Part shown: in pieces, positions 1 to 64,000 of the stretch
Layout of the letters: every line of letters begins with the position of its first letter
Numbering within the stretch: the stretch's first letter is position 1
From: an uncultured Selenomonadales bacterium
GTDB taxonomy: Bacteria; Bacillota; Negativicutes; Acidaminococcales; Acidaminococcaceae
Assembly (NCBI GenBank): GCA_900314855.1
Contig: OMWZ01000001.1
Span: 124,001-188,000 of the forward strand
Length of the DNA: 64,000 nt
Reading direction: 5' to 3'
Made by a program: the position numbers and the translations under genes
The notes under the pieces: generated by a model
Told to the model about the DNA's origin: nothing
The model's input: the letters and a program-made list of their open reading frames with translations, nothing else
Database searches by the model: none

Positions 1-826
1 CGATGGCGTCCCCGTCGGCGCTGACCGGCGCGTAGGCCATGAGGGTCGACCCGGCCCCGCTGAGGATGCACTGCCAGGCGCCGGCGTCCCGGCCCGCGGC
101 AAAGACTTCTTCCATGCCGGGAATCAGGTGGGCGCGGTAAGGCTGGTGCAGCCGGTCTTCCAGGGCAAAGCGCAGGAATTCCGGCCGGTCTGCCGCCAGG
201 GCGGCTACCAGGAGGGCGGACCGCGATTCGTTGAAAACGGCATCCTGATGAGGCACGCTGGCAGGAATCGCCTTCCGCGCCAGGCTGGTCGACAGGGGCT
301 GGTCCGGTACGACGGCGATAAACTGCAGGGGCAGTTTGGGTTCCAGGCGGAGCGTATAGGGCCTGCCCTGTTCCTGGATGCTTACGGTGAAGCCGCCGTA
401 AATGGCAGGGGCCACGTTGTCCGGATGTCCCTCCAGCTCGTTGGCGTAAGCCAGGAGCTCTTCCTTGCTGAAATGCCGGTCTGTCAGGACGCTGGCGGCA
501 AGGACGCCGGCCACGATAGCCGTGGAACTGCTGCCCAGTCCCCGGCTCTGGGGAATCCGGTTGATCATATGGATGCGGATGCCGATATGGCGGCGGTTCG
601 TCACTTCATTCCACACGCGGAGAAAGGACGCGAACGCCAGGTTCCGGCCCGACGGCTTGAGCCACTCCTTCCCCTCGCCTTCCACTTCCAGGTGGAAACC
701 GGACCAGCGGTCGGAAATGGTGTACTGGAAGTCGTTGCACAAATCGACGGCCAGGCCAAGGCAGTCGAAGCCGGGACCACAGTTGGCGCTGGTCGCCGGT
801 ACTTGTACGTGGATGGTCTTCTCCAT
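1..826 (-). CDS. thrB: Homoserine kinase, C-terminus beyond window edge
   Basis: GHMP-family kinase that phosphorylates L-homoserine, the step before threonine synthase. The reading frame starts at ATG 826 (MEKTIHVQVPATSANCGPGF), eight bases after an AGGAG, and stays open to base 1, giving about 275 of roughly 300 residues. The GHMP ATP-binding motif GLGSSSTA and a late LSGAGSTLMAY segment are both present, so only the last few residues are missing. It lies 10 bases downstream of hom, and thrC sits 30 kb away in the same window. The identification is secure; the 3' end cannot be seen. Confidence 0.93.
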   Translation of the reverse strand, partial: MEKTIHVQVPATSANCGPGFDCLGLAVDLCNDFQYTISDRWSGFHLEVEGEGKEWLKPSGRNLAFASFLRVWNEVTNRRHIGIRIHMINRIPQSRGLGSSSTAIVAGVLAASVLTDRHFSKEELLAYANELEGHPDNVAPAIYGGFTVSIQEQGRPYTLRLEPKLPLQFIAVVPDQPLSTSLARKAIPASVPHQDAVFNESRSALLVAALAADRPEFLRFALEDRLHQPYRAHLIPGMEEVFAAGRDAGAWQCILSGAGSTLMAYAPVSADGDAI

Positions 827-836
827 GGCATACTCC

Positions 837-2165
837 TTAGTCCTGTCCTGCCTGCAGCAGCCGCGGGTCTTCGACGCGCAGGACGCTGCACACCTTATCC
901 ACGACGGGCAAGACGCGCAGGGTCTGCAGGGACAGTTCCAGACTGAGTTTGCTGATGTTGTTCGTCACGACGACGATTTCCGCCTGTCCCGGTTTGGGCA
1001 GTTCTTTCTGGATGACATTGTACAGGCTGACCTGCTGGGCGCCGAATGCGGCGGCAATCGCCGCGAGGACGCCCGGTTTGTCCTGTACCTGCATGCGGAT
1101 ATAGCACGGTGACATTTCCTTGTCCGGCGGACACAACTGCTTGTCCCGGTAGCACGTGCAGCCGATGCGGTTCGTCGCGCCGTGGAGCAGGTTGCGCGCC
1201 GTATCGACAATGTCCCCGCAAACGGCGCTGGCCGTCGGCAGGCGGCCGGCCCCGCGGCCGAGGAACATGGCTTCGCCCACGGCGTCGCCATTGATGTAGA
1301 TGGCGTTATAGACATCATTGACGCTGGCCAGGGGATGATGGACCGGCAGCATGACGGGATAAACGTTGGCACTGACACCGTATTTGGGATACCATTTGGC
1401 GATCCCCAGAAGTTTCACGGCGTACCCCAGGTCTGCCGCATACTGGACATCGATGGCTTCCAGCTGGTCGATGCCCTCCACGTGGACATCCTCCAGGCCG
1501 ATGCGCATATTGAAGGCGATGGAGGCGAGGATTGCGATTTTGCGGGCCGCGTCCAGTCCTTCTACATCCGCCGTGGGATCCGACTCGGCGTACCCCAGTG
1601 CCTGGGCTTCCTTCAAGGCTTCGGCATAGGGTAGCTTGGCTTTTTCCATGCGCGTGAGCATATAGTTCGTCGTTCCGTTGACGATGCCCATGATACTCGT
1701 AATGCGGTTGGCCGCCAGGCAGTTTTTCAGGGGCATGATGATGGGGATGCCGCCGCCGACGGATCCTTCGAATTGGAAATCGACGCCCTTCTTCCCCGCC
1801 AGGCCCAGAAGCTCTTCGCCGTATTCCGCAATGAGGTCCTTGTTGGACGTGACGACATTTTTGCCATGCGCCAGGGCCGCTTCAATGTATTCCTTCGCCG
1901 GATGGATGCGTCCCATGAGTTCCACGACGATCTGGATGTCCGGATCTTCCACGATGTCTTCAATCCGATCCGTCACGGGTAAGCCGTACTTTCGCACAAT
2001 CTCGTTCGGGTCTGCCGCATTCCGCAGCAGGACTTTGGCAATCTCGATACGGCAGCCGGAACGGCGCGTAATGTCTTCCCTGTTTTCATTCAACACGATG
2101 GCAACACCGCCGCCTACCGTGCCGCAGCCCAACAGGCCGACTTTGATGGTTTTGATTCCGTCCAT
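837..2165 (-). CDS. hom: Homoserine dehydrogenase with C-terminal ACT domain
   Basis: Reduces aspartate semialdehyde to homoserine with NAD(P)H, the branch point to threonine and methionine. The 442-residue length matches the Firmicutes monofunctional enzyme. The Rossmann motif GCGTVG is at residues 13-18, the conserved VEGLDAARKIAILAS stretch is near 201-215, and an ACT domain starting around 355 (IRMQVQDKPGVLAAIAAAF) should give threonine feedback control. The start is ATG 2165 with a GAGGGG ribosome site. thrB follows after 10 bases and an ACT regulator precedes it, so the three are probably co-transcribed. Confidence 0.97.
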   Translation of the reverse strand: MDGIKTIKVGLLGCGTVGGGVAIVLNENREDITRRSGCRIEIAKVLLRNAADPNEIVRKYGLPVTDRIEDIVEDPDIQIVVELMGRIHPAKEYIEAALAHGKNVVTSNKDLIAEYGEELLGLAGKKGVDFQFEGSVGGGIPIIMPLKNCLAANRITSIMGIVNGTTNYMLTRMEKAKLPYAEALKEAQALGYAESDPTADVEGLDAARKIAILASIAFNMRIGLEDVHVEGIDQLEAIDVQYAADLGYAVKLLGIAKWYPKYGVSANVYPVMLPVHHPLASVNDVYNAIYINGDAVGEAMFLGRGAGRLPTASAVCGDIVDTARNLLHGATNRIGCTCYRDKQLCPPDKEMSPCYIRMQVQDKPGVLAAIAAAFGAQQVSLYNVIQKELPKPGQAEIVVVTNNISKLSLELSLQTLRVLPVVDKVCSVLRVEDPRLLQAGQD

Positions 2166-2222
2166 TGCTGACCCCTCTCTCCGGAACCGTTCCGGGAATC
2201 TTGTAAATCTTATATTCTTTTC

Positions 2223-2672
2223 TCAGACCTGGCCCAGTACTTCGAGACGCTTGACGCCCTCAATCATGCGGAGCTTGTCCAACAGCGCTTCCAAGTCGAT
2301 GGTCAGATTGTTCGTTTCGATGGAAATGGTCGTATTGGCGACTCCCTGCAGGGGAATCCCCTGGTTGATGGTCATGATGCTGCCCGAATCGGCGGCGACC
2401 GTATTCAGGACTTTGGATAGGACACCCGATTTATGTTCCAGCAGCAGGGACAGCGTGATGATCTTGTCCTTGCTGGCTTCGTAGAAGGGGAACACGTAAT
2501 CTTTGTACTTATAGTAGGCGCTGCGGCTCAGGCCCATTTTTTCCACGGCTTCATTGATGGTCTTGACTTCGCCGCGTTTGAGGATCTCCTTGACACGGAT
2601 GGTCTTCTTGATGGCTTCCGGCAGAATTTCTTCCCGAACCAGGAAAAATGTGGACTTGTCGTTCATATTCAT
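2223..2672 (-). CDS. ACT domain protein, UPF0735 (PheB-like) family
   Basis: A 149-residue protein with an N-terminal helix-turn-helix-like stretch (residues about 30-60, EAVEKMGLSRSAYYKYKDYV) and a C-terminal ACT domain (about 70-145, ITLSLLLEHKSGVLSKVLN). This is the UPF0735 layout often found upstream of homoserine dehydrogenase in Firmicutes. An amino-acid-sensing regulatory role is inferred from the ACT domain and position; no ligand or target is visible. A second in-frame ATG at 2666 is an alternative start. Confidence 0.85.
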   Translation of the reverse strand: MNMNDKSTFFLVREEILPEAIKKTIRVKEILKRGEVKTINEAVEKMGLSRSAYYKYKDYVFPFYEASKDKIITLSLLLEHKSGVLSKVLNTVAADSGSIMTINQGIPLQGVANTTISIETNNLTIDLEALLDKLRMIEGVKRLEVLGQV

Positions 2673-2705
2673 AGACTTCTTCTCCTATCTGTCAATTAGC
2701 TTGAC

Positions 2706-3359
2706 TTACTTTTTCATGTGGCCAGGTTTGATCTTGCTTTCCGTCCCGTTGGCCAGCCGTTTCAGGTTGTCTTTATGACGCAGGATGACGAAAAGGGCCG
2801 CCAGGGTCCCGAAGACCGCATAGGCCCAGGGGTAGTCCAGTATCCAGGCGGATCCGGCCGCTGCCAGGGCTCCGACGACAGAACCGAGGGATACATACCG
2901 CGTGAGCGCGACGAGGACAATCCAGCACAGGAAGCCGATGCCCGCGCTGCAGGGCAGCATATACAGGAACAGGCCCAGACCTGTCGCCACGCCTTTCCCG
3001 CCCTGAAAACGGAGCAGGAAGGAATAGTTGTGTCCCAGCAGGGCACCCAGCGCCGTCAGGGCCACGGCCAGGGGAAGCCCTGCCAGGACGTGCTCTGCCA
3101 CATATAAGGGCACCATGCCTTTCAGCATATCACAAAGCAGGACCAGGGCTGCCGTCTTGGGGCCGACCGTGCGGAAGACATTTGTCGCCCCGATGTTGCC
3201 GCTGCCATATTCCCGGATGTCGATGTGGTGCAGCATCCTGCACAACCACAGGCCTGTCGGGATGGATCCGAACACGTAACCCAAGAGGAAAAAGACGGCC
3301 ACGGCGGACGCGATGCCGAAAGGACCCTGCCAGGTCACGGATTCTGCGAAAAGTTGCAT
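2706..3359 (-). CDS. plsY: Acyl-phosphate:glycerol-3-phosphate acyltransferase PlsY
   Basis: Integral membrane acyltransferase that acylates glycerol-3-phosphate from acyl-phosphate, the first step of phospholipid synthesis. The 217-residue protein is mostly hydrophobic and carries the family motifs GSGNIGATN near residue 45 and GHNYSFLLRFQGGKGVATG in the middle. I chose ATG 3359 (MQLFAESV) over an upstream in-frame start because the extra N-terminal residues are charged and lie inside der; an AGGAGGAGG sits about 12 bases upstream. It begins 8 bases after der, an order common in clostridial relatives. Confidence 0.95.
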   Translation of the reverse strand: MQLFAESVTWQGPFGIASAVAVFFLLGYVFGSIPTGLWLCRMLHHIDIREYGSGNIGATNVFRTVGPKTAALVLLCDMLKGMVPLYVAEHVLAGLPLAVALTALGALLGHNYSFLLRFQGGKGVATGLGLFLYMLPCSAGIGFLCWIVLVALTRYVSLGSVVGALAAAGSAWILDYPWAYAVFGTLAALFVILRHKDNLKRLANGTESKIKPGHMKK

Positions 3360-3366
3360 GGTAGCT

Positions 3367-4701
3367 TTAATCCTCCTCCTCGTTCTTTGCCCGCACAATC
3401 ATATGGAGTGGCGTGCCTTCGAAGCCGAAGGACTCGCGCAGTTTGTTTTCCAGGTAGCGCTGATAGGAAAAATGCATCAGCTCCGGATTGTTGACAAACA
3501 GTACGAAAGTAGGCGGTTTAATCTTGACTTGCGTCGCGAAATAAATGCGGAGCTGTTTGCCCTTATCCGTCGGCGGCGGGTTAATGGCGCAGGCATCTTC
3601 GATAATCTGGTTCAGGACCGACGTGGAAATGCGCATGGAGCTCTGCTCCGCCACGTACTTGATGACCTCGGGCAGGCGGTGGATCCGCTGCATGGTCAGG
3701 GCCGACACGTACACGACGGGGGCATATTGCAGAAAGACCAGCTCTTTGCGCAGCTCTTCCGTGTAGCGCAGCGTGGACGAGGTATCCTTCTTGTACAGAT
3801 CCCACTTGTTGACGACGAGGATGATGCCTTTGCCCGCATCGTGGGCATACCCGACAATCTTTTTGTCCTGTTCTGTCACGCCGTCCACGGCGTCAATCAC
3901 CATGAGGACCACGTCTGACCGGTCTACGGCACGCAGGGAACGGATGATGCTGTACTTTTCAATCAGTTCGTCGATCTTGCCCTTGCGGCGCATGCCCGCC
4001 GTGTCGATGAAAAGGTACCGCTGGCCGTCGCGTGTCACGGGCGTGTCGATGGCGTCGCGGGTAGTGCCGGCCACGTCGCTGACGATGGACCGCTCTTCGC
4101 CGACAAGGGCGTTGAAAATAGAAGATTTGCCCACGTTCGGGCGGCCGATGAGGGCGACCTTGATTTCGTCCTCGTCATCCTCGTCGTTGATGACGGGAAT
4201 CGTCTGGTTGACTTTTTCCGTCAGGGCATCCAACATGTCGCCCAAGCCGAGGTGGTTTGCCGCGGAAATGGGAATCGGATCCCCCAGGCCCAGGTTGTAA
4301 AATTCATAGACACCCACTTCGTGTTTGATGGAGTCGGCCTTGTTCACGGCCAGCACGATGGGTTTGTTCGATTTGCGGAGCAGCTTGGCCACTTCCGCGT
4401 CTTCGTCCGTGATTCCTGTACGGGCGTCGCAGACGAAGAGGATGACATCAGATTCGCGGATGGCGATTTGCGCCTGTTCCCGGATGGAAACGGCAATCTT
4501 GTCCGCGTTGGCGATTTCGATGCCACCCGTGTCGATAATGATAAATTCCCGGTCCAGCCACTCCGTCGTCGCGTAAAGACGGTCGCGGGTGACACCGGGC
4601 GTATCTTCCACGATGGAAATGCGTTCATTGGCGAGCACATTGAACAAAGTGGATTTGCCTACGTTCGGCCGTCCGACGATGGCAACAATAGGTTTAGCCA
4701 T
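3367..4701 (-). CDS. der: Ribosome biogenesis GTPase Der (EngA)
   Basis: Tandem GTPase needed for 50S subunit maturation. Two complete P-loops are visible, GRPNVGKST at residues 10-18 and GRPNVGKSS at 186-194, each followed by TRD and DT(A/G)G switch motifs and NKxD (VNKAD, VNKWD). The C-terminal KH-like domain ends at residue 444, the usual length. An acidic linker (NDEDDEDE) separates the two G domains. The start is ATG 4701 after GGGAGA. Confidence 0.98.
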   Translation of the reverse strand: MAKPIVAIVGRPNVGKSTLFNVLANERISIVEDTPGVTRDRLYATTEWLDREFIIIDTGGIEIANADKIAVSIREQAQIAIRESDVILFVCDARTGITDEDAEVAKLLRKSNKPIVLAVNKADSIKHEVGVYEFYNLGLGDPIPISAANHLGLGDMLDALTEKVNQTIPVINDEDDEDEIKVALIGRPNVGKSSIFNALVGEERSIVSDVAGTTRDAIDTPVTRDGQRYLFIDTAGMRRKGKIDELIEKYSIIRSLRAVDRSDVVLMVIDAVDGVTEQDKKIVGYAHDAGKGIILVVNKWDLYKKDTSSTLRYTEELRKELVFLQYAPVVYVSALTMQRIHRLPEVIKYVAEQSSMRISTSVLNQIIEDACAINPPPTDKGKQLRIYFATQVKIKPPTFVLFVNNPELMHFSYQRYLENKLRESFGFEGTPLHMIVRAKNEEED

Positions 4702-4758
4702 AATGTCCTTCTCTCCCTTTTACTGGTTCTGCCGGCAGTCCCGGCGGGATACATCCTG

Positions 4759-5283
4759 TTAATGGTCGATTCCGTCCCGGATGGGGACGCCTTTTTCGTA
4801 ATAATGTTTCACTTCTTCCATGTCGGTCACGAGGTCGGCCAGCCCTATCAGTTCCTGCGGGGCTTCCCGGCCCGTAAAGACCAGTTCGGTTCCGTTCCGG
4901 TGCGCCTGCAGGAAGGAAAGGACTTCTTGCGTATCGACGAGACCCCTGGACATGGCCAGGTTCATCTCGTCGAGAATGAGCAGATCCGCCTCCCGGGCCA
5001 GGAGTATCCGTTTTCCTTCTTCCCAGGCAGCCTGCGCCATCTGCACATCCACCGGATCGGGATGGCGGAAGTCGACAAAGCTGTCCCGCCCCATCTGCTT
5101 TAGCGTAAACCCTGGCAGGCAGTGGGCCGCCCGGGCTTCGCCATACGTGTCGTCCCCTTTCATCAGGCAAATCATGACGACGCGGGCGCCGTGTCCGACA
5201 GCACGCAGCGCCAAGCCCAGGGCGGCGGTGGTTTTTCCTTTGCCGGTCCCCGTATAGACATGGATCATGCCGTAGCCTTTCAT
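4759..5283 (-). CDS. cobO: Cob(I)yrinic acid a,c-diamide adenosyltransferase
   Basis: Transfers the 5'-deoxyadenosyl group of ATP to cobalt in corrinoids (CobA/BtuR/CobO family), completing adenosylcobalamin synthesis or salvage. The P-loop TGTGKGKTTA is at residues 11-20, and the family segments LLILDEMN and ELVFTGREAP follow. ATG 5283 is preferred over an upstream in-frame ATG because AAGGAG lies five bases upstream and the protein then has the family length of 174 residues. A promoter lies about 60 bases upstream. No other corrinoid gene is nearby. Confidence 0.93.
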   Translation of the reverse strand: MKGYGMIHVYTGTGKGKTTAALGLALRAVGHGARVVMICLMKGDDTYGEARAAHCLPGFTLKQMGRDSFVDFRHPDPVDVQMAQAAWEEGKRILLAREADLLILDEMNLAMSRGLVDTQEVLSFLQAHRNGTELVFTGREAPQELIGLADLVTDMEEVKHYYEKGVPIRDGIDH

Positions 5284-5342
5284 GGCAGCTCCTTTCGGAA
5301 TCATAAATAATCAGTATAATTGTCCGCGTATCACATATATCC

Positions 5343-5370
5343 ATTATACAGCAAATTCGCGCGAACACAA
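5343..5370 (-). promoter_or_regulatory. Predicted sigma-A promoter for cobO
   Basis: On the minus strand, TTGTGT (5370-5365), a 16-bp spacer and a perfect TATAAT (5348-5343) precede cobO. It lies in the gap between the DUF512 gene and cobO and could also serve der and plsY, which follow closely. Confidence 0.55.
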
Positions 5371-5439
5371 CTGTCCCTTCCGGAAAGATGTATCTTTTCC
5401 CGTTTCTTTTCTGGTCCGCCGGGGCAGAGCGCTGCTTTC

Positions 5440-6852
5440 TTAACGCCGGAACGCACGGGTGTAGTCCGTCGGGTTTTTCGCATCCCCTGACGAACGACCC
5501 GGCAGGATACAGGACCCGGCGGCTTTCCCGGCCTGCGGCGCTTCCCCCTCCTGTTTCAGGAGCAAAGCGTGCAGGTCCCGTCCTCCTTCCGCCAGGGCGA
5601 CGGGACGGCCGGCGCGGCGGCAGAAATCGGCAAGACTGACGTCATCCAGGAAAAGCTGATCCGCGTTGAGGACCACCTTCGGCAGGATGACCGGACGATC
5701 CGGCGGCAGATTTTTCAAAATATCCGTCGCGGTCAAGAGGCCCGTCACATTGATGGAATGGCCGAAAAAGTCGTTTTCCACCGGCAGCAGCCGGTGGTCT
5801 GTGCCGTATTTTCGATTGAACGCGTCCAGGAAAGCCCGCAGCTGGCCGTAGGCGGAAACGCCGACAGGAATCACATAGTTCCGGACCGCTGCCTTTCCCC
5901 CGTCGGCGCTGCGGGCTTCCGCTTCGTCCCATTCTTCCAGGAAGTTGCGGGTCAGGCCGATCCCGTTTTCCAGCTGCGGAAATCCGTCATACCAGTCGGC
6001 TGGCGGCAGAGGACGTCCGGCGAGGATATAGAATTCGTCCCCCAGATAGACGAACGTGCGGCCCAGCCTGCGGCGGCATTCTTCCTGCCACGCCGTGACC
6101 GTGTCGACCATGCGGGCCGCCTCAGCCGGCGTGAACAGGCGCAGATCCGGCAAATTGGCGGTGTTGCGCGTAATGCCCACCGGAACGATGGCCATATCCT
6201 CCACGTGGTCCGCATGGGCCAGCAGGTCATGGTACGACCGGTCCAGGACGGCGCCGTCGTTCCAGCCGGGGCAGCAGACAATCTGGGCATGGATATGGAT
6301 TCCGGCCGCGAAGAGACGCTCCAGTTTTTCCATCAGCCCGCTGGACTGGCGATTGATCATCATCCGTTCCCGCACGGCGGGATCCGTCGCGTGCACCGAA
6401 ACGTAGAGCGGCGACAGGTGGGTCGTGAGGATCCGCTGGTAATCTTCCTCGGACAGGTTCGTCAAGGTGACAAAGTTGCCATACAGGAAAGACAGACGAT
6501 AATCGTCGTCTCGTACGTACAGGGTCTTGCGCAGCCCTGGAATCATGCGATCGACAAAACAGAAGACGCAATGGTTGTGACAGAGGCGGACCCGATCAAA
6601 GACTGCCTGCTCAAAGGACAGGCCCAGATCTTCGTCGATCCCTTTTTCCACCTTCACGTCCCGCAGGGCGCCGTCGATTCCCCGGATGGTGAGGACCACC
6701 TCCGTGTCGGCGGCAGCGAAGCTGACGTCCAGTAGGTCCCGGACGGGCTGCCCGTTGATGGCGCACAGATGCTCGCCCGGCCGGATCTCCGCTTCTTCCG
6801 CCAGGCTGTGACGCTTGACGCTGCTGATAATGCCTTCTTGCTTGAATTCCAT
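5440..6852 (-). CDS. DUF512 family radical-SAM-like Fe-S protein with PDZ-like N-terminus
   Basis: A 470-residue protein with a PDZ-like N-terminal domain (residues 1-70, IRPGEHLCAINGQPVRDLLD), a CxxxCxxC cluster motif at Cys91, Cys95 and Cys98 (CHNHCVFCF), a TIM-barrel region and a C-terminal DUF512 domain (around 300-440). This matches the conserved DUF512 family, whose members in Firmicutes are often encoded near der. The reaction is not known to me. It ends 157 bases before cobO and starts at ATG 6852 after GAAAGGAAAG. Confidence 0.88.
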   Translation of the reverse strand: MEFKQEGIISSVKRHSLAEEAEIRPGEHLCAINGQPVRDLLDVSFAAADTEVVLTIRGIDGALRDVKVEKGIDEDLGLSFEQAVFDRVRLCHNHCVFCFVDRMIPGLRKTLYVRDDDYRLSFLYGNFVTLTNLSEEDYQRILTTHLSPLYVSVHATDPAVRERMMINRQSSGLMEKLERLFAAGIHIHAQIVCCPGWNDGAVLDRSYHDLLAHADHVEDMAIVPVGITRNTANLPDLRLFTPAEAARMVDTVTAWQEECRRRLGRTFVYLGDEFYILAGRPLPPADWYDGFPQLENGIGLTRNFLEEWDEAEARSADGGKAAVRNYVIPVGVSAYGQLRAFLDAFNRKYGTDHRLLPVENDFFGHSINVTGLLTATDILKNLPPDRPVILPKVVLNADQLFLDDVSLADFCRRAGRPVALAEGGRDLHALLLKQEGEAPQAGKAAGSCILPGRSSGDAKNPTDYTRAFRR

Positions 6853-6911
6853 GGTCTTTCCTTTCTTGCAAAGGCGCGGACATTTGTCCTCGTGATTTTT
6901 TGCCCGTGCAT

Positions 6912-6940
6912 AAAAAAGACCCGCTTACTGCAAGCGGGCC
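6912..6940 (-). terminator. Rho-independent terminator of rpsO
   Basis: CCCGCTT pairs with AAGCGGG across a five-base loop (6920-6938); on the minus strand the stem is followed by a run of T. It lies just after the rpsO stop codon. Confidence 0.85.
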
Positions 6941-6965
6941 TTGAACCGTACCGTTTCGTTCCCTG

Positions 6966-7232
6966 TTACTTACGGATGTTCAGTTTTGCGACGATGGCGC
7001 GATAGCGCTCGATGTCCTTCTTCATCAGGTAGTTCAGAAGGCCGCGACGCTGGCCGACCATCTTCAGCAGGCCACGACGGGAATGATGATCTTTCTTGTT
7101 GCTCTTCAGGTGTTCCGTCAAAGCGAGGATGCGGGTGGTCAGGACGGCGATCTGTACCTCCGGGGACCCCGTGTCACCTTCGTGACGGGCATATTCCTTG
7201 ATGATGGACTGTTTTTCCGTGGTAGTTAACAT
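6966..7232 (-). CDS. rpsO: 30S ribosomal protein S15
   Basis: Small-subunit protein that binds 16S rRNA in the platform. The 88-residue sequence from [20 protein letters not shown] to the basic C-terminus is typical in length, with the S15 signature region [21 protein letters not shown] in the second half. ATG 7232 is chosen over an ATG 15 bases upstream because GGAGGT sits at the right distance before it. It has its own promoter and terminator, so it is a single-gene unit. Confidence 0.98.
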
Positions 7233-7320
7233 GGTGAATACCTCCATAAAAATAATTGATTCGGCCGATACGGAGCAGGCGTTGGAGATTCGCTCTTCCC
7301 GGTGTCGGTCAACACACGCT

Positions 7321-7350
7321 ATATTAGCACAAAAGGAGCCTGTTTGTAAA
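7321..7350 (-). promoter_or_regulatory. Predicted promoter of rpsO with overlapping dyad
   Basis: On the minus strand TTTACA (7350-7345), an 18-bp spacer and TAATAT (7326-7321) precede rpsO. The -35 box is part of an inverted repeat, TGTAAAG and CTTTACA separated by two bases (7345-7360), that also covers the ribF stop codon; it could be a weak ribF terminator or an operator. Confidence 0.5.
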
Positions 7351-7355
7351 GCTCT

Positions 7356-8294
7356 TTACAGAAAAAACCGCTTTGCTTCCTCTTGATCTTCCTGGATGCG
7401 GGCCTTTAATGCCTCTAGGGTATGGAACCGTTCTTCCGGGCGCAGAAAGCGGCGGAAGGACGCTTCCACGGTTTCGCCGTACAAATTACCCTGGAAATCG
7501 AAAAGATGTACTTCCAGGACTTCGCGGATGACGTCGTCGAAGGTGGGATTCATGCCCAAATTGCCGACGCCGTTGTAGATGGTTTCGCCTACGCGGACGT
7601 TCATGATGTAAACCCCGGACGGCGGCAAAGCTGTTCCATTCCGATCCACGTACAGGTTGGCTGTCGGGAACCCCAGGGTCCTCCCCCGTTGAAATCCTTT
7701 GCGGACAATGCCTTCCACACTGTACGGACGCCCGAGCATTGCTTCGGCGTCGGCCAGGTTCCCCCTAGCGATATCCCTGCGGATGCGGGTGCTGCTCACA
7801 GGCTCCCCGCGATATTCCAGAAGCGGCCGCACCAGGACATCGTAGCCGTTGATCCTGCCGCTTTGGGCCAGCATGACCGTATTGCCGTTGCCGCGGAAAC
7901 CGTAGGAAAAATTGGCGCCGCAGACCAGGCAGCGGAAATGCAGCTTGCGCAGCTGTCGGACAAACTCTTTCGGCGACAGAAGGGCCAGTTCCCGGTCGAA
8001 GGGGATGTCCACGAGGAGGTTTACGCCGGCTTCCTTCAGGCGGCGGATTTTCTCCGCCGGGGAGATGAGGGACTGGGGGACGGCGCAGGGATTGATCCAG
8101 GTATAGGGATGATTGACAAAGGTCAGGACGGCAAGGCGCAGTCCGTGCTCGCGGGCATAGTCTCCCGCGCGGCCGATGACGTCCATATGGCCTCGGTGCA
8201 GGCCGTCAAACGTGCCGAGCGCAACCACGGTCGGCGTGCCGCCGGTCTTTTCTGCCAAATCCCCGCTGTGGAGCAGGTCATTCACGATGATCAT
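7356..8294 (-). CDS. ribF: Bifunctional riboflavin kinase / FAD synthetase
   Basis: Makes FMN from riboflavin and then FAD. The N-terminal FAD-synthetase domain carries the nucleotidyltransferase motif GTFDGLHRGH (about residues 27-36) and SSTRIR near 160; the C-terminal riboflavin kinase domain (about 180-305) has GRTLGFPTANLYVD. The length of 312 residues is standard. I start at ATG 8294 (MIIVNDLL), which overlaps the end of truB by 17 bases; the longer upstream frame would give a proline- and arginine-rich extension unlike the family. Confidence 0.95.
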   Translation of the reverse strand: MIIVNDLLHSGDLAEKTGGTPTVVALGTFDGLHRGHMDVIGRAGDYAREHGLRLAVLTFVNHPYTWINPCAVPQSLISPAEKIRRLKEAGVNLLVDIPFDRELALLSPKEFVRQLRKLHFRCLVCGANFSYGFRGNGNTVMLAQSGRINGYDVLVRPLLEYRGEPVSSTRIRRDIARGNLADAEAMLGRPYSVEGIVRKGFQRGRTLGFPTANLYVDRNGTALPPSGVYIMNVRVGETIYNGVGNLGMNPTFDDVIREVLEVHLFDFQGNLYGETVEASFRRFLRPEERFHTLEALKARIQEDQEEAKRFFL

Positions 8295-9225
8295 GCGTGT
8301 CCCTTCCCTCTTCCCGTTCTCCGGCCGGGCTGTCTGTTCCCGGCCGGTCCGTTTCCGGCGGCCGTTCCGCGTGCTGCAGGATTTTCCGGGCCCGCAGCAC
8401 TTCTTCCGCGCAGGTACCGATGCCCAGCAGCACGTCGGCCCCAAATAAGGCATACGTCCCGTCCGCCAGGCCCCGGATGGTTGTGGCGACGCCGCTCGTG
8501 ATACGGTAAGCCTGCATGGGCGTCGCGTCGAACCGCGGCAAGCCGCGGACAGCCCGCGCGACAGGCAGCAGGACCGTGTCCGGCGCCGCGGCGATTTCTT
8601 CCAGGGTATGGGCTTCTTCCAGTCTGTAGTCGCCGACCCGCGTACGCAGGAGGGTTGTCATGTGACCGACGGTGCCCAGGGCGGCGGCAATGTCTTCCAA
8701 CAAGGTGCGGATGTAAGTTCCTTTGGAGCATTCCACGTCGACAGCAAACCGGGGCGGGTCAAACTCCCGCAGGATCAAGTGATGGATCTCGACGGACCGG
8801 GGCTGCCGTTCTATTTCCATGCCCTGCCGCGCGTACTGATACAGTTTCCGGCCGTTGACCTTTAACGCGGAATACATGGGAGGCGTCTGCAGGATGGGGC
8901 CGCGGAACCGTGCCAGCACTTGCTCCATGTCGTCCCGTGTCAACGGCGGGACCGGTCTTTTTTCCACGACAACGCCGCTCTTGTCGCCCGTCGTGGTACG
9001 GCTGCCCAGGCAGCCTTCGGCCCGGTAGGCTTTCGTGCCTTCCACGGCATATTCCAGCAGGCGCGTCGCCGTGCCGAGAAAAACTGGCAGCACCCCGGCG
9101 GCGTCGGGATCCAGGGTGCCTCCGTGACCGACTTTCTTTTGTCCGTAAATCCGGCGGATTTTTCCTACCACGTCGTGGGAGGTCATTCCCGCCGGTTTGT
9201 ACACGTTCAGGATGCCATCGCTCAT
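8278..9225 (-). CDS. truB: tRNA pseudouridine-55 synthase TruB
   Basis: Isomerises U55 in the T-loop of tRNAs. The catalytic aspartate lies in GGTLDPDAAGVL (Asp39), preceded by KKVGHG, and the substrate-binding YAR and SKGTYIRTL motifs follow. The 315 residues include a C-terminal PUA-like extension. Its ATG overlaps the nrnA stop codon (ATGA), a sign of coupling. Confidence 0.96.
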   Translation of the reverse strand: MSDGILNVYKPAGMTSHDVVGKIRRIYGQKKVGHGGTLDPDAAGVLPVFLGTATRLLEYAVEGTKAYRAEGCLGSRTTTGDKSGVVVEKRPVPPLTRDDMEQVLARFRGPILQTPPMYSALKVNGRKLYQYARQGMEIERQPRSVEIHHLILREFDPPRFAVDVECSKGTYIRTLLEDIAAALGTVGHMTTLLRTRVGDYRLEEAHTLEEIAAAPDTVLLPVARAVRGLPRFDATPMQAYRITSGVATTIRGLADGTYALFGADVLLGIGTCAEEVLRARKILQHAERPPETDRPGTDSPAGEREEGRDTHDHRE

Positions 9226-10175
9226 GCCAGGGCCGCCTCGACAACGTTCAATACGATTTTCTTGGCTTCCGCCAGCGGGGCATGGATACTGCAGCCTGCG
9301 GCTTTCTGGTGGCCGCCGCCCTGGAAGCCCAGGGCTATTTTTGCCACATCCGCCGTCTGGGAGCGGAAACTGACGCGGGTCAGGCCCGCTTCGACTTCCT
9401 TAAAGAGGAGGGCCACTTCCACGCCTTTGATATAACGCGGGTAGGACACAAAGGAGTCGGTGTTCACATTGTGGTCGTACAGGGACAGGGGAATCTCCAC
9501 GTAGGCGATGCGTCCGTCCTTGCGGAAAGTCAGGGTTTCCAGGACTTTGCCGAGCAGCTCGATTTGGGGCCGGTCCTTGACTTCCATGCTGTCGGAAATA
9601 TAGCCGGGATCCACGCCGTAGGCCAGCAAATCCGCCGCAGTGCGCAGCGTGTGGGCCGTCGTGTTGGAATATTTGAACGATCCCGTGTCGGCGTACAATC
9701 CCTCGTAGATACACGTGGCTGTCTCTTTATCCAGGGAGACCCCGAGGGCGCGTACCAGGTCAAACGTGATTTCCGCCGTCGCTGCCGCCTTGTCGTCCAA
9801 ATACAAGGCATCGGCGAAGCGCGTGTTGGTCTTGTGGTGGTCGATGTTCAGCACCGTACCGGTCCGGACGACCTGCAGGGCGTTCCCTACCCGGTCGGCC
9901 GAACTGGCATCCATAACGACGAGCAGATCCGCCGGGACCTGTTCGTCCGCGGCAAACCGCCGGTAGGCGTCGATACCCGGCAAAAACCGGAAAACGTCGG
10001 GAATGTCGTCGTCCACGTTCAGGATGACTTCCTTCCCTAAAGACTGCAAGGCACGGCCCAAGGCCAGGGTACTGCCAAGAGTGTCCCCGTCGGGGCTGAT
10101 GTGGCTCACGAGGACCAGTTTTCGCGCCCCCTTCAAGAGAGCGGCTGTTTCTTCCATAGTAAGGATCTTACACAT
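9222..10175 (-). CDS. nrnA: DHH/DHHA1 phosphoesterase, NrnA-like (nanoRNase / pAp phosphatase)
   Basis: Degrades 2-5 nt RNA fragments and probably 3'-phosphoadenosine phosphate. The DHH domain shows SHISPDGDTLGS (about residues 24-35), the MDASSADR stretch and NIDHHKTN; the C-terminal DHHA1 domain ends with GFQGGGHQKAAG. ATG 10175 (MCKILTMEETA) is chosen because homology begins there; an upstream ATG at 10247 would overlap rbfA in an ATGA and add a 24-residue proline-rich tail, so it cannot be excluded. The rbfA-nrnA-truB order is classical. Confidence 0.92.
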   Translation of the reverse strand: MCKILTMEETAALLKGARKLVLVSHISPDGDTLGSTLALGRALQSLGKEVILNVDDDIPDVFRFLPGIDAYRRFAADEQVPADLLVVMDASSADRVGNALQVVRTGTVLNIDHHKTNTRFADALYLDDKAAATAEITFDLVRALGVSLDKETATCIYEGLYADTGSFKYSNTTAHTLRTAADLLAYGVDPGYISDSMEVKDRPQIELLGKVLETLTFRKDGRIAYVEIPLSLYDHNVNTDSFVSYPRYIKGVEVALLFKEVEAGLTRVSFRSQTADVAKIALGFQGGGHQKAAGCSIHAPLAEAKKIVLNVVEAALA

Positions 10176-10243
10176 AGTCCTGTCCTTCGTATGACTGATT
10201 CCCAATCGTCCTGTCGCTAGGACGGGCGGGTCCGGAGGCGGGG

Positions 10244-10597
10244 TCATTTCTGCTCCGTTTCCTTAATCTGGCGCAGGAGGCTGTCGATATGGGCTCCGTA
10301 TTCCAAGGAGGTATCCTTTTCCAGCAGGATCTCCGGCGCAAAACGCAGGCGGATCCGTTTGGCGATTTCCGTCCGCAGGAATCCTTTGGCCCGATTCAGG
10401 GCATTCCAGGCCTCCTGCTGCTTTTCTGCGGAACCGTAGAGACTGACAAAAACCTTCGCCTGGCTCATATCGTCCGTCAGTTCCACGCCGGTCACCGTGA
10501 CAGCCTGGATACGCGGATCCTTGATATCCCGCAGGAGCATATTGGAAATCTCATGTTGGATCTGTTCCTGTACTTTTTCAACTCTTACTCTTGCCAT
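10244..10597 (-). CDS. rbfA: Ribosome-binding factor A
   Basis: Cold-adaptive factor for 30S maturation. The 117-residue KH-like protein has the family pattern RVEKVQEQIQHEISNMLLRD at the N-terminus and DDMSQAKVFVSLYG in the middle. It starts at ATG 10597, 27 bases after infB, within the nusA-infB operon. Confidence 0.96.
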   Translation of the reverse strand: MARVRVEKVQEQIQHEISNMLLRDIKDPRIQAVTVTGVELTDDMSQAKVFVSLYGSAEKQQEAWNALNRAKGFLRTEIAKRIRLRFAPEILLEKDTSLEYGAHIDSLLRQIKETEQK

Positions 10598-10624
10598 ATT
10601 GTATTCCTTTGGGAAGGAAGGCGC

Positions 10625-13621
10625 TTATTTCGGCGCCACTTCCTTCATGACATAAACTTCCAGCTGGTCCCCGACTTTCACGTCGTGGAACTTGGTCAAG
10701 GTCAGGCCGCATTCATACCCGGCCTGGACTTCCTTGACGTCGTCTTTGAACCGGCGCAGGGATTCCACTTCGTCCTCGGCAATCACGATGTCGTCGCGGT
10801 AGACGCGGACTTTCGCATTGTTCGTGACTTTGCCTTCCGTGACATAGCAGCCGGCGATGAGCATCTTCGAGATGGTAATAACCTGGCGGATTTCCACGCG
10901 GCCAATGACATCCTCTTCGAATTTCGGGGCCAGCATGCCCTTGACGGCGGCTTCCACATCGTTGATCGCGTCGTAAATGATGCGGTACATGCGGATGTCG
11001 ACCTGTTCCTGTTCCGCCACTTTCCGGGCGTTGGCGTCCGGCCGGACGTTGAAGCCGATAATCAGGGCATTGGCGGCCGAAGCCAGCATGACGTCCGATT
11101 CGTTGATGGCGCCGACACCGGAGTGGACGATTACCGTCTTGACCTCGTCGTTCTGGATTTTCAGCAGGGAAGCACACAAAGCTTCCACGGACCCCTGGAC
11201 ATCGGCTTTGACGACGATGTTCAGGTCTTTCAGCTCGCCTTCTTTGATGCGGCTGAAAATATCGTCCAAGGAGACCTTGGCCGCTTTTTGCTGTTCCGCT
11301 TTGGCTTTGGCGACCCGTTTTTCCGCCACGGCGCGGGCCAGTTTTTCCTCGGCCGCGTCCAGGATGTCACCAGCCTGGGGCACTTCGTTCAGGCCCAGGA
11401 CTTCGACCGGGACGGACGGACCGGCTTTGCGGACTTTTTCCCCGCGGTCATTGACAAGGGCACGGACACGGCCATGGGCCGTTCCCGCGAGGATATAATC
11501 GCCGATGGTCAGGGTGCCGCGCTGTACGAGAACCGTCGCCACGGGGCCGCGGCCTTTGTCCAGTTTGGCTTCGACGATGACGCCGTGGGCCGGCAGTTTG
11601 GGATTGGCTTTCAATTCCTTCACTTCGGCAACGAGCAGGATCATTTCCAGCAAGTCGTCGATGCCCTGGTGCGTATGGGCCGAAACAGGAACCATGATGG
11701 TGTCGCCGCCCCAGTCTTCCGGAATCAGTTCCAGTTCCGCCAGCTGTTGCTTGACGTGGTCCGGGTTGGCCGCCGGTTTATCGATTTTATTGATGGCCAC
11801 AATGATGGGCACTCCGGCCGCCTTGGAATGGTTGATGGCCTCTATGGTCTGCGGCATGACGCCGTCGTCGGCCGCGACGACGAGGACGGAAATATCCGTG
11901 CACTGGGCGCCGCGGGCCCGCATGGCCGTAAAAGCCTCATGGCCCGGCGTATCGAGGAAGGTGATTTTCTTTCCTTTGGAGTTGACTACATAGGCGCCGA
12001 TATGCTGCGTGATGCCGCCGGCTTCGCGGGCCGTGACGTGGGTCTTGCGGATGGCGTCCAAAAGGGATGTCTTGCCGTGGTCGACATGGCCCATGACCGT
12101 GACGACAGGCGGACGGGTTACCTGAAGCTTTGGATCGTCTTCCACTTCAGGAATTTCCGTCGGATCTTTTTCCGGCGGCAGCGGTTTGACTTCCACATTG
12201 AATTCCTGTCCAACAAGGGTAGCCGTATCGAAATCGATGTCCTGATTGATTGTCACCATTTCGCCCAGCAGGAAGAGGGACTTGATGACCTCCGCCACTT
12301 CGCGCTTGATCAGTTTGGCGAAATCCTGGACGTTGATGGATTCTCCCATTTCCACGCTGGTCGGACGGGCGACCTGGGCCGCCTGCTGCGGCCGGATGTC
12401 TTTCTTCATGCCCTTGGTATGCTTGCTCGTGTGCATATGGTCTGCACTACGCATGGGACGGCTGTCCCGGGACGCGTAGGATCCCTTTAGCTGCTTTTCG
12501 TGTTTCTTGTTGTACCGTTCCCGGCTTTCCTTGCCACGCGGGATTTCCTCTGTCGGCGTGGCCGGTTTGCGGTTCTGCGGGAAGCGGCTGCGGTTGCCGT
12601 TGTTGTCACGGTCCTTGCTGAAACCGCCGCCCTGGCCGTTGCGGTTGCTGTTGAAGCCGCCGCCCTGGCTATTACGGCTGTTATTGAAGCCTCCTTGACG
12701 GTTGTCGCGGTTATCATTGCGATTGCCGCCGAAATTGCCGCCCTGGCCGCTGCGATTGCTGCTGTAACCGCCGCCCTGGCTGTTGCGGTTGCTGTTGAAG
12801 CCGCCGCCCTGGCTATTGCGGCTGTTGTTGAAGCCGCCTTGACGGTTGTCCCGGTTGTCATTGCGATTGCCGCCCTGGCTGCTGCGATTACCGCTGTAAC
12901 CGCAGCGGTTGTTGTCCCCGCGGCGGTCCCGGGAATCGTTGTTGGTGTTGTTCTGGCGGCCGTTGTCTTTGTTGAAGTTCCGATACCGGTTGCGGCCGTC
13001 GTTCTGCTGCGGCCGGCTGGACGTGTTGGTGGTGGTCGTGTTGCTCACTGTGTTTTCCGTGCTGCCGGCTGCCGCTGCAGGCGTGGGGGCCGCAGGTTGG
13101 GGCGCTGCCGGTTTTTCTTTCTTCTTGAAGTTTGCGTAGCGGTTCCGGTCATTCGGAAAATTCCGCTGGTCATCCGACTGGTGGCGGCGTCCGTTCGTCT
13201 GGGAACGACTGCCTTCCGGTTCCGCTTTCACCGTCATGATGACCGGTTTGACAATCATGGACGGATGGTCCGACAATTTCGGACGGGCCGGAGCTTTGGG
13301 AGCCGCTTTGGGAGCGTCTTCGGGTTGGGTTTTCGGCGCTTCCTTCACGGGCGTGGCCTTGACGGCAGCCGCCGGAGTTTCCTTGGCGGGCGCGGCTTTC
13401 TTCGGCGGCGCCGCCTTGACAGGGGACACGGCCGCTGTCGGCTTCGGTGCAGCGGTTTTGGCGGCACCGCCCTGGTAGCGGCTCTTGATGATGGACATGT
13501 CCTTGTCATCGACGCCGTTTAAATTGCTTTTATTGATATTGTGCTTTGCAAGCAGCTCCAGGATTTCCTGTGTGGGCACACCCAGTTCCCGGGCCACTTC
13601 AAAAATACGTTTCTTCGCCAT
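10625..13621 (-). CDS. infB: Translation initiation factor IF-2, with long Gly/Asn/Arg-rich N-terminus
   Basis: Places fMet-tRNA on the 30S subunit. At 998 residues it has the IF-2N motif at the start ([20 protein letters not shown]), an alanine/proline/lysine linker, a low-complexity Gly-Asn-Arg-Ser-Gln region (about residues 200-370), a second IF-2N domain, then the GTPase domain with GHVDHGKTS near 507-515 and NKID, and domains II-IV. The low-complexity part contains an internal duplication (see the repeat entry). It starts at ATG 13621 after GGAGGT. Confidence 0.98.
12644..12874. repeat. 87-bp in-frame direct duplication inside infB
   Basis: Two near-identical 87-bp copies, 12644-12730 and 12788-12874, start 144 bp apart. 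In protein they encode the [21 protein letters not shown]-type unit (29 residues) twice with a 48-residue period. The copies differ by a few, mostly synonymous, bases. The multiple-of-three period keeps the frame open, so this is protein repeat expansion and not a mobile element. Confidence 0.85.
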
Positions 13622-13634
13622 TCAGCACCTCCGC

Positions 13635-13946
13635 TTACTCATTTATAGACAGTTTCTTTTTTAACAAGGCAGCAAGTCCGTTATCCGTCACCGCGGCAGC
13701 CGCGCGGGGCGCCTTTCCGAGGCTGGCGCCCAGGTCTGCCCGCGTAAACGCGCGGATAATGGGAATGTTCGCTCTTTCTGCCAGATGGACCAGTTCTTTC
13801 TCCGTATTGGCGGCCGTGTCTGTCGCAACGAGGAGCAGCACCGCTTCCCGTTTTTCCAGGGCCGTCCGCACGGCGGCATCCCCGGAAGCAATCCGTCCGG
13901 CCTTCTGGGCCAGGCCCAGGACTCCGGCCGCTTCCTTTTCAGCCAT
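13635..13946 (-). CDS. ylxQ: YlxQ-like L7Ae-family RNA-binding protein
   Basis: A 103-residue L7Ae/L30e-fold protein encoded between ylxR and infB, as in Bacillus. The conserved pattern [16 protein letters not shown] near the N-terminus and [16 protein letters not shown] are the kink-turn RNA-binding core. The exact RNA target is not settled. It overlaps rnpM by 8 bases and ends 14 bases before infB. Confidence 0.9.
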
Positions 13947-14211
13947 TCTTCAGTTCCTCCAGCAGGGATCTGTAAACATCATCACTTATCTGTTTGTCAA
14001 AGGCTTTCTCCAGTCTATGACCTTTATAAGCTTTGGTGATGCACTCTTTGTCCGGGCACACATAGGCGCCCCGCCCCGCTTTCTTTCCCGTTTTGTCCAA
14101 CTCGATGGCGCCTTCGGGGGTGCGGACGATGCGAATCAGTTCCTTCTTGGGCTTCATCGCCTCGCAGCCGATACACTTGCGCAGGGGAATTTTCTTTACC
14201 TTTGTCGTCAC
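13939..14211 (-). CDS. rnpM: YlxR / RnpM, RNase P-associated RNA-binding protein
   Basis: A 90-residue DUF448 protein with the family motifs RKCIGC near residues 12-17, [11 protein letters not shown], and [12 protein letters not shown]. In Bacillus subtilis the homologue binds RNase P RNA and modulates its activity, which is notable because the rnpB gene in this window is strongly reduced. The start is GTG 14211, overlapping the nusA stop as GTGA, with GGTGAG upstream. Confidence 0.9.
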
Positions 14212-15287
14212 TGTTTCTCACCATCCTCCTTGGCAGGGGCTTCCGCAGCGGCTGCGGCCGCCTGGGATTCACTCTTGATATCGATTTTCCAGCCTGTCAG
14301 TTTGGCTGCCAGGCGGGCGTTCTGTCCTTCCTTGCCGATGGCCAGGGACAGCTGGAAATCGGGGACGACGATACGGCAGACCTTTTCGGCTTCGTCCGCT
14401 TCGGCCCGGACAACCTGCGCCGGGGACAAAGCGTTCGATACATAGGTGGCCGGATTCTCATTGTATTTGACAATGTCGACTTTTTCCCCGCGCAGTTCGT
14501 CTACCACGTGTTGGACACGCATGCCCTTGTGGCCTACGCAGGCGCCGACAGCATCGACTTTGGAATCTTTGGAGAAGACCGCGATCTTGGACCGCATGCC
14601 CGCTTCCCGGGAAACCGACTTGATTTCCACGACACCGTCGTGGATTTCCGGCACTTCCAGTTCGAAGAGCCGTTTCAGCAGCCCCGGATGGGTACGGGAC
14701 AACATGATCTGTGGTCCCTTGCCGGTCTTCTTGACTTCAACGATATAGAACTTCATGCGGTCGTGGCCCAGATAACGTTCCCCGGGAATCTGCTCGTTCG
14801 CGGCGAGGATGCCGATGGTGGAGCCCAGTTCCACGAAGACCGTCCCCCGTTCCACACGCTGTACAATCCCGGTTACGATGTCGTCTTCCCGGCCGACGAA
14901 CTTGTCGTAGACCAGATTGCGTTCCGCCTCGCGGATGCGCTGCGTGATGATTTGTTTCGCGTTCATGACGGCGACGCGGCTGAAGTCCTTCGGGAAGACT
15001 TCCTGTTCCACAATATCCCCGAGGACATAGTCGGGATTCAGGAGTTGGGCCTGGTCCAGGGAAATCTCGTCATGGGGCCGGACAACCTGGTCGACCACAC
15101 GGCGCTGTTCATACACATGGAACTCACCCGTCCCTTTGTTCAGGACGACACGCACCGTTTGGGAGCTATCGTAATTTTTCTTGTAGGCACTGACCACTGC
15201 CTCTTCTACGGCCTGAAACAAGATCTCGGGATTGATTCCTTTCTCTTTCCCCAACAGTTCAATGGCCTGCACAAACTCGGAATTCAC
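14208..15287 (-). CDS. nusA: Transcription termination/antitermination factor NusA
   Basis: RNA polymerase-binding elongation factor. The 359 residues cover the N-terminal domain, S1 domain (about 135-200, [21 protein letters not shown]), and KH domains (about 205-345, with [13 protein letters not shown] and [22 protein letters not shown]). It is the short Gram-positive form without C-terminal acidic repeats and ends in an alanine/glutamate tail. The start is GTG 15287 after AAGGAGGA. Confidence 0.97.
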
Positions 15288-15302
15288 TTTAATACGTCCT
15301 CC

Positions 15303-15779
15303 TTAAAAATCAATATGGGGTTTTACAGTAGCAATCAGCTTCCGCTCTATGACAGACGCCTTGGCGTCCGTTCTACCTTTGACAATCTTGCGTACGGACA
15401 CGGTGTCCGCATCGTGGGCCACGAGGATGCCCGTGACCGCTTTCATCCCTTCCCAGGGTTCGTAAAAGGCCAGGTCGACCTTCTGTCCGTAGCGGGATGT
15501 AAAGTCTTTGTCCTTTTTCAAGGGCCGGTCGATGCCCGGCGACGAAACCTCCAGGTAATACTTTTCCTTGATGGGGTCTTCCTTGTCGAGGACCTCCGCC
15601 AGCTTCTCACTGACACGCTGGCAGTCGTCGATTTCGATGCCGCCTTCCTTGTCGATGTACACGCGCAGATACCAGTCTTTCTGCCGCACGTATTCCACGT
15701 CGACGAGGGAAAGTTCCGTGCCGTCCAGGATTGTTTCCACGACGGAGGCAATGTACCGTTCTACTTCTTCCCGTTTCAT
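15303..15779 (-). CDS. rimP: Ribosome maturation factor RimP
   Basis: Needed for 30S assembly. The 158-residue protein shows the RimP pattern ELSLVDVEYVRQKDWYLRVYID, then YYLEVSSPGIDRPLKKDKDF, and a C-terminal Sm-like domain. ATG 15779 (MKREEVERY) is selected because AAGGTG precedes it and the longer upstream frame reads through the leader and promoter. First gene of the nusA-infB operon. Confidence 0.96.
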   Translation of the reverse strand: MKREEVERYIASVVETILDGTELSLVDVEYVRQKDWYLRVYIDKEGGIEIDDCQRVSEKLAEVLDKEDPIKEKYYLEVSSPGIDRPLKKDKDFTSRYGQKVDLAFYEPWEGMKAVTGILVAHDADTVSVRKIVKGRTDAKASVIERKLIATVKPHIDF

Positions 15780-15823
15780 GTTGTCACCTTGTCTTTCTTC
15801 CCAAAACCACTCAAATATAACGA

Positions 15824-15848
15824 AAGAGCGGGTTTTGCACCCACTCTT
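15824..15848 (-). promoter_or_regulatory. Leader hairpin before rimP
   Basis: In the transcribed leader, a 10-bp stem (AAGAGTGGGT with ACCCGCTCTT, one G-U pair) closes a five-base loop and is followed by a T-rich stretch on the minus strand. It sits between the promoter and rimP and could be an attenuator for the nusA-infB operon; function is inferred. Confidence 0.45.
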
Positions 15849-15877
15849 CCTGATTGCTTCATAAATTTTCCAAGATG

Positions 15878-15906
15878 ATTGTATCATGTTTTCGTAACGT
15901 TTACAA
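15878..15906 (-). promoter_or_regulatory. Predicted sigma-A promoter of the rimP-nusA-infB operon
   Basis: TTGTAA (15906-15901), a 17-bp spacer and TACAAT (15883-15878) on the minus strand lie in the A+T-rich gap between polC and rimP. Spacing and location fit a strong operon promoter with a leader of roughly 90 nt. Confidence 0.7.
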
Positions 15907-15981
15907 CACTTTTTGCAGTAAAACGCGAAAAAACAGAGGAAAAAAGAGGAATTTCCTTCCTGAACGGCAGTCCTGTTCCTG

Positions 15982-18900
15982 TCAGAACAGGGAAATCTGG
16001 TTCGTTTCAGGCAGGCTGCCCAGGGCACCCAAGGCGTTCAGGGCATCGAGGGCGGATTGACCGACGTGGCCCAGATGCTGCTCTTCGTCGGACAATTCGG
16101 CGCCGTCCTGCGCTTTTCGGAGCGTTTCCGCCTCCACCTTGGCGCAGCGGGCGATCAGGTCTTCCATGGACAGGAAGTCCTGTCCTTCTTCCCGGGCCCG
16201 TTTGGCCGTCAGGGCCAACGTACGGCCGACACCGTCGCCAACGCCGGGCAGGGCCGATAGGGGAATGCGCACGCCCTTCTCCCCTTCTGGGAGAAAACGG
16301 TGTCCGTGGGACTTGTATAGGTCGATGGGAAGAAACTCAAAGCCTCGGGCCAGCATTTCCAGGATGAGCTGCAGATAGATGCAGTTTGTCTTGTCCACAG
16401 GCGAAGCCTGGAATCCCTGGGCTTCCACGTTCTTGAGATATTGCCGGATAAATTCCTCACCTTTGTAGATGAAGTTCGCGTCCACATCGGCGCGCTGGGA
16501 GAAATAGGCCGCGTAGTAGGCCGTCGGATAATGGACCTTGCAGTAGGCGATGCGATAGGCGTTCAGGACGTAAGCCACGGCATGCGCTTTCGGGAACAGG
16601 TACTCGACGGTTTCGCAGCTCTTCATGTACCAATCGGGTACGCCGGCCTTTTCCATGGCTTCGCGCATCTTCGGCTCCAGCCCTTTTTTGGCGGCCTTGC
16701 CCTTGCGCACATATTCCATGATTTTGAAAGCCATGGACGAATCGACGCCACGGGCAATCAGGCTTGTCATGACGTCATCCCGGGTGGAAATGGTCTGCTC
16801 TACCGGGCGGTGTTCCTTTTCAATCAGATCTTTGGCGTTGCCAAGCCAGACGTTGGTGCCGTGGGAATACCCGGATACGCGGACAATATCGCTGAAAATT
16901 TTCGGCTTCATGGTGTAAATCATTTCCAGCGTGAAATTGGTGCCGCATTCAGGAATTCCCAAGGTGCCGACCTTGGTGCCGATTTGTTCCGGCGTGACGT
17001 GCAGGACGTCCGTTCCCTGGAAAAGGGCCATCGTATCCGGATCCCCGATGGGGATGGTCGTCGGGTCGATGCCCGTAAATTCCTGGAGACGCTTGATCAT
17101 GGTCGGATCCACGTGGCCCAAGATATCCAGCTTGACCAGGCGGTCGTTGATGGAATGGTAGTCGAAATGGGTGGTGATAATGTCGCTTTCCTTGTCGTCC
17201 GCCGGATGGTTCATGCCGGTAAAGTAATGGATGTCCATATCCCGGGGAATGACCATGATGCCTGCCGGATGCTGGCCCGTCCCGCGTTTGACCCCGTTCA
17301 GTCCTTCGGCGAATTTGCTGATGTAGGCCGGATGGGCCGGGATGTTGTGTTCTTCAAAATACTTGCGGGCGTAACTCATGGCCGTTTTCGGTGCCACCGT
17401 CGTAATGGTACCGGCACGGCACACATTGTCCCGGCCGAAGAGCTCTTCCGTGTACTTGTGGGCCGAATGCTGGTATTCGTCGGAGAAGTTCAGGTCGATA
17501 TCAGGCACCTTGTCGCCATGGAGTCCCATAAAGACGGCAAAAGGGATATTGTGCCCATCGCGGACCATTTCCGTACCGCATTCAGGACACATCTTGACGG
17601 GCATGTCGAAGCCCGAGGCATATTCGTTGTTCGTGAAAAACTCCGTATGACGGCACTGGGGACACCGGTAATGGGGTACCAGGGGATTGACTTCCGTGAT
17701 GTCCGTCATGCAGGCCACGAAGGACGAACCGACAGAACCCCGGGAGCCGACCAGGTATCCATCGTCGACAGAATGCTTGACCAACTTGTGGGCGATATCG
17801 TAGAGCACGGCGTACCCATGGTTGATAATGGCGTCCAATTCCAGTTTGAGCCGGTCTTCGACGATTTTCGGCAACGTGTCTCCGTACAGTCGATGGGCCT
17901 TGGCATAGCTCAGATCGTGGATTTCCTCTTCCGCGCCAGGCAGGGCCGGCGAATACAGCTGGTCGTCGTCAGGCACGGGTTTCATGGATTCGCACTGGTC
18001 CGCGATCCGGTTTGGATTCGTGACACAGATCTCATAGGCCGTGTCCTTGTCAAAATAGGAAAATTCCGCCAGCATCTCTTCCGTCGTCCGATAATAGAGG
18101 GGCGCCTGGAACTCCGCGTCGCGGTAGCCCTGACTGTATTGCAGGACCGTGCGGGTCATGGCGTCTTCCGGGCGCAGGAAATGGACGTCGCACGTGGCGC
18201 AGCAGGGAATGCCCAGACTTTTCGCCGTCTCGTAGACTTTTTTGTTCATCTCCATGAGCTGCTCACGCGTGAAGCGGCCCATGCGCTCCAGAAAGGCGTT
18301 GTTGCCCAAAGGCTGGACTTCCAGGTAATCGTAGAATGACGCGGTCTGCCGCAGCTGTTCTTCCGTCGCCTTTCCTTCGAAAAGGGATTCTACCGTACGA
18401 TAGACTTCGCCGGCTTCGCAGGCCGAGCCGAGAATCAGGCCCTCGCGATACTCCTGCAGGATTTCGCGGGGAATCATGGGACGCGTCCGGGCGCCGTTGC
18501 CATTGAGGTAGTTCAGGTGGGACAGGGAAATAAGCTGATAGAGATTCTGCAGGCCAATGCGGTTTTTGGCCAGGAGGATGATGTGATGGGACCGGATCTT
18601 GCCGGTATGGGGCAACCGTTCCTTTAAGATATCTCCTTCCTCGTCCGTAATCAAATACCCCTCACAGCCGAGGAGAAGCTTGATCTCGCCTTGGATATCC
18701 GCCAGGGCCTTCGTACAGAACGGAAATGCCTGGACGACGCCGTGGTCCGTAATGGCAAGGGCCTTGTGGCCAAAGCGGATGGCCGTTTCGAGTAGTTCCT
18801 TGATGTCCGCGATGGCGTCGAGCTTGCTCATTTTCGTATGGCAATGGAGTTCGACACGTTTCACCGGGGCCTTGTCCTCCCGGGGAGTGCCCGCTTCCGG

Positions 18901-19773
18901 CATCTGGCGGATGGCGGAGGCCAGGATCGTCATGGCGTCATGGTTGAACCGGTCCGGTTCCGATTTGCCCTGGACCTGGTAGACGCTCCCCTTTTTCAGT
19001 TTTTTGGCGGTGGACTGAAGCTCCTCTTTCTTGTCGAACAGGACTTTGACGTAAACGCCGTTCGCGTCGTCGGCCAGGCTGAAAAGAAGAAGGAATTTCT
19101 GGTTCCGCAGTTCTTTTTCCGAATAGGTTTCGAATTTTTTCCCTTCTTTATCCAGGGCTCCGACGAGGGTGCCTTGGACAACGACGTTCCTCTCCGCTTC
19201 GATCAGGCTGTTCATGGGACGCACGGCCCCCTTGATCCGATGTCCCAGGAGGAACCCGTCGGCAAATTTATCGCCGTACAACGAGGCATAGGCCTTTTGA
19301 AAGGCTTCATCCTGCAGGGAAGGCGCTCCGGCAGGAACAGAAGGCGCTGCCGGGGAAGGCGCCGGCGCGGCAGGAGACGCCGGGGAATCGGGAGACCCGG
19401 CAATCCCCAGTCCGGAGACGGTCGTTTCCTCTTCCGGCTCCCCAAAGTCGGGCGGCGCGTCGTTCCCTTGTGGGTCCGGCGCAGACTGTGCCGGGGAAGC
19501 GGCGGCGCGGTGTTTCGGGACACAGCGGTTCCACCGGACCCGGGAGGTGCCGAAGGCGGACCGAAAGGCGTCCGACACGACTTGAAGCAGGTCTTCCCCA
19601 GGGTCACAGGGCGCCGTGTAATCGATCTGCCACTGGTCGGCAGCCGTGTCCACCCAGATTTTATGGGCCCGTAAAACCTTGGCCTTGAATTTTTGTTCTG
19701 ATGAAAGCGACAGTGAATTCAAAAATTTAGTGAATTCACTGTCGTGGATGTCAATGTAAAAATCAGCGTTCAT
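15982..19773 (-). CDS. polC: DNA polymerase III PolC-type alpha subunit lacking the exonuclease domain
   Basis: Replicative polymerase of Firmicutes. Order: N-terminal domain (1-90), proline/alanine linker (90-155), OB domain (about 195-290), PHP domain (from 306, KRVELHCHTKMSKLDA, ITDHGVVQAF), zinc-binding region (CPQC...CPECG), palm with PDIDLNFSDEYQ, fingers, and a C-terminal clamp-binding QISLF. The length is 1263 residues instead of about 1430. Where family members carry a DnaQ-like exonuclease inside PHP, here GCEGYLITDEEG (about 369-380) runs within some 15 residues into HHIILLAKNRIGLQNLY. Proofreading must come from another protein, if present. It starts at ATG 19773, 3 bases after the MgtC stop. 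Confidence 0.96.
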   Translation of the reverse strand: MNADFYIDIHDSEFTKFLNSLSLSSEQKFKAKVLRAHKIWVDTAADQWQIDYTAPCDPGEDLLQVVSDAFRSAFGTSRVRWNRCVPKHRAAASPAQSAPDPQGNDAPPDFGEPEEETTVSGLGIAGSPDSPASPAAPAPSPAAPSVPAGAPSLQDEAFQKAYASLYGDKFADGFLLGHRIKGAVRPMNSLIEAERNVVVQGTLVGALDKEGKKFETYSEKELRNQKFLLLFSLADDANGVYVKVLFDKKEELQSTAKKLKKGSVYQVQGKSEPDRFNHDAMTILASAIRQMPEAGTPREDKAPVKRVELHCHTKMSKLDAIADIKELLETAIRFGHKALAITDHGVVQAFPFCTKALADIQGEIKLLLGCEGYLITDEEGDILKERLPHTGKIRSHHIILLAKNRIGLQNLYQLISLSHLNYLNGNGARTRPMIPREILQEYREGLILGSACEAGEVYRTVESLFEGKATEEQLRQTASFYDYLEVQPLGNNAFLERMGRFTREQLMEMNKKVYETAKSLGIPCCATCDVHFLRPEDAMTRTVLQYSQGYRDAEFQAPLYYRTTEEMLAEFSYFDKDTAYEICVTNPNRIADQCESMKPVPDDDQLYSPALPGAEEEIHDLSYAKAHRLYGDTLPKIVEDRLKLELDAIINHGYAVLYDIAHKLVKHSVDDGYLVGSRGSVGSSFVACMTDITEVNPLVPHYRCPQCRHTEFFTNNEYASGFDMPVKMCPECGTEMVRDGHNIPFAVFMGLHGDKVPDIDLNFSDEYQHSAHKYTEELFGRDNVCRAGTITTVAPKTAMSYARKYFEEHNIPAHPAYISKFAEGLNGVKRGTGQHPAGIMVIPRDMDIHYFTGMNHPADDKESDIITTHFDYHSINDRLVKLDILGHVDPTMIKRLQEFTGIDPTTIPIGDPDTMALFQGTDVLHVTPEQIGTKVGTLGIPECGTNFTLEMIYTMKPKIFSDIVRVSGYSHGTNVWLGNAKDLIEKEHRPVEQTISTRDDVMTSLIARGVDSSMAFKIMEYVRKGKAAKKGLEPKMREAMEKAGVPDWYMKSCETVEYLFPKAHAVAYVLNAYRIAYCKVHYPTAYYAAYFSQRADVDANFIYKGEEFIRQYLKNVEAQGFQASPVDKTNCIYLQLILEMLARGFEFLPIDLYKSHGHRFLPEGEKGVRIPLSALPGVGDGVGRTLALTAKRAREEGQDFLSMEDLIARCAKVEAETLRKAQDGAELSDEEQHLGHVGQSALDALNALGALGSLPETNQISLF

Positions 19774-19776
19774 AAA

Positions 19777-20493
19777 TCAACCTACATTTTCTATCGTCAG
19801 GATCCCGTCAATCTGCTGAATCCCCATGGTGAGATCCGTCGCGTCCTGATCCGGCGAGAATTTCAGGTACAACTCCAACAGGACTTGTTTTTTTGTCGGG
19901 TTGTTTTTGACATTGATTGTCTTCACCTTAATCCTGTTTTCCGTCAGGTAGTTCGTGACGTTGGTAATCAGGCCGGGACTGTTGACGGCCGTGATGCGGA
20001 TGAATTTGCGATCCGGACTGCGGCCCACGCTGAAGCGTTTTTCCCAGGTATGGAAGGTGACGAGCGTAACCATCGTGATCCCCGTCGCCATGATGCTGAT
20101 GAAATACATGCCGGCACCCGTAGCGAGACCGATGGCGGAAACCATCCAGAGGCTGGCTGCCGTGGTCAGGCCGCGGACGGTCAGCCCTTCGTGGAGGATC
20201 GTGCCGGCGCCAAGAAAGCCGATTCCGCTGACGACCTGCGCCGCGATGCGGGCAGAGTCACGGTTGCGAGGGTACTCGAAAGGAATCTGGTCGAACCCGT
20301 CAAAGCCGTACAGGGAGACAAGCATAATCAGAGTCGAGCCGGCGCAGACCAAAATATGGGTCCGGAATCCGGCCGGCCTGTCCCCGCTTCCCCGTTCCAT
20401 ACCGACAATCCCGCCGAATACGGCGGACAGGATCATGCGGACCAGCATTTCGAATTGGATGGAATTGATAAATTGAGTGAACCAGGATTCCAT
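19777..20493 (-). CDS. MgtC/SapB family membrane protein
   Basis: A 238-residue protein with about five N-terminal membrane segments and the MgtC signatures VFGGIVGMERGSGDRPAGFRT (near 25-45) and VVSGIGFLGAGTI (near 88-100), plus a soluble C-terminal ACT-like domain (about 150-238, RITAVNSPGLITNVTNYL). MgtC proteins are linked to magnesium limitation and membrane potential, but the activity here is unknown. It is tightly packed between proS (18 bases) and polC (3 bases), so it is translated with essential genes. Confidence 0.88.
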   Translation of the reverse strand: MESWFTQFINSIQFEMLVRMILSAVFGGIVGMERGSGDRPAGFRTHILVCAGSTLIMLVSLYGFDGFDQIPFEYPRNRDSARIAAQVVSGIGFLGAGTILHEGLTVRGLTTAASLWMVSAIGLATGAGMYFISIMATGITMVTLVTFHTWEKRFSVGRSPDRKFIRITAVNSPGLITNVTNYLTENRIKVKTINVKNNPTKKQVLLELYLKFSPDQDATDLTMGIQQIDGILTIENVG

Positions 20494-20511
20494 GTGATAC
20501 CCCCTCAGAAG

Positions 20512-22224
20512 TTACTTTTGGAGAGCCTCCAGCATGTCGCGGACGGTGCCGGTGAAATCATCGGCAGGCAGCAGGACCGTTTCGCCGGTTTTCCGCGTAC
20601 GGACTTCAATCTGGCCCTTGTCCAGGGTCTTTTTCCCGATGGTGATACGCAGAGGGAAACCGTACAGATCGGCGTCCTTGAATTTGACGCCCGGCCGTTC
20701 GTCGCGGTCGTCCAGGAGGACTTCCAGTCCGGCCTTCGTCAGTTCTTCATAGACGGAGAAAGCCTTCTCCCGGATCGCGTCGTCCTTGATATTGACCGGG
20801 ACGATGAGGACGTGATAAGGCGCGATCTGGGCCGGCCAGATAATGCCGTCCTTGTCGTTGTTCTGCTCCACGGCGGCCGCCATCGTCCGGCCTACGCCGA
20901 TGCCGTAGCAGCCCATCTGCATGGGAATCGATTTTCCCGTCTCGTCGAGGATGGTCGCGCCCATGGAGGCACTGTATTTATCGCGCAATTTGAAGATTTG
21001 ACCGACTTCGATGCCGCGGGCCTTGGCGATGGTACCGCCGCAATGGGGACAGGGATCCCCTTCCTGCATGAGGCGGATGTCCGCCACATAGGTAGGCGTG
21101 AAGTCACGCCCCGGATTGACGTTGATCCAGTGATAGCCTTCCTCGTTGGCGCCGCAGCAGAAGTTATGCATGTTCATGACCGTAGCATCGCAGACGATGA
21201 TGACTTTTTTCGGGTCGAGTCCGCAGGGGCCCATATAGCCGCCATGCGTGCCGGCCGCTGCCAGTTCTTCTGCCGGCGCCATTTCGATTTCGGGCACGCC
21301 GACCGTATTGACGACTTTGGTCTCGTTGACCTCGTGGTCGCCGCGGACAAAGCACAGAATCAGTCCTTTGGCGCTCGTATAGGCCACAGCCTTGACAGAC
21401 TTCTCCACCGGGGCCTTCAGGTAGTCGCAGACGGCCTGGATGGTCTTGCAGTCCGGCGTGGCGACTTTTTCTTTCTCTTTCAGTTCTTCCGGCGCGGATT
21501 CCAACGGATGAAGTTCCGCTTTTTCCGTGTCGGCGGCATAATTGCACTGCGTGCAGTAGCAGATTTCCGCTTCGCCGCTGTCGGCGAGGACCATGAATTC
21601 ATGGGAGCCGTTGCCGCCGATGGCGCCGCTGTCCGCTTCGACGGGGCGAAAGACCAGGCCGCAGCGTTGGAAGATGTTCGTGTAGGCCTGATACATTTTT
21701 TCATAAGCCTTGTCCAGGCCGGCTTCGTCGACATCAAAGGAATAGCCGTCTTTCATGATGAACTCACGGCTCCGCATCAGGCCGAAACGGGGGCGCCGTT
21801 CGTCGCGGAACTTGTCCTGGATCTGGTACAGGTTCAAGGGCAGCTGCCGGTAGGAATTGACATCCATCTGGGCCAGGAACGTAATCATTTCCTCGTGTGT
21901 CGGCCCCAGGCAGTAATCATGGCCGTGGCGATCCTTGATGCGCCACATCTCCCCGCCGTAAGCGTCCCAGCGGCCGCTTTGTTTCCAGAGCTCCGACGGC
22001 TGCAGGACCGGCATCAGGATTTCCTGGGCGCCGGCGGCTTCCATTTCTTCCCGGATGATGGCCTCGATTTTTTTCAGGACGCGCTGCGCCAGCGGCAGGA
22101 ACGTATACATGCCCGTGGCGGACTTACGCATATAGCCCGCACGGAGCATCAGTTTGTGGCTGGGAATTTCCGCTTCTGCCGGAACCTCCCGCAAGGTCGG
22201 TGCGTAAAGTTTGCTGACTAACAT
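20512..22224 (-). CDS. proS: Prolyl-tRNA synthetase, bacterial type with editing domain
   Basis: Class II synthetase charging tRNA-Pro. The 570-residue length is the bacterial form with the INS editing insertion (about 225-380) between motifs 2 and 3. Visible motifs include motif 2 RFGLMRSREFIMKDGYSF near 140-157 and motif 3 GIGVGRTMAAAVE near 440-452, followed by the anticodon-binding domain. The N-terminus (MLVSKLYAPTLREVPAEAEI) is typical. ispG lies directly upstream with 1 base between. Confidence 0.97.
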   Translation of the reverse strand: MLVSKLYAPTLREVPAEAEIPSHKLMLRAGYMRKSATGMYTFLPLAQRVLKKIEAIIREEMEAAGAQEILMPVLQPSELWKQSGRWDAYGGEMWRIKDRHGHDYCLGPTHEEMITFLAQMDVNSYRQLPLNLYQIQDKFRDERRPRFGLMRSREFIMKDGYSFDVDEAGLDKAYEKMYQAYTNIFQRCGLVFRPVEADSGAIGGNGSHEFMVLADSGEAEICYCTQCNYAADTEKAELHPLESAPEELKEKEKVATPDCKTIQAVCDYLKAPVEKSVKAVAYTSAKGLILCFVRGDHEVNETKVVNTVGVPEIEMAPAEELAAAGTHGGYMGPCGLDPKKVIIVCDATVMNMHNFCCGANEEGYHWINVNPGRDFTPTYVADIRLMQEGDPCPHCGGTIAKARGIEVGQIFKLRDKYSASMGATILDETGKSIPMQMGCYGIGVGRTMAAAVEQNNDKDGIIWPAQIAPYHVLIVPVNIKDDAIREKAFSVYEELTKAGLEVLLDDRDERPGVKFKDADLYGFPLRITIGKKTLDKGQIEVRTRKTGETVLLPADDFTGTVRDMLEALQK

Positions 22225-22225
22225 T

Positions 22226-23296
22226 TTATTGCTTCTTCCTCTCGTCTAAAATTTTATCGATTTCCACGAACAGGGATGGGATAAGGTCTTCTTCGGGTAC
22301 TTTCTTCAAGACCTCGCCCCTGCGGAAGACCAGCCCCTCCCCTTTGCCGCCGGCAATGCCGACATCGGCTTCCCGGGCTTCGCCCGGTCCGTTGACGACG
22401 CATCCCATGACGGCGACTGTAATGGGCTCCTTGATGCCGGCCAGATGCGCCTCCACCTGACCGGCCAGTTTTTCCAGGTCGATGCTGGTGCGGCCGCAGG
22501 TAGGACAGCTGATGAGGGTCGCGCCATGCTGGCGCAGGCCCAGGGCCTTCAGGATTTCAAAGCCCGCCTTGACCTCTTCCGCCGGGTCACCTGTCAGGGA
22601 AACACGGATGGTATCGCCAATGCCTTCGGCCAGAAGGGCCCCGATCCCGACAGCCGACTTGATCAAGCCGGAATGGACGGTCCCCGCTTCCGTAATGCCC
22701 ACGTGCAGCGGATAATCACACTGTGACGCCAGCAGGCGGTATGCGGCCAGGGTCAGGGGGACGTCGTGGCATTTGAGGCTGACCTTGATGTTGCCGTACT
22801 CCATATCCTCCAGGATGTGGATGTGGCGCCAGGCCGCTTCTACCAAGGCTTCCGGCGTCGGATGCCCGTATTTTTCCAAAAGGTCGCGTGGCAGCGAACC
22901 GGCGTTGACGCCGATCCGGATGGGAAGGTGACGCGCCCTGGCTGCTTCCACGACGGCGCGCACCTTGTCAGGGCCGCCGATGTTCCCGGGGTTGAGGCGC
23001 AGCCCGTCCACGCCGGATTCGATGGCCTGCAGGGCCAGCCGATAGTCGAAGTGGATATCCGCAATGACCGGGATGGGACTGCCGGCCGTAATGTCCTTCA
23101 GCGCCAGGGCCGCTTCCTGGTCCGGGACGGCACAGCGGATGATATCACAGCCCAGGTCGGCCAACCGCCGGATCTGGGCCAGTGTCGCCTGCGCGTTCTG
23201 GGTCTTGGTATTGGTCATGGACTGGACCGAAACGGGGGCGCCGCCGCCGATTTTCACGGATCCAACCTGGATTTGACGGGTTTTTCTGCGTTCCAT
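22226..23296 (-). CDS. ispG: 4-hydroxy-3-methylbut-2-enyl diphosphate synthase
   Basis: [4Fe-4S] enzyme of the MEP isoprenoid pathway. The 356-residue protein has the TIM-barrel start TRQIQVGSVKIGGGAPVSVQ, the cluster-binding SCPTCGRTSIDL (near 265) and GCVVNGPGEAREADVGIAGG (near 305-325). It starts at ATG 23296 after AAGGAG. With dxr and uppS in the same gene string, it links precursor synthesis to undecaprenyl phosphate. Confidence 0.97.
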   Translation of the reverse strand: MERRKTRQIQVGSVKIGGGAPVSVQSMTNTKTQNAQATLAQIRRLADLGCDIIRCAVPDQEAALALKDITAGSPIPVIADIHFDYRLALQAIESGVDGLRLNPGNIGGPDKVRAVVEAARARHLPIRIGVNAGSLPRDLLEKYGHPTPEALVEAAWRHIHILEDMEYGNIKVSLKCHDVPLTLAAYRLLASQCDYPLHVGITEAGTVHSGLIKSAVGIGALLAEGIGDTIRVSLTGDPAEEVKAGFEILKALGLRQHGATLISCPTCGRTSIDLEKLAGQVEAHLAGIKEPITVAVMGCVVNGPGEAREADVGIAGGKGEGLVFRRGEVLKKVPEEDLIPSLFVEIDKILDERKKQ

Positions 23297-23386
23297 ATGA
23301 ACAGCTCCTTTGTCGTTCCCGTTTCCGGGAGGCCGTTGAAACGACCGTTTTTTATTATACCATAGTTCTGTCCGTTCCGGACGGAA

Positions 23387-24409
23387 TCAGCGGGTGAAAT
23401 CCATATAGGTTGCCAGGATCGTGACGGCCAGGATCATGAGGACACCGGCCTTTTGGATATTGAGCATGGCTTTTTTCCCCAGACGGCGGCCTGTAATGGC
23501 TTCGGCGAGGAGAATGAAAAAGTGTCCGCCGTCCAGCGCGGGCAGCGGCAGAAGATTGATGACCGCCAGATTCAGGCTCAGGAGGGCCATAAATTGAAGC
23601 AAGGGCGCGAAGCCTTGCTGCGCCATCTCGCCCGTCATTTTCGCCACTCCCACGGGACCGGCCAATTCGGCCCCCGAACGGCCCGTCACCATCTGATACA
23701 GGCCCCGATACATGGACAACAAGATGTTGCCCGTCGCCCGGACGGAAGTAGCCGCCGCCTGTCCCGGGCCCAGCCGGACCTGACGTACGGCGGACAAGAC
23801 TCCGAGGAATGGCCGTCCCGATTCGGGGTTGGCCTGGGGCGTCATCATCAAGGTCTGACGGGTGCCGTCCCGTTCGATCACAATGGGCAAGGTCCGGAAG
23901 TCTGACGCGGCAATCTCCGAGCGGACACCGTCCCAGTCCGCGACCGGCCGGCCGTCAATCGTGACGATCCGGTCCCCGGCCCGCATGCCGCCCTGTGCCG
24001 CCGCTTGTCCCGGGACGACCTGTCCGATGATTGGTTCGTGGACCGGCATGTTGACGCCTACCAGGAGAAAGAGACTGAAAAAGATAAAGACCGGCAGGAG
24101 AAGATTCATGACGGACCCTGCCAGGATGACCAGCATGCGGGCCCAGACCGATTTCGAGTTGAAGCCCCGCTCCACGTCGGGGGGATCGTCGGGATCCATG
24201 CCGGCAATCCGGTTGTAACCGCCCAAAGGCAGGACGCGCAGGGAGTACAGAGTCTCCCCTTTCCGCTTCTGCCAGAGGTTCGGCCCAAAGCCGATGGCAA
24301 ATTCGTCGACCCGCATACCCGTCAGTTTGGCCGTGATGAAATGGCCGAACTCATGGATGGAAATGAGGACGCCGAAGACAAAGATACAAGCAAGGATAGT
24401 GACTAACAC
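23387..24409 (-). CDS. rseP: RIP metalloprotease RseP (site-2 protease)
   Basis: Intramembrane zinc protease. The catalytic HEFGH is at residues 19-23 in the first membrane segment, a PDZ domain lies at about 120-195 (QVVPGQAAAQGGMRAGDRIV), and the LDG motif is in NLLPLPALDGGHFF near 283-296. The length of 340 residues is normal for one PDZ domain. The start is GTG 24409 behind AAGGAG. Its substrate in this organism is not evident; no anti-sigma gene is adjacent. Confidence 0.95.
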   Translation of the reverse strand: MLVTILACIFVFGVLISIHEFGHFITAKLTGMRVDEFAIGFGPNLWQKRKGETLYSLRVLPLGGYNRIAGMDPDDPPDVERGFNSKSVWARMLVILAGSVMNLLLPVFIFFSLFLLVGVNMPVHEPIIGQVVPGQAAAQGGMRAGDRIVTIDGRPVADWDGVRSEIAASDFRTLPIVIERDGTRQTLMMTPQANPESGRPFLGVLSAVRQVRLGPGQAAATSVRATGNILLSMYRGLYQMVTGRSGAELAGPVGVAKMTGEMAQQGFAPLLQFMALLSLNLAVINLLPLPALDGGHFFILLAEAITGRRLGKKAMLNIQKAGVLMILAVTILATYMDFTR

Positions 24410-24424
24410 AAAAACTCCTTTCCG

Positions 24425-25576
24425 TCAGCGTTCCGCGATGAGGCGTTCCGTGTAGCGGCGGGTCCGCGCGTCTGTTTCGCGGATCTGCGCGATACCCGGC
24501 CGGGAAATGTTCTCGTGGGCTTCCACGGTCCGGCGGATTAATTCGGGAATTTCCAGATAGCGGATGCGGCCGGCCAGAAACGCTTCGACACAGACTTCGT
24601 TGGCCGCGTTGAAAACGCAGGGCAGGGTGCCGCCCGCCTTGCCGCAGGCGATGGCAATGGCCAGGGCGGGGAATTTATCCGTGTCCGGCTCCAGGAATGT
24701 CAGGGGGCCCGCCTGGACCAGGTCCAACTGGTCAAAGGCGCACCGGTACCGTTCGGGGAAGGACAAGGCATACTGGATAGGCAGGCGCATGTCGGGTACG
24801 CCCAGCTGCGCGAGGACCGCGCCGTCGCAGAATTCCACAAGGGAATGGACGATACTCTGGGGATGGATGACGACGTCGATCTTGCTGTACGGCATCTGGA
24901 AAAGCCAGTGGGCTTCCATGACTTCCAGGCCTTTGTTGGCCAGGGTAGAACTGTCTACGGTCACCTTCCGACCCATATTCCAGTTGGGATGATGAAGGCT
25001 TTGCTCGACCGTCACATGGGCCAGTTCTTCCTTCGATAAATGCAGGAACGGACCGCCGGACGCCGTCAGGATGAGACGTTTTACTTCGTCGTGCGTGCCG
25101 CCCCGCAGGGACTGGAAAATCGCGCTGTGCTCACTGTCCACGGGAGTCAGGCGGACATGGTTCTCCGCGACGGCTTCCATCACCAGGTGGCCCGCCGCCA
25201 CGAGGGTTTCCTTGTTGGCCAGGGCGATGTCCTTGCCACTCTCGATGGCGGCCAGCGTCGGTTCCAGTCCGGCGTAGCCGACCATGGCGCCTAGGACCGT
25301 ATCGGTCTCCTCGTACGTCGCCGCCGCCAGTAGACCTTCTTCGCCAGCGAGAATTTCCGTCTTGCCGTCATACCGCCGCCGCAGCTCTTCCGCCGCGGCC
25401 TGGTCGGTCAGGACGGCCAGATCCGGCTTGCATTGCCGAATCTGGGACAACATGACATCTACGTTGGAGTGCGCCGCCAGGGCGCGGATCCGCAGCCGGT
25501 CCGGATTGGCGGCCGCCACTTCGAGGGTCTGCCGGCCAATGGATCCGGTACTGCCGAGCAAGGTGAGATTTTTCAT
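24425..25576 (-). CDS. dxr: 1-deoxy-D-xylulose 5-phosphate reductoisomerase
   Basis: First committed step of the MEP pathway. The NADPH motif GSTGSIGRQTLEV (8-20), NKETLVAAG near 123, SEHSAIFQ near 150 and TASGGPF near 173 are all present in a 383-residue protein of normal length. It starts at ATG 25576 after GGAGG and is followed by rseP after 15 bases. Confidence 0.97.
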   Translation of the reverse strand: MKNLTLLGSTGSIGRQTLEVAAANPDRLRIRALAAHSNVDVMLSQIRQCKPDLAVLTDQAAAEELRRRYDGKTEILAGEEGLLAAATYEETDTVLGAMVGYAGLEPTLAAIESGKDIALANKETLVAAGHLVMEAVAENHVRLTPVDSEHSAIFQSLRGGTHDEVKRLILTASGGPFLHLSKEELAHVTVEQSLHHPNWNMGRKVTVDSSTLANKGLEVMEAHWLFQMPYSKIDVVIHPQSIVHSLVEFCDGAVLAQLGVPDMRLPIQYALSFPERYRCAFDQLDLVQAGPLTFLEPDTDKFPALAIAIACGKAGGTLPCVFNAANEVCVEAFLAGRIRYLEIPELIRRTVEAHENISRPGIAQIRETDARTRRYTERLIAER

Positions 25577-25621
25577 AGGACCTCCTTGGAGGGACAGGCC
25601 GGGCCTGTCGCTAAGGACGCG

Positions 25622-26452
25622 TCAGGCGCCCAGGAACAACAAGATGTAATAGGCTGCGGGCGCGGCAAAGAGCAGGCTGTCCATGCGGTCCAGGACGCCG
25701 CCGTGACCCGGGAAGAAGCTGCCCGAGTCCTTGATGGCAAAGGACCGCTTCAGGATGGATTCCACCAGGTCTCCCACAGGGGCGCAGAACGCGACGGCCA
25801 GGCCCAGGGCGGCGGAAGACGGCAGGGAAAGGCCCAGCCAGTCCGCGGCGATGCCCGCCGTGACGGCAAACGCGAAGAAGAAGCCTGCCACGGCCCCTTC
25901 CATGGATTTTTTCGGGCTGACGGAACAAAACTTATGCTTGCCGAACGCCCTGCCGAAGAAATAGGCGAACGTATCACTGGCCCAAGTGCCCAGGAGGACC
26001 ATCCAGACGGCTGCTTCGCCGTAGGCCAGGGTCAGGCCCCGAACCGTCACGTCGGGGCCGGGATGGGCCCGCAGGAGAATTACATGGGCGAACAGAAGGC
26101 CCGTGTACAGCAGGGCGCAGGCCGACAGGGAGGTGTGGGCCGGCCAGTCCGTCTCCCCGGATTGGCAATGGCGCACGAGACCTTCGAATAAGATGCCCAG
26201 GATGGCCGCCGTCAGGACCGGCAGGAACAAGTCAGGACGGGCAACACCGGCGGCCAGCTGCAGCAGCAGGACCGGCAGGGCCGACGTCACCGCGTAAAGG
26301 GTTTTCCCCTGCTCCGCCGCCATATGGGCGAATTCGCGCCACCCGACCACAGCCAGGACGGCGACCGCGGCCGTAAACAGCCAGCCGCCCCGGGTGACGA
26401 CAAAAATAGCGATGGGAATGCCCACAAGGGCGGTCAAAATACGTTTGAACAC
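25622..26452 (-). CDS. cdsA: Phosphatidate cytidylyltransferase
   Basis: Membrane enzyme making CDP-diacylglycerol. The protein (276 residues) is strongly hydrophobic over most of its length, and the C-terminal family signature is clear: SILKRSFAIKDSGSFFPGHG followed by GVLDRMDS (about 235-262). The start is GTG 26452 after GGAAGG. Position between uppS and dxr is the usual one. Confidence 0.95.
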   Translation of the reverse strand: MFKRILTALVGIPIAIFVVTRGGWLFTAAVAVLAVVGWREFAHMAAEQGKTLYAVTSALPVLLLQLAAGVARPDLFLPVLTAAILGILFEGLVRHCQSGETDWPAHTSLSACALLYTGLLFAHVILLRAHPGPDVTVRGLTLAYGEAAVWMVLLGTWASDTFAYFFGRAFGKHKFCSVSPKKSMEGAVAGFFFAFAVTAGIAADWLGLSLPSSAALGLAVAFCAPVGDLVESILKRSFAIKDSGSFFPGHGGVLDRMDSLLFAAPAAYYILLFLGA

Positions 26453-26490
26453 AATGAGACCTTCCTTACACCGGGCGCCGCGCGGCGTCC

Positions 26491-27276
26491 TTATTTTTGC
26501 ACGAGCCCGCCGAAGCGGCGTTCCCGTTTCTGAAAGGAGGCGATGGCCTCCAGGAGCATGGCCGGCGTAAAGTCAGGCCAGTAGACGTGGGTCGTCCACA
26601 TTTCCGCGTAGGCAATCTGCCAGAGCAGGAAATTGCTGATCCGCTGGTCGCCGCCGGTGCGGATGAGCAGGTCCGGATCGGGCAGGCCGCGGGAATAAAG
26701 GCTATCTTCGAACACGGCAGTATCGATGTCCTCCGCGGCCAGGTTCCCGTCCTGGACGCGGCGCGCGAGGGACTGCACGGCGTGCAGAATCTCCGCCCGG
26801 CCGCCGTAGTTGATGGCAAGGTTTAAAATCAGGCCCGTATTGTCCCGGGTCACTTCGATGGCGTGATCCATCTTTTCGCGGATGACCGGGGGCAGCCCTT
26901 CGCGGGATCCCATGAAGCGGACCTGTACATTATTATCGTTGAAATCCTGGATTTCGTTCGTCAGATAGTGACTCAGGAGCTCCATGATGAAATGGATTTC
27001 CGTGACGGGACGTTTCCAGTTTTCCGTGGAGAACGCGTAGGCAGTGATAATCTTTACTCCAAGACTGTCGGCTGCCCGTACGATGGTTTTCAATGTTTCC
27101 GCCCCGGCCTTGTGACCAAAGGTGCGGACTTTCCCCTGGGCCTTGGCCCAGCGGCCGTTGCCATCCATAATGATGGCGATGTGCTGCGGAATATTGTCCG
27201 GGCTCAGGCCCGACGTGTCAAGGTCGACTTGCTTCGGCATGGGCCGGAACACATTCGGAAAAAGTTGATCGAACAT
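26491..27276 (-). CDS. uppS: Isoprenyl (undecaprenyl) diphosphate synthase
   Basis: cis-Prenyltransferase making the C55 carrier lipid. The catalytic IIMDGNGRWAKAQGK (about 35-49), GHKAGAETL, FSTENWKRP and the C-terminal DLLIRTGGDQRISNFLLWQIAYAE are all present in 261 residues. ATG 27276 is chosen because AGGAG lies eight bases upstream; a longer frame upstream runs back into the ferredoxin gene. Confidence 0.97.
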   Translation of the reverse strand: MFDQLFPNVFRPMPKQVDLDTSGLSPDNIPQHIAIIMDGNGRWAKAQGKVRTFGHKAGAETLKTIVRAADSLGVKIITAYAFSTENWKRPVTEIHFIMELLSHYLTNEIQDFNDNNVQVRFMGSREGLPPVIREKMDHAIEVTRDNTGLILNLAINYGGRAEILHAVQSLARRVQDGNLAAEDIDTAVFEDSLYSRGLPDPDLLIRTGGDQRISNFLLWQIAYAEMWTTHVYWPDFTPAMLLEAIASFQKRERRFGGLVQK

Positions 27277-27302
27277 AAGGAATCTCCTATCGGCAGAGAG
27301 GC

Positions 27303-27343
27303 CCTTAAAAACAAAATGGGCAGCCCTTCCAAAGAGGAAGGGC
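27303..27343 (-). terminator. Terminator after the ferredoxin gene
   Basis: An 8-bp stem, GCCCTTCC with GGAAGGGC (27323-27343), is followed on the minus strand by a loose T-rich stretch (27303-27318). The T tract is interrupted, so some read-through into uppS is likely. Confidence 0.6.
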
Positions 27344-27364
27344 GCCTGGAAATAAGGACCGGAC

Positions 27365-27541
27365 TTAGTCCTGGCTGATGGCGTTGACCGGGCAGTTCGC
27401 AGCGCAAGCACCGCAATCCACGCAAGTCCCGGCATCAATTTCGTATTTGCCGTTGCCGTCTTCTTTCGGAGCTCCTACGGGGCAGACGCTTGCACACGTG
27501 CCGCAGCCGACGCAGGAGTCGGAATCGATCTTGAATGCCAT
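27365..27541 (-). CDS. 2[4Fe-4S] ferredoxin
   Basis: A 58-residue electron carrier with two CxxCxxCxxxCP clusters: CVGCGTCASVCP and CVDCGACAANCP. It starts at ATG 27541, six bases after a perfect GGAGGTG. It probably has its own transcript, with a terminator just downstream. A 14-bp palindrome (27596-27609) lies upstream. Redox partners cannot be told from context; ispG in the next operon is one possible client, by inference only. Confidence 0.95.
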   Translation of the reverse strand: MAFKIDSDSCVGCGTCASVCPVGAPKEDGNGKYEIDAGTCVDCGACAANCPVNAISQD

Positions 27542-27663
27542 ATCGTACACCTCCTTCCTCTCCACAGGTCAGATGTTTCCCCATATTTATGCCAAGCGGC
27601 AGCTGCCGCCGACAAGCGTTGAGAGGTCACACCGTCCCGGCGTCCCGGGCGGTACGACCGCGG

Positions 27664-28227
27664 TCAGACGGACATGATTTCCTTTTCTTTGGCTTCGATG
27701 ATGGAATCGATGTCCTTCATGAGTTTGTCCGTCAATTTTTGGGCCTTGTCCTGGCCATCCTTGGCGTCGTCCTCCGTAATCGTTTTGGCTTTTTCCGCTT
27801 TTTTGATGCCGTCGATGATATCGCGGCGCATATTCCGGACGGAGACGCGGGCCTCCTCCGTATGTTTGCGGGCCGTCTTGACAAGTTCCTTGCGGCGCTC
27901 TTCCGTCAGCATCGGCATGTTCAGGCGGATGCAGGTGCCGTCGCTGTTCGGCGTCAGGCCCAGGTCCGAGGCCATGATGGCGCGGGACAGGTCCTTGATC
28001 ATGGATTTGTCCCATGGCGTAATGACGATCATACGCGGTTCCGGAACCGTGACATTGGCTACCTGGTTGACCGGTGTCGGCGTCCCGTAGTAATCCACAG
28101 TGACTTTATTCAGCAGGGCCGGCGTAGCACGGCCGGCGCGCAGGCTGGCCAGGTCCTCCTTCAGGTGGGCCGTGACCTTCTTCATTTTTGCTTCATTGGC
28201 AGTTAACAGTTCTTCTACTACAGACAT
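27664..28227 (-). CDS. frr: Ribosome recycling factor
   Basis: Releases ribosomes after termination together with EF-G. The 187 residues match the family from VVEELLTANEAKMKKVTAHL through LRAGRATPALL to the helical C-terminus. The start codon overlaps the pyrH stop by one base, consistent with translational coupling. Confidence 0.98.
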   Translation of the reverse strand: MSVVEELLTANEAKMKKVTAHLKEDLASLRAGRATPALLNKVTVDYYGTPTPVNQVANVTVPEPRMIVITPWDKSMIKDLSRAIMASDLGLTPNSDGTCIRLNMPMLTEERRKELVKTARKHTEEARVSVRNMRRDIIDGIKKAEKAKTITEDDAKDGQDKAQKLTDKLMKDIDSIIEAKEKEIMSV

Positions 28228-28943
28228 TATTGTTCGCCTCCTACGGTAGTTCCCACTACGGTTCCTTGAGCCGCTTTCAAGATATTGCCGGGGGTTTCGA
28301 TATTGAATACGACAATGGGGATATGATTATCCATGCACAAGCTGATGGCCGTCGAGTCCATCACATTTAGATGGCGGCTGATGACATCGATATAGTCGAG
28401 ATGGTCGAATTTCCGGGCGTCTTTGTGGATGGCCGGATCGGAATCATAGACGCCGTCGACGCCGTTTTTGCCCATGAGGATAGCGTCGGCTTCGATTTCC
28501 GCCGCCCGCAGGGCGGCCGTCGTATCCGTCGAGAAATACGGATTGCCGGTCCCGGCCGCGAAAATGACGACACGGGCCTTTTCCAGATGACGGACGGCAC
28601 GGCGCCGGATATAGGGCTCGGCAATCTGCCGCATTTCAATGGCGGTCTGGACCCGAGTCGGCACGCCTAACTGTTCCAAGGCATCCTGCAGCGCCAGGGA
28701 GTTGATGACCGTGGCCAGCATGCCCATGTAGTCAGCCGTGGCGCGGTCCATGCCTTTGTTGGCACCGGACAGGCCGCGCCAGATATTTCCCCCGCCATTG
28801 ACGACGGCGATTTCCAATCCGCTTTCCAACACCTGCTGGATCTGGCGGGCAATCGAATTGACCGTTGCCGGATCGATTCCGAAGCCTTTTTCCCCGGCCA
28901 GCGCCTCACCGCTGAGTTTTAAAACCACACGTTTGTATTTCAC
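28227..28943 (-). CDS. pyrH: UMP kinase
   Basis: Amino-acid-kinase-fold enzyme making UDP. The 238 residues contain KLSGEALAG near the start, [10 protein letters not shown] near 52-61, and [15 protein letters not shown] near 160. GTG 28943 ([15 protein letters not shown]) is the likely start because GGAGGG lies nine bases upstream; the in-frame ATG further up sits beside the promoter and would add an unrelated tail. Confidence 0.95.
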
Positions 28944-29048
28944 GTTCCAAGCCCTCCGATCTGAAGTGTTCCCTATGAAATTATCTGGTCCCCGCGGACG
29001 CGCAAACCATCTTGAAGGACTACAGACACACCCCTTCATGTTGTGTCC

Positions 29049-29077
29049 ATTATAGCACATCCACCGCTACTTGAAAA
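29049..29077 (-). promoter_or_regulatory. Predicted promoter of pyrH-frr
   Basis: On the minus strand TTTTCA (29077-29072), a 17-bp spacer and TATAAT (29054-29049) lie between the tsf terminator and pyrH. This leaves a leader of about 100 nt. Confidence 0.6.
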
Positions 29078-29163
29078 ATGCGGGAGCGTCGATTTCCCGA
29101 TTATTTTGCAAAATCGGCGCGGATCCCGCTTCCCTTTCCTTACCCCGTTTCGGGAAACGGCGT

Positions 29164-29195
29164 AAAAAAGGAGGACACCTTGCGATGTCCTCCTT
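29164..29195 (-). terminator. Terminator of rpsB-tsf
   Basis: A 10-bp perfect stem, AAGGAGGACA with TGTCCTCCTT, closes an 8-base loop (29168-29195) and is followed by a run of T on the minus strand, just after the tsf stop codon. Confidence 0.9.
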
Positions 29196-29206
29196 GGGGT
29201 TCTGCA

Positions 29207-30085
29207 TTACTTCTTGATGAAGGAAGCAACTTCTTCGGCGAAATTTTCCTGTTTCTTTTCGATGCCTTCACCCAGCTGATAACGGGCAAAACGGGCAACT
29301 TCGGCATTGTTTGCCTTCAGCAGCTTCGTGATGCTCATCTTGTTGTCGCGGATGTAGATCTGGTCGACCAGGCAGACTTCTTCGTAGTACTTGTTGATAC
29401 GGCCCAGGATCATCTTTTCGATGATGTTTTCCGGTTTCCCTTCGTTGCGGGCCTGTTCCTTCAGGACTTCCTTTTCATGGTCCAGTTCGGAAGCGGGAAC
29501 TTCGGTACGGTTCAGGTAGGACGGGTTGGCCGCCGCCACCTGCATGGCGATGTTCTTGCCCAGTTCGGCGTCGCCGCCCTTCATATCGACGAGAACGCCA
29601 ATCTTGCCGCCGGCATGGATGTAGCTGTAGACCTTGCCTTCGGCACTTTCATAGCGGACAAAGCGGCGGACGGAAATGTTTTCGCCGATCTTGGCGATCG
29701 CTTCCGTCACGATATCTTTAACAGCCTTACCGTCCATCTGGGAGTCCAGCAGGGTCTCCACGTCCGCCGGATTGGTTTCGGCAACATGTTTGGCAATGGA
29801 AGCGGCCAGGGTCTTGAAGTCTTCGTTGGAGCCGACGAAGTCCGTTTCACAGTTGACTTCGACGATGACACCTACCTTGCCGTCTTCGGAAACGTAGGAA
29901 ACGACAGCGCCTTCCGCCGCGACACGGCCAGCCTTCTTGGCAGCCTTGGAGAGGCCCTTTTCACGCAGATAGTCAATGGCTTTTTCCATATCGCCTTCGG
30001 TGGCGACGAGGGCTTTTTTGCAGTCCATCATACCAGCGCCCGTGCGTTCGCGGAGTTCTTTTACCAATGCAGCAGTAATGTTCAT
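29207..30085 (-). CDS. tsf: Elongation factor Ts
   Basis: Nucleotide exchange factor for EF-Tu. The N-terminal RERTGAGMMDCKKALVAT and the core NCETDFVGSN are family signatures; 292 residues is normal. It follows rpsB after 68 bases and ends in a strong terminator. Confidence 0.98.
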   Translation of the reverse strand: MNITAALVKELRERTGAGMMDCKKALVATEGDMEKAIDYLREKGLSKAAKKAGRVAAEGAVVSYVSEDGKVGVIVEVNCETDFVGSNEDFKTLAASIAKHVAETNPADVETLLDSQMDGKAVKDIVTEAIAKIGENISVRRFVRYESAEGKVYSYIHAGGKIGVLVDMKGGDAELGKNIAMQVAAANPSYLNRTEVPASELDHEKEVLKEQARNEGKPENIIEKMILGRINKYYEEVCLVDQIYIRDNKMSITKLLKANNAEVARFARYQLGEGIEKKQENFAEEVASFIKK

Positions 30086-30153
30086 AGTATACTCTCCTCT
30101 GTCAACTCATGCTTGGGGATATGCGCGGCCCTGTATGCCGGGACCGGCGAGGA

Positions 30154-30885
30154 TTATTCAGCGTCCTTGGCTTCCGGGGCAGCTTCCGTTTCCGCAGTCT
30201 GCTGGCCCTGACGGCCTTCCAGGACGGCATCGGCCATTTTGCCGGCGAGCAGGCGGACGGCACGGATCGCGTCGTCGTTGGCCGGAATGACATAATCGAT
30301 TTCGTCCGGATCGCAGTTGGTATCCACCGTGGCAACGATGGGGATGTGCAGTTTGCGGGCTTCCAGGACAGCAATGTGTTCTTTGCGCGGATCGACGACG
30401 AACATAGCAGCCGGCAGTTTCTTCATGTCTTTGATGCCGCCGAGGTTCTTGTTCAGTTTTTCCATTTCATGGCGCAGGCCCAGGACTTCCTTCTTGGGCA
30501 GTACGTCGAACGTGCCGTCTTCTTCCATCTTTTCCAGCTGGCGCAGGCGGGCGATTCGTTTCTGGATGGTCTTGAAGTTGGTCAGCATGCCGCCGAGCCA
30601 ACGTTCGTTAACATAGAACTGGTTGCAGCGGGTCGCTTCTTCGCGCATCGCTTCCTGTGCCTGTTTCTTCGTGCCGACGAAGAGGATGCTGCCGCCGTTC
30701 TGGGCGGTTTCACGGATGAAGCTGTAGGCTTCGTCCACCTTCTTCACGGTCTTCTGCAGGTCGATGATGTAGATCCCGTTGCGTTCGGTGAAGATGTACT
30801 TTGCCATCTTCGGGTTCCAGCGGCGGGTCTGATGACCAAAATGCACGCCGGCTTCGAGTAACTGTTTCATAGAGATGATTGCCAT
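30154..30885 (-). CDS. rpsB: 30S ribosomal protein S2
   Basis: Small-subunit protein with the S2 signatures [20 protein letters not shown] near the N-terminus and [13 protein letters not shown]-like text ([20 protein letters not shown]) near 185. ATG 30885 ([13 protein letters not shown]) follows AGGAGG; an upstream in-frame start is unlikely because it lies within the leader. Total 243 residues with a glutamate/alanine-rich tail. Confidence 0.98.
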
Positions 30886-30989
30886 TTTTACATTCCTCCT
30901 GTTTTTTCCTCCGCAGCCTTCGTCTTTGACCGCACCGCGCACGCGGACAGGCGTCAAATCGGACTGCGTGTGTATTAAACACTTGAAAA

Positions 30990-31018
30990 ATTATAACATA
31001 CCCCTTGCCCGTTGGCAA
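30990..31018 (-). promoter_or_regulatory. Predicted strong promoter of rpsB-tsf
   Basis: TTGCCA (31018-31013), a 17-bp spacer and TATAAT (30995-30990) on the minus strand. The -35 box forms one arm of a 6-bp hairpin (31004-31019) that may also serve as a weak end for thrC transcripts. The leader to rpsB is about 100 nt, long enough for S2 autoregulation. Confidence 0.75.
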
Positions 31019-31045
31019 GCAGTTGTATCCTTTGTTACAAAAATT

Positions 31046-32548
31046 TTAACAGCGGATTTCCAACGTATCCAGGATAGCCGCTGTCATCTGCCCCGGGTCA
31101 ATGACGTCCTGGTGCAGGATCTCGGCTTCCCGCAGCCCTGCCACCTGGGGCGGGACAGGCAGGCCGGTCACGTCATGAAGCGCCTGGGCGGCGGCAAAGG
31201 GATCGTCGTTTCTGGCGAGATCGGCTTTGTTCAGGCCTTCCAGCACGGACTGGCTGAATTTATACGGGCTGGCCGTGGACAAGACGATGGCGTAGGCTTC
31301 ATCGCTGGACAGGAGCCGATATTTTTCCAGGGCGTGCCAGGCGACGGCCGTATGGGGATCCAACACATAGCCATAGTCGTTGAAGACCGTTCCGATGGTA
31401 TCCTTCGTTTCCTGTTCATCCACCCAGAACCCCTGGAACAAATAGCGGATATCGTCTCCCAGGTCCGTCGGTACCTCGTAGACGCCCGTCGTGTTCAATT
31501 GCTCCATCCAGCCTGCCACCAGACTGCCCTTGCCGCCGGTCATATCGTAAAGCAGCCGTTCCAGGTTGCTCGACACGAGGATGTCCATGGACGGCGAAAT
31601 CGTTTTATGGAGTGTCCGATTCCGGTCGTACCGGCCCGTGTTGATGAAGTCCGTCAGGACGTTATTGGCGTTGGAAGCGCAGATGAAGCGCTTGACCGGT
31701 AGGCCCATCTTGCGGGCATAATAGCCGGCCAGGATATCGCCAAAATTGCCCGTAGGCACGCAGAAGAGGACGCTTTCCCCGGGCTGGATACGTTCTGCCG
31801 CCACGGCATCGGCATAAGCGCGAAAATAGTAGACAATCTGCGGAACCAGGCGGCCCCAATTGATGGAGTTGGCCGAAGAGAGAGACCAGCCGTGCCCCCG
31901 GAGCCGCTCTGCCAATTCCCGGTCGTGGAAAATTTCCTTGACGCCGCGCTGGGCGTCGTCAAAATTTCCCTGGATTCCGAAAACTGCCGTGTTCTCCCCT
32001 TCCTGGGTCGTCATCTGCAGCTTCTGGATGGCACTGACCCCTTCTTCGGGATAAAAGACGATGACTTCGGTCCCCGGCACATCGGCAAAGCCTTCCAGGG
32101 CCGCCTTCCCCGTGTCGCCGGAGGTGGCCGCCAGGATGACGATGCGTCCTTCCTCTCCTGCCTTGGCCTGGGCCCGGGTCATCAGATGCGGAAGGATCTG
32201 CAGGGCCATGTCCTTGAAAGCCATGGTCGGACCGTGCCACAGTTCCAGCACGTCGGTGCGGTCTGCCACCTTTTGGAGCACGACAGGCTGCTGGCCGAAT
32301 TTTTCTTCCGTGTAGGCCGCCGTAGCGCAAGCCGCCAGCTCCTCCGGCCGATAATCCGTCAGATACCGGCGCAGGACTGATGCGGCACAGACCGCGTAGG
32401 GTTGGCGGTGCATGGACAGGATTTCATCCATGGTCAAAGTCGGAAAACTCTGGGGGACATAAAGTCCCCCGTCCGGCGCCAAGCCCTCTTTAATGGCATG
32501 GGCGGACGAAATGGGATTGTCTTTGCTGCGCGTGCTGACAAATAACAT
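31046..32548 (-). CDS. thrC: Threonine synthase
   Basis: PLP enzyme converting phosphohomoserine to threonine. The PLP lysine is in MAFKDMA (Lys112), and ATSGDTGKAALEGF near 155-168 binds phosphate. At 500 residues it is the long (E. coli/fungal-like) form. It starts at ATG 32548 after AGGAGG, 27 bases downstream of ybaK. It is unlinked from hom-thrB at the other end of the window. Confidence 0.95.
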   Translation of the reverse strand: MLFVSTRSKDNPISSAHAIKEGLAPDGGLYVPQSFPTLTMDEILSMHRQPYAVCAASVLRRYLTDYRPEELAACATAAYTEEKFGQQPVVLQKVADRTDVLELWHGPTMAFKDMALQILPHLMTRAQAKAGEEGRIVILAATSGDTGKAALEGFADVPGTEVIVFYPEEGVSAIQKLQMTTQEGENTAVFGIQGNFDDAQRGVKEIFHDRELAERLRGHGWSLSSANSINWGRLVPQIVYYFRAYADAVAAERIQPGESVLFCVPTGNFGDILAGYYARKMGLPVKRFICASNANNVLTDFINTGRYDRNRTLHKTISPSMDILVSSNLERLLYDMTGGKGSLVAGWMEQLNTTGVYEVPTDLGDDIRYLFQGFWVDEQETKDTIGTVFNDYGYVLDPHTAVAWHALEKYRLLSSDEAYAIVLSTASPYKFSQSVLEGLNKADLARNDDPFAAAQALHDVTGLPVPPQVAGLREAEILHQDVIDPGQMTAAILDTLEIRC

Positions 32549-32575
32549 GGGTACGGTACCTCCTGTAAGCCTGTC

Positions 32576-33058
32576 TTAGTGGAAAACCAAAGCCGCCAGT
32601 GTGGCCTTTGTCGCTTGGATGATGCCGTCGGGCGCGGCAATGATCTGCATTCCCCGCATGCCGGCGCTGATGGCGATTTCATCATAGGCCGTGCAGCTTT
32701 CATCCAGATAGACCGGGAAGTCTTTTTTGGCCCCCAGGGGTGAGCACCCTCCCCGGATGTAACCCGTCAGGGGTAGCAGCTCCTTCAGGGGCACCAGTTC
32801 GCAGCGTTTGTTGCCGCTGGTCCGCGCCAAGGCCTTTAAATCGAGCTCCCCATTGCCGGGAATCACGGCGAAAATCACACCGCTCTTATCGCCGCGCACA
32901 CAGAGGGTCTTGAACGTCTGTTCCGGCGCCATGCCTACTTCGTGGGCGACATGGACGGCGTCCAAGTGCTCTTCGTCGACCGCGTAGGTTTGCAGGCGGT
33001 ATGGGATTCCCTGCTCATCGAGAATCCGGGCCGCGTTTGTTTTCTTGGTTTTTTTCAC
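32576..33058 (-). CDS. ybaK: Cys-tRNA(Pro)/Cys-tRNA deacylase YbaK
   Basis: INS-superfamily editing factor that hydrolyses Cys-tRNA-Pro, backing up proS. The 160 residues include FAVIPGNGELDLKALARTSG near 86-105, GYIRGGCSPLGAKK and the C-terminal AGMRGMQIIAAPDGII typical of YbaK/EbsC. It sits immediately upstream of thrC and divergent from nadE. Confidence 0.93.
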   Translation of the reverse strand: MKKTKKTNAARILDEQGIPYRLQTYAVDEEHLDAVHVAHEVGMAPEQTFKTLCVRGDKSGVIFAVIPGNGELDLKALARTSGNKRCELVPLKELLPLTGYIRGGCSPLGAKKDFPVYLDESCTAYDEIAISAGMRGMQIIAAPDGIIQATKATLAALVFH

Positions 33059-33142
33059 TCGTGTTCATCCTCTCTTGTAATTGTATAGTTTACCCCATTT
33101 TACGGAATCTGTGTAGTCCCTTTTGGGAAATCCGCCGGGCCG

Positions 33143-33171
33143 TGGCAAAATCGCGGTCCCTTTGCTATAAT
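33143..33171 (+). promoter_or_regulatory. Predicted promoter of nadE
   Basis: TGGCAA (33143-33148), a 17-bp spacer and perfect TATAAT (33166-33171) lie about 45 bases upstream of nadE in the divergent gap with ybaK. The -35 box is a weak match. Confidence 0.55.
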
Positions 33172-33215
33172 GGGAGTGACACGAAAGAATCCATTATAAA
33201 GGAAGGGAAACGGTC

Positions 33216-35132
33216 ATGCCATTGAAACTAGCCTGCGCGCAAATCGAAGTCCTGCCAGGCCGGCCCGACGTGAACAGCCGAAAAATGCTGGATTGGATTG
33301 CCCGCGCCAAACAGGAAGGGGTCGATGTGATCCTGTTCCCGGAAATGGCCATTCCGGGGTACATGATCGGAGACCGATGGGAACAGCCGACCTTTCTGGA
33401 CGATTGCGTCCACTACGGGCAGGAAATCCTTGCGGCTTCCCAAGGCATTACGGTCATTTTCGGCAATGTCGCCGTGGAAAAACGGCGGACCAATACGGAC
33501 GGCCATGTGCGCAAATACAACGCGGCCTTTGTCGCGCAGGACGGCCGGTTTCTGCCGGGCCTGGCCGAACGGGATTTTTGGATTAAAAGTTCTCTCCCGG
33601 CGTACCGGGAATTCGACGATCCCCGCTATTTTACACCGGCGGCGGCGGTCCTGGAGGAAAAGCGCCTGAAGGCTGCCAAAGCGTTCCAGCCAGTGACCCT
33701 GACCGTGCGGGACCGGGAGTATCGTTTCGGCATCTTTCTCTGCGAGGACGGCTGGACGGAGCATTATCGTCTCCAGGTTCCCCGGCTGCTAGTGGGGAAC
33801 GGGGCCCAGTTGCTGTGCAATCTCTCCTGTTCGCCCTTTACGCTTGGCAAGAACGGGAAACGGCACCGTGTTTTCGGCAGCCAGGCCAAGGACCTGCAGA
33901 TTCCCGTCGTATACTGCAACAACACGGGCATCCAGAATAACGGCAAGGATGTCTTTACTTGTGATGGCCAAAGTTGCGTCTACGGACCGGACGGGACGGT
34001 CAAAACGGCGGCGCCCATGTACGAAGAGGAACTGCTCGTCTTTACGTGGGACGAGGGGACGGACCGCATCCGCGCCGCTTCCTACAAAGATGAAATCATT
34101 GCGACGGAAGAGGACGAAGCGGCCATGGTCTACAAGGCCCTCCATTTCGGCCTGACAAGATTCCTCGCCCAGGTCGGCATCGACCGCATGGTCCTCGGCA
34201 TTTCCGGCGGTATCGATTCGGCGGTCGCCGCCGCCCTTTACGCCGATGTCCTGGGGCCCGGCCGGGTCCTTCTCGTCAATATGCCCAGCCAGTACAACTC
34301 GGCCCTGACGAAGACCCTGGCCCAGCAGCTGGCCGAAAATATCGGCGCCAATTATACAGTCGTTCCCATTTCGGACAGCGTCGCCCATACGGTGAATCAA
34401 CTGTATACGCCGATTCACAGCTACCACACGAACCGGGATTTCAAAGTGGAATTGACGGACCTGATGTACCAGAACATCCAAGCACGGGACCGCGGCGCCC
34501 GTCTTTTGGCCGGATTTGCCGCCGCTTACCATGGAGGCTTCAGCTGCAACGCCAATAAAGCGGAACTGTCCGTGGGCTACGGCACGTTTTACGGTGATAT
34601 TGCCGGTGTCCTGGCTCCCCTGGGAGATCTGTGGAAACACCAGGTCTATGCCCTGGGGCGCTACCTGAATGACCAGGTTTATCACAGGGAGGTCATTCCC
34701 CGTGGCATCTTCGACATCAGGCCCAGCGCGGAGTTGTCCCGCGGCCAGACGGTCGGCAACGGCGGCGATCCCCTGGAATACGGATATCACGATTATTTGC
34801 TGCGGGCCTTTGTGGAAAATTGGGACAAAGCCACGCCGCTGGAAATCCTCCAGCACTACCGTGACCAGGACCTGGATCACTTCCTGGGCTGCGAACCGGG
34901 GACCGTGGACCGCTGTTTCCCCAGCAACGCCGCATTCTGCGCCGACTTGGAGCGGTGGTATGGCCTCTTTACAGGCCTCGCCGTGGCGAAACGCATCCAG
35001 GCCCCGCCGGTGCTCGCGCTCAGCCGCCGTGCCTACGGGTACGACTACCGGGAGGCGCAGCTGCCTCCCTATCTGCCCCGCCGCTACAAGGAATTGAAAG
35101 AAGCCCTGCTGCGGCAGGAGCGATTGTTCTGA
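33216..35132 (+). CDS. nadE: Glutamine-dependent NAD+ synthetase
   Basis: Makes NAD+ from deamido-NAD+ with ammonia cut from glutamine. The N-terminal nitrilase domain has the triad Glu43 (FPEMAIPGY), Lys124 (FWIKSSLP) and Cys176 (IFLCEDGW); the C-terminal synthetase domain has the ATP pyrophosphatase loop SGGIDS at 330-335. The length of 638 residues fits the fused enzyme. It starts at ATG 33216 after AAGGAAGGG and ends in a bidirectional terminator. Confidence 0.97.
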   Translation: MPLKLACAQIEVLPGRPDVNSRKMLDWIARAKQEGVDVILFPEMAIPGYMIGDRWEQPTFLDDCVHYGQEILAASQGITVIFGNVAVEKRRTNTDGHVRKYNAAFVAQDGRFLPGLAERDFWIKSSLPAYREFDDPRYFTPAAAVLEEKRLKAAKAFQPVTLTVRDREYRFGIFLCEDGWTEHYRLQVPRLLVGNGAQLLCNLSCSPFTLGKNGKRHRVFGSQAKDLQIPVVYCNNTGIQNNGKDVFTCDGQSCVYGPDGTVKTAAPMYEEELLVFTWDEGTDRIRAASYKDEIIATEEDEAAMVYKALHFGLTRFLAQVGIDRMVLGISGGIDSAVAAALYADVLGPGRVLLVNMPSQYNSALTKTLAQQLAENIGANYTVVPISDSVAHTVNQLYTPIHSYHTNRDFKVELTDLMYQNIQARDRGARLLAGFAAAYHGGFSCNANKAELSVGYGTFYGDIAGVLAPLGDLWKHQVYALGRYLNDQVYHREVIPRGIFDIRPSAELSRGQTVGNGGDPLEYGYHDYLLRAFVENWDKATPLEILQHYRDQDLDHFLGCEPGTVDRCFPSNAAFCADLERWYGLFTGLAVAKRIQAPPVLALSRRAYGYDYREAQLPPYLPRRYKELKEALLRQERLF

Positions 35133-35149
35133 GAAAAGCGGGAAGTAAA

Positions 35150-35190
35150 AAGGACAGCAGCGCTACCGCGCCGCTGTCCTTCTGTTTTTT
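35150..35190. terminator. Bidirectional terminator between nadE and fabK
   Basis: AAGGACAGC pairs with GCTGTCCTT (35150-35181) around a GC-rich loop, with T-rich text on both flanks when read outward, so it can stop nadE (plus) and fabK (minus) transcripts. Confidence 0.85.
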
Positions 35191-35242
35191 GCTTCGTAGT
35201 GTAGTGGGGGTGCCGCCCTTTCCTCTGCCAAGCGGGCCCTTC

Positions 35243-36187
35243 TCACAATTCGATGTCCCTGGCCCTGGCCAAAGTTTCTCTCGCTTCCTGGATGATGCGA
35301 TCTACGACCTCTTGACAGGGCAGGATATCGTTCAGGACGGCCAAACTTTCCCCGACCATGATGCTGCCGTTCACCGTATCGCCCTCTTTCATGCCGATGC
35401 GAGACGTGCCCGTGCCGAGTTCCATCAGCGTTTCCTTCGGGGCCCCGCTGATTTCCGCGGCCAGGTATTTTTCCGTAAAGGCATTTTTCAGGCAGCGCAC
35501 ACCCATGCCGCGGGAATAGCCTGTCACGACATTGTCCGTGTCGACGGCGTGGACAATCATATCCTTTGTCTTTTCGTGGATGGGACATTCCGTCGTCAAC
35601 AGGAACCGAGACCCCATCTGTACGCCATCGGCGCCCATGAGAAGGGCCGCCGCCAAGGCGCGTCCGTCCGCAATACCGCCGGCAGCCAGGACAGGGATAT
35701 CATAGGAATCCCGCAGGACATTTTCCAGGAGGGCCATGATGGAAAGGGTGCCGATGTGACCACCGCCTTCCATGCCTTCAATGACCATGGCGTCGACGCC
35801 GGCCGCCGCGACGCGCCGCGCCAGCTTCACGTTCGGTACAACCGGGATAATCTTGACACCGGCCGCGTGCATCGGCTCGATCCAGGGAACAGGGCTGCCC
35901 GCACCAGTGGTTATGAACGCGACCTTTTCGCGGCACACCAATTCCGCGATTTCTTTCACGTTCGGCGCCATCAGCATCAGGTTGACGCCGAAGGGCTTCG
36001 CGGTCAGGGATTTGGCCTTCCGGATTTCCTCCTCGACCCATTCCGTGGTCCGTCCGCCAGAGCCGATGATGCCGGCCGCGCCGGCGTTGGAAACGGCGGC
36101 CGCCAGCGTACCGTCGCTGGACCAGGCCATTCCGCCCTGGAGAATCGGATATTGGATTCCCATCAATTTCGTGAATTTGTTCTGCAT
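35243..36187 (-). CDS. fabK: Enoyl-ACP reductase II (FabK), FMN-dependent
   Basis: Reduces trans-2-enoyl-ACP in fatty acid elongation. The 314 residues track the FabK flavoprotein closely: YPILQGGMAWSSDG (13-26), FGVNLMLMAPNV, FITTGAGSPVPWI, VIEGMEGGGHIG, and AAGGIADGRALAAALLMGAD. The close relative nitronate monooxygenase is the main alternative, but the EGMExGGHIG motif favours FabK. ATG 36187 has GGGAGG upstream. No other fab gene is adjacent. A 130-nt leader with three hairpins precedes it. Confidence 0.87.
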   Translation of the reverse strand: MQNKFTKLMGIQYPILQGGMAWSSDGTLAAAVSNAGAAGIIGSGGRTTEWVEEEIRKAKSLTAKPFGVNLMLMAPNVKEIAELVCREKVAFITTGAGSPVPWIEPMHAAGVKIIPVVPNVKLARRVAAAGVDAMVIEGMEGGGHIGTLSIMALLENVLRDSYDIPVLAAGGIADGRALAAALLMGADGVQMGSRFLLTTECPIHEKTKDMIVHAVDTDNVVTGYSRGMGVRCLKNAFTEKYLAAEISGAPKETLMELGTGTSRIGMKEGDTVNGSIMVGESLAVLNDILPCQEVVDRIIQEARETLARARDIEL

Positions 36188-36223
36188 GGTAAAACCTCCC
36201 GTCTGTCTGCCAAAATAGCGTGG

Positions 36224-36292
36224 CACCCCCGTTGCCATGGGGTGAGGAAATCTCGTTCCGCCTCGGCTGGAACATATTCGTCCCACCGGGAC
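36224..36292 (-). promoter_or_regulatory. Structured leader of fabK, three successive hairpins
   Basis: Three short stems lie in the leader: GTCCC/GGGAC (36280-36292), GTTCC/GGAAC with inner GCC/GGC (36255-36273), and CACCCC/GGGGTG (36224-36244). A TATAAT at 36320-36315 on the minus strand marks a likely promoter, though its -35 box is poor. Function is inferred; no known riboswitch was recognised. Confidence 0.4.
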
Positions 36293-36419
36293 ATTCACAT
36301 GATTTTTCGCCTTTATTATATACCAGAACCGTTCTTTTCCTCTACTGCATCCGGCTCATTTTTTGTGACATTTTATCAAACTCGTTCAGAAAGTTCAGCT
36401 TCCTGTCCCGTCGAGCGCC

Positions 36420-36446
36420 TTGCGATTCCACCGGATATGGTACAAT
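36420..36446 (+). promoter_or_regulatory. Possible promoter of the exported-protein gene
   Basis: TACAAT (36441-36446) lies about 20 bases upstream of the start codon; TTGCGA (36420-36425) is only 15 bases from it. The leader would be very short, so this is tentative. Confidence 0.35.
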
Positions 36447-36468
36447 AGGAAAAAAGGAGGTACTCATC

Positions 36469-37503
36469 ATGAAACCATGGATTCGTACGCTGGCCCTGTG
36501 CGGTACCCTTCTGGCCAGCTGGGCGGCGCCGTCCTTTGCTGCGGCGGCTCCTGCCGCCTCCGTGTCGGCTGCCTCGAAAGCAGATGTGTCTGCCCTTCCG
36601 GATGCCACTGCCACAGCACGGCCGGATTCGTCCCTTGTCCGCCCCGCTTCGCCCCAGGAAGAGGTGGTGGACGCGCTGGTCCGCCAGAATCAGGCCAAAA
36701 GCCAGCAGCTGGGGGGAACCTTTACGCTGGATTCCCTGATTTTACGGGTACAAGGGAACTTCAAATTCGAATCAGGAACCCTGCCTGCGGGGAAAAAGGA
36801 TGCCATCCTGCCGGAGGAAACGGCCAAGATGCGGATTGATCTGACCATGAAAGATTTAACCCAAAAAAGCAAACCGGTCCGCAAAAAGATACTGCTCTAT
36901 GCGGCGCTCCAACAGGATACGCTGAGAGCCTACCGGCAGCTGCCGGACGGGACATGGATTCAAATGGTGCAAAAAGACGCAGGACGTTCGTCCGGGGCGG
37001 ACAAGAACCGCAAGGAAATCCTGAACCGGATTTTCGGAATCGAACGGGCCGGCGGGGACGACGCGAACCGCATCTACCGTGTCCACTTGCGGAATCTGAC
37101 CGCCGATTCCCTTTTTCAGGAGGAACTGTGGGGACAGGAAGCCCTGGCGGCAAACCTGACCCCGGCGGAGCAGCGCCGTCTCTGGACGGCTTTCGAGGGA
37201 ACGACCTTTCTCCTGACCGTCGGCAAGGGCGGCTATCCCACGGCCCTGTCGGCTGACTGGACAGAAGGCCTGCACCGTCTGTTCGACGTAATCCTGGAGA
37301 ACGCGGCCCGTAGGAACAAGGGCAAACTCCCCGCGGACCAGCAGATGATCCTCTTGAAGGCTATCCTCCATACGGTGAGCCTCCGCATGGACACGACCAT
37401 TGGCGCGCTGCCGAAAAAAGCGCCGAAAATCCCTAAGGAGGCCCTGGAAGCTCGTGTCGTTCCACAGGACCTGTTCCACTTGGACTCCGTTCCGAAAAGA
37501 TGA
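36469..37503 (+). CDS. Exported protein of unknown function
   Basis: A 344-residue protein whose first 31 residues form a clear signal peptide ([20 protein letters not shown], then PSFAAAAPA with an AxA cleavage site). An alanine/proline-rich linker follows, then a mixed domain (about 75-335) beginning [20 protein letters not shown], with no cysteine or lipobox. I do not recognise a catalytic motif. The predicted location is periplasm or outer-membrane face. It starts at ATG 36469 after AAAGGAGG and has its own terminator, so it is a single-gene unit between fabK and ilvD. Confidence 0.75.
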
Positions 37504-37525
37504 TACTTTTTTTACAAATCAAGGA

Positions 37526-37563
37526 CCCTTCTTCCCTGCCGTACGGAAGAAGGGCCCTTTCGT
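37526..37563 (+). terminator. Terminator after the exported-protein gene
   Basis: A 10-bp perfect stem, CCCTTCTTCC with GGAAGAAGGG (37526-37554), closes a 9-base loop and is followed by CCCTTTCGTTT. The ilvD -35 box begins directly after it. Confidence 0.8.
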
Positions 37564-37592
37564 TTGACAGGACCCGGCAAAACTTTTACAAT
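37564..37592 (+). promoter_or_regulatory. Strong sigma-A promoter of ilvD
   Basis: Consensus TTGACA (37564-37569), a 17-bp spacer and TACAAT (37587-37592), one mismatch from ideal. Predicted leader about 70 nt; no attenuator was seen in it. Confidence 0.85.
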
Positions 37593-37670
37593 GTAAGTCG
37601 CGTACCCGTGACAAAACGGGGCCCATCATTAGAAAAAGACAAAGCAAAGAGACAGGAAAGAGGGATTTAC

Positions 37671-39371
37671 ATGTGTAGTTTGCGAAGTAATCAAGTCAAA
37701 AAAGGGTCCACCCGCGCCGCCCACCGGTCCTTGTTTTACGCGCTGGGCTTTACGGAAGAGGACATGAAGAAACCGATGATCGCCGTAGTCAACGCCCAGA
37801 ATGACATCATTGCCGGCCACGCCCATTTGGACGACCAGGCGAAGTTTGTCAAATACGGCATCCTGGCCGCCGGCGGCGTTCCCGTTGAAGTGCCGGCCAT
37901 CGGCATTTGCGATGGAATCGCCATGGGTCACGAGGGCATGAAATATCCCCTGGCCAGCCGCGAGCTCATTGCGGACAGCGTTGAAGCCCTGGTCAACGGC
38001 CACGCCTTCGATGGCATGGTCATGATTCCGAACTGCGATAAAATCGTGCCTGGCATGCTCATGGCGGCTTTGCGTGTCAACATTCCCACCGTATTTTGCA
38101 GTGGGGGCCCCATGCTTCCGGGCCGGTACAATGGCCAAGACATCTCCATTTCCCAGGCCTTTGAGGCAGCCGGCCGTTTCGAAGCCGGCAAGATCGACAA
38201 AGCCGAACTGACCCACATCGAGCAATGTGCCTGTCCGGGCTGCGGTTCCTGCGCCGGCCTGTTCACCGCCAACACCATGAACTGCCTGACAGAGGTCCTC
38301 GGCATGGGCCTGCCGGGAAACGGCACTATTCCTGCCGCCTACCAGGGAGACCGGGCCCGTCTGGCCAAAAAGGCCGGCGAAGCCGTCGTACGGCTTGTCA
38401 AGGAGCAAGTCTTGCCCCGCGATATCATGACCCTGAACGCCTTTAAAAACGCCATCACCGTGGATATGGCCATCGGCGGCAGCACCAACACGGCCCTGCA
38501 CCTGCCGGCCATTGCCCACGAAGCGGGCATCCGCCTGCCTTTGTCCCTCTTCGACAAGATTTCCCACAAGACGCCCTACCTGACCAAGCTCAGTCCCGGC
38601 GGCTCCCACCATATGGTAGACCTGAACGAGGCCGGCGGGATTTCTGCCGTCATGAAGGAACTGTCCAAGTTGGGCCTGATTGTCAAGTCCTGCAAGAGCG
38701 TGACCGGCAAGACCATCGGCCAGCTCATCAAAGACGCCGATATTCTCCGCCCCGACGTCATCCACAGCGTCGAAGCGCCCTACCGCAAAACCGGCGGCAT
38801 TGCCGTCCTGACCGGTAACATCGCACCCCACTGCTCCGTCGTCAAGGAAAGCGCCGTCGCGGAAGAAATGCTGGTCCACGAAGGCCCGGCACGCGTCTTC
38901 AACTCCGAAGACGAAGCCATCAAAGCCATTTGCGGCAAAAAGATCAACAAGGGCGACGTCGTCGTCATCCGCTATGAAGGGCCGAAAGGCGGCCCCGGCA
39001 TGCGCGAAATGCTGAACCCGACTTCTGTTTTGGCGGGCATGGGCCTGGACAAAGATGTCGCCCTCCTGACGGACGGCCGCTTCTCCGGCGCGACCCGCGG
39101 CGCCTGCATCGGCCACATTTCGCCGGAAGCACGGGAAGGCGGGAACATTGCCCTCCTCGAAGAAGGCGACATCATCGCCATCGATATCCCGAACCGCACT
39201 TTGAATGTCAAGGTGTCCGACGCGGAACTGGCGAAACGCCGCAAGGCCTGGAAATGCCCGCCGCCGAAAGTCAAACACGGCTATCTGTCGCGTTATGCCG
39301 CCCTCGTTTCCTCTGCCGCCGAAGGCGCCATCCTGCAGGCTCCCGGCGAGGACTGGGACGTCACGAAATAA
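37671..39371 (+). CDS. ilvD: Dihydroxy-acid dehydratase
   Basis: Fe-S enzyme of valine, leucine and isoleucine synthesis. Cluster cysteines lie in [11 protein letters not shown] (about 117-127) and [20 protein letters not shown] (about 184-203), and the C-terminal [19 protein letters not shown] is intact. ATG 37671 ([12 protein letters not shown]) is chosen for its spaced AGGAAAGAGGG and homology; the upstream open frame is promoter and leader. The 566 residues are of normal length. No other ilv gene is adjacent. Confidence 0.97.
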
Positions 39372-39430
39372 AGGATTGTGAAGGATTCCGGAAAGAATCG
39401 AACCTATCCGGCAGCACCGAACAAGATCAC

Positions 39431-39466
39431 AAAAAGGACAAGGGATTTGCTCCCTTGTCCTTTTGC
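39431..39466. terminator. Bidirectional terminator between ilvD and the TonB receptor operon
   Basis: A 14-bp perfect stem, AAAAGGACAAGGGA with TCCCTTGTCCTTTT (39432-39464), closes a five-base loop. A-rich and T-rich flanks allow it to end ilvD on the plus strand and the receptor operon on the minus strand. Confidence 0.9.
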
Positions 39467-39484
39467 TTTGTCTGGATAGATTGC

Positions 39485-41677
39485 TTAGAAATGGAATTGT
39501 GCTGTAAAGATCCAGGTTCTCGGAAGAGAAAGGTAAACTTGATTCCCGCGCGATACCATCCAATAATCTTTGCCAAATACATTGTTGCACATTAACGTCA
39601 AATCGGTCGGGATATTCAAAACCTTGGTCTTGCGCGTGACACCCAAATCAAAGACGGTGTATCCGCCCGCCCAGATTTTTTCGTTCATAACAGGCGTCTT
39701 TCCAGTGTACACTGCCCTGCCGAGAACACTCCAATTTTCGTCCGGATTGTACTCTAGTCCCAAAACGGCGTTTCTCTGACTCGTACCGTTGACACGTTTT
39801 CCGTTCAAAGTGCCGTTGGTGGTTTTTTCCTGTTTAGCATCTAAGTAAGAGAAACCGCCCAAAATGTTCCATTTATCCGTTAATTTTCCGTTGACGCTGA
39901 ATTCCACGCCTTTATGCCGTGCTTCCCCATCTTTCGACTGGAACGGCTTGCTATAACCAGTTTTGTAGACGGAAATCAAATTGTCTTGCCTAATATCGAA
40001 CAGCGCCAGAGTATACAACAAATCGTTCTTTTTGTATTTCACGCCGATTTCGTTTTGTTTCGTTTTCAGCGGAGGCAAGACGTCGCCGGAGTTTTCAAAG
40101 GTCGTATTCACTCCAGTGCCGGCATCAAAGTTTTCCGAGTGGCTGGCATAGAGAGACCAGTTTTCCGAAGGATGGTAGATAATGCCGTAGGTCGGGCTCG
40201 TATCGTCCGTGGCAACCCGATCGATTGTATTCAACTCCTCACTCGTCGCATTCTTGTATTTGTAAGCGTTGGAAACGGCTTTATGTTTGTGAATGCCGAC
40301 AATAACGTCCCATTTGTCATACTTCATAGAATCTACGGCAGAGAAGCTCTTGACACGAGTTTTATTGTTCCAACGGGTGCTGAATTTCGTAGGAGCAGGC
40401 GCGAATTGATCAATACCGGAATAAAGATCGCCTGTTCCGATAGTTACTAAGCTGCCGTTGTTATAGGCGGTTTTGCGGTTTCTCCACGCCTGGTTGTAGG
40501 AAAGGGTGATATCATGCTTTACTTTGCCCGTATTATAATGTGCCGTTGTACCGACCTGCCAGTAATAGTATTCCTGAGGTGTGGAACCGGGTCTCGCTGT
40601 TACAGCAAAGGATCCATCATTCTTGAGTACGTATCCGCTTCCGCCGTTCGCCATAATGTTCCGATCCAAATCATTCCGTTGCATCCCAAAGTTGAAGAAG
40701 GTATCCCAATGATCATTGAGTTTCTGCTCATGATTGTAAACGGCGAGCCATCCATGAGTGCTCTTTACCATATTTTCAAAGGAATAGTCGTTTGCGCCGT
40801 CCGGAACGGCAGGAAGACGTGTCACACCACTGTCCAGGATAAACCAGCGCAGGCCGCCCTGAATGTCCATGTTGCGATACCCTGTGAACAAATTGTCTTT
40901 CGTACGTTCCGTTTCACGGTCCAAGTTCATGAAGATGCCCTGTCCGTTGATTTTCGTTCCCTTCACGGACGTTCTGCCATTCAGATTTTCCGTCGTAATG
41001 CGGATGCCCCATTCTTTATTCTTGCCGAACCGCTGCCCGACATCCAGATATTCCCCGAATAAACCGCGGCCGGACACGGTTTGTGTATAATCGAATATAC
41101 CCTTGTCTGGTGCGACCTTTGTCTTGACGCTGATAATGCCGCCGGGATTCGTGGTTTCATACTGTACACCCGTTCCGTAAATGCCGACATTCGGACCGGA
41201 AATCATTTCCAAAGATTCGATAGGATAGAGCGGCGTATTGAACTGGGTAAACACGCCAGGAACATTGTTTACATAAAAGTTGGTTCCGTTGGTACGGAGG
41301 CCGCGGTAAAAGAAATCACCGTGTAAAATAGATCCGGACTGACGAACAGAAGGAGAATTGACCAAGAGTGCATCCATAGGCTTGTCTGGACCGGTAAACA
41401 AGGTCATGGATTTTTCCGTAAAGTTTGTTTGTGAAAACGGAATGTCCATCGTGTCTTTTCCGGATAAAAAGCCTGTCTGGGACTTCGTATATACGAAATC
41501 CCCGGGCAGGACCTCACGTTGTTTGTTCCGGTCTCCGATAACGACGATTTCCTGCAATTCCGCAGATTTTCCCAAATTGTCATCTGTATCGGAAGAAGCT
41601 ACACATACTGGGACTGCTCCACCGGCGGAAGCCAGTAGCTGGCTTGTTAGCAATGCAGCCAAAATTTTCTTTTGCAT
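39485..41677 (-). CDS. TonB-dependent outer-membrane receptor (siderophore-type)
   Basis: A 730-residue outer-membrane transporter. A signal peptide (about 1-27) is followed by a likely TonB box (LQEIVVIGD, near 41-49), a plug domain (about 55-190, with the YRGLRTNGTNFYVNNVPG and ISGPNVGIYGTG segments) and a beta-barrel ending in an aromatic C-terminus (WIFTAQFHF). It is the last gene of the minus operon shared with the ABC importer and resembles the frameshifted receptor upstream in several loops (for example the NHEQKL motif). The ligand is unknown. Confidence 0.92.
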   Translation of the reverse strand: MQKKILAALLTSQLLASAGGAVPVCVASSDTDDNLGKSAELQEIVVIGDRNKQREVLPGDFVYTKSQTGFLSGKDTMDIPFSQTNFTEKSMTLFTGPDKPMDALLVNSPSVRQSGSILHGDFFYRGLRTNGTNFYVNNVPGVFTQFNTPLYPIESLEMISGPNVGIYGTGVQYETTNPGGIISVKTKVAPDKGIFDYTQTVSGRGLFGEYLDVGQRFGKNKEWGIRITTENLNGRTSVKGTKINGQGIFMNLDRETERTKDNLFTGYRNMDIQGGLRWFILDSGVTRLPAVPDGANDYSFENMVKSTHGWLAVYNHEQKLNDHWDTFFNFGMQRNDLDRNIMANGGSGYVLKNDGSFAVTARPGSTPQEYYYWQVGTTAHYNTGKVKHDITLSYNQAWRNRKTAYNNGSLVTIGTGDLYSGIDQFAPAPTKFSTRWNNKTRVKSFSAVDSMKYDKWDVIVGIHKHKAVSNAYKYKNATSEELNTIDRVATDDTSPTYGIIYHPSENWSLYASHSENFDAGTGVNTTFENSGDVLPPLKTKQNEIGVKYKKNDLLYTLALFDIRQDNLISVYKTGYSKPFQSKDGEARHKGVEFSVNGKLTDKWNILGGFSYLDAKQEKTTNGTLNGKRVNGTSQRNAVLGLEYNPDENWSVLGRAVYTGKTPVMNEKIWAGGYTVFDLGVTRKTKVLNIPTDLTLMCNNVFGKDYWMVSRGNQVYLSLPRTWIFTAQFHF

Positions 41678-41703
41678 CTTTCTACCTCCAACTTAAACAT
41701 AAT

Positions 41704-42462
41704 TTAATATTCCTCAAAAGCACGGAGAAACTCTCTGGTGTACTCGTGCTTCGGGTGACTGAATAAAATTTGCGTCTCCTGCATCTCCAACAGACGTCCC
41801 TCTTGCAAGATACCGATACGCGTACAACAGGCCCGCAACAGATTCAAGTCATGGGATATCAGCAGACAAGCCATGTGACGCACTTGGGAAATTCTTAAAA
41901 TGAATTGCATGATTTGAGCTTGAACGGAAACGTCCAACATAGAAGTCGGTTCATCCAACAATAGCAAGGAAGGACGTAGGAATAAAAGACGTCCCAGGCA
42001 TATTCGTTGGAGTTCGCCCCCGGAAAGTTGATGTGGATATCGTTCCAATAGTTCACGGCGCAGTTGGAGTTTTGCAAGGGTTTCCTCTAAATTTTCAGGC
42101 TCCGGCAAGTGATGCACGTACAAAGGTTCGCACAAAGACTCCCGGATTGTCATACGAGGATTCAACGCCGTAATTGGATTTTGCGACAAGATTTGAATGT
42201 TTCTTTTATATTCCAGCCGTTCTTCTCGGGAAAGATTGTCCAGCGATTTACCATGCCAGTAAATTTGACCGGTGTCAGGTTTAGAAAAGCCCTTGACCAG
42301 CCTCAATATAGTTGTCTTTCCTGCTCCGCTTACACCTGCAATCCCGACGATTTCCCCTTGGTCAATGCCAAAGGTAATCGGATGCAGTACGGTTTGTCTT
42401 TTCTTTTTGAAAAAGCCGGAGACATATGTTTTTGAGACCTCTTTCAACCGCAACAATTCCAT
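41704..42462 (-). CDS. Oligopeptide/nickel-type ABC transporter ATPase (DppF/CntF-like)
   Basis: Cytoplasmic ATPase of the importer. Walker A GVSGAGKTT near 42-50, signature LSGGELQRIC near 141, Walker B LLLLDEPTSMLD near 164 and the late switch histidine (LLISHD) are all intact. The 252 residues form one domain without the long C-terminal peptide-binding extension. It begins 3 bases after the paired ATPase and precedes the TonB receptor. Confidence 0.92.
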   Translation of the reverse strand: MELLRLKEVSKTYVSGFFKKKRQTVLHPITFGIDQGEIVGIAGVSGAGKTTILRLVKGFSKPDTGQIYWHGKSLDNLSREERLEYKRNIQILSQNPITALNPRMTIRESLCEPLYVHHLPEPENLEETLAKLQLRRELLERYPHQLSGGELQRICLGRLLFLRPSLLLLDEPTSMLDVSVQAQIMQFILRISQVRHMACLLISHDLNLLRACCTRIGILQEGRLLEMQETQILFSHPKHEYTREFLRAFEEY

Positions 42463-42465
42463 GGT

Positions 42466-43431
42466 TCATCCCCCTGTCTTCCGACAAGTCGTCTCGCTTC
42501 CAGACTTGGTTACGTGCCATGTTTCAGGATGCGGTGCACGACACATTTTATCGGCAATGGGGCAGCGGTTCGCAAAGACGCATCCTTCTGAGATTCTAGA
42601 CATGTCGGGGGGAACGCCGCGAATCGGTTCCATCCCCTGACTCGGCTGGGCGCGCAGCAGCCCCTGCGTATACGGATGGGCAGGACGTTGCATGACAACC
42701 GAGGCCGGCCCTTTTTCTACAACTTCGCCGGCGTATAAGATTAAGACATTGTCAGCCAAGTGTGCCGCCAACTGCAAATCGTGCGTGATAAGGATAAATC
42801 CCGTACCTTGCTTGGCAAGGCGTCGGAAATTTTCCGCCGCCTGTTTCCGTACGAAGGCATCCAGTCCTTTGGTCGGTTCATCCGCAATAATCCATTCCGG
42901 CTCCGGTAACGTAACCATGGCGGTAAGAACCCGCTGCACCATACCGCCGGATAAAGCGTGCGGAAAAGAAGTCCGTACGCGCTCTGCCGGTAACAGCCCG
43001 AACTTTTCCAACTGGCGGTCCGCCGCCTCTTTCCAATGGGGTTCATCCAGCCGGCCGCTCTCCAGTAGGTATTCGGTCAACTGCCTGCCTACCGGAATGC
43101 GGGGGTCCAGGGCAGAAACCGGTTCTTGGGAAATCCAACCGATCCGTTTTCCACGGACAGAAGCAAAATCCGTTTCGGAAGAAGCCAGGTTCCTTCCATC
43201 AAACCGAATCGCTCCGGTAATCACGGCTGTTTGTGGCAACAATCCCATAACTGCGCCGCCCAAAATGGATTTTCCGCTTCCTGATTCCCCGACCAGAGCC
43301 GTTATTTTTTCGTGGGAAAACGTATAGGATACATGACGCAATACTTGTGACGTACCTCCGGGAACGGGAAAGGTAACAGAAAGGTCTTCCAGTACGATGT
43401 CGGATACACGGTCCGCGCAGGTCTTATCCAT
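42466..43431 (-). CDS. Oligopeptide/nickel-type ABC transporter ATPase (DppD/CntD-like)
   Basis: Partner ATPase of 321 residues. Walker A GESGSGKS near 55, signature ALSGGMVQRV near 165 and Walker B WIIADEPTKGLD near 186 are present, with a cysteine-containing C-terminal extension (CVFANRCPIADKMCRAPHPE) characteristic of the DppD/OppD group. ATG 43431 overlaps the permease end by 8 bases; the longer frame would overlap it by over 100. Confidence 0.92.
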   Translation of the reverse strand: MDKTCADRVSDIVLEDLSVTFPVPGGTSQVLRHVSYTFSHEKITALVGESGSGKSILGGAVMGLLPQTAVITGAIRFDGRNLASSETDFASVRGKRIGWISQEPVSALDPRIPVGRQLTEYLLESGRLDEPHWKEAADRQLEKFGLLPAERVRTSFPHALSGGMVQRVLTAMVTLPEPEWIIADEPTKGLDAFVRKQAAENFRRLAKQGTGFILITHDLQLAAHLADNVLILYAGEVVEKGPASVVMQRPAHPYTQGLLRAQPSQGMEPIRGVPPDMSRISEGCVFANRCPIADKMCRAPHPETWHVTKSGSETTCRKTGG

Positions 43432-44275
43432 TCCCCTGCCTCCTTTCCCAGTCCACGGCCCGGTCGCGGCCGATATATTCCCGCCAGGCGTCGCCGACGA
43501 GATTGATGGAAATGCAAAACAGCGTAATGGCAAGTCCCGGTGCAATAATCTGCAGCGGAAAGGAACGGAAATATGTCCTGGCGTCGTTAATCATGACGCC
43601 CCAGTCGGCCGTCGGTGGCGTCACGCCTAGTCCCAGGTAGGAAAGAGCGGACGCCGACAGGAGCGAACGCCCTATACGTAATGTCAGTAACATCAGTATG
43701 ACTGGCAAAACGTTCGGATAAACGTATTTTCTCAAAATATACAGAGTACTTCCGCCGATACAACGGATTCCTTCCATGTAATTTTCCTTTTTAATCCGCA
43801 ACACTTCGCTCCGGACAATCCGGGATATTCCTGCCCACGAAGTCAGCGTGACTGCTACAATCAAACGAAAGTTTCCTTCTGGCATGATGGCTGCGATGGC
43901 AACCATAAGGCTCATACCCGGTAAGCCCTGTACCATCGTCGTCATAAATTGGATGGCCTTGTCGATCCAACCGCCGAAATATCCTCCAACCATCCCCAGG
44001 GTAACCCCGAGGAGCATCGTGCATAAAGCGGACGCTGCCGCAAACGATACGGAAATACGGGTTCCGTAGATTAGGCGGCTCAAAATATCACGCCCCAACG
44101 CATCGGTCCCCAAAAGATGTGCCGTTGTACTCGGTTGCAGGATTTCGTGCATGGAAACAGCGTCCGGATTATACGGAGCGGCAAACGGCGCTACTATAGC
44201 CAGCAGCAGAAAGAAAAGCAAAGACAAGATGGAAAGCCTGTACAGCTTACCCGTTTGCCTCCAGAATGTTTTCAT
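43424..44275 (-). CDS. ABC transporter permease (DppC/NikC-like)
   Basis: A 283-residue inner-membrane permease with about six membrane segments. The N-terminal OppC-type pattern HEILQPSTTAHLLGTDALGR (DxLGRD motif) and the EAA-like loop LRIKKENYMEGIRCIGGSTL identify the family. It pairs with the upstream permease (3 bases apart) and overlaps the ATPase gene. Confidence 0.93.
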   Translation of the reverse strand: MKTFWRQTGKLYRLSILSLLFFLLLAIVAPFAAPYNPDAVSMHEILQPSTTAHLLGTDALGRDILSRLIYGTRISVSFAAASALCTMLLGVTLGMVGGYFGGWIDKAIQFMTTMVQGLPGMSLMVAIAAIMPEGNFRLIVAVTLTSWAGISRIVRSEVLRIKKENYMEGIRCIGGSTLYILRKYVYPNVLPVILMLLTLRIGRSLLSASALSYLGLGVTPPTADWGVMINDARTYFRSFPLQIIAPGLAITLFCISINLVGDAWREYIGRDRAVDWERRQGNG

Positions 44276-44278
44276 TCC

Positions 44279-45223
44279 CTACTCTCCTTTCCGTAGAGCC
44301 GGATTCAGAAAATAATAACTCAAATCAACCAAATAGTTGAATAGCAGAAACAAGGTGCCACTGAGAATGACATACCCTTGAATGACCGGATAATCGCGGC
44401 CCCAAATGGCCGTCAACACGTAACTCCCGAGGCCGGGCAAGGAGAACATGTCTTCGATGATGACGGAACCACCCAGAATAGAACCGAAAAAGGTTCCTAG
44501 CATAGTCACGACAGGCATCAGCGCATTTGGGAAAAGATGACGGATTAGAATCGTATCTTCCGACAGTCCCTTGGCACGGGCCATTAAAATATAGGCAGCC
44601 CCTCTCAATTCCCGAATCGAGAGGGATTGCAACCGGATAACAGCACCGAGTGTACTGGCAGCCAATACAAAAGACGGCATGAGCATCTGGCGGAATGTCC
44701 CGTACCCGGAAGCCGGTAAAAGCTGCAAGTGTTCAGAGAATAAAAGCATGAAGATAATTCCCAACCAAAAGCCGGGGGCGGAAATCAACACCAGGCAAAA
44801 CAACCGTACGGCCAGTTCTTTTTTTGTGTTTTCAAATTGGGAGAGCCAGACTCCAAGGGGAATCCCGAACAACAAAATCCAGCCGAGAGCGCAAAAGGAA
44901 AGATAAAACGTGACTGGAATACGGGTTGTCAATTCTGCCAATACCGATTTCTGCGTCATGTAGGAGATTCCTAAATCGCCTTGGACAGCCCTGGATAACC
45001 ATTGCACATATTGCACCCAGACCGGTTGATCCAGCCCCATCTTCTGCCGCATCTCCGCCAATTCGCGCAATGTCGGTTCCGACGACCCGTCCATGGTCAA
45101 GACACTGACAGCCGGATCGCCGGGCGCCGCAACGCCAAGCAGGAAGGATACCAAAGTGATGCCGATTAAAAAGGGGATCAAGTGCAGCAACCGATTCAAT
45201 GCATAATACAGGAAATCTTTCAT
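44279..45223 (-). CDS. ABC transporter permease (DppB/NikB-like)
   Basis: A 314-residue permease with the DppB start (YYALNRLLHLIPFLIGITLV), the periplasmic MGLDQPVWVQYVQWLSRAVQGDLG stretch split across residues 70-95, and an EAA loop (AYILMARAKGLSEDTIL). ATG 45223 overlaps the stop of the substrate-binding protein in an ATGA, indicating coupling. Confidence 0.93.
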   Translation of the reverse strand: MKDFLYYALNRLLHLIPFLIGITLVSFLLGVAAPGDPAVSVLTMDGSSEPTLRELAEMRQKMGLDQPVWVQYVQWLSRAVQGDLGISYMTQKSVLAELTTRIPVTFYLSFCALGWILLFGIPLGVWLSQFENTKKELAVRLFCLVLISAPGFWLGIIFMLLFSEHLQLLPASGYGTFRQMLMPSFVLAASTLGAVIRLQSLSIRELRGAAYILMARAKGLSEDTILIRHLFPNALMPVVTMLGTFFGSILGGSVIIEDMFSLPGLGSYVLTAIWGRDYPVIQGYVILSGTLFLLFNYLVDLSYYFLNPALRKGE

Positions 45224-46794
45224 TTCGCCCCTCCTTCCGGATTGGCCCAATGAATCTTATCTAACGTAATACCGTACACTACCGCATGATATCCTTCTAC
45301 CGCTTTATTGTGGACGGCCAGATTCATGTCTTCGAACAAAGGAACGACAGCTGGATGCTTAAGCAATTCCTGGATGATATTGTCATATAAGATCTGCCTT
45401 TTAGGGAGTTCGTAGGTATGGTCCAGTTCTTCAAACCAACGTTCAATGTTGGCGTTATGATATCCCAGCGTTTTGTTGACCTCGCCGCGGGAAGTAAAAA
45501 ATTCTTGCAAAATCCACGTTGGATCCAAGTTCGGCAGCCCCCGCGTCCCGATTGTCAAATCGTACTCGTTGTCGCTCATTGCCTTGCGGGACATCTGCGT
45601 ATCCATCATGACAATTTCCACATCCAGGCCTAAGGGACGAAGCTCCGCCTGAATAAATTCCGAAATGACTTTGTACGGATATCGCGCCATACCGTACTGT
45701 GTCAGGATCAATCGCACCGGTACGCGCTTTCCCTGCAGCACCTGCTGTGCCAACTGGATGGCCTTCTCCGTATCGTGCCGAGGCGGGTACACTTTCGTAA
45801 AAGGATTCGTGCTGTTCAGTAAGCTTCTCGTCGGCGTCGCATAATTTCGGAAATAATGCCGGACTACCGCTTCCCGATCGACGGCCAGATTGACGGCTTT
45901 CCGCATCCGTTCGTCGTTAAACGGAAATTTGTTTCCGTTTAACGAAAGGTAATGGGAAATAGTCGATTGCTGCGCGTGACATGCAAAGCGGCTGTCTTTC
46001 AATAATTCCTCCGTCAAAATAGGTGTCAGCCCGCCCAAATCGATAACACCTTGAATCTCCCCGGACTTTAATGCCGAATAACGGGCTTCGGGAGACGGAA
46101 TGACCAGAATCCGAATGCGCTTTGCTTTCGCCTTTTCTCCATAATAGTCCTCATTACGCTCTAAAACCGTATACTGATTGGTCTTGCATTCCGCCAACTT
46201 AAAGGGGCCCGTCCCTGACGCCAATTTTGTAAACAAACCGGTGCGGGCATCAAAGCACTGTGGGCTGAAAATCGCACTTCCCCAACCGGCCATCCGGTAA
46301 ATGAGCATGGGGACCGGGGACCTGAAATGCAGGCGGACCGTGTAGTCGTCCAGCACCTCGGTTTTCCTCAAACCTGGATAGACCCGTTCGATGGCGAACC
46401 CGTAAAACGTGGAAGGGCGGTATCCCATGTTGCGGTAGCGTTGGAAATTAGCCAATACCGCCTTCGCATTAAACGGTACGCCATCATGGAATCGCACCCC
46501 TTTTTTCAAGGTAAAAGTCCAAACCGTTTTATCGGCGTTGGACTCCCACCGCTCTGCAAGTTTCGGCATTAGATTTCCTGTGTTGGAGATAGCAACCAAC
46601 GGTTCCCATGTCATGAGAATAACCGTGGAATAATAGGGATCTTTTTGTCCGGGAGACAGATACCGAGACGAGGCCAACCGTATTTCACGATCTGGCCCGG
46701 ACGGCTGGAACCTGGGAATGAAGTATGCCGTTCCCAATACATAAGCGACAAGGAGGGCAACAATGACCAACATCAAATTACGAAATTTCTTCAT
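45220..46794 (-). CDS. Family 5 extracellular solute-binding protein, N-terminally anchored
   Basis: Periplasmic binding protein of the peptide/nickel/metallophore class (524 residues). Conserved text includes LAERWESNADKTVWTFTLKKG (in two parts) near 80-100, FHDGVPFNAKAVLANFQRY and NLAVDREAVV. The N-terminus has one hydrophobic segment (residues about 8-27) with no lipobox cysteine, so it is probably held by an uncleaved membrane anchor instead of lipid. ATG 46794 follows GGGAGG. The substrate is unknown; gene order A-B-C-D-F matches nickel and metallophore importers. Confidence 0.88.
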   Translation of the reverse strand: MKKFRNLMLVIVALLVAYVLGTAYFIPRFQPSGPDREIRLASSRYLSPGQKDPYYSTVILMTWEPLVAISNTGNLMPKLAERWESNADKTVWTFTLKKGVRFHDGVPFNAKAVLANFQRYRNMGYRPSTFYGFAIERVYPGLRKTEVLDDYTVRLHFRSPVPMLIYRMAGWGSAIFSPQCFDARTGLFTKLASGTGPFKLAECKTNQYTVLERNEDYYGEKAKAKRIRILVIPSPEARYSALKSGEIQGVIDLGGLTPILTEELLKDSRFACHAQQSTISHYLSLNGNKFPFNDERMRKAVNLAVDREAVVRHYFRNYATPTRSLLNSTNPFTKVYPPRHDTEKAIQLAQQVLQGKRVPVRLILTQYGMARYPYKVISEFIQAELRPLGLDVEIVMMDTQMSRKAMSDNEYDLTIGTRGLPNLDPTWILQEFFTSRGEVNKTLGYHNANIERWFEELDHTYELPKRQILYDNIIQELLKHPAVVPLFEDMNLAVHNKAVEGYHAVVYGITLDKIHWANPEGGAK

Positions 46795-46856
46795 GGTCTT
46801 ATTCCTCCCTTCCTGTTTTAAATCATCCAGGCTGTCGCTCTTATCCCATCTAAGCT

Positions 46857-49033
46857 TTAAATGTCGAAGGTCGCAGAAAGCAGGAAAGTACGCGGAGCCG
46901 ACAGGCCAAAAGTGGTAGAGCTCCCACGGCCAAACCAATAATCTCTTCCCAATACGTTGAAGCACGTTGCGGCAAAAGTCGCTTTGGTTTCGCCAAGCTT
47001 TGTTTTGTAGTTTATGCCAACGTCCAACGTATAATAACCGGGTATCTTCGTATCACTGGTAGGCGACTTGGCATTATCGATATGAGAAGGGCCAACGGCA
47101 ATGACACGCGTCATAGCAGACCATTTTTCGTCCGGTTCATAAACAAGACCCAGGACGCCACTCAACTTGGCAACGCCGTTTACAAATTTTCCGTCATGGT
47201 TTCCGCCCGCCGTTTTGCGCCGTTCATTGTTCACATACATCAGGCCTCCAGTATAAGTCCATTTTTTCGCAGGTTTTCCATTCAAGGAAAGTTCGATGCC
47301 ACGGAACTGCTCCCGCCCGTCTATGCCGCGGGAATACAGACCATTTCCTAACTCTCGGTCGATGACGCTCTGCTGATCGATGTCAAAAAAACTCAAAGTC
47401 GTCAAAGTATTTCCGGACTTGGACTTGATTTTTACGCCGATTTCATTCTGTTTGCTGACCGAAGGCTCCAGTGTTTCTCCTTTGTTGACATATTTGTCGT
47501 CGTTGGAAACGACAGCGCCACGGGAAAAACTTTCCGTATGGCCCGCATAAATCGCAACATTTTCCGTAGGCTTATACGTGACACCGTACGTCGGAAGCAC
47601 GTTGTCGTTTTCAATCAAATCGCCCTTCACCGTATTTTTAAAGTGTTCGTGTTTGCGGGATCCTGCCAATAAGAAATTCCATTTCCCTACGGTCATGGAG
47701 TCGCCCAAAGTCACGCCTGTATTTACTTCGTCCCACTGCAGCGTCGGGTTCCGTAACTCCGGAATCGTAAAGTCCGAGGCGTAAATAACCCCGTTGTACA
47801 AATCGCCGCCAATAGTTCCTTTTTTGCTGTTGTGGGTGTTATTCCAGTATTTGGCCCAAGACCGGTCTAACGCCAAGGTCACTTCGTGCTGCAGCACACC
47901 GGTCTTGAACTCACCGATCAGTCCGAATTGCGCATAGGTGTTGTTTCCCACCTCTTGCTGTGCATTGGATACATTGTCCGAGCCGAACCGCCCGTTTTCG
48001 TCGAATTTCAAATTGGAAGAAGAATTGTACTTGTATCCGGTCCTCCAGGAATGGCCGACATTGGCAAAGACCTTCACATGATCCGTCAGCTTCTGCTCGT
48101 GATTCAACGTAAACAACCAGCCGCGCATATACTTCAAAGTACCGTCGAAATCATAATCAGTCTTGCTGTCTGGCGCGGTCGGCAAGGTGTTGCCGGCTCC
48201 ATTGTAGGTAAACCAACGCTGACCTTTTGGAACAGGTTTGTATAACTGTTTTTGTCCTCATGGTCTATATCTACGAAAAGATTACGTTCCTTATCCTTGG
48301 CATTCTTGATGGAAAGATCCCCGTCCAGATATTCACCCATGACACGGACACCCCATTCTTTGTTTTCTCCAAAACGACGTCCGACATCCACATATTCGCC
48401 TACGGCAGAGCGACCGGAAAAGATCTGACTGTAGCGCGTGACTGCCTCGTCACCGGCCCGTTTCGTAACGACATTAATCGTGCCCGGCGCAGGAGTAGCA
48501 CCACTGTTTGTCCCGTTGTTGGACATGCTTACCCCATTAACACCGGCATTCGGGCCGGATGTAATGTCCATTCGTTCCACGAAATGGGAGCGGGGTTCCG
48601 TAAACTGGTAAAACAAGCTAGGGATTCCATTCAGCATCATATGATTTCCATTCATGTTGATGCCGCGCATGGAAAAATCAGAATACATCGGCGACGTCGA
48701 GCTGATGCGGATGGATGGATTATTGACCAAGACACCTTGAATCGGCGCAGAAGGATTGCCAAAGACGGTGATTGCCTTTCCTGCCATGCTCTGTTCCGAA
48801 TACGGGATATCCAATACATCTTTCTGACCAAATATTCCTACATTGGCAGTTTTGTTCACCAGTCCTCCTGCCAACGGATGGGATTGGCTCCCTTCGACAG
48901 TAATTGTCGGGAGGTCGAATGCCTGCGGTGAAGCAGCAGCTGCCGCAGTACAGGCTATGGATGTGGATAGTCCGGCGATAGCAAATTGCATAGCCTTTCG
49001 TTGTAATTTCCAATTCCGCCAATTGTTTTTCAT
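46857..49033 (-). pseudogene. TonB-dependent receptor, interrupted by one frameshift
   Basis: Two overlapping frames together make one receptor of about 725 residues. The first (from ATG 49033 after GGAGG) has a signal peptide, TonB box (LPTITVEG near 40-47) and plug ending at DKNSYTNLFQK; the second continues QRWFTYNGAGNTLPTAPDSK through the barrel to the aromatic-rich end (FLLSATFDI). The break is at about 48222-48230, where adding one G after AAAAGG restores the frame. Both halves keep good coding character, so the lesion is recent, a sequencing error in a homopolymer, or a switchable site. Confidence 0.85.
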
Positions 49034-49088
49034 TTTCCAACCTCCTAGCTCTTTGCGTTTTTTACCACCGTGTGATTCGTAACGTTTT

Positions 49089-49916
49089 TTACCGGGAAAA
49101 AGTAATCATTTCCACAGCTCGCTGACAGTCGTACCGATACAGACCGTTTTCATATAGTGCTTCTGCTTCGAATTGTTGCCACATTTTTTCCTTATAATTC
49201 ATGTAAGTCAGCTCCCCGAGGTTCCGAATCATTTCCGACTCTATTTCCGTTTGCGTGGAATAATAACAGTGCTTGGTATAATAAAAGTACTGTACCTCCG
49301 CACGAATTCCCATATTCCAAAGGAACAAGGGAATTAACATATAATCATTGTTATGTTTAAAAGTAATGCCCAGGGAACGATAAATTTTATGGAAGTACGG
49401 ATGAATCAAAGAGCGAATGATGACGAACCCCTTTTTGCCGTATCGGTTGATTTTTTTTAAGGCATCTTCAATTTCGTAAATTCGATACAGAGAATTCACG
49501 GATACTACGAAATCCGCCTCACCTGCCCCTTGATATGTTTCCCATTTCGAGCATACAGTTTCGATATTTTCAATGTGTTCTTTGGCCGCAACTACATGGA
49601 GCTGCGCCAACATGGCCGGTGAAAAATCCAAAGCCATTACATGACGGGATACTTTCGCCATCGGAATGGTGAAGTTGCCAGTTCCGCACCCTATTTCCAA
49701 TATGTCGTTTCCCGTTTTGATAATCGATAGTACCTGATCCATCAACCCAGGTACATCGCGGCAAAGGTTGTATTGTTCGGAATACGAGGGAGCGATTTTT
49801 TTCCAGAATGCAAGTTCCACCCTGTCTTCAAATTTTCTTCCAATTTTTTTCTTGGCGTTCCATCCCTGTTCCTTTTCCCACAATTGGTTCAGTTGTATTG
49901 TTTGCAGTTCCGGCAA
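49089..49916 (-). CDS. SAM-dependent class I methyltransferase, first gene of uptake operon
   Basis: A 275-residue enzyme with the SAM-binding motif ILEIGCGTGNFT (72-83) and the acidic residue of motif II in ALDFSP (Asp97). The C-terminal half (about 150-275) has many Tyr and His residues and no family I can name. The start is TTG 49916, seven bases after GGGGGTG, with the MerR-type promoter some 30 bases upstream. Leading an importer operon suggests it modifies the imported or exported ligand; this is inference. Confidence 0.82.
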   Translation of the reverse strand: MPELQTIQLNQLWEKEQGWNAKKKIGRKFEDRVELAFWKKIAPSYSEQYNLCRDVPGLMDQVLSIIKTGNDILEIGCGTGNFTIPMAKVSRHVMALDFSPAMLAQLHVVAAKEHIENIETVCSKWETYQGAGEADFVVSVNSLYRIYEIEDALKKINRYGKKGFVIIRSLIHPYFHKIYRSLGITFKHNNDYMLIPLFLWNMGIRAEVQYFYYTKHCYYSTQTEIESEMIRNLGELTYMNYKEKMWQQFEAEALYENGLYRYDCQRAVEMITFSR

Positions 49917-49944
49917 AGAACATCACCCCCTTCTTGATTTTCTT

Positions 49945-49974
49945 AGCTTACCCTTTATAGTCGCTATAAAGTCA
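49945..49974 (-). promoter_or_regulatory. MerR-type promoter with 19-bp spacer and perfect dyad
   Basis: On the minus strand TTGACT (49974-49969) and TAAGCT (49950-49945) are separated by 18-19 bp. The spacer holds a perfect inverted repeat, CTTTATAG and CTATAAAG around three bases (49953-49971). Overlong spacers with an internal dyad are the hallmark of promoters activated by MerR proteins. It drives the methyltransferase-receptor-ABC operon. Confidence 0.75.
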
Positions 49975-50101
49975 AGAGGTTACAAAGGTCTAAATACATC
50001 AATGTCTTACCAAAACGACTCCTTCCCAGGGGGAATCAGGCTTTTAATTATCCCCGCCGTCCCTTGTAACAAAGCCGTTTTAAACAACAAACAAACAGTT
50101 A

Positions 50102-50132
50102 TTGCAATCAGTATATAGTTGCTATATACTAA
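50102..50132 (+). promoter_or_regulatory. Promoter of the MerR gene with matching dyad
   Basis: TTGCAA (50102-50107) is followed 17 bp later by TATACT (50125-50130), or 19 bp later by TACTAA. A perfect inverted repeat, AGTATATAG and CTATATACT around TTG (50110-50130), covers the spacer and -10 box. Its core TATAG-N3-CTATA is the same as in the divergent operator, pointing to autoregulation. Confidence 0.7.
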
Positions 50133-50197
50133 TGATAAGTTATATTATTACGTTTCATATTGTATTTGATAAATACGTTCAAACATAAAGGAAAGAA

Positions 50198-51022
50198 ATG
50201 AAAAACTACTTTACACCCGTTGAATTTGCCAAACTTTTTGGGATTGACAAACAGACTCTGATTTACTACGACAATCGAGGCATTTTTTCGCCTCGACACA
50301 AGAATGAAAAGGGCTATCGCTTCTACGGTAGCGATCAGATTCTCTATTTTTCCACGATTGTCGCCTTAAGAAATCTGGATATCCACGGGGAACAGCTGCG
50401 GCAATATACGGACGAACCTACCAAGGAACGCCTGACTTTGATGCTACAGGACAGAATTGAAGAATACGAACAGCAAATACAGTCCCTACAGCAAAAGACG
50501 ATAGCCTTGAAACAAGTCATGCTCACGCTGGGGGAGAACCTCCAGCAAAAGGCAGGAAAAATCATGTTGATTCCTCGCCCCCGGATTTATTACCAGCAAA
50601 GCTTGAAACAACAATCCAAATCCCTAACTGGCTCCCTAAAAGAAGCCTTATTGAATTCTCATTTGATTTTTAAAGAATATTCCACCCGACTGCTGACCGA
50701 TTCTCTCCAACTTTGCCTCGCTCCGTCTGTAGCGTCGCTGGATGGCTTGAAGTCCTGTACAGACTTCCGATTCTTGTTGTTAACCGAACAAGAAGGTGTG
50801 CTTGGCAACGCTTTAACCATTCCAGCCGGCGTCTATCTGACTTATATGTTTGAAGGAGCTTTTGAAAAATGCCTTGACCAAGGAATTTGTTCCGTGCATA
50901 ATTTTCTAAGACGAACGGGTATCCAAGCTGAACCTCTGATCTTTATTACGAAACTATGGAACTACGATACAGATGTAGGTGAAAAATTCTACATAAAGTT
51001 GGAAATCCGGGTAAAATATTAA
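50198..51022 (+). CDS. MerR family transcriptional regulator with effector-binding C-terminus
   Basis: A 274-residue regulator. The N-terminal MerR winged helix-turn-helix (residues about 6-75, VEFAKLFGIDKQTLIYYDNR) is followed by a coiled coil (about 80-120, rich in Glu, Gln and Leu) and a GyrI/BmrR-like effector domain (about 125-274, IPRPRIYYQQSL). No cysteine-based metal site of the MerR/ZntR type is evident, so a small-molecule ligand is more likely. It starts at ATG 50198 after AAGGAAAG and diverges from the uptake operon. Confidence 0.92.
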   Translation: MKNYFTPVEFAKLFGIDKQTLIYYDNRGIFSPRHKNEKGYRFYGSDQILYFSTIVALRNLDIHGEQLRQYTDEPTKERLTLMLQDRIEEYEQQIQSLQQKTIALKQVMLTLGENLQQKAGKIMLIPRPRIYYQQSLKQQSKSLTGSLKEALLNSHLIFKEYSTRLLTDSLQLCLAPSVASLDGLKSCTDFRFLLLTEQEGVLGNALTIPAGVYLTYMFEGAFEKCLDQGICSVHNFLRRTGIQAEPLIFITKLWNYDTDVGEKFYIKLEIRVKY

Positions 51023-51078
51023 AAAACACCATCCGTTTCCCTCTCCATAATAAGAAGAGAAAATCGGATGGTGTTTTG
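51021..51078. terminator. Terminator after the MerR gene
   Basis: A 13-bp perfect stem, AAAACACCATCCG with CGGATGGTGTTTT (51023-51077), closes a 29-base partly self-complementary loop. It lies between converging genes and has A and T flanks suited to both directions. Confidence 0.85.
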
Positions 51079-51130
51079 AGTGTATCGATATTACTCAAGG
51101 CTACAGGATGAACCTCTTCCGCCTCTTTCC

Positions 51131-51544
51131 CTAAAATCCGCTCAGCAGCCGATACAGGAAAAAGCCCGCCGCTGCCACGAGGGCCAGGACAAAAAAGGCC
51201 GGCAGGATGAAAAAGACAAGCAGCACGGCCAGGACAGCCAAAAGGACCCAGAACAGGAAGCTCCCGGTGTGGAACGTGTGAATCCGCAGTCCCGCGCCGT
51301 TGTTTTCTCCCTTATCGTCCGCCCGTCCCGCGGGGCCGTCGTCAAAGCGCTCCTGATATTCCCCGCTTCGCGCGCGGTCGCCTTCTCCGCCGCAGACCGT
51401 CCCGTCCACTTCGATAGTCGCCCCGTCAAAACTTTCCCGTTCTTCCACGGTCAGGCTGTGGGCGTCTTTTTCCACGATACGATGGCAATAGGGACATTCC
51501 GTCAAGGCCTCGTCAAATTCGTGATGGCAAAAGGAACAGACCAT
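51131..51544 (-). CDS. Zinc-ribbon membrane protein of unknown function
   Basis: A 137-residue protein. Two CxxC pairs at residues 3-20 (CSFCHHEFDEALTECPYCHR) form a zinc ribbon, a low-complexity charged linker follows (about 35-90), and one or two membrane segments close the protein (about 95-135, FLFWVLLAVLAVLLVFFILP). No function can be named. ATG 51544 follows GGAGGG; it lies 43 bases after the 531-residue protein and may share its transcript. Confidence 0.75.
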   Translation of the reverse strand: MVCSFCHHEFDEALTECPYCHRIVEKDAHSLTVEERESFDGATIEVDGTVCGGEGDRARSGEYQERFDDGPAGRADDKGENNGAGLRIHTFHTGSFLFWVLLAVLAVLLVFFILPAFFVLALVAAAGFFLYRLLSGF

Positions 51545-51587
51545 AGTTCCCTCCTTCTCTTCGGGTCGCCGGCATGTGGTCCGCCGG

Positions 51588-53183
51588 TCAGATTTTCAAG
51601 ACCATGGTAATCAGGCCGGCGTCGCTGACATACCGAGGGTCAAAGGGCTCGATCCGCAAGCTTTCACGGATGAGGTCCCTCCGGCGGCGGATGGTTTCCG
51701 GGGCGACCCGGAAGGTCGCGCTGCGGGCCGGAATGGGAAATTCCGTCATGTCGTTCAGGTCCGTGTAGGCAATCAGTGCTGCCAGGGCCCAGCTGAACAA
51801 CTCTTCCGGGGACGCGTCCGGGCGAAAGTTCTCCCGTGCCCCGTCCGTAGCCAAAAAGTCGTTCCACAGGTCTTTGACCCGTTCGGCATTAGCCACACCG
51901 AACGAGGTCATGTCGCACAACACATCCAGGGCGTTGTCCACGTCCCCTTCTTCCGCCGGCCGGTGCCGCTCGTACGACGCGATTTCGGTCGCATACGGGA
52001 AAGAATAGACCGTATCATCGGGCATACTGAATCTCGCCGCCGCAATCTGGACGACCCCGGCATGGGCGCGCAAAAAAGCTTCGATATCCTTTTGTTCCGG
52101 ATGGGCAATGGCGCACCATTTCTGGAGCTGCCCGCAGATGTATTTGATCCGGACGGCAGCACCTCGCGTGATCTTCAGGCCACGCAGGTAGGAAAACACC
52201 ATGTTTCCGTTGTCCATGGCGTGGCCGGCAAAGAGCACATCCTGCGTGTCGAAGTCGTCGTCGATCGGCAGGGACAGGTACAGGATGTCCCCGGACAGGA
52301 AGTCCTTGCAGTAGTACCAGCCGTAGTTTTCCTTGTCCTTGCGCACGTCCCAAAGCAGGACAAAGCGCGCCGACAGGAGACTGTCCAGCGTGTCACGGAC
52401 GGCCTTGGTCCGGCCCGGGTCCTCGTCCGGTTCCGGTCGGTACTGTTCCGCGAAAAATTCCACCGGCCGTTTGCCGTTGCTCAACAGATGGTAGTCGAAG
52501 AAAAAGTATTCCCACAAGGCGTCTTCTTCCTTCGTTCCCTCCACATGCTGAAAATCACGCAGGTCATAGGCCAGGCCGAAGCAGTAGGCCGTAGCCGTAT
52601 CCAGTTCCGGGCGGAAAGTCGGGTTCCGGTAATACTCTTCCATGTCGTCGAGAAGGTCTTCCAAGTAATTGTCCATATCAATAAAAACTTTGGACTTCAA
52701 ATCCGTATCCGGCTGCAGGCGGTGCGGCAGCAGGTCTTCACGGATGGAACCATCGTCCTCCTGGATCAGGAGCTTATGCCGCCGGTCGTCCAGGATAAGG
52801 GCGCGGCATTTATCGGCGCCCGTGTCATCCGTAATGGCGTGACGCTGTTTCAGGAAACGGAGCAGGCGCGACCAGACGGTCAGGAGTTTCGAGACAGATT
52901 CATAGCCTGGTTCGAAATCCCCGATGTTTCGGCTGCACCAGGCGATGCAGTCCGTAAAATCATCGCTCCGCATATCCCCGATTTTGATGTAGACGTTGCC
53001 GCAGTAGACGAGGAGCGTGACAATGGCAGACCAGCTGTCGTACAGATCCGCTTCCGACTGGCCGCGGTAAGCCTCGAGGCGGATGAACGTCTCCGCGTAC
53101 CGCTGGGACAGCCACTCGTCCCAGCCACTGCTGTTCCCGTAAAACTCGGCAATCAGGTCGTAGACATTATTGTTCATCGTCAT
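51588..53183 (-). CDS. Uncharacterised soluble 531-residue protein
   Basis: I do not recognise this protein. It lacks a signal peptide and membrane segments, is rich in Asp, Glu, Tyr and Trp, and has no cysteine cluster or nucleotide-binding loop. Helical stretches with regular aromatic residues (VYDLIAEFYGNSSGWDEWLS at the start) suggest a repeat-like helical fold. It starts at ATG 53183, only 4 bases after murB, with AGGA eight bases upstream, so it is probably co-transcribed with murB. Normal codon use for the region supports it being real. Confidence 0.72.
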   Translation of the reverse strand: MTMNNNVYDLIAEFYGNSSGWDEWLSQRYAETFIRLEAYRGQSEADLYDSWSAIVTLLVYCGNVYIKIGDMRSDDFTDCIAWCSRNIGDFEPGYESVSKLLTVWSRLLRFLKQRHAITDDTGADKCRALILDDRRHKLLIQEDDGSIREDLLPHRLQPDTDLKSKVFIDMDNYLEDLLDDMEEYYRNPTFRPELDTATAYCFGLAYDLRDFQHVEGTKEEDALWEYFFFDYHLLSNGKRPVEFFAEQYRPEPDEDPGRTKAVRDTLDSLLSARFVLLWDVRKDKENYGWYYCKDFLSGDILYLSLPIDDDFDTQDVLFAGHAMDNGNMVFSYLRGLKITRGAAVRIKYICGQLQKWCAIAHPEQKDIEAFLRAHAGVVQIAAARFSMPDDTVYSFPYATEIASYERHRPAEEGDVDNALDVLCDMTSFGVANAERVKDLWNDFLATDGARENFRPDASPEELFSWALAALIAYTDLNDMTEFPIPARSATFRVAPETIRRRRDLIRESLRIEPFDPRYVSDAGLITMVLKI

Positions 53184-53187
53184 TCAC

Positions 53188-54102
53188 TCATTCCTCGCCG
53201 AGGATCAAAACCTCCGGCACCAGGTCGACGCCATCCGTGCGGCGAATCGTTTCCTGGATATGGCGAATCAATCCCAGCACGTCGGCCGCGGTCGCGCCGC
53301 CGGCATTGACGACGAAGCCCGCGTGCTTGCGGGAGACTTCGGCCCCGCCGACACGGAAGCCTTTGAGGCCGGCTTTTTCAATCATGGGGCCCACAAAATG
53401 ACCTGCGGGACGGCGGAAGGTGCTGCCGGCGCTCGGCATTTCCAACGGTTGTTTGGAAGTCCGGCGATGGCTGAAATCCTCCATTTTCCGCTGGATGGCA
53501 TCCCGATCCCCGGGGCACAGTTCCGTTGTGATGTCGAGCACGATGGCGTGCTGTTCCTGCAGGAGCGAATGGCGGTAGCTCAGGTGCAGTTCCGCGCCGG
53601 GGACGGTCCGTTCCGTCCCGTCCTCCTCCAGCAGACGCGCCGACACGACCACGTCCTTCATCTCCCCGTCGTAGGCTCCGGCATTCATGTACAAGGCGCC
53701 GCCGATGCTGCCTGGGATGCCAACGGCGAATTCCAGGCCCGTCAGCCCTGCTTCGCCCGCCAGGCGCGATGCCGCCGCCAGGCTCAGGCCGGCGCTGAAG
53801 ACAAACCGTCTCCCGTCGCGGCGGGCATACTTGAGCGTATTGCCCAGAATGAGGACTATGCCACGGATTCCCTTGTCCCGAACCAGGACGTTTGACCCGT
53901 TTCCGAGTACCGTCAGCGGCGTTTCCGTTTCCCTGGCAAAGGCCAGGACGGCGGCAATGTCCTGTTCCACCTTCGGGATGACCAAGACATCGGCCGGGCC
54001 GCCGATCTTAAAAGACGTATGGAGAGACATGGACTCATCAATGCGTACGTCTCCCTGCGTCCGGGCTTTCAGTTGTACTGCCAATTCCTTTTTTTGCATC
54101 AT
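53188..54102 (-). CDS. murB: UDP-N-acetylenolpyruvoylglucosamine reductase
   Basis: FAD enzyme that completes UDP-MurNAc synthesis. The FAD-binding LGNGSNVLVRDKGIRGIVLIL (in two parts) near 65-85, IPGSIGGALYMNAGAYDGEM near 130-150, and the type II PSAGSTFRRPAGHFVGPMIE near 223-242 are intact; 304 residues is normal. Two adjacent ATGs at 54102 and 54099 are possible starts. Confidence 0.97.
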   Translation of the reverse strand: MMQKKELAVQLKARTQGDVRIDESMSLHTSFKIGGPADVLVIPKVEQDIAAVLAFARETETPLTVLGNGSNVLVRDKGIRGIVLILGNTLKYARRDGRRFVFSAGLSLAAASRLAGEAGLTGLEFAVGIPGSIGGALYMNAGAYDGEMKDVVVSARLLEEDGTERTVPGAELHLSYRHSLLQEQHAIVLDITTELCPGDRDAIQRKMEDFSHRRTSKQPLEMPSAGSTFRRPAGHFVGPMIEKAGLKGFRVGGAEVSRKHAGFVVNAGGATAADVLGLIRHIQETIRRTDGVDLVPEVLILGEE

Positions 54103-54115
54103 TTGCCGGCTGCCC

Positions 54116-54451
54116 TCAGTCCGTAACTTCCTTCACGACGTCCGTAATAGTCTTGGAGATGTCCTGGAACATCAGCTGGAAACGCTGGAACGCGTTCAGG
54201 TATTCCACCGCCAGGGGATTCAGGCTCAAAGTACGCATCATGCGGTCAAATTCTTCCTGTTTTTCCGCCGGCACGTCTTTTTTCTGGTATTTCAGGATTT
54301 CTACTTCCTGCCCGAGTTGCAGGAAGCGGGACACGAGATTTTTCGTATCCGGCTCGGCAGCCAATCTTTCCTTGGCTTCTTTCAAAACGGAAAATTCGCG
54401 GGTCGCGCGCATTTCTTTGGCCAGTTCATTGGCCGTATCGTAAACGTTCAT
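54116..54451 (-). CDS. YlbF/YmcA family (RicF-like) protein
   Basis: An all-helical 111-residue protein of the YlbF/UPF0342 family (NVYDTANELAKEMRATREFS; QLGQEVEILKYQKKDVPAEK). In Bacillus related proteins form the Y-complex that influences RNase Y and mRNA maturation; the role here is inferred. ATG 54451 with GGAG seven bases upstream is preferred over an in-frame TTG at 54457. It lies 14 bases before murB. Confidence 0.82.
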   Translation of the reverse strand: MNVYDTANELAKEMRATREFSVLKEAKERLAAEPDTKNLVSRFLQLGQEVEILKYQKKDVPAEKQEEFDRMMRTLSLNPLAVEYLNAFQRFQLMFQDISKTITDVVKEVTD

Positions 54452-54509
54452 GCTCAATCTCCTTTTTTCTGTTGGTGTCGTTTATACAGTATCACGGAAG
54501 AGCCGTTTG

Positions 54510-55583
54510 TCAAGGCAGTTTCCCATAGGGGATATTCAAATGGGCGGCGCCGTTTCCCTCTCCCAAGACAAAGTGCCACCATTCCTGGTCGCCTTGATGA
54601 AACCCGGCGCGGCGCATCGCGTCGGCCAGCAGGTCCCGCAGGCGCCGTTCCTCCGTCGTCCCGCCGGGATAGGCCGGGTACTGGCGCAGGGACACTTCGT
54701 CGAAGTCACTGATCATGGGCAGAGCCTCCCCGCTCCCCAGGTCGTAGAGGCCCACATCAACGGTCCATCCTGTGTTGCGGTCCTCCCCCTGTTTCGGGGG
54801 CGGCAGCATGCCTTTCCGATCAGCCGGCAGCAAGTCGTAGGCGTACTTGGACAAATACCAGGGACGGTAGGCTTCGTACACAACAAGGCCGTATCCCTGC
54901 GGGGCCAGACGGGCCGCCGCGTCCTGCAGGGCTGCCGCGACTTCGGGCGCGGCATAGGCCTTGTCCCCGTTCTGGTGGAGCGGCCGGCGGAAAAGATTCC
55001 GGTCCGTGGCGTACCGCAAATCAAGGTGGAGAGACGGTACGGCCTTCTGCAGATCCACGAGGGCCGATGCCGTTCCCTGCCGCAGCCGGGCCGGTTCCTC
55101 CGCCTGCTCCGCCGCGGTCCGCAGGTCGTCCGCGTCGGCCGGCGCATCGACAAAGAAGGTCTTGCCGTTTTGGCCGGGGAAAAAGAGGCGGTTGAAGCTC
55201 TTGCCTCCGACGCGGCACAAGACGCCGTACCCATTGGCGTCCCGTTCGAATTTGACGGGTGCTTCCGCGCGCAGCAGCGGTCCTGCTTCCGTCAGGGTGT
55301 ATGAATCGAAATGGACCTTGATCAGGGGGAACGTGTTGCCGCCACTGAAATCGCGGTCCGTATCGGAAAAGTGGTATACCAGTTCCAGTTTTCCCCCGTT
55401 TTCACGAACCAGGAAGGCGGATCCGGAACCATAATACATGCCCAGCAGGTAGGACACGTCCTTCGGAATCGTGGCGGCAGCCAGAACCGTTCCGGCTGCC
55501 GCCACGAGGAGGAACGCCAAGGCAGTGGCGGCCGCGCGGCGCAAACGCCGCGCCAGGGGGAAGGGAACGTGTGTCGTTTTCAT
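54510..55583 (-). CDS. VanX-like D-Ala-D-Ala dipeptidase homologue with altered zinc site
   Basis: A 357-residue exported protein: signal peptide (about 1-36), an unknown N-terminal domain (37-150), and an M15D peptidase domain (about 170-350). The AYRPW arginine (Arg240), the second zinc ligand (Asp276 in TVDVGL) and the catalytic EWWH (Glu334, His337) are present. The first zinc ligand, normally His three residues before the conserved Gly, is Arg269 here (codon CGC, one base from CAC). Activity may be lost or changed. ATG overlaps the upstream stop in an ATGA. Confidence 0.83.
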   Translation of the reverse strand: MKTTHVPFPLARRLRRAAATALAFLLVAAAGTVLAAATIPKDVSYLLGMYYGSGSAFLVRENGGKLELVYHFSDTDRDFSGGNTFPLIKVHFDSYTLTEAGPLLRAEAPVKFERDANGYGVLCRVGGKSFNRLFFPGQNGKTFFVDAPADADDLRTAAEQAEEPARLRQGTASALVDLQKAVPSLHLDLRYATDRNLFRRPLHQNGDKAYAAPEVAAALQDAAARLAPQGYGLVVYEAYRPWYLSKYAYDLLPADRKGMLPPPKQGEDRNTGWTVDVGLYDLGSGEALPMISDFDEVSLRQYPAYPGGTTEERRLRDLLADAMRRAGFHQGDQEWWHFVLGEGNGAAHLNIPYGKLP

Positions 55584-56392
55584 CGTTGCGCCTCCTTTTC
55601 CCCGGCGAAGGGAGGAACGGAAATACGAAGCCGGACATCCTGCAGGGAATTCAGGTACCGGCGCGTCTCTTCGCTCTTGGCGGGATCCATGTCGGCGTAG
55701 ACGATTTCTTCGCCTTTCCCGGCCTCGGCGAGGACGAAGCCGTTGGGATCGACCAGGCGGGAGTGTCCGTAAAAGACATCCTTTTTGAAAGTTCCCACGG
55801 CATTGACTGCCGCAACGAACAAATGGTTCTCAATGGCGCGGGCACGGCACAGGATATCCCAGGCGAAGCCACGCCGTTCGGGCCATTCGGCCGGCACGAC
55901 CAGAAGCTGCGCGTCCCGCAGGGCCAGATAACGGTACAGTTCAGGGAACCGCATATCATAGCAGACCGTGGACCCGCATCGGACGCCATCCAGCTCATAG
56001 ACATCAAAGCGGTCGCCGGAGGCAAAAAATTGCTTCTCGTTGAACATGCCGAACAGGTGGGCTTTGCCGTATTTGCTGACAATCCGTCCTTCCCGGTTGA
56101 TGGCCAGGACCGTGTTGTAAATCCTGCCGTCATCCCAGCGGATCGGCAGGGAGCCGGGAATGAGACTGCAGTGGGTCCGCACGGCCAGGGTTCGCAGTTC
56201 CCGGACCAGGGGACTGTCCATGGTTTCGGCCTGTTCCTGCAGGTGCCCCAGGGAATATCCCGTCGTCCAGATTTCCGGCAAAATGGCAAGGTCGCTGCGG
56301 CGGGCCGCCGTTTCCAGCATTTCCAGGCCATGGGCCGTGTTCCCGGCATGATTCTTTTCTTCCAGTTTCATTTGTACCAAGGCGATTTTCAT
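55580..56392 (-). CDS. Carbon-nitrogen hydrolase (nitrilase superfamily, omega-amidase-like)
   Basis: A 270-residue amidase with the complete triad Glu40 (AILPEIW), Lys110 (KYGKAHLF) and Cys144 (STVCYDMRFPE). The sequence is closest in pattern to the YafV/omega-amidase branch that deaminates alpha-keto acid amides, but the substrate cannot be assigned. It is coupled by ATGA overlaps to the yqeG gene before it and the VanX-like gene after it. Confidence 0.9.
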   Translation of the reverse strand: MKIALVQMKLEEKNHAGNTAHGLEMLETAARRSDLAILPEIWTTGYSLGHLQEQAETMDSPLVRELRTLAVRTHCSLIPGSLPIRWDDGRIYNTVLAINREGRIVSKYGKAHLFGMFNEKQFFASGDRFDVYELDGVRCGSTVCYDMRFPELYRYLALRDAQLLVVPAEWPERRGFAWDILCRARAIENHLFVAAVNAVGTFKKDVFYGHSRLVDPNGFVLAEAGKGEEIVYADMDPAKSEETRRYLNSLQDVRLRISVPPFAGEKEAQR

Positions 56393-56991
56393 GAAATCCC
56401 CGCTTTCTCGCGATCTTTTTCCCCTACGATTCCGACAGATACCGCCGGTTTCCCGTGCGGGACTGTCCGTTCTTCCCCGTCCCGCTGCCGGGGCCAGCGC
56501 TGCTGGGCCCGCGCCCGGCGGATGACAACTGTTTCCAGGCGCCGCATGGCGCGGGTAAACACAAATTCCGGGCTGCCCAGGGAGGCGACCAGCGCCGCCG
56601 GCAGCCCGGCCAGATGGGCGCCCAGTACATCCGTAAAAAGCTGGTCTCCCACGACGAGGGCCGGCGTATCCGGCGGCAGAAGCGCCAAGGCTTTTCGAAA
56701 GGCCCGCCCCCAGGGTTTCAGCGCCCAGGAAACGGCAGGGCAGCCCGTGACTTCCCGGACATGACGAAGCCGGCCGCCGCCGCTGTTCGAAACAAAGACA
56801 ACGGCGATGCCGTGCTGCCGGAGCAGGCGGACCCAGTGGATCTGGTCCGGCGGGACCTGTTCCCTGTACCGGCGCAGGAAGGTGTTGTCCAGGTCCAGCA
56901 GCAGCGCCTGATAGCCGTGCTGCCGGAGCCAGTCCGGCGTCAGGGAAGAGAGCCGCGCGAAACGATAGTCGGGAATCAGGAGGTTATTCAT
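56389..56991 (-). CDS. yqeG: YqeG family HAD-IIIA phosphatase
   Basis: A 200-residue HAD hydrolase with motif I LLLDLDNTFL (Asp33, Asp35), motif II VFVSNSGG and motif III/IV in KPWGRAFRKAL and VVGDQLFTDVLGA. The YqeG group includes phosphatidylglycerophosphate-phosphatase-like enzymes. ATG 56991 (MNNLLIPDYRF) is chosen for homology and AGGAGG-like text upstream is lacking (CAGGAGG overlaps on the other strand only); it overlaps the histidine kinase end by 8 bases. Confidence 0.85.
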   Translation of the reverse strand: MNNLLIPDYRFARLSSLTPDWLRQHGYQALLLDLDNTFLRRYREQVPPDQIHWVRLLRQHGIAVVFVSNSGGGRLRHVREVTGCPAVSWALKPWGRAFRKALALLPPDTPALVVGDQLFTDVLGAHLAGLPAALVASLGSPEFVFTRAMRRLETVVIRRARAQQRWPRQRDGEERTVPHGKPAVSVGIVGEKDREKAGIS

Positions 56992-58576
56992 GGTTGTCCC
57001 CCCGTACGACGGCCTCCGGCGGGAACGTGACCATAAAGCGTGTCCCCTGTCCCAACTTGGAAAAGACTTCCAGACGGCCGCGGTGGCGCCGGACGATTTC
57101 CTTCGCAATGGCGAGCCCCAGGCCCGTTCCTTTGGTGGCGCTGTTGCAATGGGACTTGTCTACTTTATAAAAGCGGTCGAAGATATAAGGCAAATCCGCT
57201 TCGGGAATCCCCGGCCCGTTGTCGACGATGGTCATTTCGAAACTGCCGTCCTCCAGCTGTTTCGTTTCATAGCGGACAAAACTGCCTTCCGGGGAATACT
57301 TGATGGCGTTGTCCCCCAGAATGAGGACGAGCTGGACCATCTGGTCCCCGTTTCCGTAGAGACGGCATGATTCATCGAGCTGCATGGAAATCGTGATGTG
57401 CTTGGGATCCGCCTTCACCTTCAGCTGTTCCGCCACGGACCGGATAATATCGGCCATGGGCAGTTCTTCCATTTCGGCAGGCGTCAATTTGCCCGATGCC
57501 TGAAGCCGGCTGATGTCCAGAAGGGCGCGGACCAGGCGTTCCAGGCGCTGGGTCTCCTTGGAAATCAAATCGCAGTAGCGTTTGTTGACGGACTCGTCTT
57601 CCACAGCCTCGGACAGATTGTCATGGATGATTTCCACATAGCCGCGGATAATCGTGATCGGCGTCCGCAATTCATGGGACACATTGGCCACAAAATCCCG
57701 GCGCGTCTTTTCCATGCGGGCCAGTTTTCCCAGATAGCTGCTCAGCTCTTCACTCAAATGATTGATGGCCAGCCCCAATTCCGCCACTTCGTCTTCGCCG
57801 TGGACGTCGACCTTGACGGAATAATTGCCCTTGGCAATGGCCACGGTAGCATCTTTCATGGACAGCAGGGGCTTGACAATGAGCTTAGTCAAGTGCCGCA
57901 CCATAAAGAGGCTGATCAGGAGAGCCACCAGGCCGACAATGGCCGTGAAGATGTAGATATTCCGGAGAATCCCGCCAAACCCGCTCATGGGTTCGGCCAG
58001 CAGGATGGCACCCTTTTGTCCGTTGGCGGAACTGTAGGGTACGCCGACGAGCATGACCTGCTGCTTGAAGTACGGATGATAGACCTGGGAGCGGATCGTG
58101 CCGCCGTCGTAAATATCTGCCAAGATTTTGTTGACGTGGTACGAAACGGTGCCGCTTTTGATTTCTTCGGCCAGGCGGGACGTATATTCGAACCGGGGAA
58201 TCAAATCCGCCGGCGCCGCCACATCGGGCTTGATGCTGTTTCTCCCGCCATGTTCCTTGGCGGCGGCATCGACGTCCGCGGCGATGTTGGACGCCGCAAT
58301 CAAATTATAGCGGTCGTCGAAGAGCCAGATCCTGGCACCCACCAAATGGTCCACGGCAATCAGATACCGCATAAGCATGTAGTGATTCGTGTCATTCTGA
58401 AAGAAATATTCGACGGTATTGGCCATTTCGCGGCCCCGTTCGGACAACTGTTCCTCCCGTAGCTTGACGAAATAGTCGGCGATTAAATAGGAAGTGCCCG
58501 CCGAGACACCGACCACGACGATAACGATGATCGCCATGAAACTGTACATCAGGCGGGTACTGAGGGATTTATTCAC
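56984..58576 (-). CDS. Sensor histidine kinase, WalK/PhoR-like
   Basis: A 530-residue membrane kinase: membrane segment (about 11-34), extracytoplasmic sensor domain (35-180), second membrane segment (about 190-215), HAMP, HisKA with His301 in NVSHELRTP, and HATPase_c with the N box LGDNAIKY, G1 DNGPGIP and G2 GTGLGLAIAKEIV. GTG 58576 after GAGGTG is the preferred start; an in-frame TTG lies 12 bases upstream. It forms a pair with the response regulator 28 bases upstream. Confidence 0.92.
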   Translation of the reverse strand: MNKSLSTRLMYSFMAIIVIVVVGVSAGTSYLIADYFVKLREEQLSERGREMANTVEYFFQNDTNHYMLMRYLIAVDHLVGARIWLFDDRYNLIAASNIAADVDAAAKEHGGRNSIKPDVAAPADLIPRFEYTSRLAEEIKSGTVSYHVNKILADIYDGGTIRSQVYHPYFKQQVMLVGVPYSSANGQKGAILLAEPMSGFGGILRNIYIFTAIVGLVALLISLFMVRHLTKLIVKPLLSMKDATVAIAKGNYSVKVDVHGEDEVAELGLAINHLSEELSSYLGKLARMEKTRRDFVANVSHELRTPITIIRGYVEIIHDNLSEAVEDESVNKRYCDLISKETQRLERLVRALLDISRLQASGKLTPAEMEELPMADIIRSVAEQLKVKADPKHITISMQLDESCRLYGNGDQMVQLVLILGDNAIKYSPEGSFVRYETKQLEDGSFEMTIVDNGPGIPEADLPYIFDRFYKVDKSHCNSATKGTGLGLAIAKEIVRRHRGRLEVFSKLGQGTRFMVTFPPEAVVRGDNHE

Positions 58577-58604
58577 GTTACACCTCAAACCTGTACAGCA
58601 CCGT

Positions 58605-59315
58605 TCAGGCTTTCGCCGCAGGCTGCTTCAACTCAAATTTATACCCGACACCCCAGACAGTGGCCACATCCCAGACGGCATCCTTCGGCACGGCCAGTTT
58701 CTGCCGGATCCGCTTGATATGCGTGTCCACGGTGCGCGTATCGCCAAAATAAGTGTACCCCCAAATGGATTCCAGGAGCTGGTTGCGGGAGTAGACCTTG
58801 CCCGGCGTCAAAGCCAGGAACCAGAGCAATTCGAATTCCTTCGTCGTAAAGGAAACTTTTCTGCCGAAGGACGTGACCTCCATCTTTTCCTGGTCGATGA
58901 AGAGCCCCGGGAATTCGATGGTCTTTTTTTCCGTAGCCGTCTGGAATCCACCGGCACGGCGCAGGACCGCCTTGACGCGGGCCACGACTTCGCGCGTGTT
59001 GAAGGGCTTGGTAATATAGTCGTCGGCGCCGGTCTCCAGCCCGAGGATCCTGTCGTCGTCATCGTCCTTGGCGGTCAGCATAATAATGGGGATGTCATAT
59101 TTTCGGCGCACTTCCTCACAGACCTGCAAGCCGTCCATGACAGGCATCATGATGTCCAGCAGCAGGATATCCGGGCGGTCCGCCTCGACCCGTTCCAACG
59201 CCTCCTGGCCGTTTTCCGCCTCGAGGACCTGGAACCCTTCCTTTTGGAAATAGACGCGAAGGATTTCCCGGATTTGCGCTTCGTCATCCGCAATCAGCAC
59301 TTTATAATTGTTCAT
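58605..59315 (-). CDS. OmpR-family response regulator
   Basis: A 236-residue regulator with receiver domain (phospho-acceptor Asp54 in LLLDIMMP, acidic pair at 10-12, Lys in ITKPF) and winged-helix output domain (about 140-230, with TVDTHIKRIRQKL). It is the partner of the downstream kinase. ATG 59315 follows GGTGG. Its own regulon is not visible; the NlpC/P60 gene just upstream is a plausible cell-wall target, by analogy with WalR only. Confidence 0.94.
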   Translation of the reverse strand: MNNYKVLIADDEAQIREILRVYFQKEGFQVLEAENGQEALERVEADRPDILLLDIMMPVMDGLQVCEEVRRKYDIPIIMLTAKDDDDDRILGLETGADDYITKPFNTREVVARVKAVLRRAGGFQTATEKKTIEFPGLFIDQEKMEVTSFGRKVSFTTKEFELLWFLALTPGKVYSRNQLLESIWGYTYFGDTRTVDTHIKRIRQKLAVPKDAVWDVATVWGVGYKFELKQPAAKA

Positions 59316-59408
59316 GGTTCTTCCACCTTTCTCTCTATGAAGGACGAAACTCGATTCCCGTTCCTGTCCCCAACGATTCCTACAATAATATGCCAAAAGG
59401 CTTGTCTT

Positions 59409-59437
59409 ATTATAGCAGAAAATCCCGGGGAATTTAA
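59409..59437 (-). promoter_or_regulatory. Predicted promoter of the two-component operon
   Basis: TTAAAT (59437-59432), a 17-bp spacer and perfect TATAAT (59414-59409) on the minus strand, about 95 bases upstream of the response regulator. The -35 match is weak. Confidence 0.5.
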
Positions 59438-59472
59438 CACTTCGACAGCCACTTTCACAAAAGGTTTACAAA

Positions 59473-59507
59473 CAAAAAAAGACAGACAGCCCACAAGCTG
59501 TCTGTCT
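59473..59507 (-). terminator. Terminator of the NlpC/P60 gene
   Basis: An 11-bp perfect stem, AGACAGACAGC with GCTGTCTGTCT (59480-59507), closes a six-base loop and is followed by seven T on the minus strand. Confidence 0.93.
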
Positions 59508-59552
59508 GAAAAATTCGCACTCAGGCTATCTGCCAGTTTCCCCGCACTATCC

Positions 59553-60224
59553 TCAGTACACGCGGCCAGCGCCGATGTAGCGTTCGCCCCAGTAGCCGCC
59601 GAAGACACTGGACACGGTAACACCCTGGCTGGACGAGGCATGGATGAACTGACCATTGCCGACGTAAATCCCGCAATGGGACGCGCCAGGGGCATAGGTC
59701 GTGAAGAAGACGAGGTCACCGGGACGCAGGGACGACGAAGAAATACGCCGGGAAGCGTAATACTGGCCGTCGGCCGTCCGGGGAATGTAGATGCCGGACT
59801 GGGCGAACACATAGCTCGTAAAGCCCGAGCAGTCAAAGCCGTAGGGAGACGTACCCCCAAAGACATACGGAACGCCCCGCATGGCATAGGCATTGCGGAG
59901 AATACTCCGGGTCAGGGCGCTGTTACCGGAACGGTTGACGGGCATCGCCCGGTTCATGAGGCTTCGGTAAGTGGCTTCGCCGACGATACCATCGACAGAC
60001 AGGCCCCGGGCAGCCTGGAATTCCTTGACTGCCTGTTCGGTAGCCGGCCCGAAGACACCGTCCACGGAGCCGATACTGTAGTTCAGGGAAGCCAGTTGTT
60101 TCTGGATTTCAACAACTTCCGACCCCCGGTCCCCTTCCGAGAAATCGGCAAAACTCATGGTAGCCGAAAAGCACGAAAGCGCTACGGCTAACAAGGCCGA
60201 AAAGACCTTCCTCTTGGTTGACAC
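59553..60224 (-). CDS. NlpC/P60 peptidoglycan endopeptidase with peptidoglycan-binding domain
   Basis: Exported murein hydrolase of 223 residues. Signal peptide (1-26), a peptidoglycan-binding type 1 domain (30-92, VVEIQKQLASLNYSIGSVDG) and an NlpC/P60 domain (108-223) with the triad Cys132 (FDCSGF), His183 (SHCGIYVG) and His195 (FIHASS). The start is GTG 60224. The mRNA leader is predicted to be about 220 nt and contains an 11-bp tandem repeat, so post-transcriptional control is possible. Confidence 0.94.
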   Translation of the reverse strand: MSTKRKVFSALLAVALSCFSATMSFADFSEGDRGSEVVEIQKQLASLNYSIGSVDGVFGPATEQAVKEFQAARGLSVDGIVGEATYRSLMNRAMPVNRSGNSALTRSILRNAYAMRGVPYVFGGTSPYGFDCSGFTSYVFAQSGIYIPRTADGQYYASRRISSSSLRPGDLVFFTTYAPGASHCGIYVGNGQFIHASSSQGVTVSSVFGGYWGERYIGAGRVY

Positions 60225-60267
60225 TATGACGCACGCCCTTTCTGTGATTCTGCGAGAAGACCCCTCA

Positions 60268-60289
60268 ACGGTCAGATCACGGTCAGATC
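60268..60289. repeat. 11-bp tandem repeat in NlpC/P60 leader
   Basis: Two exact head-to-tail copies of ACGGTCAGATC (60268-60278 and 60279-60289) lie about 45 bases upstream of the start codon. Confidence 0.9.
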
Positions 60290-60455
60290 CGTTTGATCGA
60301 AGCGGAGAATTACAGCCTCAGGTTTTCGTTTCATGTCGTGCCACAGAGTGAACACACCGGCCGCAGCCACCCCTGGTACGGTCGCATCCTCTCTCAAACA
60401 ACACAACCACACAAAAAATATGTTTCACAAGCCCATATCTGTGTTTCACGCACTC

Positions 60456-60461
60456 ATTATA
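60456..60461 (-). promoter_or_regulatory. Possible -10 box for the NlpC/P60 gene
   Basis: A perfect TATAAT on the minus strand lies about 235 bases upstream of the start codon; no good -35 box is seen 16-18 bases away (best is ACATTT). If used, it gives a leader of about 220 nt. Confidence 0.4.
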
Positions 60462-60692
60462 GCACAAGAAGAGCCGGTAAATGTGAACAAAATGAAAAAA
60501 CAAAGTTCTCGTCATTTTGACGATTTTTTGACGTCATTTTGCGCATCGCTCAACCAAGCCGTTTTCAGCGAATTTAACGAAAAATATAGAGTTCGGGCGC
60601 TAATTTTTTAGGACCTAAAAAATTTTTTGGTCCTAATAGTTGTGAAAAAGATAAACGGCTTTGTGTGTAATATATATTACACTTTAAGCAAG

Positions 60693-60722
60693 AAAAAGGC
60701 TGCCGGATTTCTCCGACAGCCT
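60693..60722 (-). terminator. Terminator of rnpB
   Basis: A 9-bp GC-rich stem (GGCTGTCGG with CCGGCAGCC, one G-U pair) followed by five T on the minus strand, about 10 bases beyond the rnpB 3' end. Confidence 0.88.
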
Positions 60723-60730
60723 GTTCTTTC

Positions 60731-61006
60731 GGTGTGAGTAGTCAATAAGCCGAGTTCTGTTCCGACAAGCGGTGGCAATCATTTATCTATACCAGAGATT
60801 ACTCCCCGGTTACAGCGACACAACCCGGAAGGATCAGCGGGCAACATCATCCCTTCCCTATTTGGTCTTACTCCGAGTGGGGTTTACCAAGCCAAGTAAT
60901 TACTTACTTGCTGGTGCGCTCTTACCGCACCGCGGCACTCTGCCCTTTGGAGCTCGGACTTTCCTCACCGTCCTTAAAGGACGCCGCGATTGCCTTTTAT
61001 ACTCAC
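60731..61006 (-). ncRNA. rnpB: RNase P RNA, about 276 nt, lacking the P8-P12 specificity segment
   Basis: Catalytic RNA that matures tRNA 5' ends. Read on the minus strand: P1 arm GTGAGTA (61006-61000) pairs with TACTCAC (60740-60734); conserved region I GAGGAAAGTCC (60966-60956); GGGCAGAGTGCC (60945-60934); P13 hairpin (60931-60913) and P14; region IV ACCAAATAGGG (60866-60856); P15-P18; region V ACAGAACTCGGCTTA (about 60760-60746). Standard RNAs carry about 90-100 more nt, including ACAGARAG and GGUGAAAGG elements, between GTGCC and P13; here only two bases (60932-60933) are found. All other landmarks are intact. Confidence 0.93.
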
Positions 61007-61012
61007 GGACAT

Positions 61013-61041
61013 AGCTTAACACAGAATCGCTGCTTTTGCAA
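61013..61041 (-). promoter_or_regulatory. Predicted promoter of rnpB
   Basis: TTGCAA (61041-61036), a 17-bp spacer and TAAGCT (61018-61013) on the minus strand place the transcript start at about 61006, exactly at the first base of helix P1. This supports expression of the reduced RNA. Confidence 0.7.
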
Positions 61042-61096
61042 GTCCTTTACAAGGAACGGGAGCGCCTGCCTCGGGAACCGTTTGTGGCTGCACCGC

Positions 61097-61330
61097 CTAC
61101 GGCTTCACGCGGGCGCGAAGATATTCCCCATAGTGCTTCAACGCCGCCAGCAGGATGTCGCTGGTCGTCGCATACGGAAAACCCTCCCCCGTGCCGCGGG
61201 CCTGGGACAGCAGGGATTTAATCTCCTTGACAGCTTGTTTCAGCTTGCCCAAGTCCTCCGGACTGGTACGGACCTGATAGAATTTTTCCATGACTTCGCC
61301 ATGCACAGGCTGCCTTTTCTTTCTTTCCAT
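61097..61330 (-). CDS. Small conserved-looking protein of unknown function
   Basis: A 77-residue basic protein (ERKKRQPVHGEVMEKFYQVR at the start) predicted to be helical, with no motif I can name. ATG 61330 has AAGGGGA upstream; the longer frame overlaps the YhaM-like gene and is less likely. It lies between that gene (79 bases) and rnpB. It could be a RNA-associated or structural factor, but nothing in the sequence shows this. Confidence 0.55.
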   Translation of the reverse strand: MERKKRQPVHGEVMEKFYQVRTSPEDLGKLKQAVKEIKSLLSQARGTGEGFPYATTSDILLAALKHYGEYLRARVKP

Positions 61331-61409
61331 CCTAGTCCCCTTTCTTCCCGTTCCCCGGCGCGCCGGAGGGGAATCCTGTGGAACCGGTCCGCAGGGAGCC
61401 GGCCAGGGT

Positions 61410-62342
61410 TCACGAATTGATAAAAAGATCCCGATGCAGCATGAAATTGCTGCACCACTGCCCCTTTCCATCGGCCGTATCGAACTGATTCATGATGGCG
61501 TTGACTTCATCCGCATAGTGGACGATAAACGCTTCGCGGGTCACACATTCCATCGGGGAGCCCTTCTCCCGATCCCCGTGATGGGACAGGATGATGTGTT
61601 CCAGTTGCTGCAGGGAGCTGTCGGGCATTTTCAAATCCGCCGCCGCTTCCCGTACAATCATGACAGACAGGCTGATATGTCCCAACAGTTTTCCCTCCGT
61701 CGTATAGGGAAACCCGATGTTGGAGCTGATTTCCTTGACTTTGCCGATATCATGGAGCAGCGCGCCGGCAAGCACGAGATCCGTATCGACGTGACCGATG
61801 GTCTGCGCCATGGACAGGGCCAATTCCGCCACATCCACCGTATGATGGAGCAGGCCACCCAGGTAGGCATGGTGCATCTTCATCCCCGCGGGGGCACGGT
61901 AAAACCGTTCGCAGAAAACGGGATTGAAAATTCGCTGAAGCAGGCTCCGCAACGTCGGCAGTTTTACCTTGCCGATAAGAGACGATAACTTTTCCTTGTA
62001 CTGTTCCAGATTGAAATTCCCACGGGGGATCAGCATGGAAATATCATCGTCCGAGCGCAGGTCTTCCAGTTTTTCGATGACAATCTGCATTCCCAGGCTG
62101 TCCCGGGCATACTTGGATAAATCCACCTTGCCGGTGACAAGGTACACGGACGACTTGGTGCGGTCCGGACTGCGCAGCTTGTCGACGATTCTCTGTTCAA
62201 AACTGATAAAGGGCATGCTGCCGCTGTTATCTTCTACCGTGCCGCGGACAAACACGCCGCCATTGGACGAGTTGCCGGACCGCAGCGTCCGGACAATCAA
62301 AGGCTGGCAGACCGTCTGCCCGGCCTTCATTTCACTAATCAT
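61410..62342 (-). CDS. yhaM: 3'-5' exoribonuclease YhaM-like, OB fold plus HD domain
   Basis: A 310-residue protein with an N-terminal OB-fold (about 12-95, GGVFVRGTVEDNSGSMPFIS) and an HD domain (about 155-290) showing HHTVDVAELAL, LLHDIGKVKEI and HIILSHHG metal-binding motifs. This is the YhaM/CBF1 arrangement, which degrades RNA and single-stranded DNA 3' to 5'. It starts at ATG 62342, about 30 bases after the Nif3 gene. Confidence 0.88.
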   Translation of the reverse strand: MISEMKAGQTVCQPLIVRTLRSGNSSNGGVFVRGTVEDNSGSMPFISFEQRIVDKLRSPDRTKSSVYLVTGKVDLSKYARDSLGMQIVIEKLEDLRSDDDISMLIPRGNFNLEQYKEKLSSLIGKVKLPTLRSLLQRIFNPVFCERFYRAPAGMKMHHAYLGGLLHHTVDVAELALSMAQTIGHVDTDLVLAGALLHDIGKVKEISSNIGFPYTTEGKLLGHISLSVMIVREAAADLKMPDSSLQQLEHIILSHHGDREKGSPMECVTREAFIVHYADEVNAIMNQFDTADGKGQWCSNFMLHRDLFINS

Positions 62343-62371
62343 GTCGTGTCACTCCTACATTCTGTTTTGAC

Positions 62372-63166
62372 TTATAGGACCCGGAAGAGCGGCGTTTCCT
62401 TCGCCACCAGTACACGGGTCGCGTAACTGTCCCTACTGAGCCGCAGGGCAAGCCGGTCCGCCAGGTGATTCATCATGATGAGTTCCGTCGCCTGGTGTGT
62501 ACCGTCGATGACATTGATTCCTTTGCCTACGGCGTCCTGCGCCTCATGATATTTGACGTCACCCGTCACGTATGTGTCCGCGCCACTACGCAGGGCCGCA
62601 TCCAGGAAATCCATGCCCGCACCGCTGCACACGGCCACCTTCCGGACCATGGCGCCGGCCGGGGCATACGTAATATGGGGAAGGCCCAGTTTTTCGCGGA
62701 CCGTATCGGCAAACACCGCCACTTCCTTCGGTTCCGGCAGGACACCGACGCGGCCGATGCCCGCCAGGGTGCCCGCCTGTTCACACAGGGTTTCCACCCC
62801 ATCCAGGCCCAGCAGTTCCGCCAGGACATCGTTGATTCCCCCAATCGCGCTGTCCAGGTTCGTATGGGCGCTGAAAACGGCGATGTTCTCCCGCGCCGCG
62901 TCCAGCAGCAGGGATGTATGCCAGTCTTCGTCCGTCAAATGGCGGATTCCCTTGAAAATCGCCGGATGGTGGGTCACGATCAGATTCGCGCGGAGTTCCC
63001 GCGCTTGGGCCAGCACCTCCGCCGAATAGTCCAGGGCGCACAGGATGACCCGCACCGGCTCGTCCGTGCGGCCCACCATCAGCCCTACGTTGTCCCATTC
63101 CTCCGCCAGCGACGGCGGGGCAATCTCATTCAGGATCCGGATGACGTCCTTCACTGCGGCAAGCAT
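62372..63166 (-). CDS. Nif3-like dinuclear metal centre protein (YqfO family)
   Basis: A 264-residue member of the Nif3/DUF34 family, with metal-binding LIVTHHPAIFKG near 62-73, FSAHTNLDSAIGG near 100-112 and a C-terminal TGDVKYHEAQDA near 225. The family is often annotated as GTP cyclohydrolase 1 type 2, which is doubtful. ATG 63166 follows GGAGG and overlaps the trmK end by 41 bases, matching the yqfN-yqfO pair of Bacillus. Confidence 0.92.
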   Translation of the reverse strand: MLAAVKDVIRILNEIAPPSLAEEWDNVGLMVGRTDEPVRVILCALDYSAEVLAQARELRANLIVTHHPAIFKGIRHLTDEDWHTSLLLDAARENIAVFSAHTNLDSAIGGINDVLAELLGLDGVETLCEQAGTLAGIGRVGVLPEPKEVAVFADTVREKLGLPHITYAPAGAMVRKVAVCSGAGMDFLDAALRSGADTYVTGDVKYHEAQDAVGKGINVIDGTHQATELIMMNHLADRLALRLSRDSYATRVLVAKETPLFRVL

Positions 63167-63845
63167 CAATAGATTCCTCCAATTGTCGTTCCAGCCGCTG
63201 CCAGGCCCGGTACTTGTCCGATGCCACAGCCTCACGGCTTTGTTCCATCTGCTGCAGGAGCCGCCTGTAATGGCGGTGCAGTTCCTCCAGATATTCGAGG
63301 CGGTACGGCCTGTCTTCGTACAGCAGCACCGGACCGGCCAAAGCTTCCAATTTCGTCAGGGGACGGCTTTTTCCGGGAGAAACGGTTAAGATCGTGTACA
63401 GCCGGTCCCGTTCCTTGCACAACTGTTCGTCACGGATGACAAACCCGTGTCCCGACAGCCAGGCCCGCAGCTCGGCCTGGCCGTTCATGGGCTGCAGCAC
63501 GAAGGTTCCTACGGTGGCAGCCACGGCCGGGGCCTCTTCTAGGATCATACGGATGGTCGCCCCGCCCATCCCGGCAATGACGACGGCCTGGACTTCGTGC
63601 GGGGCCAGTCCTGCCAGCCCCGGCGCCTGCCGCACTTCGACAGCCCCTTCCAGACCGTAGCGAGCCACGGTCTCCCGGGCAGCGTCGCAAGGCCCGGCCG
63701 CGATATCCGACGCGATGACCTTGCGGCAGCGGCCCGTCTGGATCAAAAGGGCCGGTACATAGCCGTGGTCTGTTCCCACATCCGCTGCTGTCTCGCAGGG
63801 AGGCACCAGTCCGGCCACGGTTTCCAGTCTTGTTCCTGCGTTCAT
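63126..63845 (-). CDS. trmK: tRNA (adenine22-N1)-methyltransferase
   Basis: Methylates A22 of tRNAs. The SAM-binding AADVGTDHGYVPALL (20-34), SDIAAGPCDAA, IAGMGGATI (catalytic region near 91) and VLQPMNGQAELRAWL are typical of the TrmK/YqfN family, and the C-terminal coiled region (about 180-235) is expected. 239 residues. In relatives it lies downstream of the sigA operon; the window ends before that can be checked. Confidence 0.94.
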   Translation of the reverse strand: MNAGTRLETVAGLVPPCETAADVGTDHGYVPALLIQTGRCRKVIASDIAAGPCDAARETVARYGLEGAVEVRQAPGLAGLAPHEVQAVVIAGMGGATIRMILEEAPAVAATVGTFVLQPMNGQAELRAWLSGHGFVIRDEQLCKERDRLYTILTVSPGKSRPLTKLEALAGPVLLYEDRPYRLEYLEELHRHYRRLLQQMEQSREAVASDKYRAWQRLERQLEESIDACRSEGRHPDPE

Positions 63846-63878
63846 AAAAAAACCTGCCCACCTCTCTTTGCTGATTTC

Positions 63879-63930
63879 ATTATAGCAAAAAGGCTGGACA
63901 GGGGAAAGTAGGCAAACATATTTTTGCCTA
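63879..63930 (-). promoter_or_regulatory. Promoter region of trmK with an inverted repeat
   Basis: A perfect TATAAT (63884-63879 on the minus strand) lies 35 bases upstream of trmK, with a poor -35 region. Just upstream, TAGGCAAA and TTTGCCTA form an 8-bp inverted repeat around six bases (63909-63930); it may be an operator or the terminator of a gene outside the window. The rest to base 64000 shows no gene. Confidence 0.45.
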
Positions 63931-64000
63931 TTTATTCCGGATTTCTCACGGAACGACGGGATTTTTCAGGTCTCCTCCATTATATAACTCATAGGCTCCC

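Follow-up and report, generated by a model that had tools for sequence, protein, structure and literature searches.

The window polC gene and its product

The window is the whole 64,000-nucleotide stretch of DNA analysed here. Its polC locus comprises the following features:

13939..24409, minus strand: polC context, with genes for an M50 peptidase (RseP-like), GcpE/IspG, prolyl-tRNA synthetase, MgtC, polC, RimP, NusA and YlxR (Pfam), the usual gene order of a polC neighbourhood or operon
15982..19773, minus strand: polC, encoding a 1263-aa DNA polymerase III alpha subunit of the PolC type without an embedded exonuclease (Exo) domain (open reading frame; NF001688 and TIGR01405; 3f2b and 9qpc)
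17971..18873, minus strand: PHP domain and following segment, residues 301–601, the modelled region, a continuous PHP fold
18181..18846, minus strand: the nine PHP metal-site residues H310, H312, D319, H344, E371, H397, C452, D529 and H531 (HHDHEHCDH), complete by alignment
18583..18663, minus strand: Glu371–His397 junction of the PHP domain, where Exo lies in other PolCs (alignment spacing 26)
15985..15999, minus strand: clamp-binding-like pentapeptide QISLF at the PolC C-terminus, from the translation (consensus QL[S/D]LF, PMC3919608)

The window protein exceeds the curated cut-offs of both NCBIfam PolC equivalog models, NF001688 (1268.9 bits against 873) and TIGR01405 (1169.9 against 1043.45), and its best solved-structure matches are the PolCs 3f2b and 9qpc. 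The NCBIfam models hit it as two pieces, the better of which begins downstream of Exo. Pfam detects DNA_pol3_alpha, PHP, finger and HhH only, with no RNase_T/DEDDh domain anywhere in the protein; the embedded DnaQ-like Exo of the PolC type is therefore lacking, and the C-terminal clamp-binding motif is present as QISLF. The N-terminal region (window positions 19310–19520) contains a long Pro/Ala/Ser-rich linker at approximately residues 85–155. In the PolC tree the protein is placed beside the Phascolarctobacterium and Acidaminococcus PolCs, and an orthologous, vertically inherited Negativicutes PolC is the best explanation of its identity.

Comparison with the Bacillus/Geobacillus/Staphylococcus-type PolCs (3f2b, 9qpc) reveals a common core fold and clamp motif, together with the OB, PHP, palm, finger and HhH domains, whereas in those enzymes the PHP loop houses a DEDDh Exo and Asn replaces D529. 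The PHP domain is 35% identical to that of 3f2b, whose crystallised construct had Exo removed (PMC3919608, Fig. 1 legend), and the 9qpc chain aligns to the window PolC in two pieces only, which flank the Exo of 9qpc.

Exo is absent from the PHP junction

The earlier note located the missing domain at 18588–18660, and this interval indeed encodes, on the minus strand, PolC residues 372–396, between the metal-site residues Glu371 and His397. As it described, the PHP text is joined across some 15 residues, with DILKERLPHTGKIRS lying between ITDEEG and HHIILLAKN. The spacing from Glu371 to His397 is 26, and the equivalent spacing is 13–34 in exo-less PolCs and 210–221 in exo-bearing ones (n = 29), in which the inserts of 13 aligned proteins retain the DEDDh residues. 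The note's residue counts also hold: the window PolC has 1263 aa, and the median frame in the sample is 1446 aa for PolCs with Exo and 1236 aa for those lacking it. An exonuclease motif set elsewhere in the protein, which would have overturned the reading, is not found, as the Pfam search returns no RNase_T match. The exo-less spacing is comparable in size to the PHP loops of Taq (18) and Mtb (29) (PMC5636811).

An assembly or frameshift artefact could in principle explain the missing domain, yet nothing speaks for it and we give it practically no weight: the 1263-aa frame is open, and the same architecture recurs in 110/110 class PolCs, which excludes an assembly error, including a read-level insertion at this point.

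Exo is missing throughout the Negativicutes sample

The PolC alignment across Negativicutes proposed in the earlier note bears out the observation for the class as a whole. Our class sample comprises 200 genomes, and PolC junctions were obtained from 109 of them (110 genes, two in G077); all 110 PolCs lack the insert, with spacings of 13–34. PolC L011 begins too late to show the first four PHP residues, and G077 carries two exo-less PolC genes, L105 and L106. The PolC model matches in 199/200 class genomes, although it also matches DnaE, and 194/200 pass the cut-off. Among the matches listed, class PolC hits begin at model positions 603–615, after Exo, in frames of 855–1350 aa, and the RNase_T frames span 184–1012 aa, none of them PolC-sized. 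As a positive control, the RNase_T search detects Exo within PolC frames of 1439–1459 aa in 6/6 exo-bearing genomes.

Among 80 PolC loci taken from genome contigs, 29 carry Exo and 50 do not; L141, whose frame is broken, could not be judged and stands outside both counts, although the automated tally enters it as exo-less, and L160 is frame-broken with a readable junction. Exo-less PolCs are not confined to the class, being found also in Desulfitobacterium, Desulfosporosinus, Moorella, Thermanaeromonas, Cuneatibacter, another Lachnospiraceae bacterium and some MAGs.

This architecture was published in 2013, a precedent that the earlier note does not mention and that makes the missing domain in itself largely ordinary. 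Timinskas et al. (PMC3919608) found no Exo in 6% of PolCs, which came almost exclusively from Clostridia or Negativicutes and were paired with DnaE1; they call the embedded Exo a PolC hallmark, though with 6% lacking it the domain is not strictly defining. The window PolC belongs to this subgroup, with the same Exo loss in PHP, the same classes and the same DnaE1 pairing, and nothing essential differs. Our analysis adds the 110/110 class PolCs, at least two separate changes in Exo presence, and genomes in which no DnaQ is detected.

Loss or ancestral absence of Exo

Two trees were analysed, one of 88 rows drawn from 139 PolCs and one of 65 PolCs with 12 DnaE1s. On the 88-row tree, Exo presence requires five changes, three of which are forced by starred branches. 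Once the seven nested clostridial rows are set aside, 52 exo-less rows form one side of a branch with support 86 that is not starred. Exo-less PolC could be the ancestral state, with Exo inserted later in other Firmicutes, and it agrees with this that under midpoint rooting the Negativicutes lie to one side and that the DnaE relatives have no insert. We nevertheless consider ancestral absence unlikely. Exo-less rows are nested within exo-bearing Clostridia and a topology uniting all exo-less PolCs in one clade is rejected (p-AU 0.0005), so that losses probably occur; moreover, the DnaE1 outgroup places the root among exo-bearing Bacilli-type PolCs, which favours repeated loss, weakened by the very long outgroup branch. 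The absence of Exo in Negativicutes therefore probably reflects loss rather than the original state.

The PHP metal site of PolC is complete

As the window PolC has no embedded exonuclease, proofreading must come from elsewhere, and the earlier note named three options: a protein acting in trans, the PHP domain, or lower fidelity. We examined the PHP metal-binding residues, as it suggested, by alignment to 5lew, and all nine ligands known from the PHP exonucleases of Mtb and Thermus DnaE1 are in place (HHDHEHCDH). An AlphaFold2 model of residues 301–601 (pLDDT 91.6, pTM 0.91) shows the PHP region as a single continuous domain, whose best PDB matches are 3f2b, 3f2c and 9qrl, with DnaE alphas including 5lew scoring lower. 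In no loop other than Glu371–His397 does the model contain a stretch with pLDDT below 50.

The PHP site of M. tuberculosis DnaE1 is a replicative exonuclease, and its D23N and D226N mutants are each inactive, either aspartate change alone abolishing the activity (PMC5636811). D319 and D529 of the window PolC align with these two aspartates (offset of 6 inferred). By comparison, Asn occupies the D529 position in PDB PolCs that naturally carry Exo, namely Geobacillus 3f2b and 9qpc (a chain of 1474 aa); Gka PolC, in which one ligand differs, shows no PHP exonuclease (PMC5636811). A 2026 survey (PMC12926913) scored PHP as active if HHDHEH[C/H]DH is present, a pattern that the window PolC matches, and found three active proofreaders in most Clostridia. 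In the portions of the literature searched, we found no report of exonuclease activity by any PolC PHP domain. The window PolC shares with the DnaE1 PHP exonucleases of M. tuberculosis and Thermus (5lew, 2hpi; PMC5636811) the nine ligands and a short loop at the Exo point; unlike it, those enzymes are of the DnaE type, have OB at the opposite end and have demonstrated activity, which for the window PolC is inferred.

The site is strongly conserved. Among 185 PolCs with the full site readable, it is complete in 150 of 156 exo-less proteins (six incomplete) and in all 29 exo-bearing ones; after removal of duplicates the tally is 142/148 (again six incomplete) and 29/29. Because exo-bearing PolCs retain it without exception, conservation by itself is no proof that PHP has replaced Exo.

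No DnaQ-like protein is detected in some genomes with exo-less PolC

Alternatively, a stand-alone DnaQ-like exonuclease may serve PolC as a proofreader in trans, in the manner of epsilon with E. coli alpha. The search for such a protein, recommended in the earlier note, yielded a candidate in the organism's own genome, which holds two RNase_T proteins. L002 (L002:1246–2025) is a stand-alone 260-aa exonuclease with a basic N-terminal extension, and its scores identify it as a true member of the DEDDh group (RNase_T 92.3 bits; dnaq TIGR00573 75.5 against a cut-off of 71.5). It has strong orthologues (56–75% identity) in 8 of the 9 other same-genus genomes drawn, and across the class at least one RNase_T match is found in 182/200 genomes, all of which is in line with proofreading in trans. 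Against this, the strong orthologues are limited to its own genus and a few further genomes, the rest being weak and many lying in 860–1010-aa frames. Its exonuclease domain reaches residue 244, so that L002 stops shortly past it, whereas epsilon carries a longer C-terminal tail after the domain. The second RNase_T protein is a Cas2e with a C-terminal DEDDh exonuclease, encoded after a type I-E cas1e (L001:1465–3380); because it adjoins Cas1e, this fusion most likely belongs to CRISPR adaptation. As the genome is 89.5% complete, absences there prove nothing.

At the class level, RNase_T finds no match in 18 of the 200 genomes, 12 of which are at least 93% complete. In 16 of these 18, neither TIGR00573 nor a PolC-Exo profile built from 13 PolC Exo domains matches at E ≤ 10; the two left out are G022, with a DnaQ-like protein (42 bits; E 6e-21), and G103, with a very weak match (E 0.11). 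The absence of detectable DnaQ refers to these three profiles, and some of the genomes are incomplete; completeness reaches at least 93% in 11 of the 16. For eight of these 11, the PHP sites of PolC and DnaE1 could both be examined and proved intact; in the remaining three, G058, G106 (stop-interrupted) and G174, PolC is unread, and the DnaE1 of G174 is a fragment. A DnaQ-family protein is thus not found in every genome with an exo-less PolC, and we reject an epsilon in trans as a general requirement, as nearly complete class genomes do without a detectable homologue. We regard it as quite improbable that proofreading in trans is the answer, although L002 might contribute in its own genome.

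Taken with the complete nine-residue site, the nearly complete genomes without DnaQ favour PHP among the three options of the earlier note, whose interpretation is supported in part.

DnaE1 accompanies exo-less PolC in nearly all genomes searched

The own-genome DnaE is L079, classed as DnaE1 rather than DnaE3 by its TIGR00594 score (1246 bits) and its complete PHP site (HHDHEHCDH). Among 56 aligned DnaE1s, three are fragments, broken or wrongly chosen frames, and the PHP site is complete in all 53 readable ones; three more loci yielded no frame.

A further possibility, raised in PMC3919608, is that bulk high-fidelity replication is not the task of PolC: DnaE1, with its intact PHP site, would copy most of the DNA, and PolC would be specialised and fidelity-tolerant, so that Exo was dispensable. 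DnaE1 scores above the TIGR00594 cut-off in 18/19, 11/11 and 28/28 of the genomes searched, the sole exception being G123, which is 65% complete. The genus described below, in which the PolC PHP site has decayed beside a complete DnaE1 site in the same genomes, also fits. A specialised PolC accords less well with the strong PHP conservation (150/156) and the clamp motif of exo-less PolCs, or with the 194/200 class genomes in which PolC passes its cut-off, and we consider it doubtful, though the most serious of the alternatives to proofreading by PHP.

Double loss in a Veillonellaceae genus

In the Veillonellaceae genus g60, all six sampled genomes (loci L174, L231–L235) encode an exo-less PolC with the PHP site HHNHEHCNH, in which Asn has replaced the aspartate at positions 3 and 8 alike, and the DnaE1 PHP site is intact in all six. 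One member is the NCBI entry 'Veillonella sp. 3310', which is our genome G178 by identical coordinates and frames. Within the family (f28), 24 of 28 PolCs were read (G060, G096, G100 and G148 are unread), and the PHP site is intact in all 18 outside g60. As the whole genus shares the Asn/Asn change, it looks like one ancestral event. Judged from sequence, the g60 PolC would have no intact proofreading site, and the loss of both Exo and the PHP site in 6/6 genomes implies that a PolC can apparently live without either. We found no mention of this double loss in the open-licence PubMed Central literature searched, where it seems to be unreported.

A second DnaE is present in two of the 28 Veillonellaceae genomes, G178 (L207, identical to L306, a 1049-aa frame) and G166 (L305, a 950-aa frame), with a PHP site read as complete in L207 only. 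Compensation of the double loss by such a protein is rejected, as only these two of the six g60 genomes have it.

A model for proofreading by the PHP domain

We propose that Exo was lost across the lineage and that proofreading of PolC was left to its own PHP domain, beside a DnaE1 with an intact PHP site; we put the probability of this reading at about 0.7. The Negativicutes lineage would have lost the DnaQ-like Exo from the PHP loop long ago. The PHP domain, with its nine ligands complete, would act as a three-metal 3'–5' exonuclease that cuts DNA and is the main proofreader of PolC products. The primer end would reach the PHP site by way of the short Glu371–His397 loop, the equivalent of which lines the primer-end path in PHP-proofreading DnaE1. 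PolC would work alongside DnaE1, which itself retains an intact PHP site.

A stronger form is that PHP is the sole proofreader of PolC, that PHP supplies the only C-family proofreading in some species, and that the g60 PolC, with Exo gone and both aspartates changed to Asn, has none. We hold this tentatively, at somewhat below even odds. If it is true, either DnaE1 carries high-fidelity synthesis in g60, or PolC errors are corrected in trans.

The PolCs used as models contain Exo, and their PHP site is often damaged, whereas the exo-less PolCs of Negativicutes with an intact PHP site would be natural single-proofreader enzymes. Together with the natural double loss in g60, they make a direct test of PolC PHP proofreading possible, and both bear on the question of whether PolC or DnaE1 is the bulk replicase in bacteria that possess the two.

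Follow-up and report, generated by a model that had tools for sequence, protein, structure and literature searches.

A shortened RNase P RNA gene in a draft bacterial genome is probably an ordinary gene with an unmarked assembly gap

The window, that is, the whole stretch of 64,000 nucleotides that was analyzed, contains a single RNA family match at gathering score, which lies at 61005-60731 on the minus strand and identifies a bacterial class A RNase P RNA (RF00010). The cmscan match reached 152.1 bits (against a gathering score of 100; E 4.8e-47) and covers the whole model (1-367 of 367), yet it spans 275 nt only. The 3' end of this rnpB gene as assembled (60731..61005, minus strand) is adjoined by a hairpin with a T-run that resembles an intrinsic terminator (60697..60722, minus strand), as found by a terminator scan for which 0.9 such sites were expected by chance. 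A consensus scan detected no promoter for rnpB, and in an alignment of the upstream region TTGCAA stands at the position of the relatives' TTGACA. Of the two flanking signals that an earlier note on this DNA had assigned to the gene, the terminator was thus recovered, and the promoter was not confirmed.

The catalytic core of a class A RNA is present. Conserved region I with the 5' strand of P4 (GAGGAAAGTCCG; 60955..60966) is intact in the cmscan alignment, and the P13 hairpin (60913..60931) and the P14 hairpin (60891..60911) are intact and the same as in the closest relatives, G004 and G009, as judged by alignment and folding. A P18 hairpin with a GUAA tetraloop is recognizable from the sequence and the cmscan alignment at 60792..60809 (all on the minus strand). 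The P4 strands, P15-P18, P13, P14, and the conserved regions I, IV, and V are all there, which bears out the catalytic-domain landmarks listed in the earlier note, and its anatomy and coordinates of a shortened RNase P RNA were also correct.

What the assembled gene lacks in direct comparison to G004 and G009 is a block of 78 nt that comprises most of P8, all of P9-P12, and the conserved regions II and III. In this respect it differs from bacterial class A RNAs (RF00010), with which it shares the whole catalytic domain, P13, P14, P18, and the locus of its congeners. A loss of about 90-100 nt covering P8-P12 and conserved regions II and III had been proposed; the absence is confirmed, but its size is exactly 78 nt, and P8 is lost mostly rather than wholly. 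Likewise, a segment of the specificity domain (S-domain) is missing and not the whole domain, as P13 and P14 belong to it and remain. The junction lies at 60932..60933 on the minus strand, where GAGTGCCG ends at 60933 and CGGTGCGG starts at 60932. In the alignment with 11 congeners, neither a repeat nor microhomology was found at this position, no base being common to both edges, and the missing P8-P12 block has no copy anywhere else in the assembly.

The comparison within the genus covered 13 other genomes, 11 of which have a readable rnpB locus. All 11 carry a full-length gene of 353-366 nt, and the nearest congeners, G004 and G009, are 96-98% identical to the window gene outside the gap. 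The other two, G012 and G007, gave no RF00010 match, but a shared loss could be ruled out, as their contigs end inside rnpB. In two further congeners, contigs end just behind rnpB. A second, partial rnpB match with 89% identity was seen on another contig of one congener (G008:C31:3849-3966), which is perhaps a fragment of a contaminating strain.

The window belongs to a draft genome of 33 contigs and 1.83 Mb that is 89.5% complete, a state that suggests a metagenome-assembled genome (MAG). A search of all its contigs revealed neither a second RF00010 match nor a split rnpB; the check for a full-length gene elsewhere, which the earlier note had recommended, therefore leaves the window copy as the only one. 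RNase P is essential. The genome encodes the partner protein of class A RNAs, RnpA (PF00825, E 1.3e-27), and it has no match to the PIN_5/HARP-type proteins (PF08745), by which a HARP-like protein-only replacement is ruled out. Together with the 45 tRNA matches in this genome, compared to 48-51 in four congeners, this indicates that the genome needs RNase P. The flanks of rnpB follow the order seen in G009, in agreement with an orthologous locus. A generally poor assembly was also considered and can be ruled out: the protein genes on the contig appear intact in comparison with G009, the tRNA arrays are assembled, and neither the window nor the 735 kb of the genome that were inspected contain any Ns.

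In class A RNAs, P18 contacts P8 (PMC5839562), and a long-standing loss of P8-P12 should, as judged from the sequence, have let P13, P14, and P18 drift. However, the P13-P14 region of about 44 nt is identical to that of G004 and G009 in the alignment, whereas four-fold degenerate sites across the contig agree with G009 at 65.7% only, which means that about 34% differ. At such a divergence, the unchanged P13-P14 region reveals no drift in the partners of the missing block, and no old loss is visible. This also separates the gene from the archaeal type T RNAs of Pyrobaculum and its relatives, which likewise have kept the catalytic domain and lost most of the S-domain (PMC5839562, PMC7191817). 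In type T, the S-domain is lost or degenerate, P18 is absent as well, and the reduced form is common to related species throughout the family, whereas the window gene has intact P13, P14, and P18 and stands alone in one genome, next to 11 of 11 readable congeners with the full-length form. As for bacteria, RNase P RNAs without P12 are described for Mycoplasma fermentans and two CPR genomes (PMC8172020, PMC7191817), and we found no natural bacterial RNase P RNA without the whole P8-P12 module in the literature examined.

To see the gene in a wider context, about 85,000 genomes were scanned for class A genes in which the conserved regions I and IV are 41-101 nt apart, a spacing that is 160-166 nt in intact relatives and 86 nt in the window. 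The scan was not exhaustive, as its anchors were exact (both were recovered from 35 of the 46 relative loci, and some loci do not contain the whole gene). It returned nine matches, every one a MAG, from a genome collection that itself consists mostly of MAGs. Five of them are UBA MAGs of different phyla with NN or NNN inside rnpB (L056 4934, L057 7884, L058 1187, L060 1484, and L062 1625), and the missing part is therefore an acknowledged gap. Much of the S-domain is missing from these five genes, and the gaps are in reality larger than the short N runs suggest. They resemble the window gene in that part of P5-P14 is missing in a metagenome assembly, and in L060 the sequence starts again at the identical P13 position, but their gaps are marked by two or three Ns, whereas the gap in the window is unmarked. 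The rnpB of a deltaproteobacterial MAG (L063 5480-5778) contains no Ns, but one half of P9 is fused to one half of P13, which may represent a further assembly gap left unmarked. The match in a planctomycete MAG (L061 6315-6804) is a full-length rnpB with an insertion that brings a second GACCAAATAGGG into the S-domain, and it is perhaps a chimeric assembly. The name of this contig gives a coverage of 1.23. The remaining two matches, L055 and L059, are reduced genes of Elusimicrobia that keep the conserved regions II and III, so that a credible loss of the whole P8-P12 module occurs in none of the nine.

The Elusimicrobia represent a different kind of reduction. Reduced rnpB genes of 242-346 nt were found in 12 of 16 genomes of this phylum that were searched. 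The genes (L055, L059, L119-L130) are shortened class A RNAs like that of the window, but the shortening is clade-wide, all aligned genes have lost P13, P14, and P18, and several have also lost P8-P9, while those genes that can be read retain the conserved regions II and III. A text search of the literature found no paper containing both 'RNase P RNA' and 'Elusimicrobia', and we would like to note the clade-wide class A reduction at the loci L055, L059, L119, L120, L122-L124, and L127-L130 as a side aspect.

In mixed communities, assembly graphs branch, and short-read metagenome assemblies tend to break, at sequence shared between species. The 21-mers that are common to at least 9 of 30 genomes outside the genus form three blocks that make up 23% of rnpB. 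Both gap edges sit in such widely shared blocks, the right edge even in the most shared one, as would be expected for an assembly artefact. Ns or a repeat at the junction, which would be further marks of an artefact, were not seen. Among the relatives, 6 contig ends fall at rnpB compared to 2.5 expected (P 0.04), a small excess that was counted after the fact and thus lends weak support to an artefact. RNase P RNA has already been used to recognize misassembled genomes (PMC8172020).

We therefore regard it as likely that the shortened rnpB is an ordinary gene with an unmarked assembly gap, as all readable congeners are intact, the docking partners of the missing part are kept, and most of the comparable gaps are assembly gaps. 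The genome would have come from a short-read metagenome assembly, in which the two halves of rnpB were presumably joined across an unfilled gap. With this join, 78 nt of the specificity domain would have dropped out with no N left as a mark, and the step responsible for it would have been gap closing or scaffolding, not an event in a cell. A simple repeat collapse is unlikely in view of the junction without repeat or microhomology; as a plain k-mer collapse would not produce such a junction, a gap join is needed. The collapsed assembly that the earlier note had listed as an option is thus our best reading in the sense of an assembly artefact, and it is unlikely in its literal sense. The organism itself very probably has a normal class A RNase P RNA of full length, with RnpA as its working partner. 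Because the gap join is only deduced, an actual deletion that arose very recently in the strain or in part of the population is to be considered as an unlikely alternative. It would leave either a weakened RNase P of catalytic domain and RnpA or a non-viable allele that happened to be sampled. The intact congeners, the coincidence of the gap edges with assembly-prone shared sequence, and the lack of a detectable backup for an essential enzyme disagree with such a deletion. It would fit the clean junction without Ns in an otherwise sound assembly, and bacterial catalytic domains without the S-domain do retain reduced activity in vitro (PMC5839562, PMC4919922).

A stable working minimal RNase P, in which the core and RnpA would function without the T-loop-binding P8-P12 module in convergence with archaeal type T, was among the readings of the earlier note and appears very improbable to us. 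The catalytic core, the conserved regions I, IV, and V, RnpA, and the terminator are present, and no RNase P RNA besides the window copy is found in the assembly, but P13, P14, and P18 are unchanged although their docking sites are gone. Type T RNAs have no P18 (PMC5839562), and the reduced Elusimicrobia genes have no P13, P14, and P18. The full-length genes of the readable congeners and the results of the wide scan, with no credible counterpart and with assembly gaps as the most frequent cause, speak against this reading as well. It is hardly conceivable, finally, that the window copy is a degraded second copy and that a full-length gene resides in the tenth of the genome that is not assembled. 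The incompleteness of about 10% is the sole point in its favor, whereas the locus is orthologous to that of rnpB in G009 with matching flanks, and the gene shows no decay apart from the gap.

To our knowledge, a bacterial RNase P without the P8-P12 module would be the first of its kind. If true, it would mean that in nature a bacterial ribozyme can dispense with the module by which it recognizes its substrate, an issue that has been approached with in vitro constructs until now. As the likely artefact that we consider it to be, the gene is a warning that, without reads, a shortened RNase P RNA seen in just one draft genome should not be taken as biology, and that rnpB is a site at which metagenome assemblies lose the specificity domain, in some cases perhaps with no Ns left behind.
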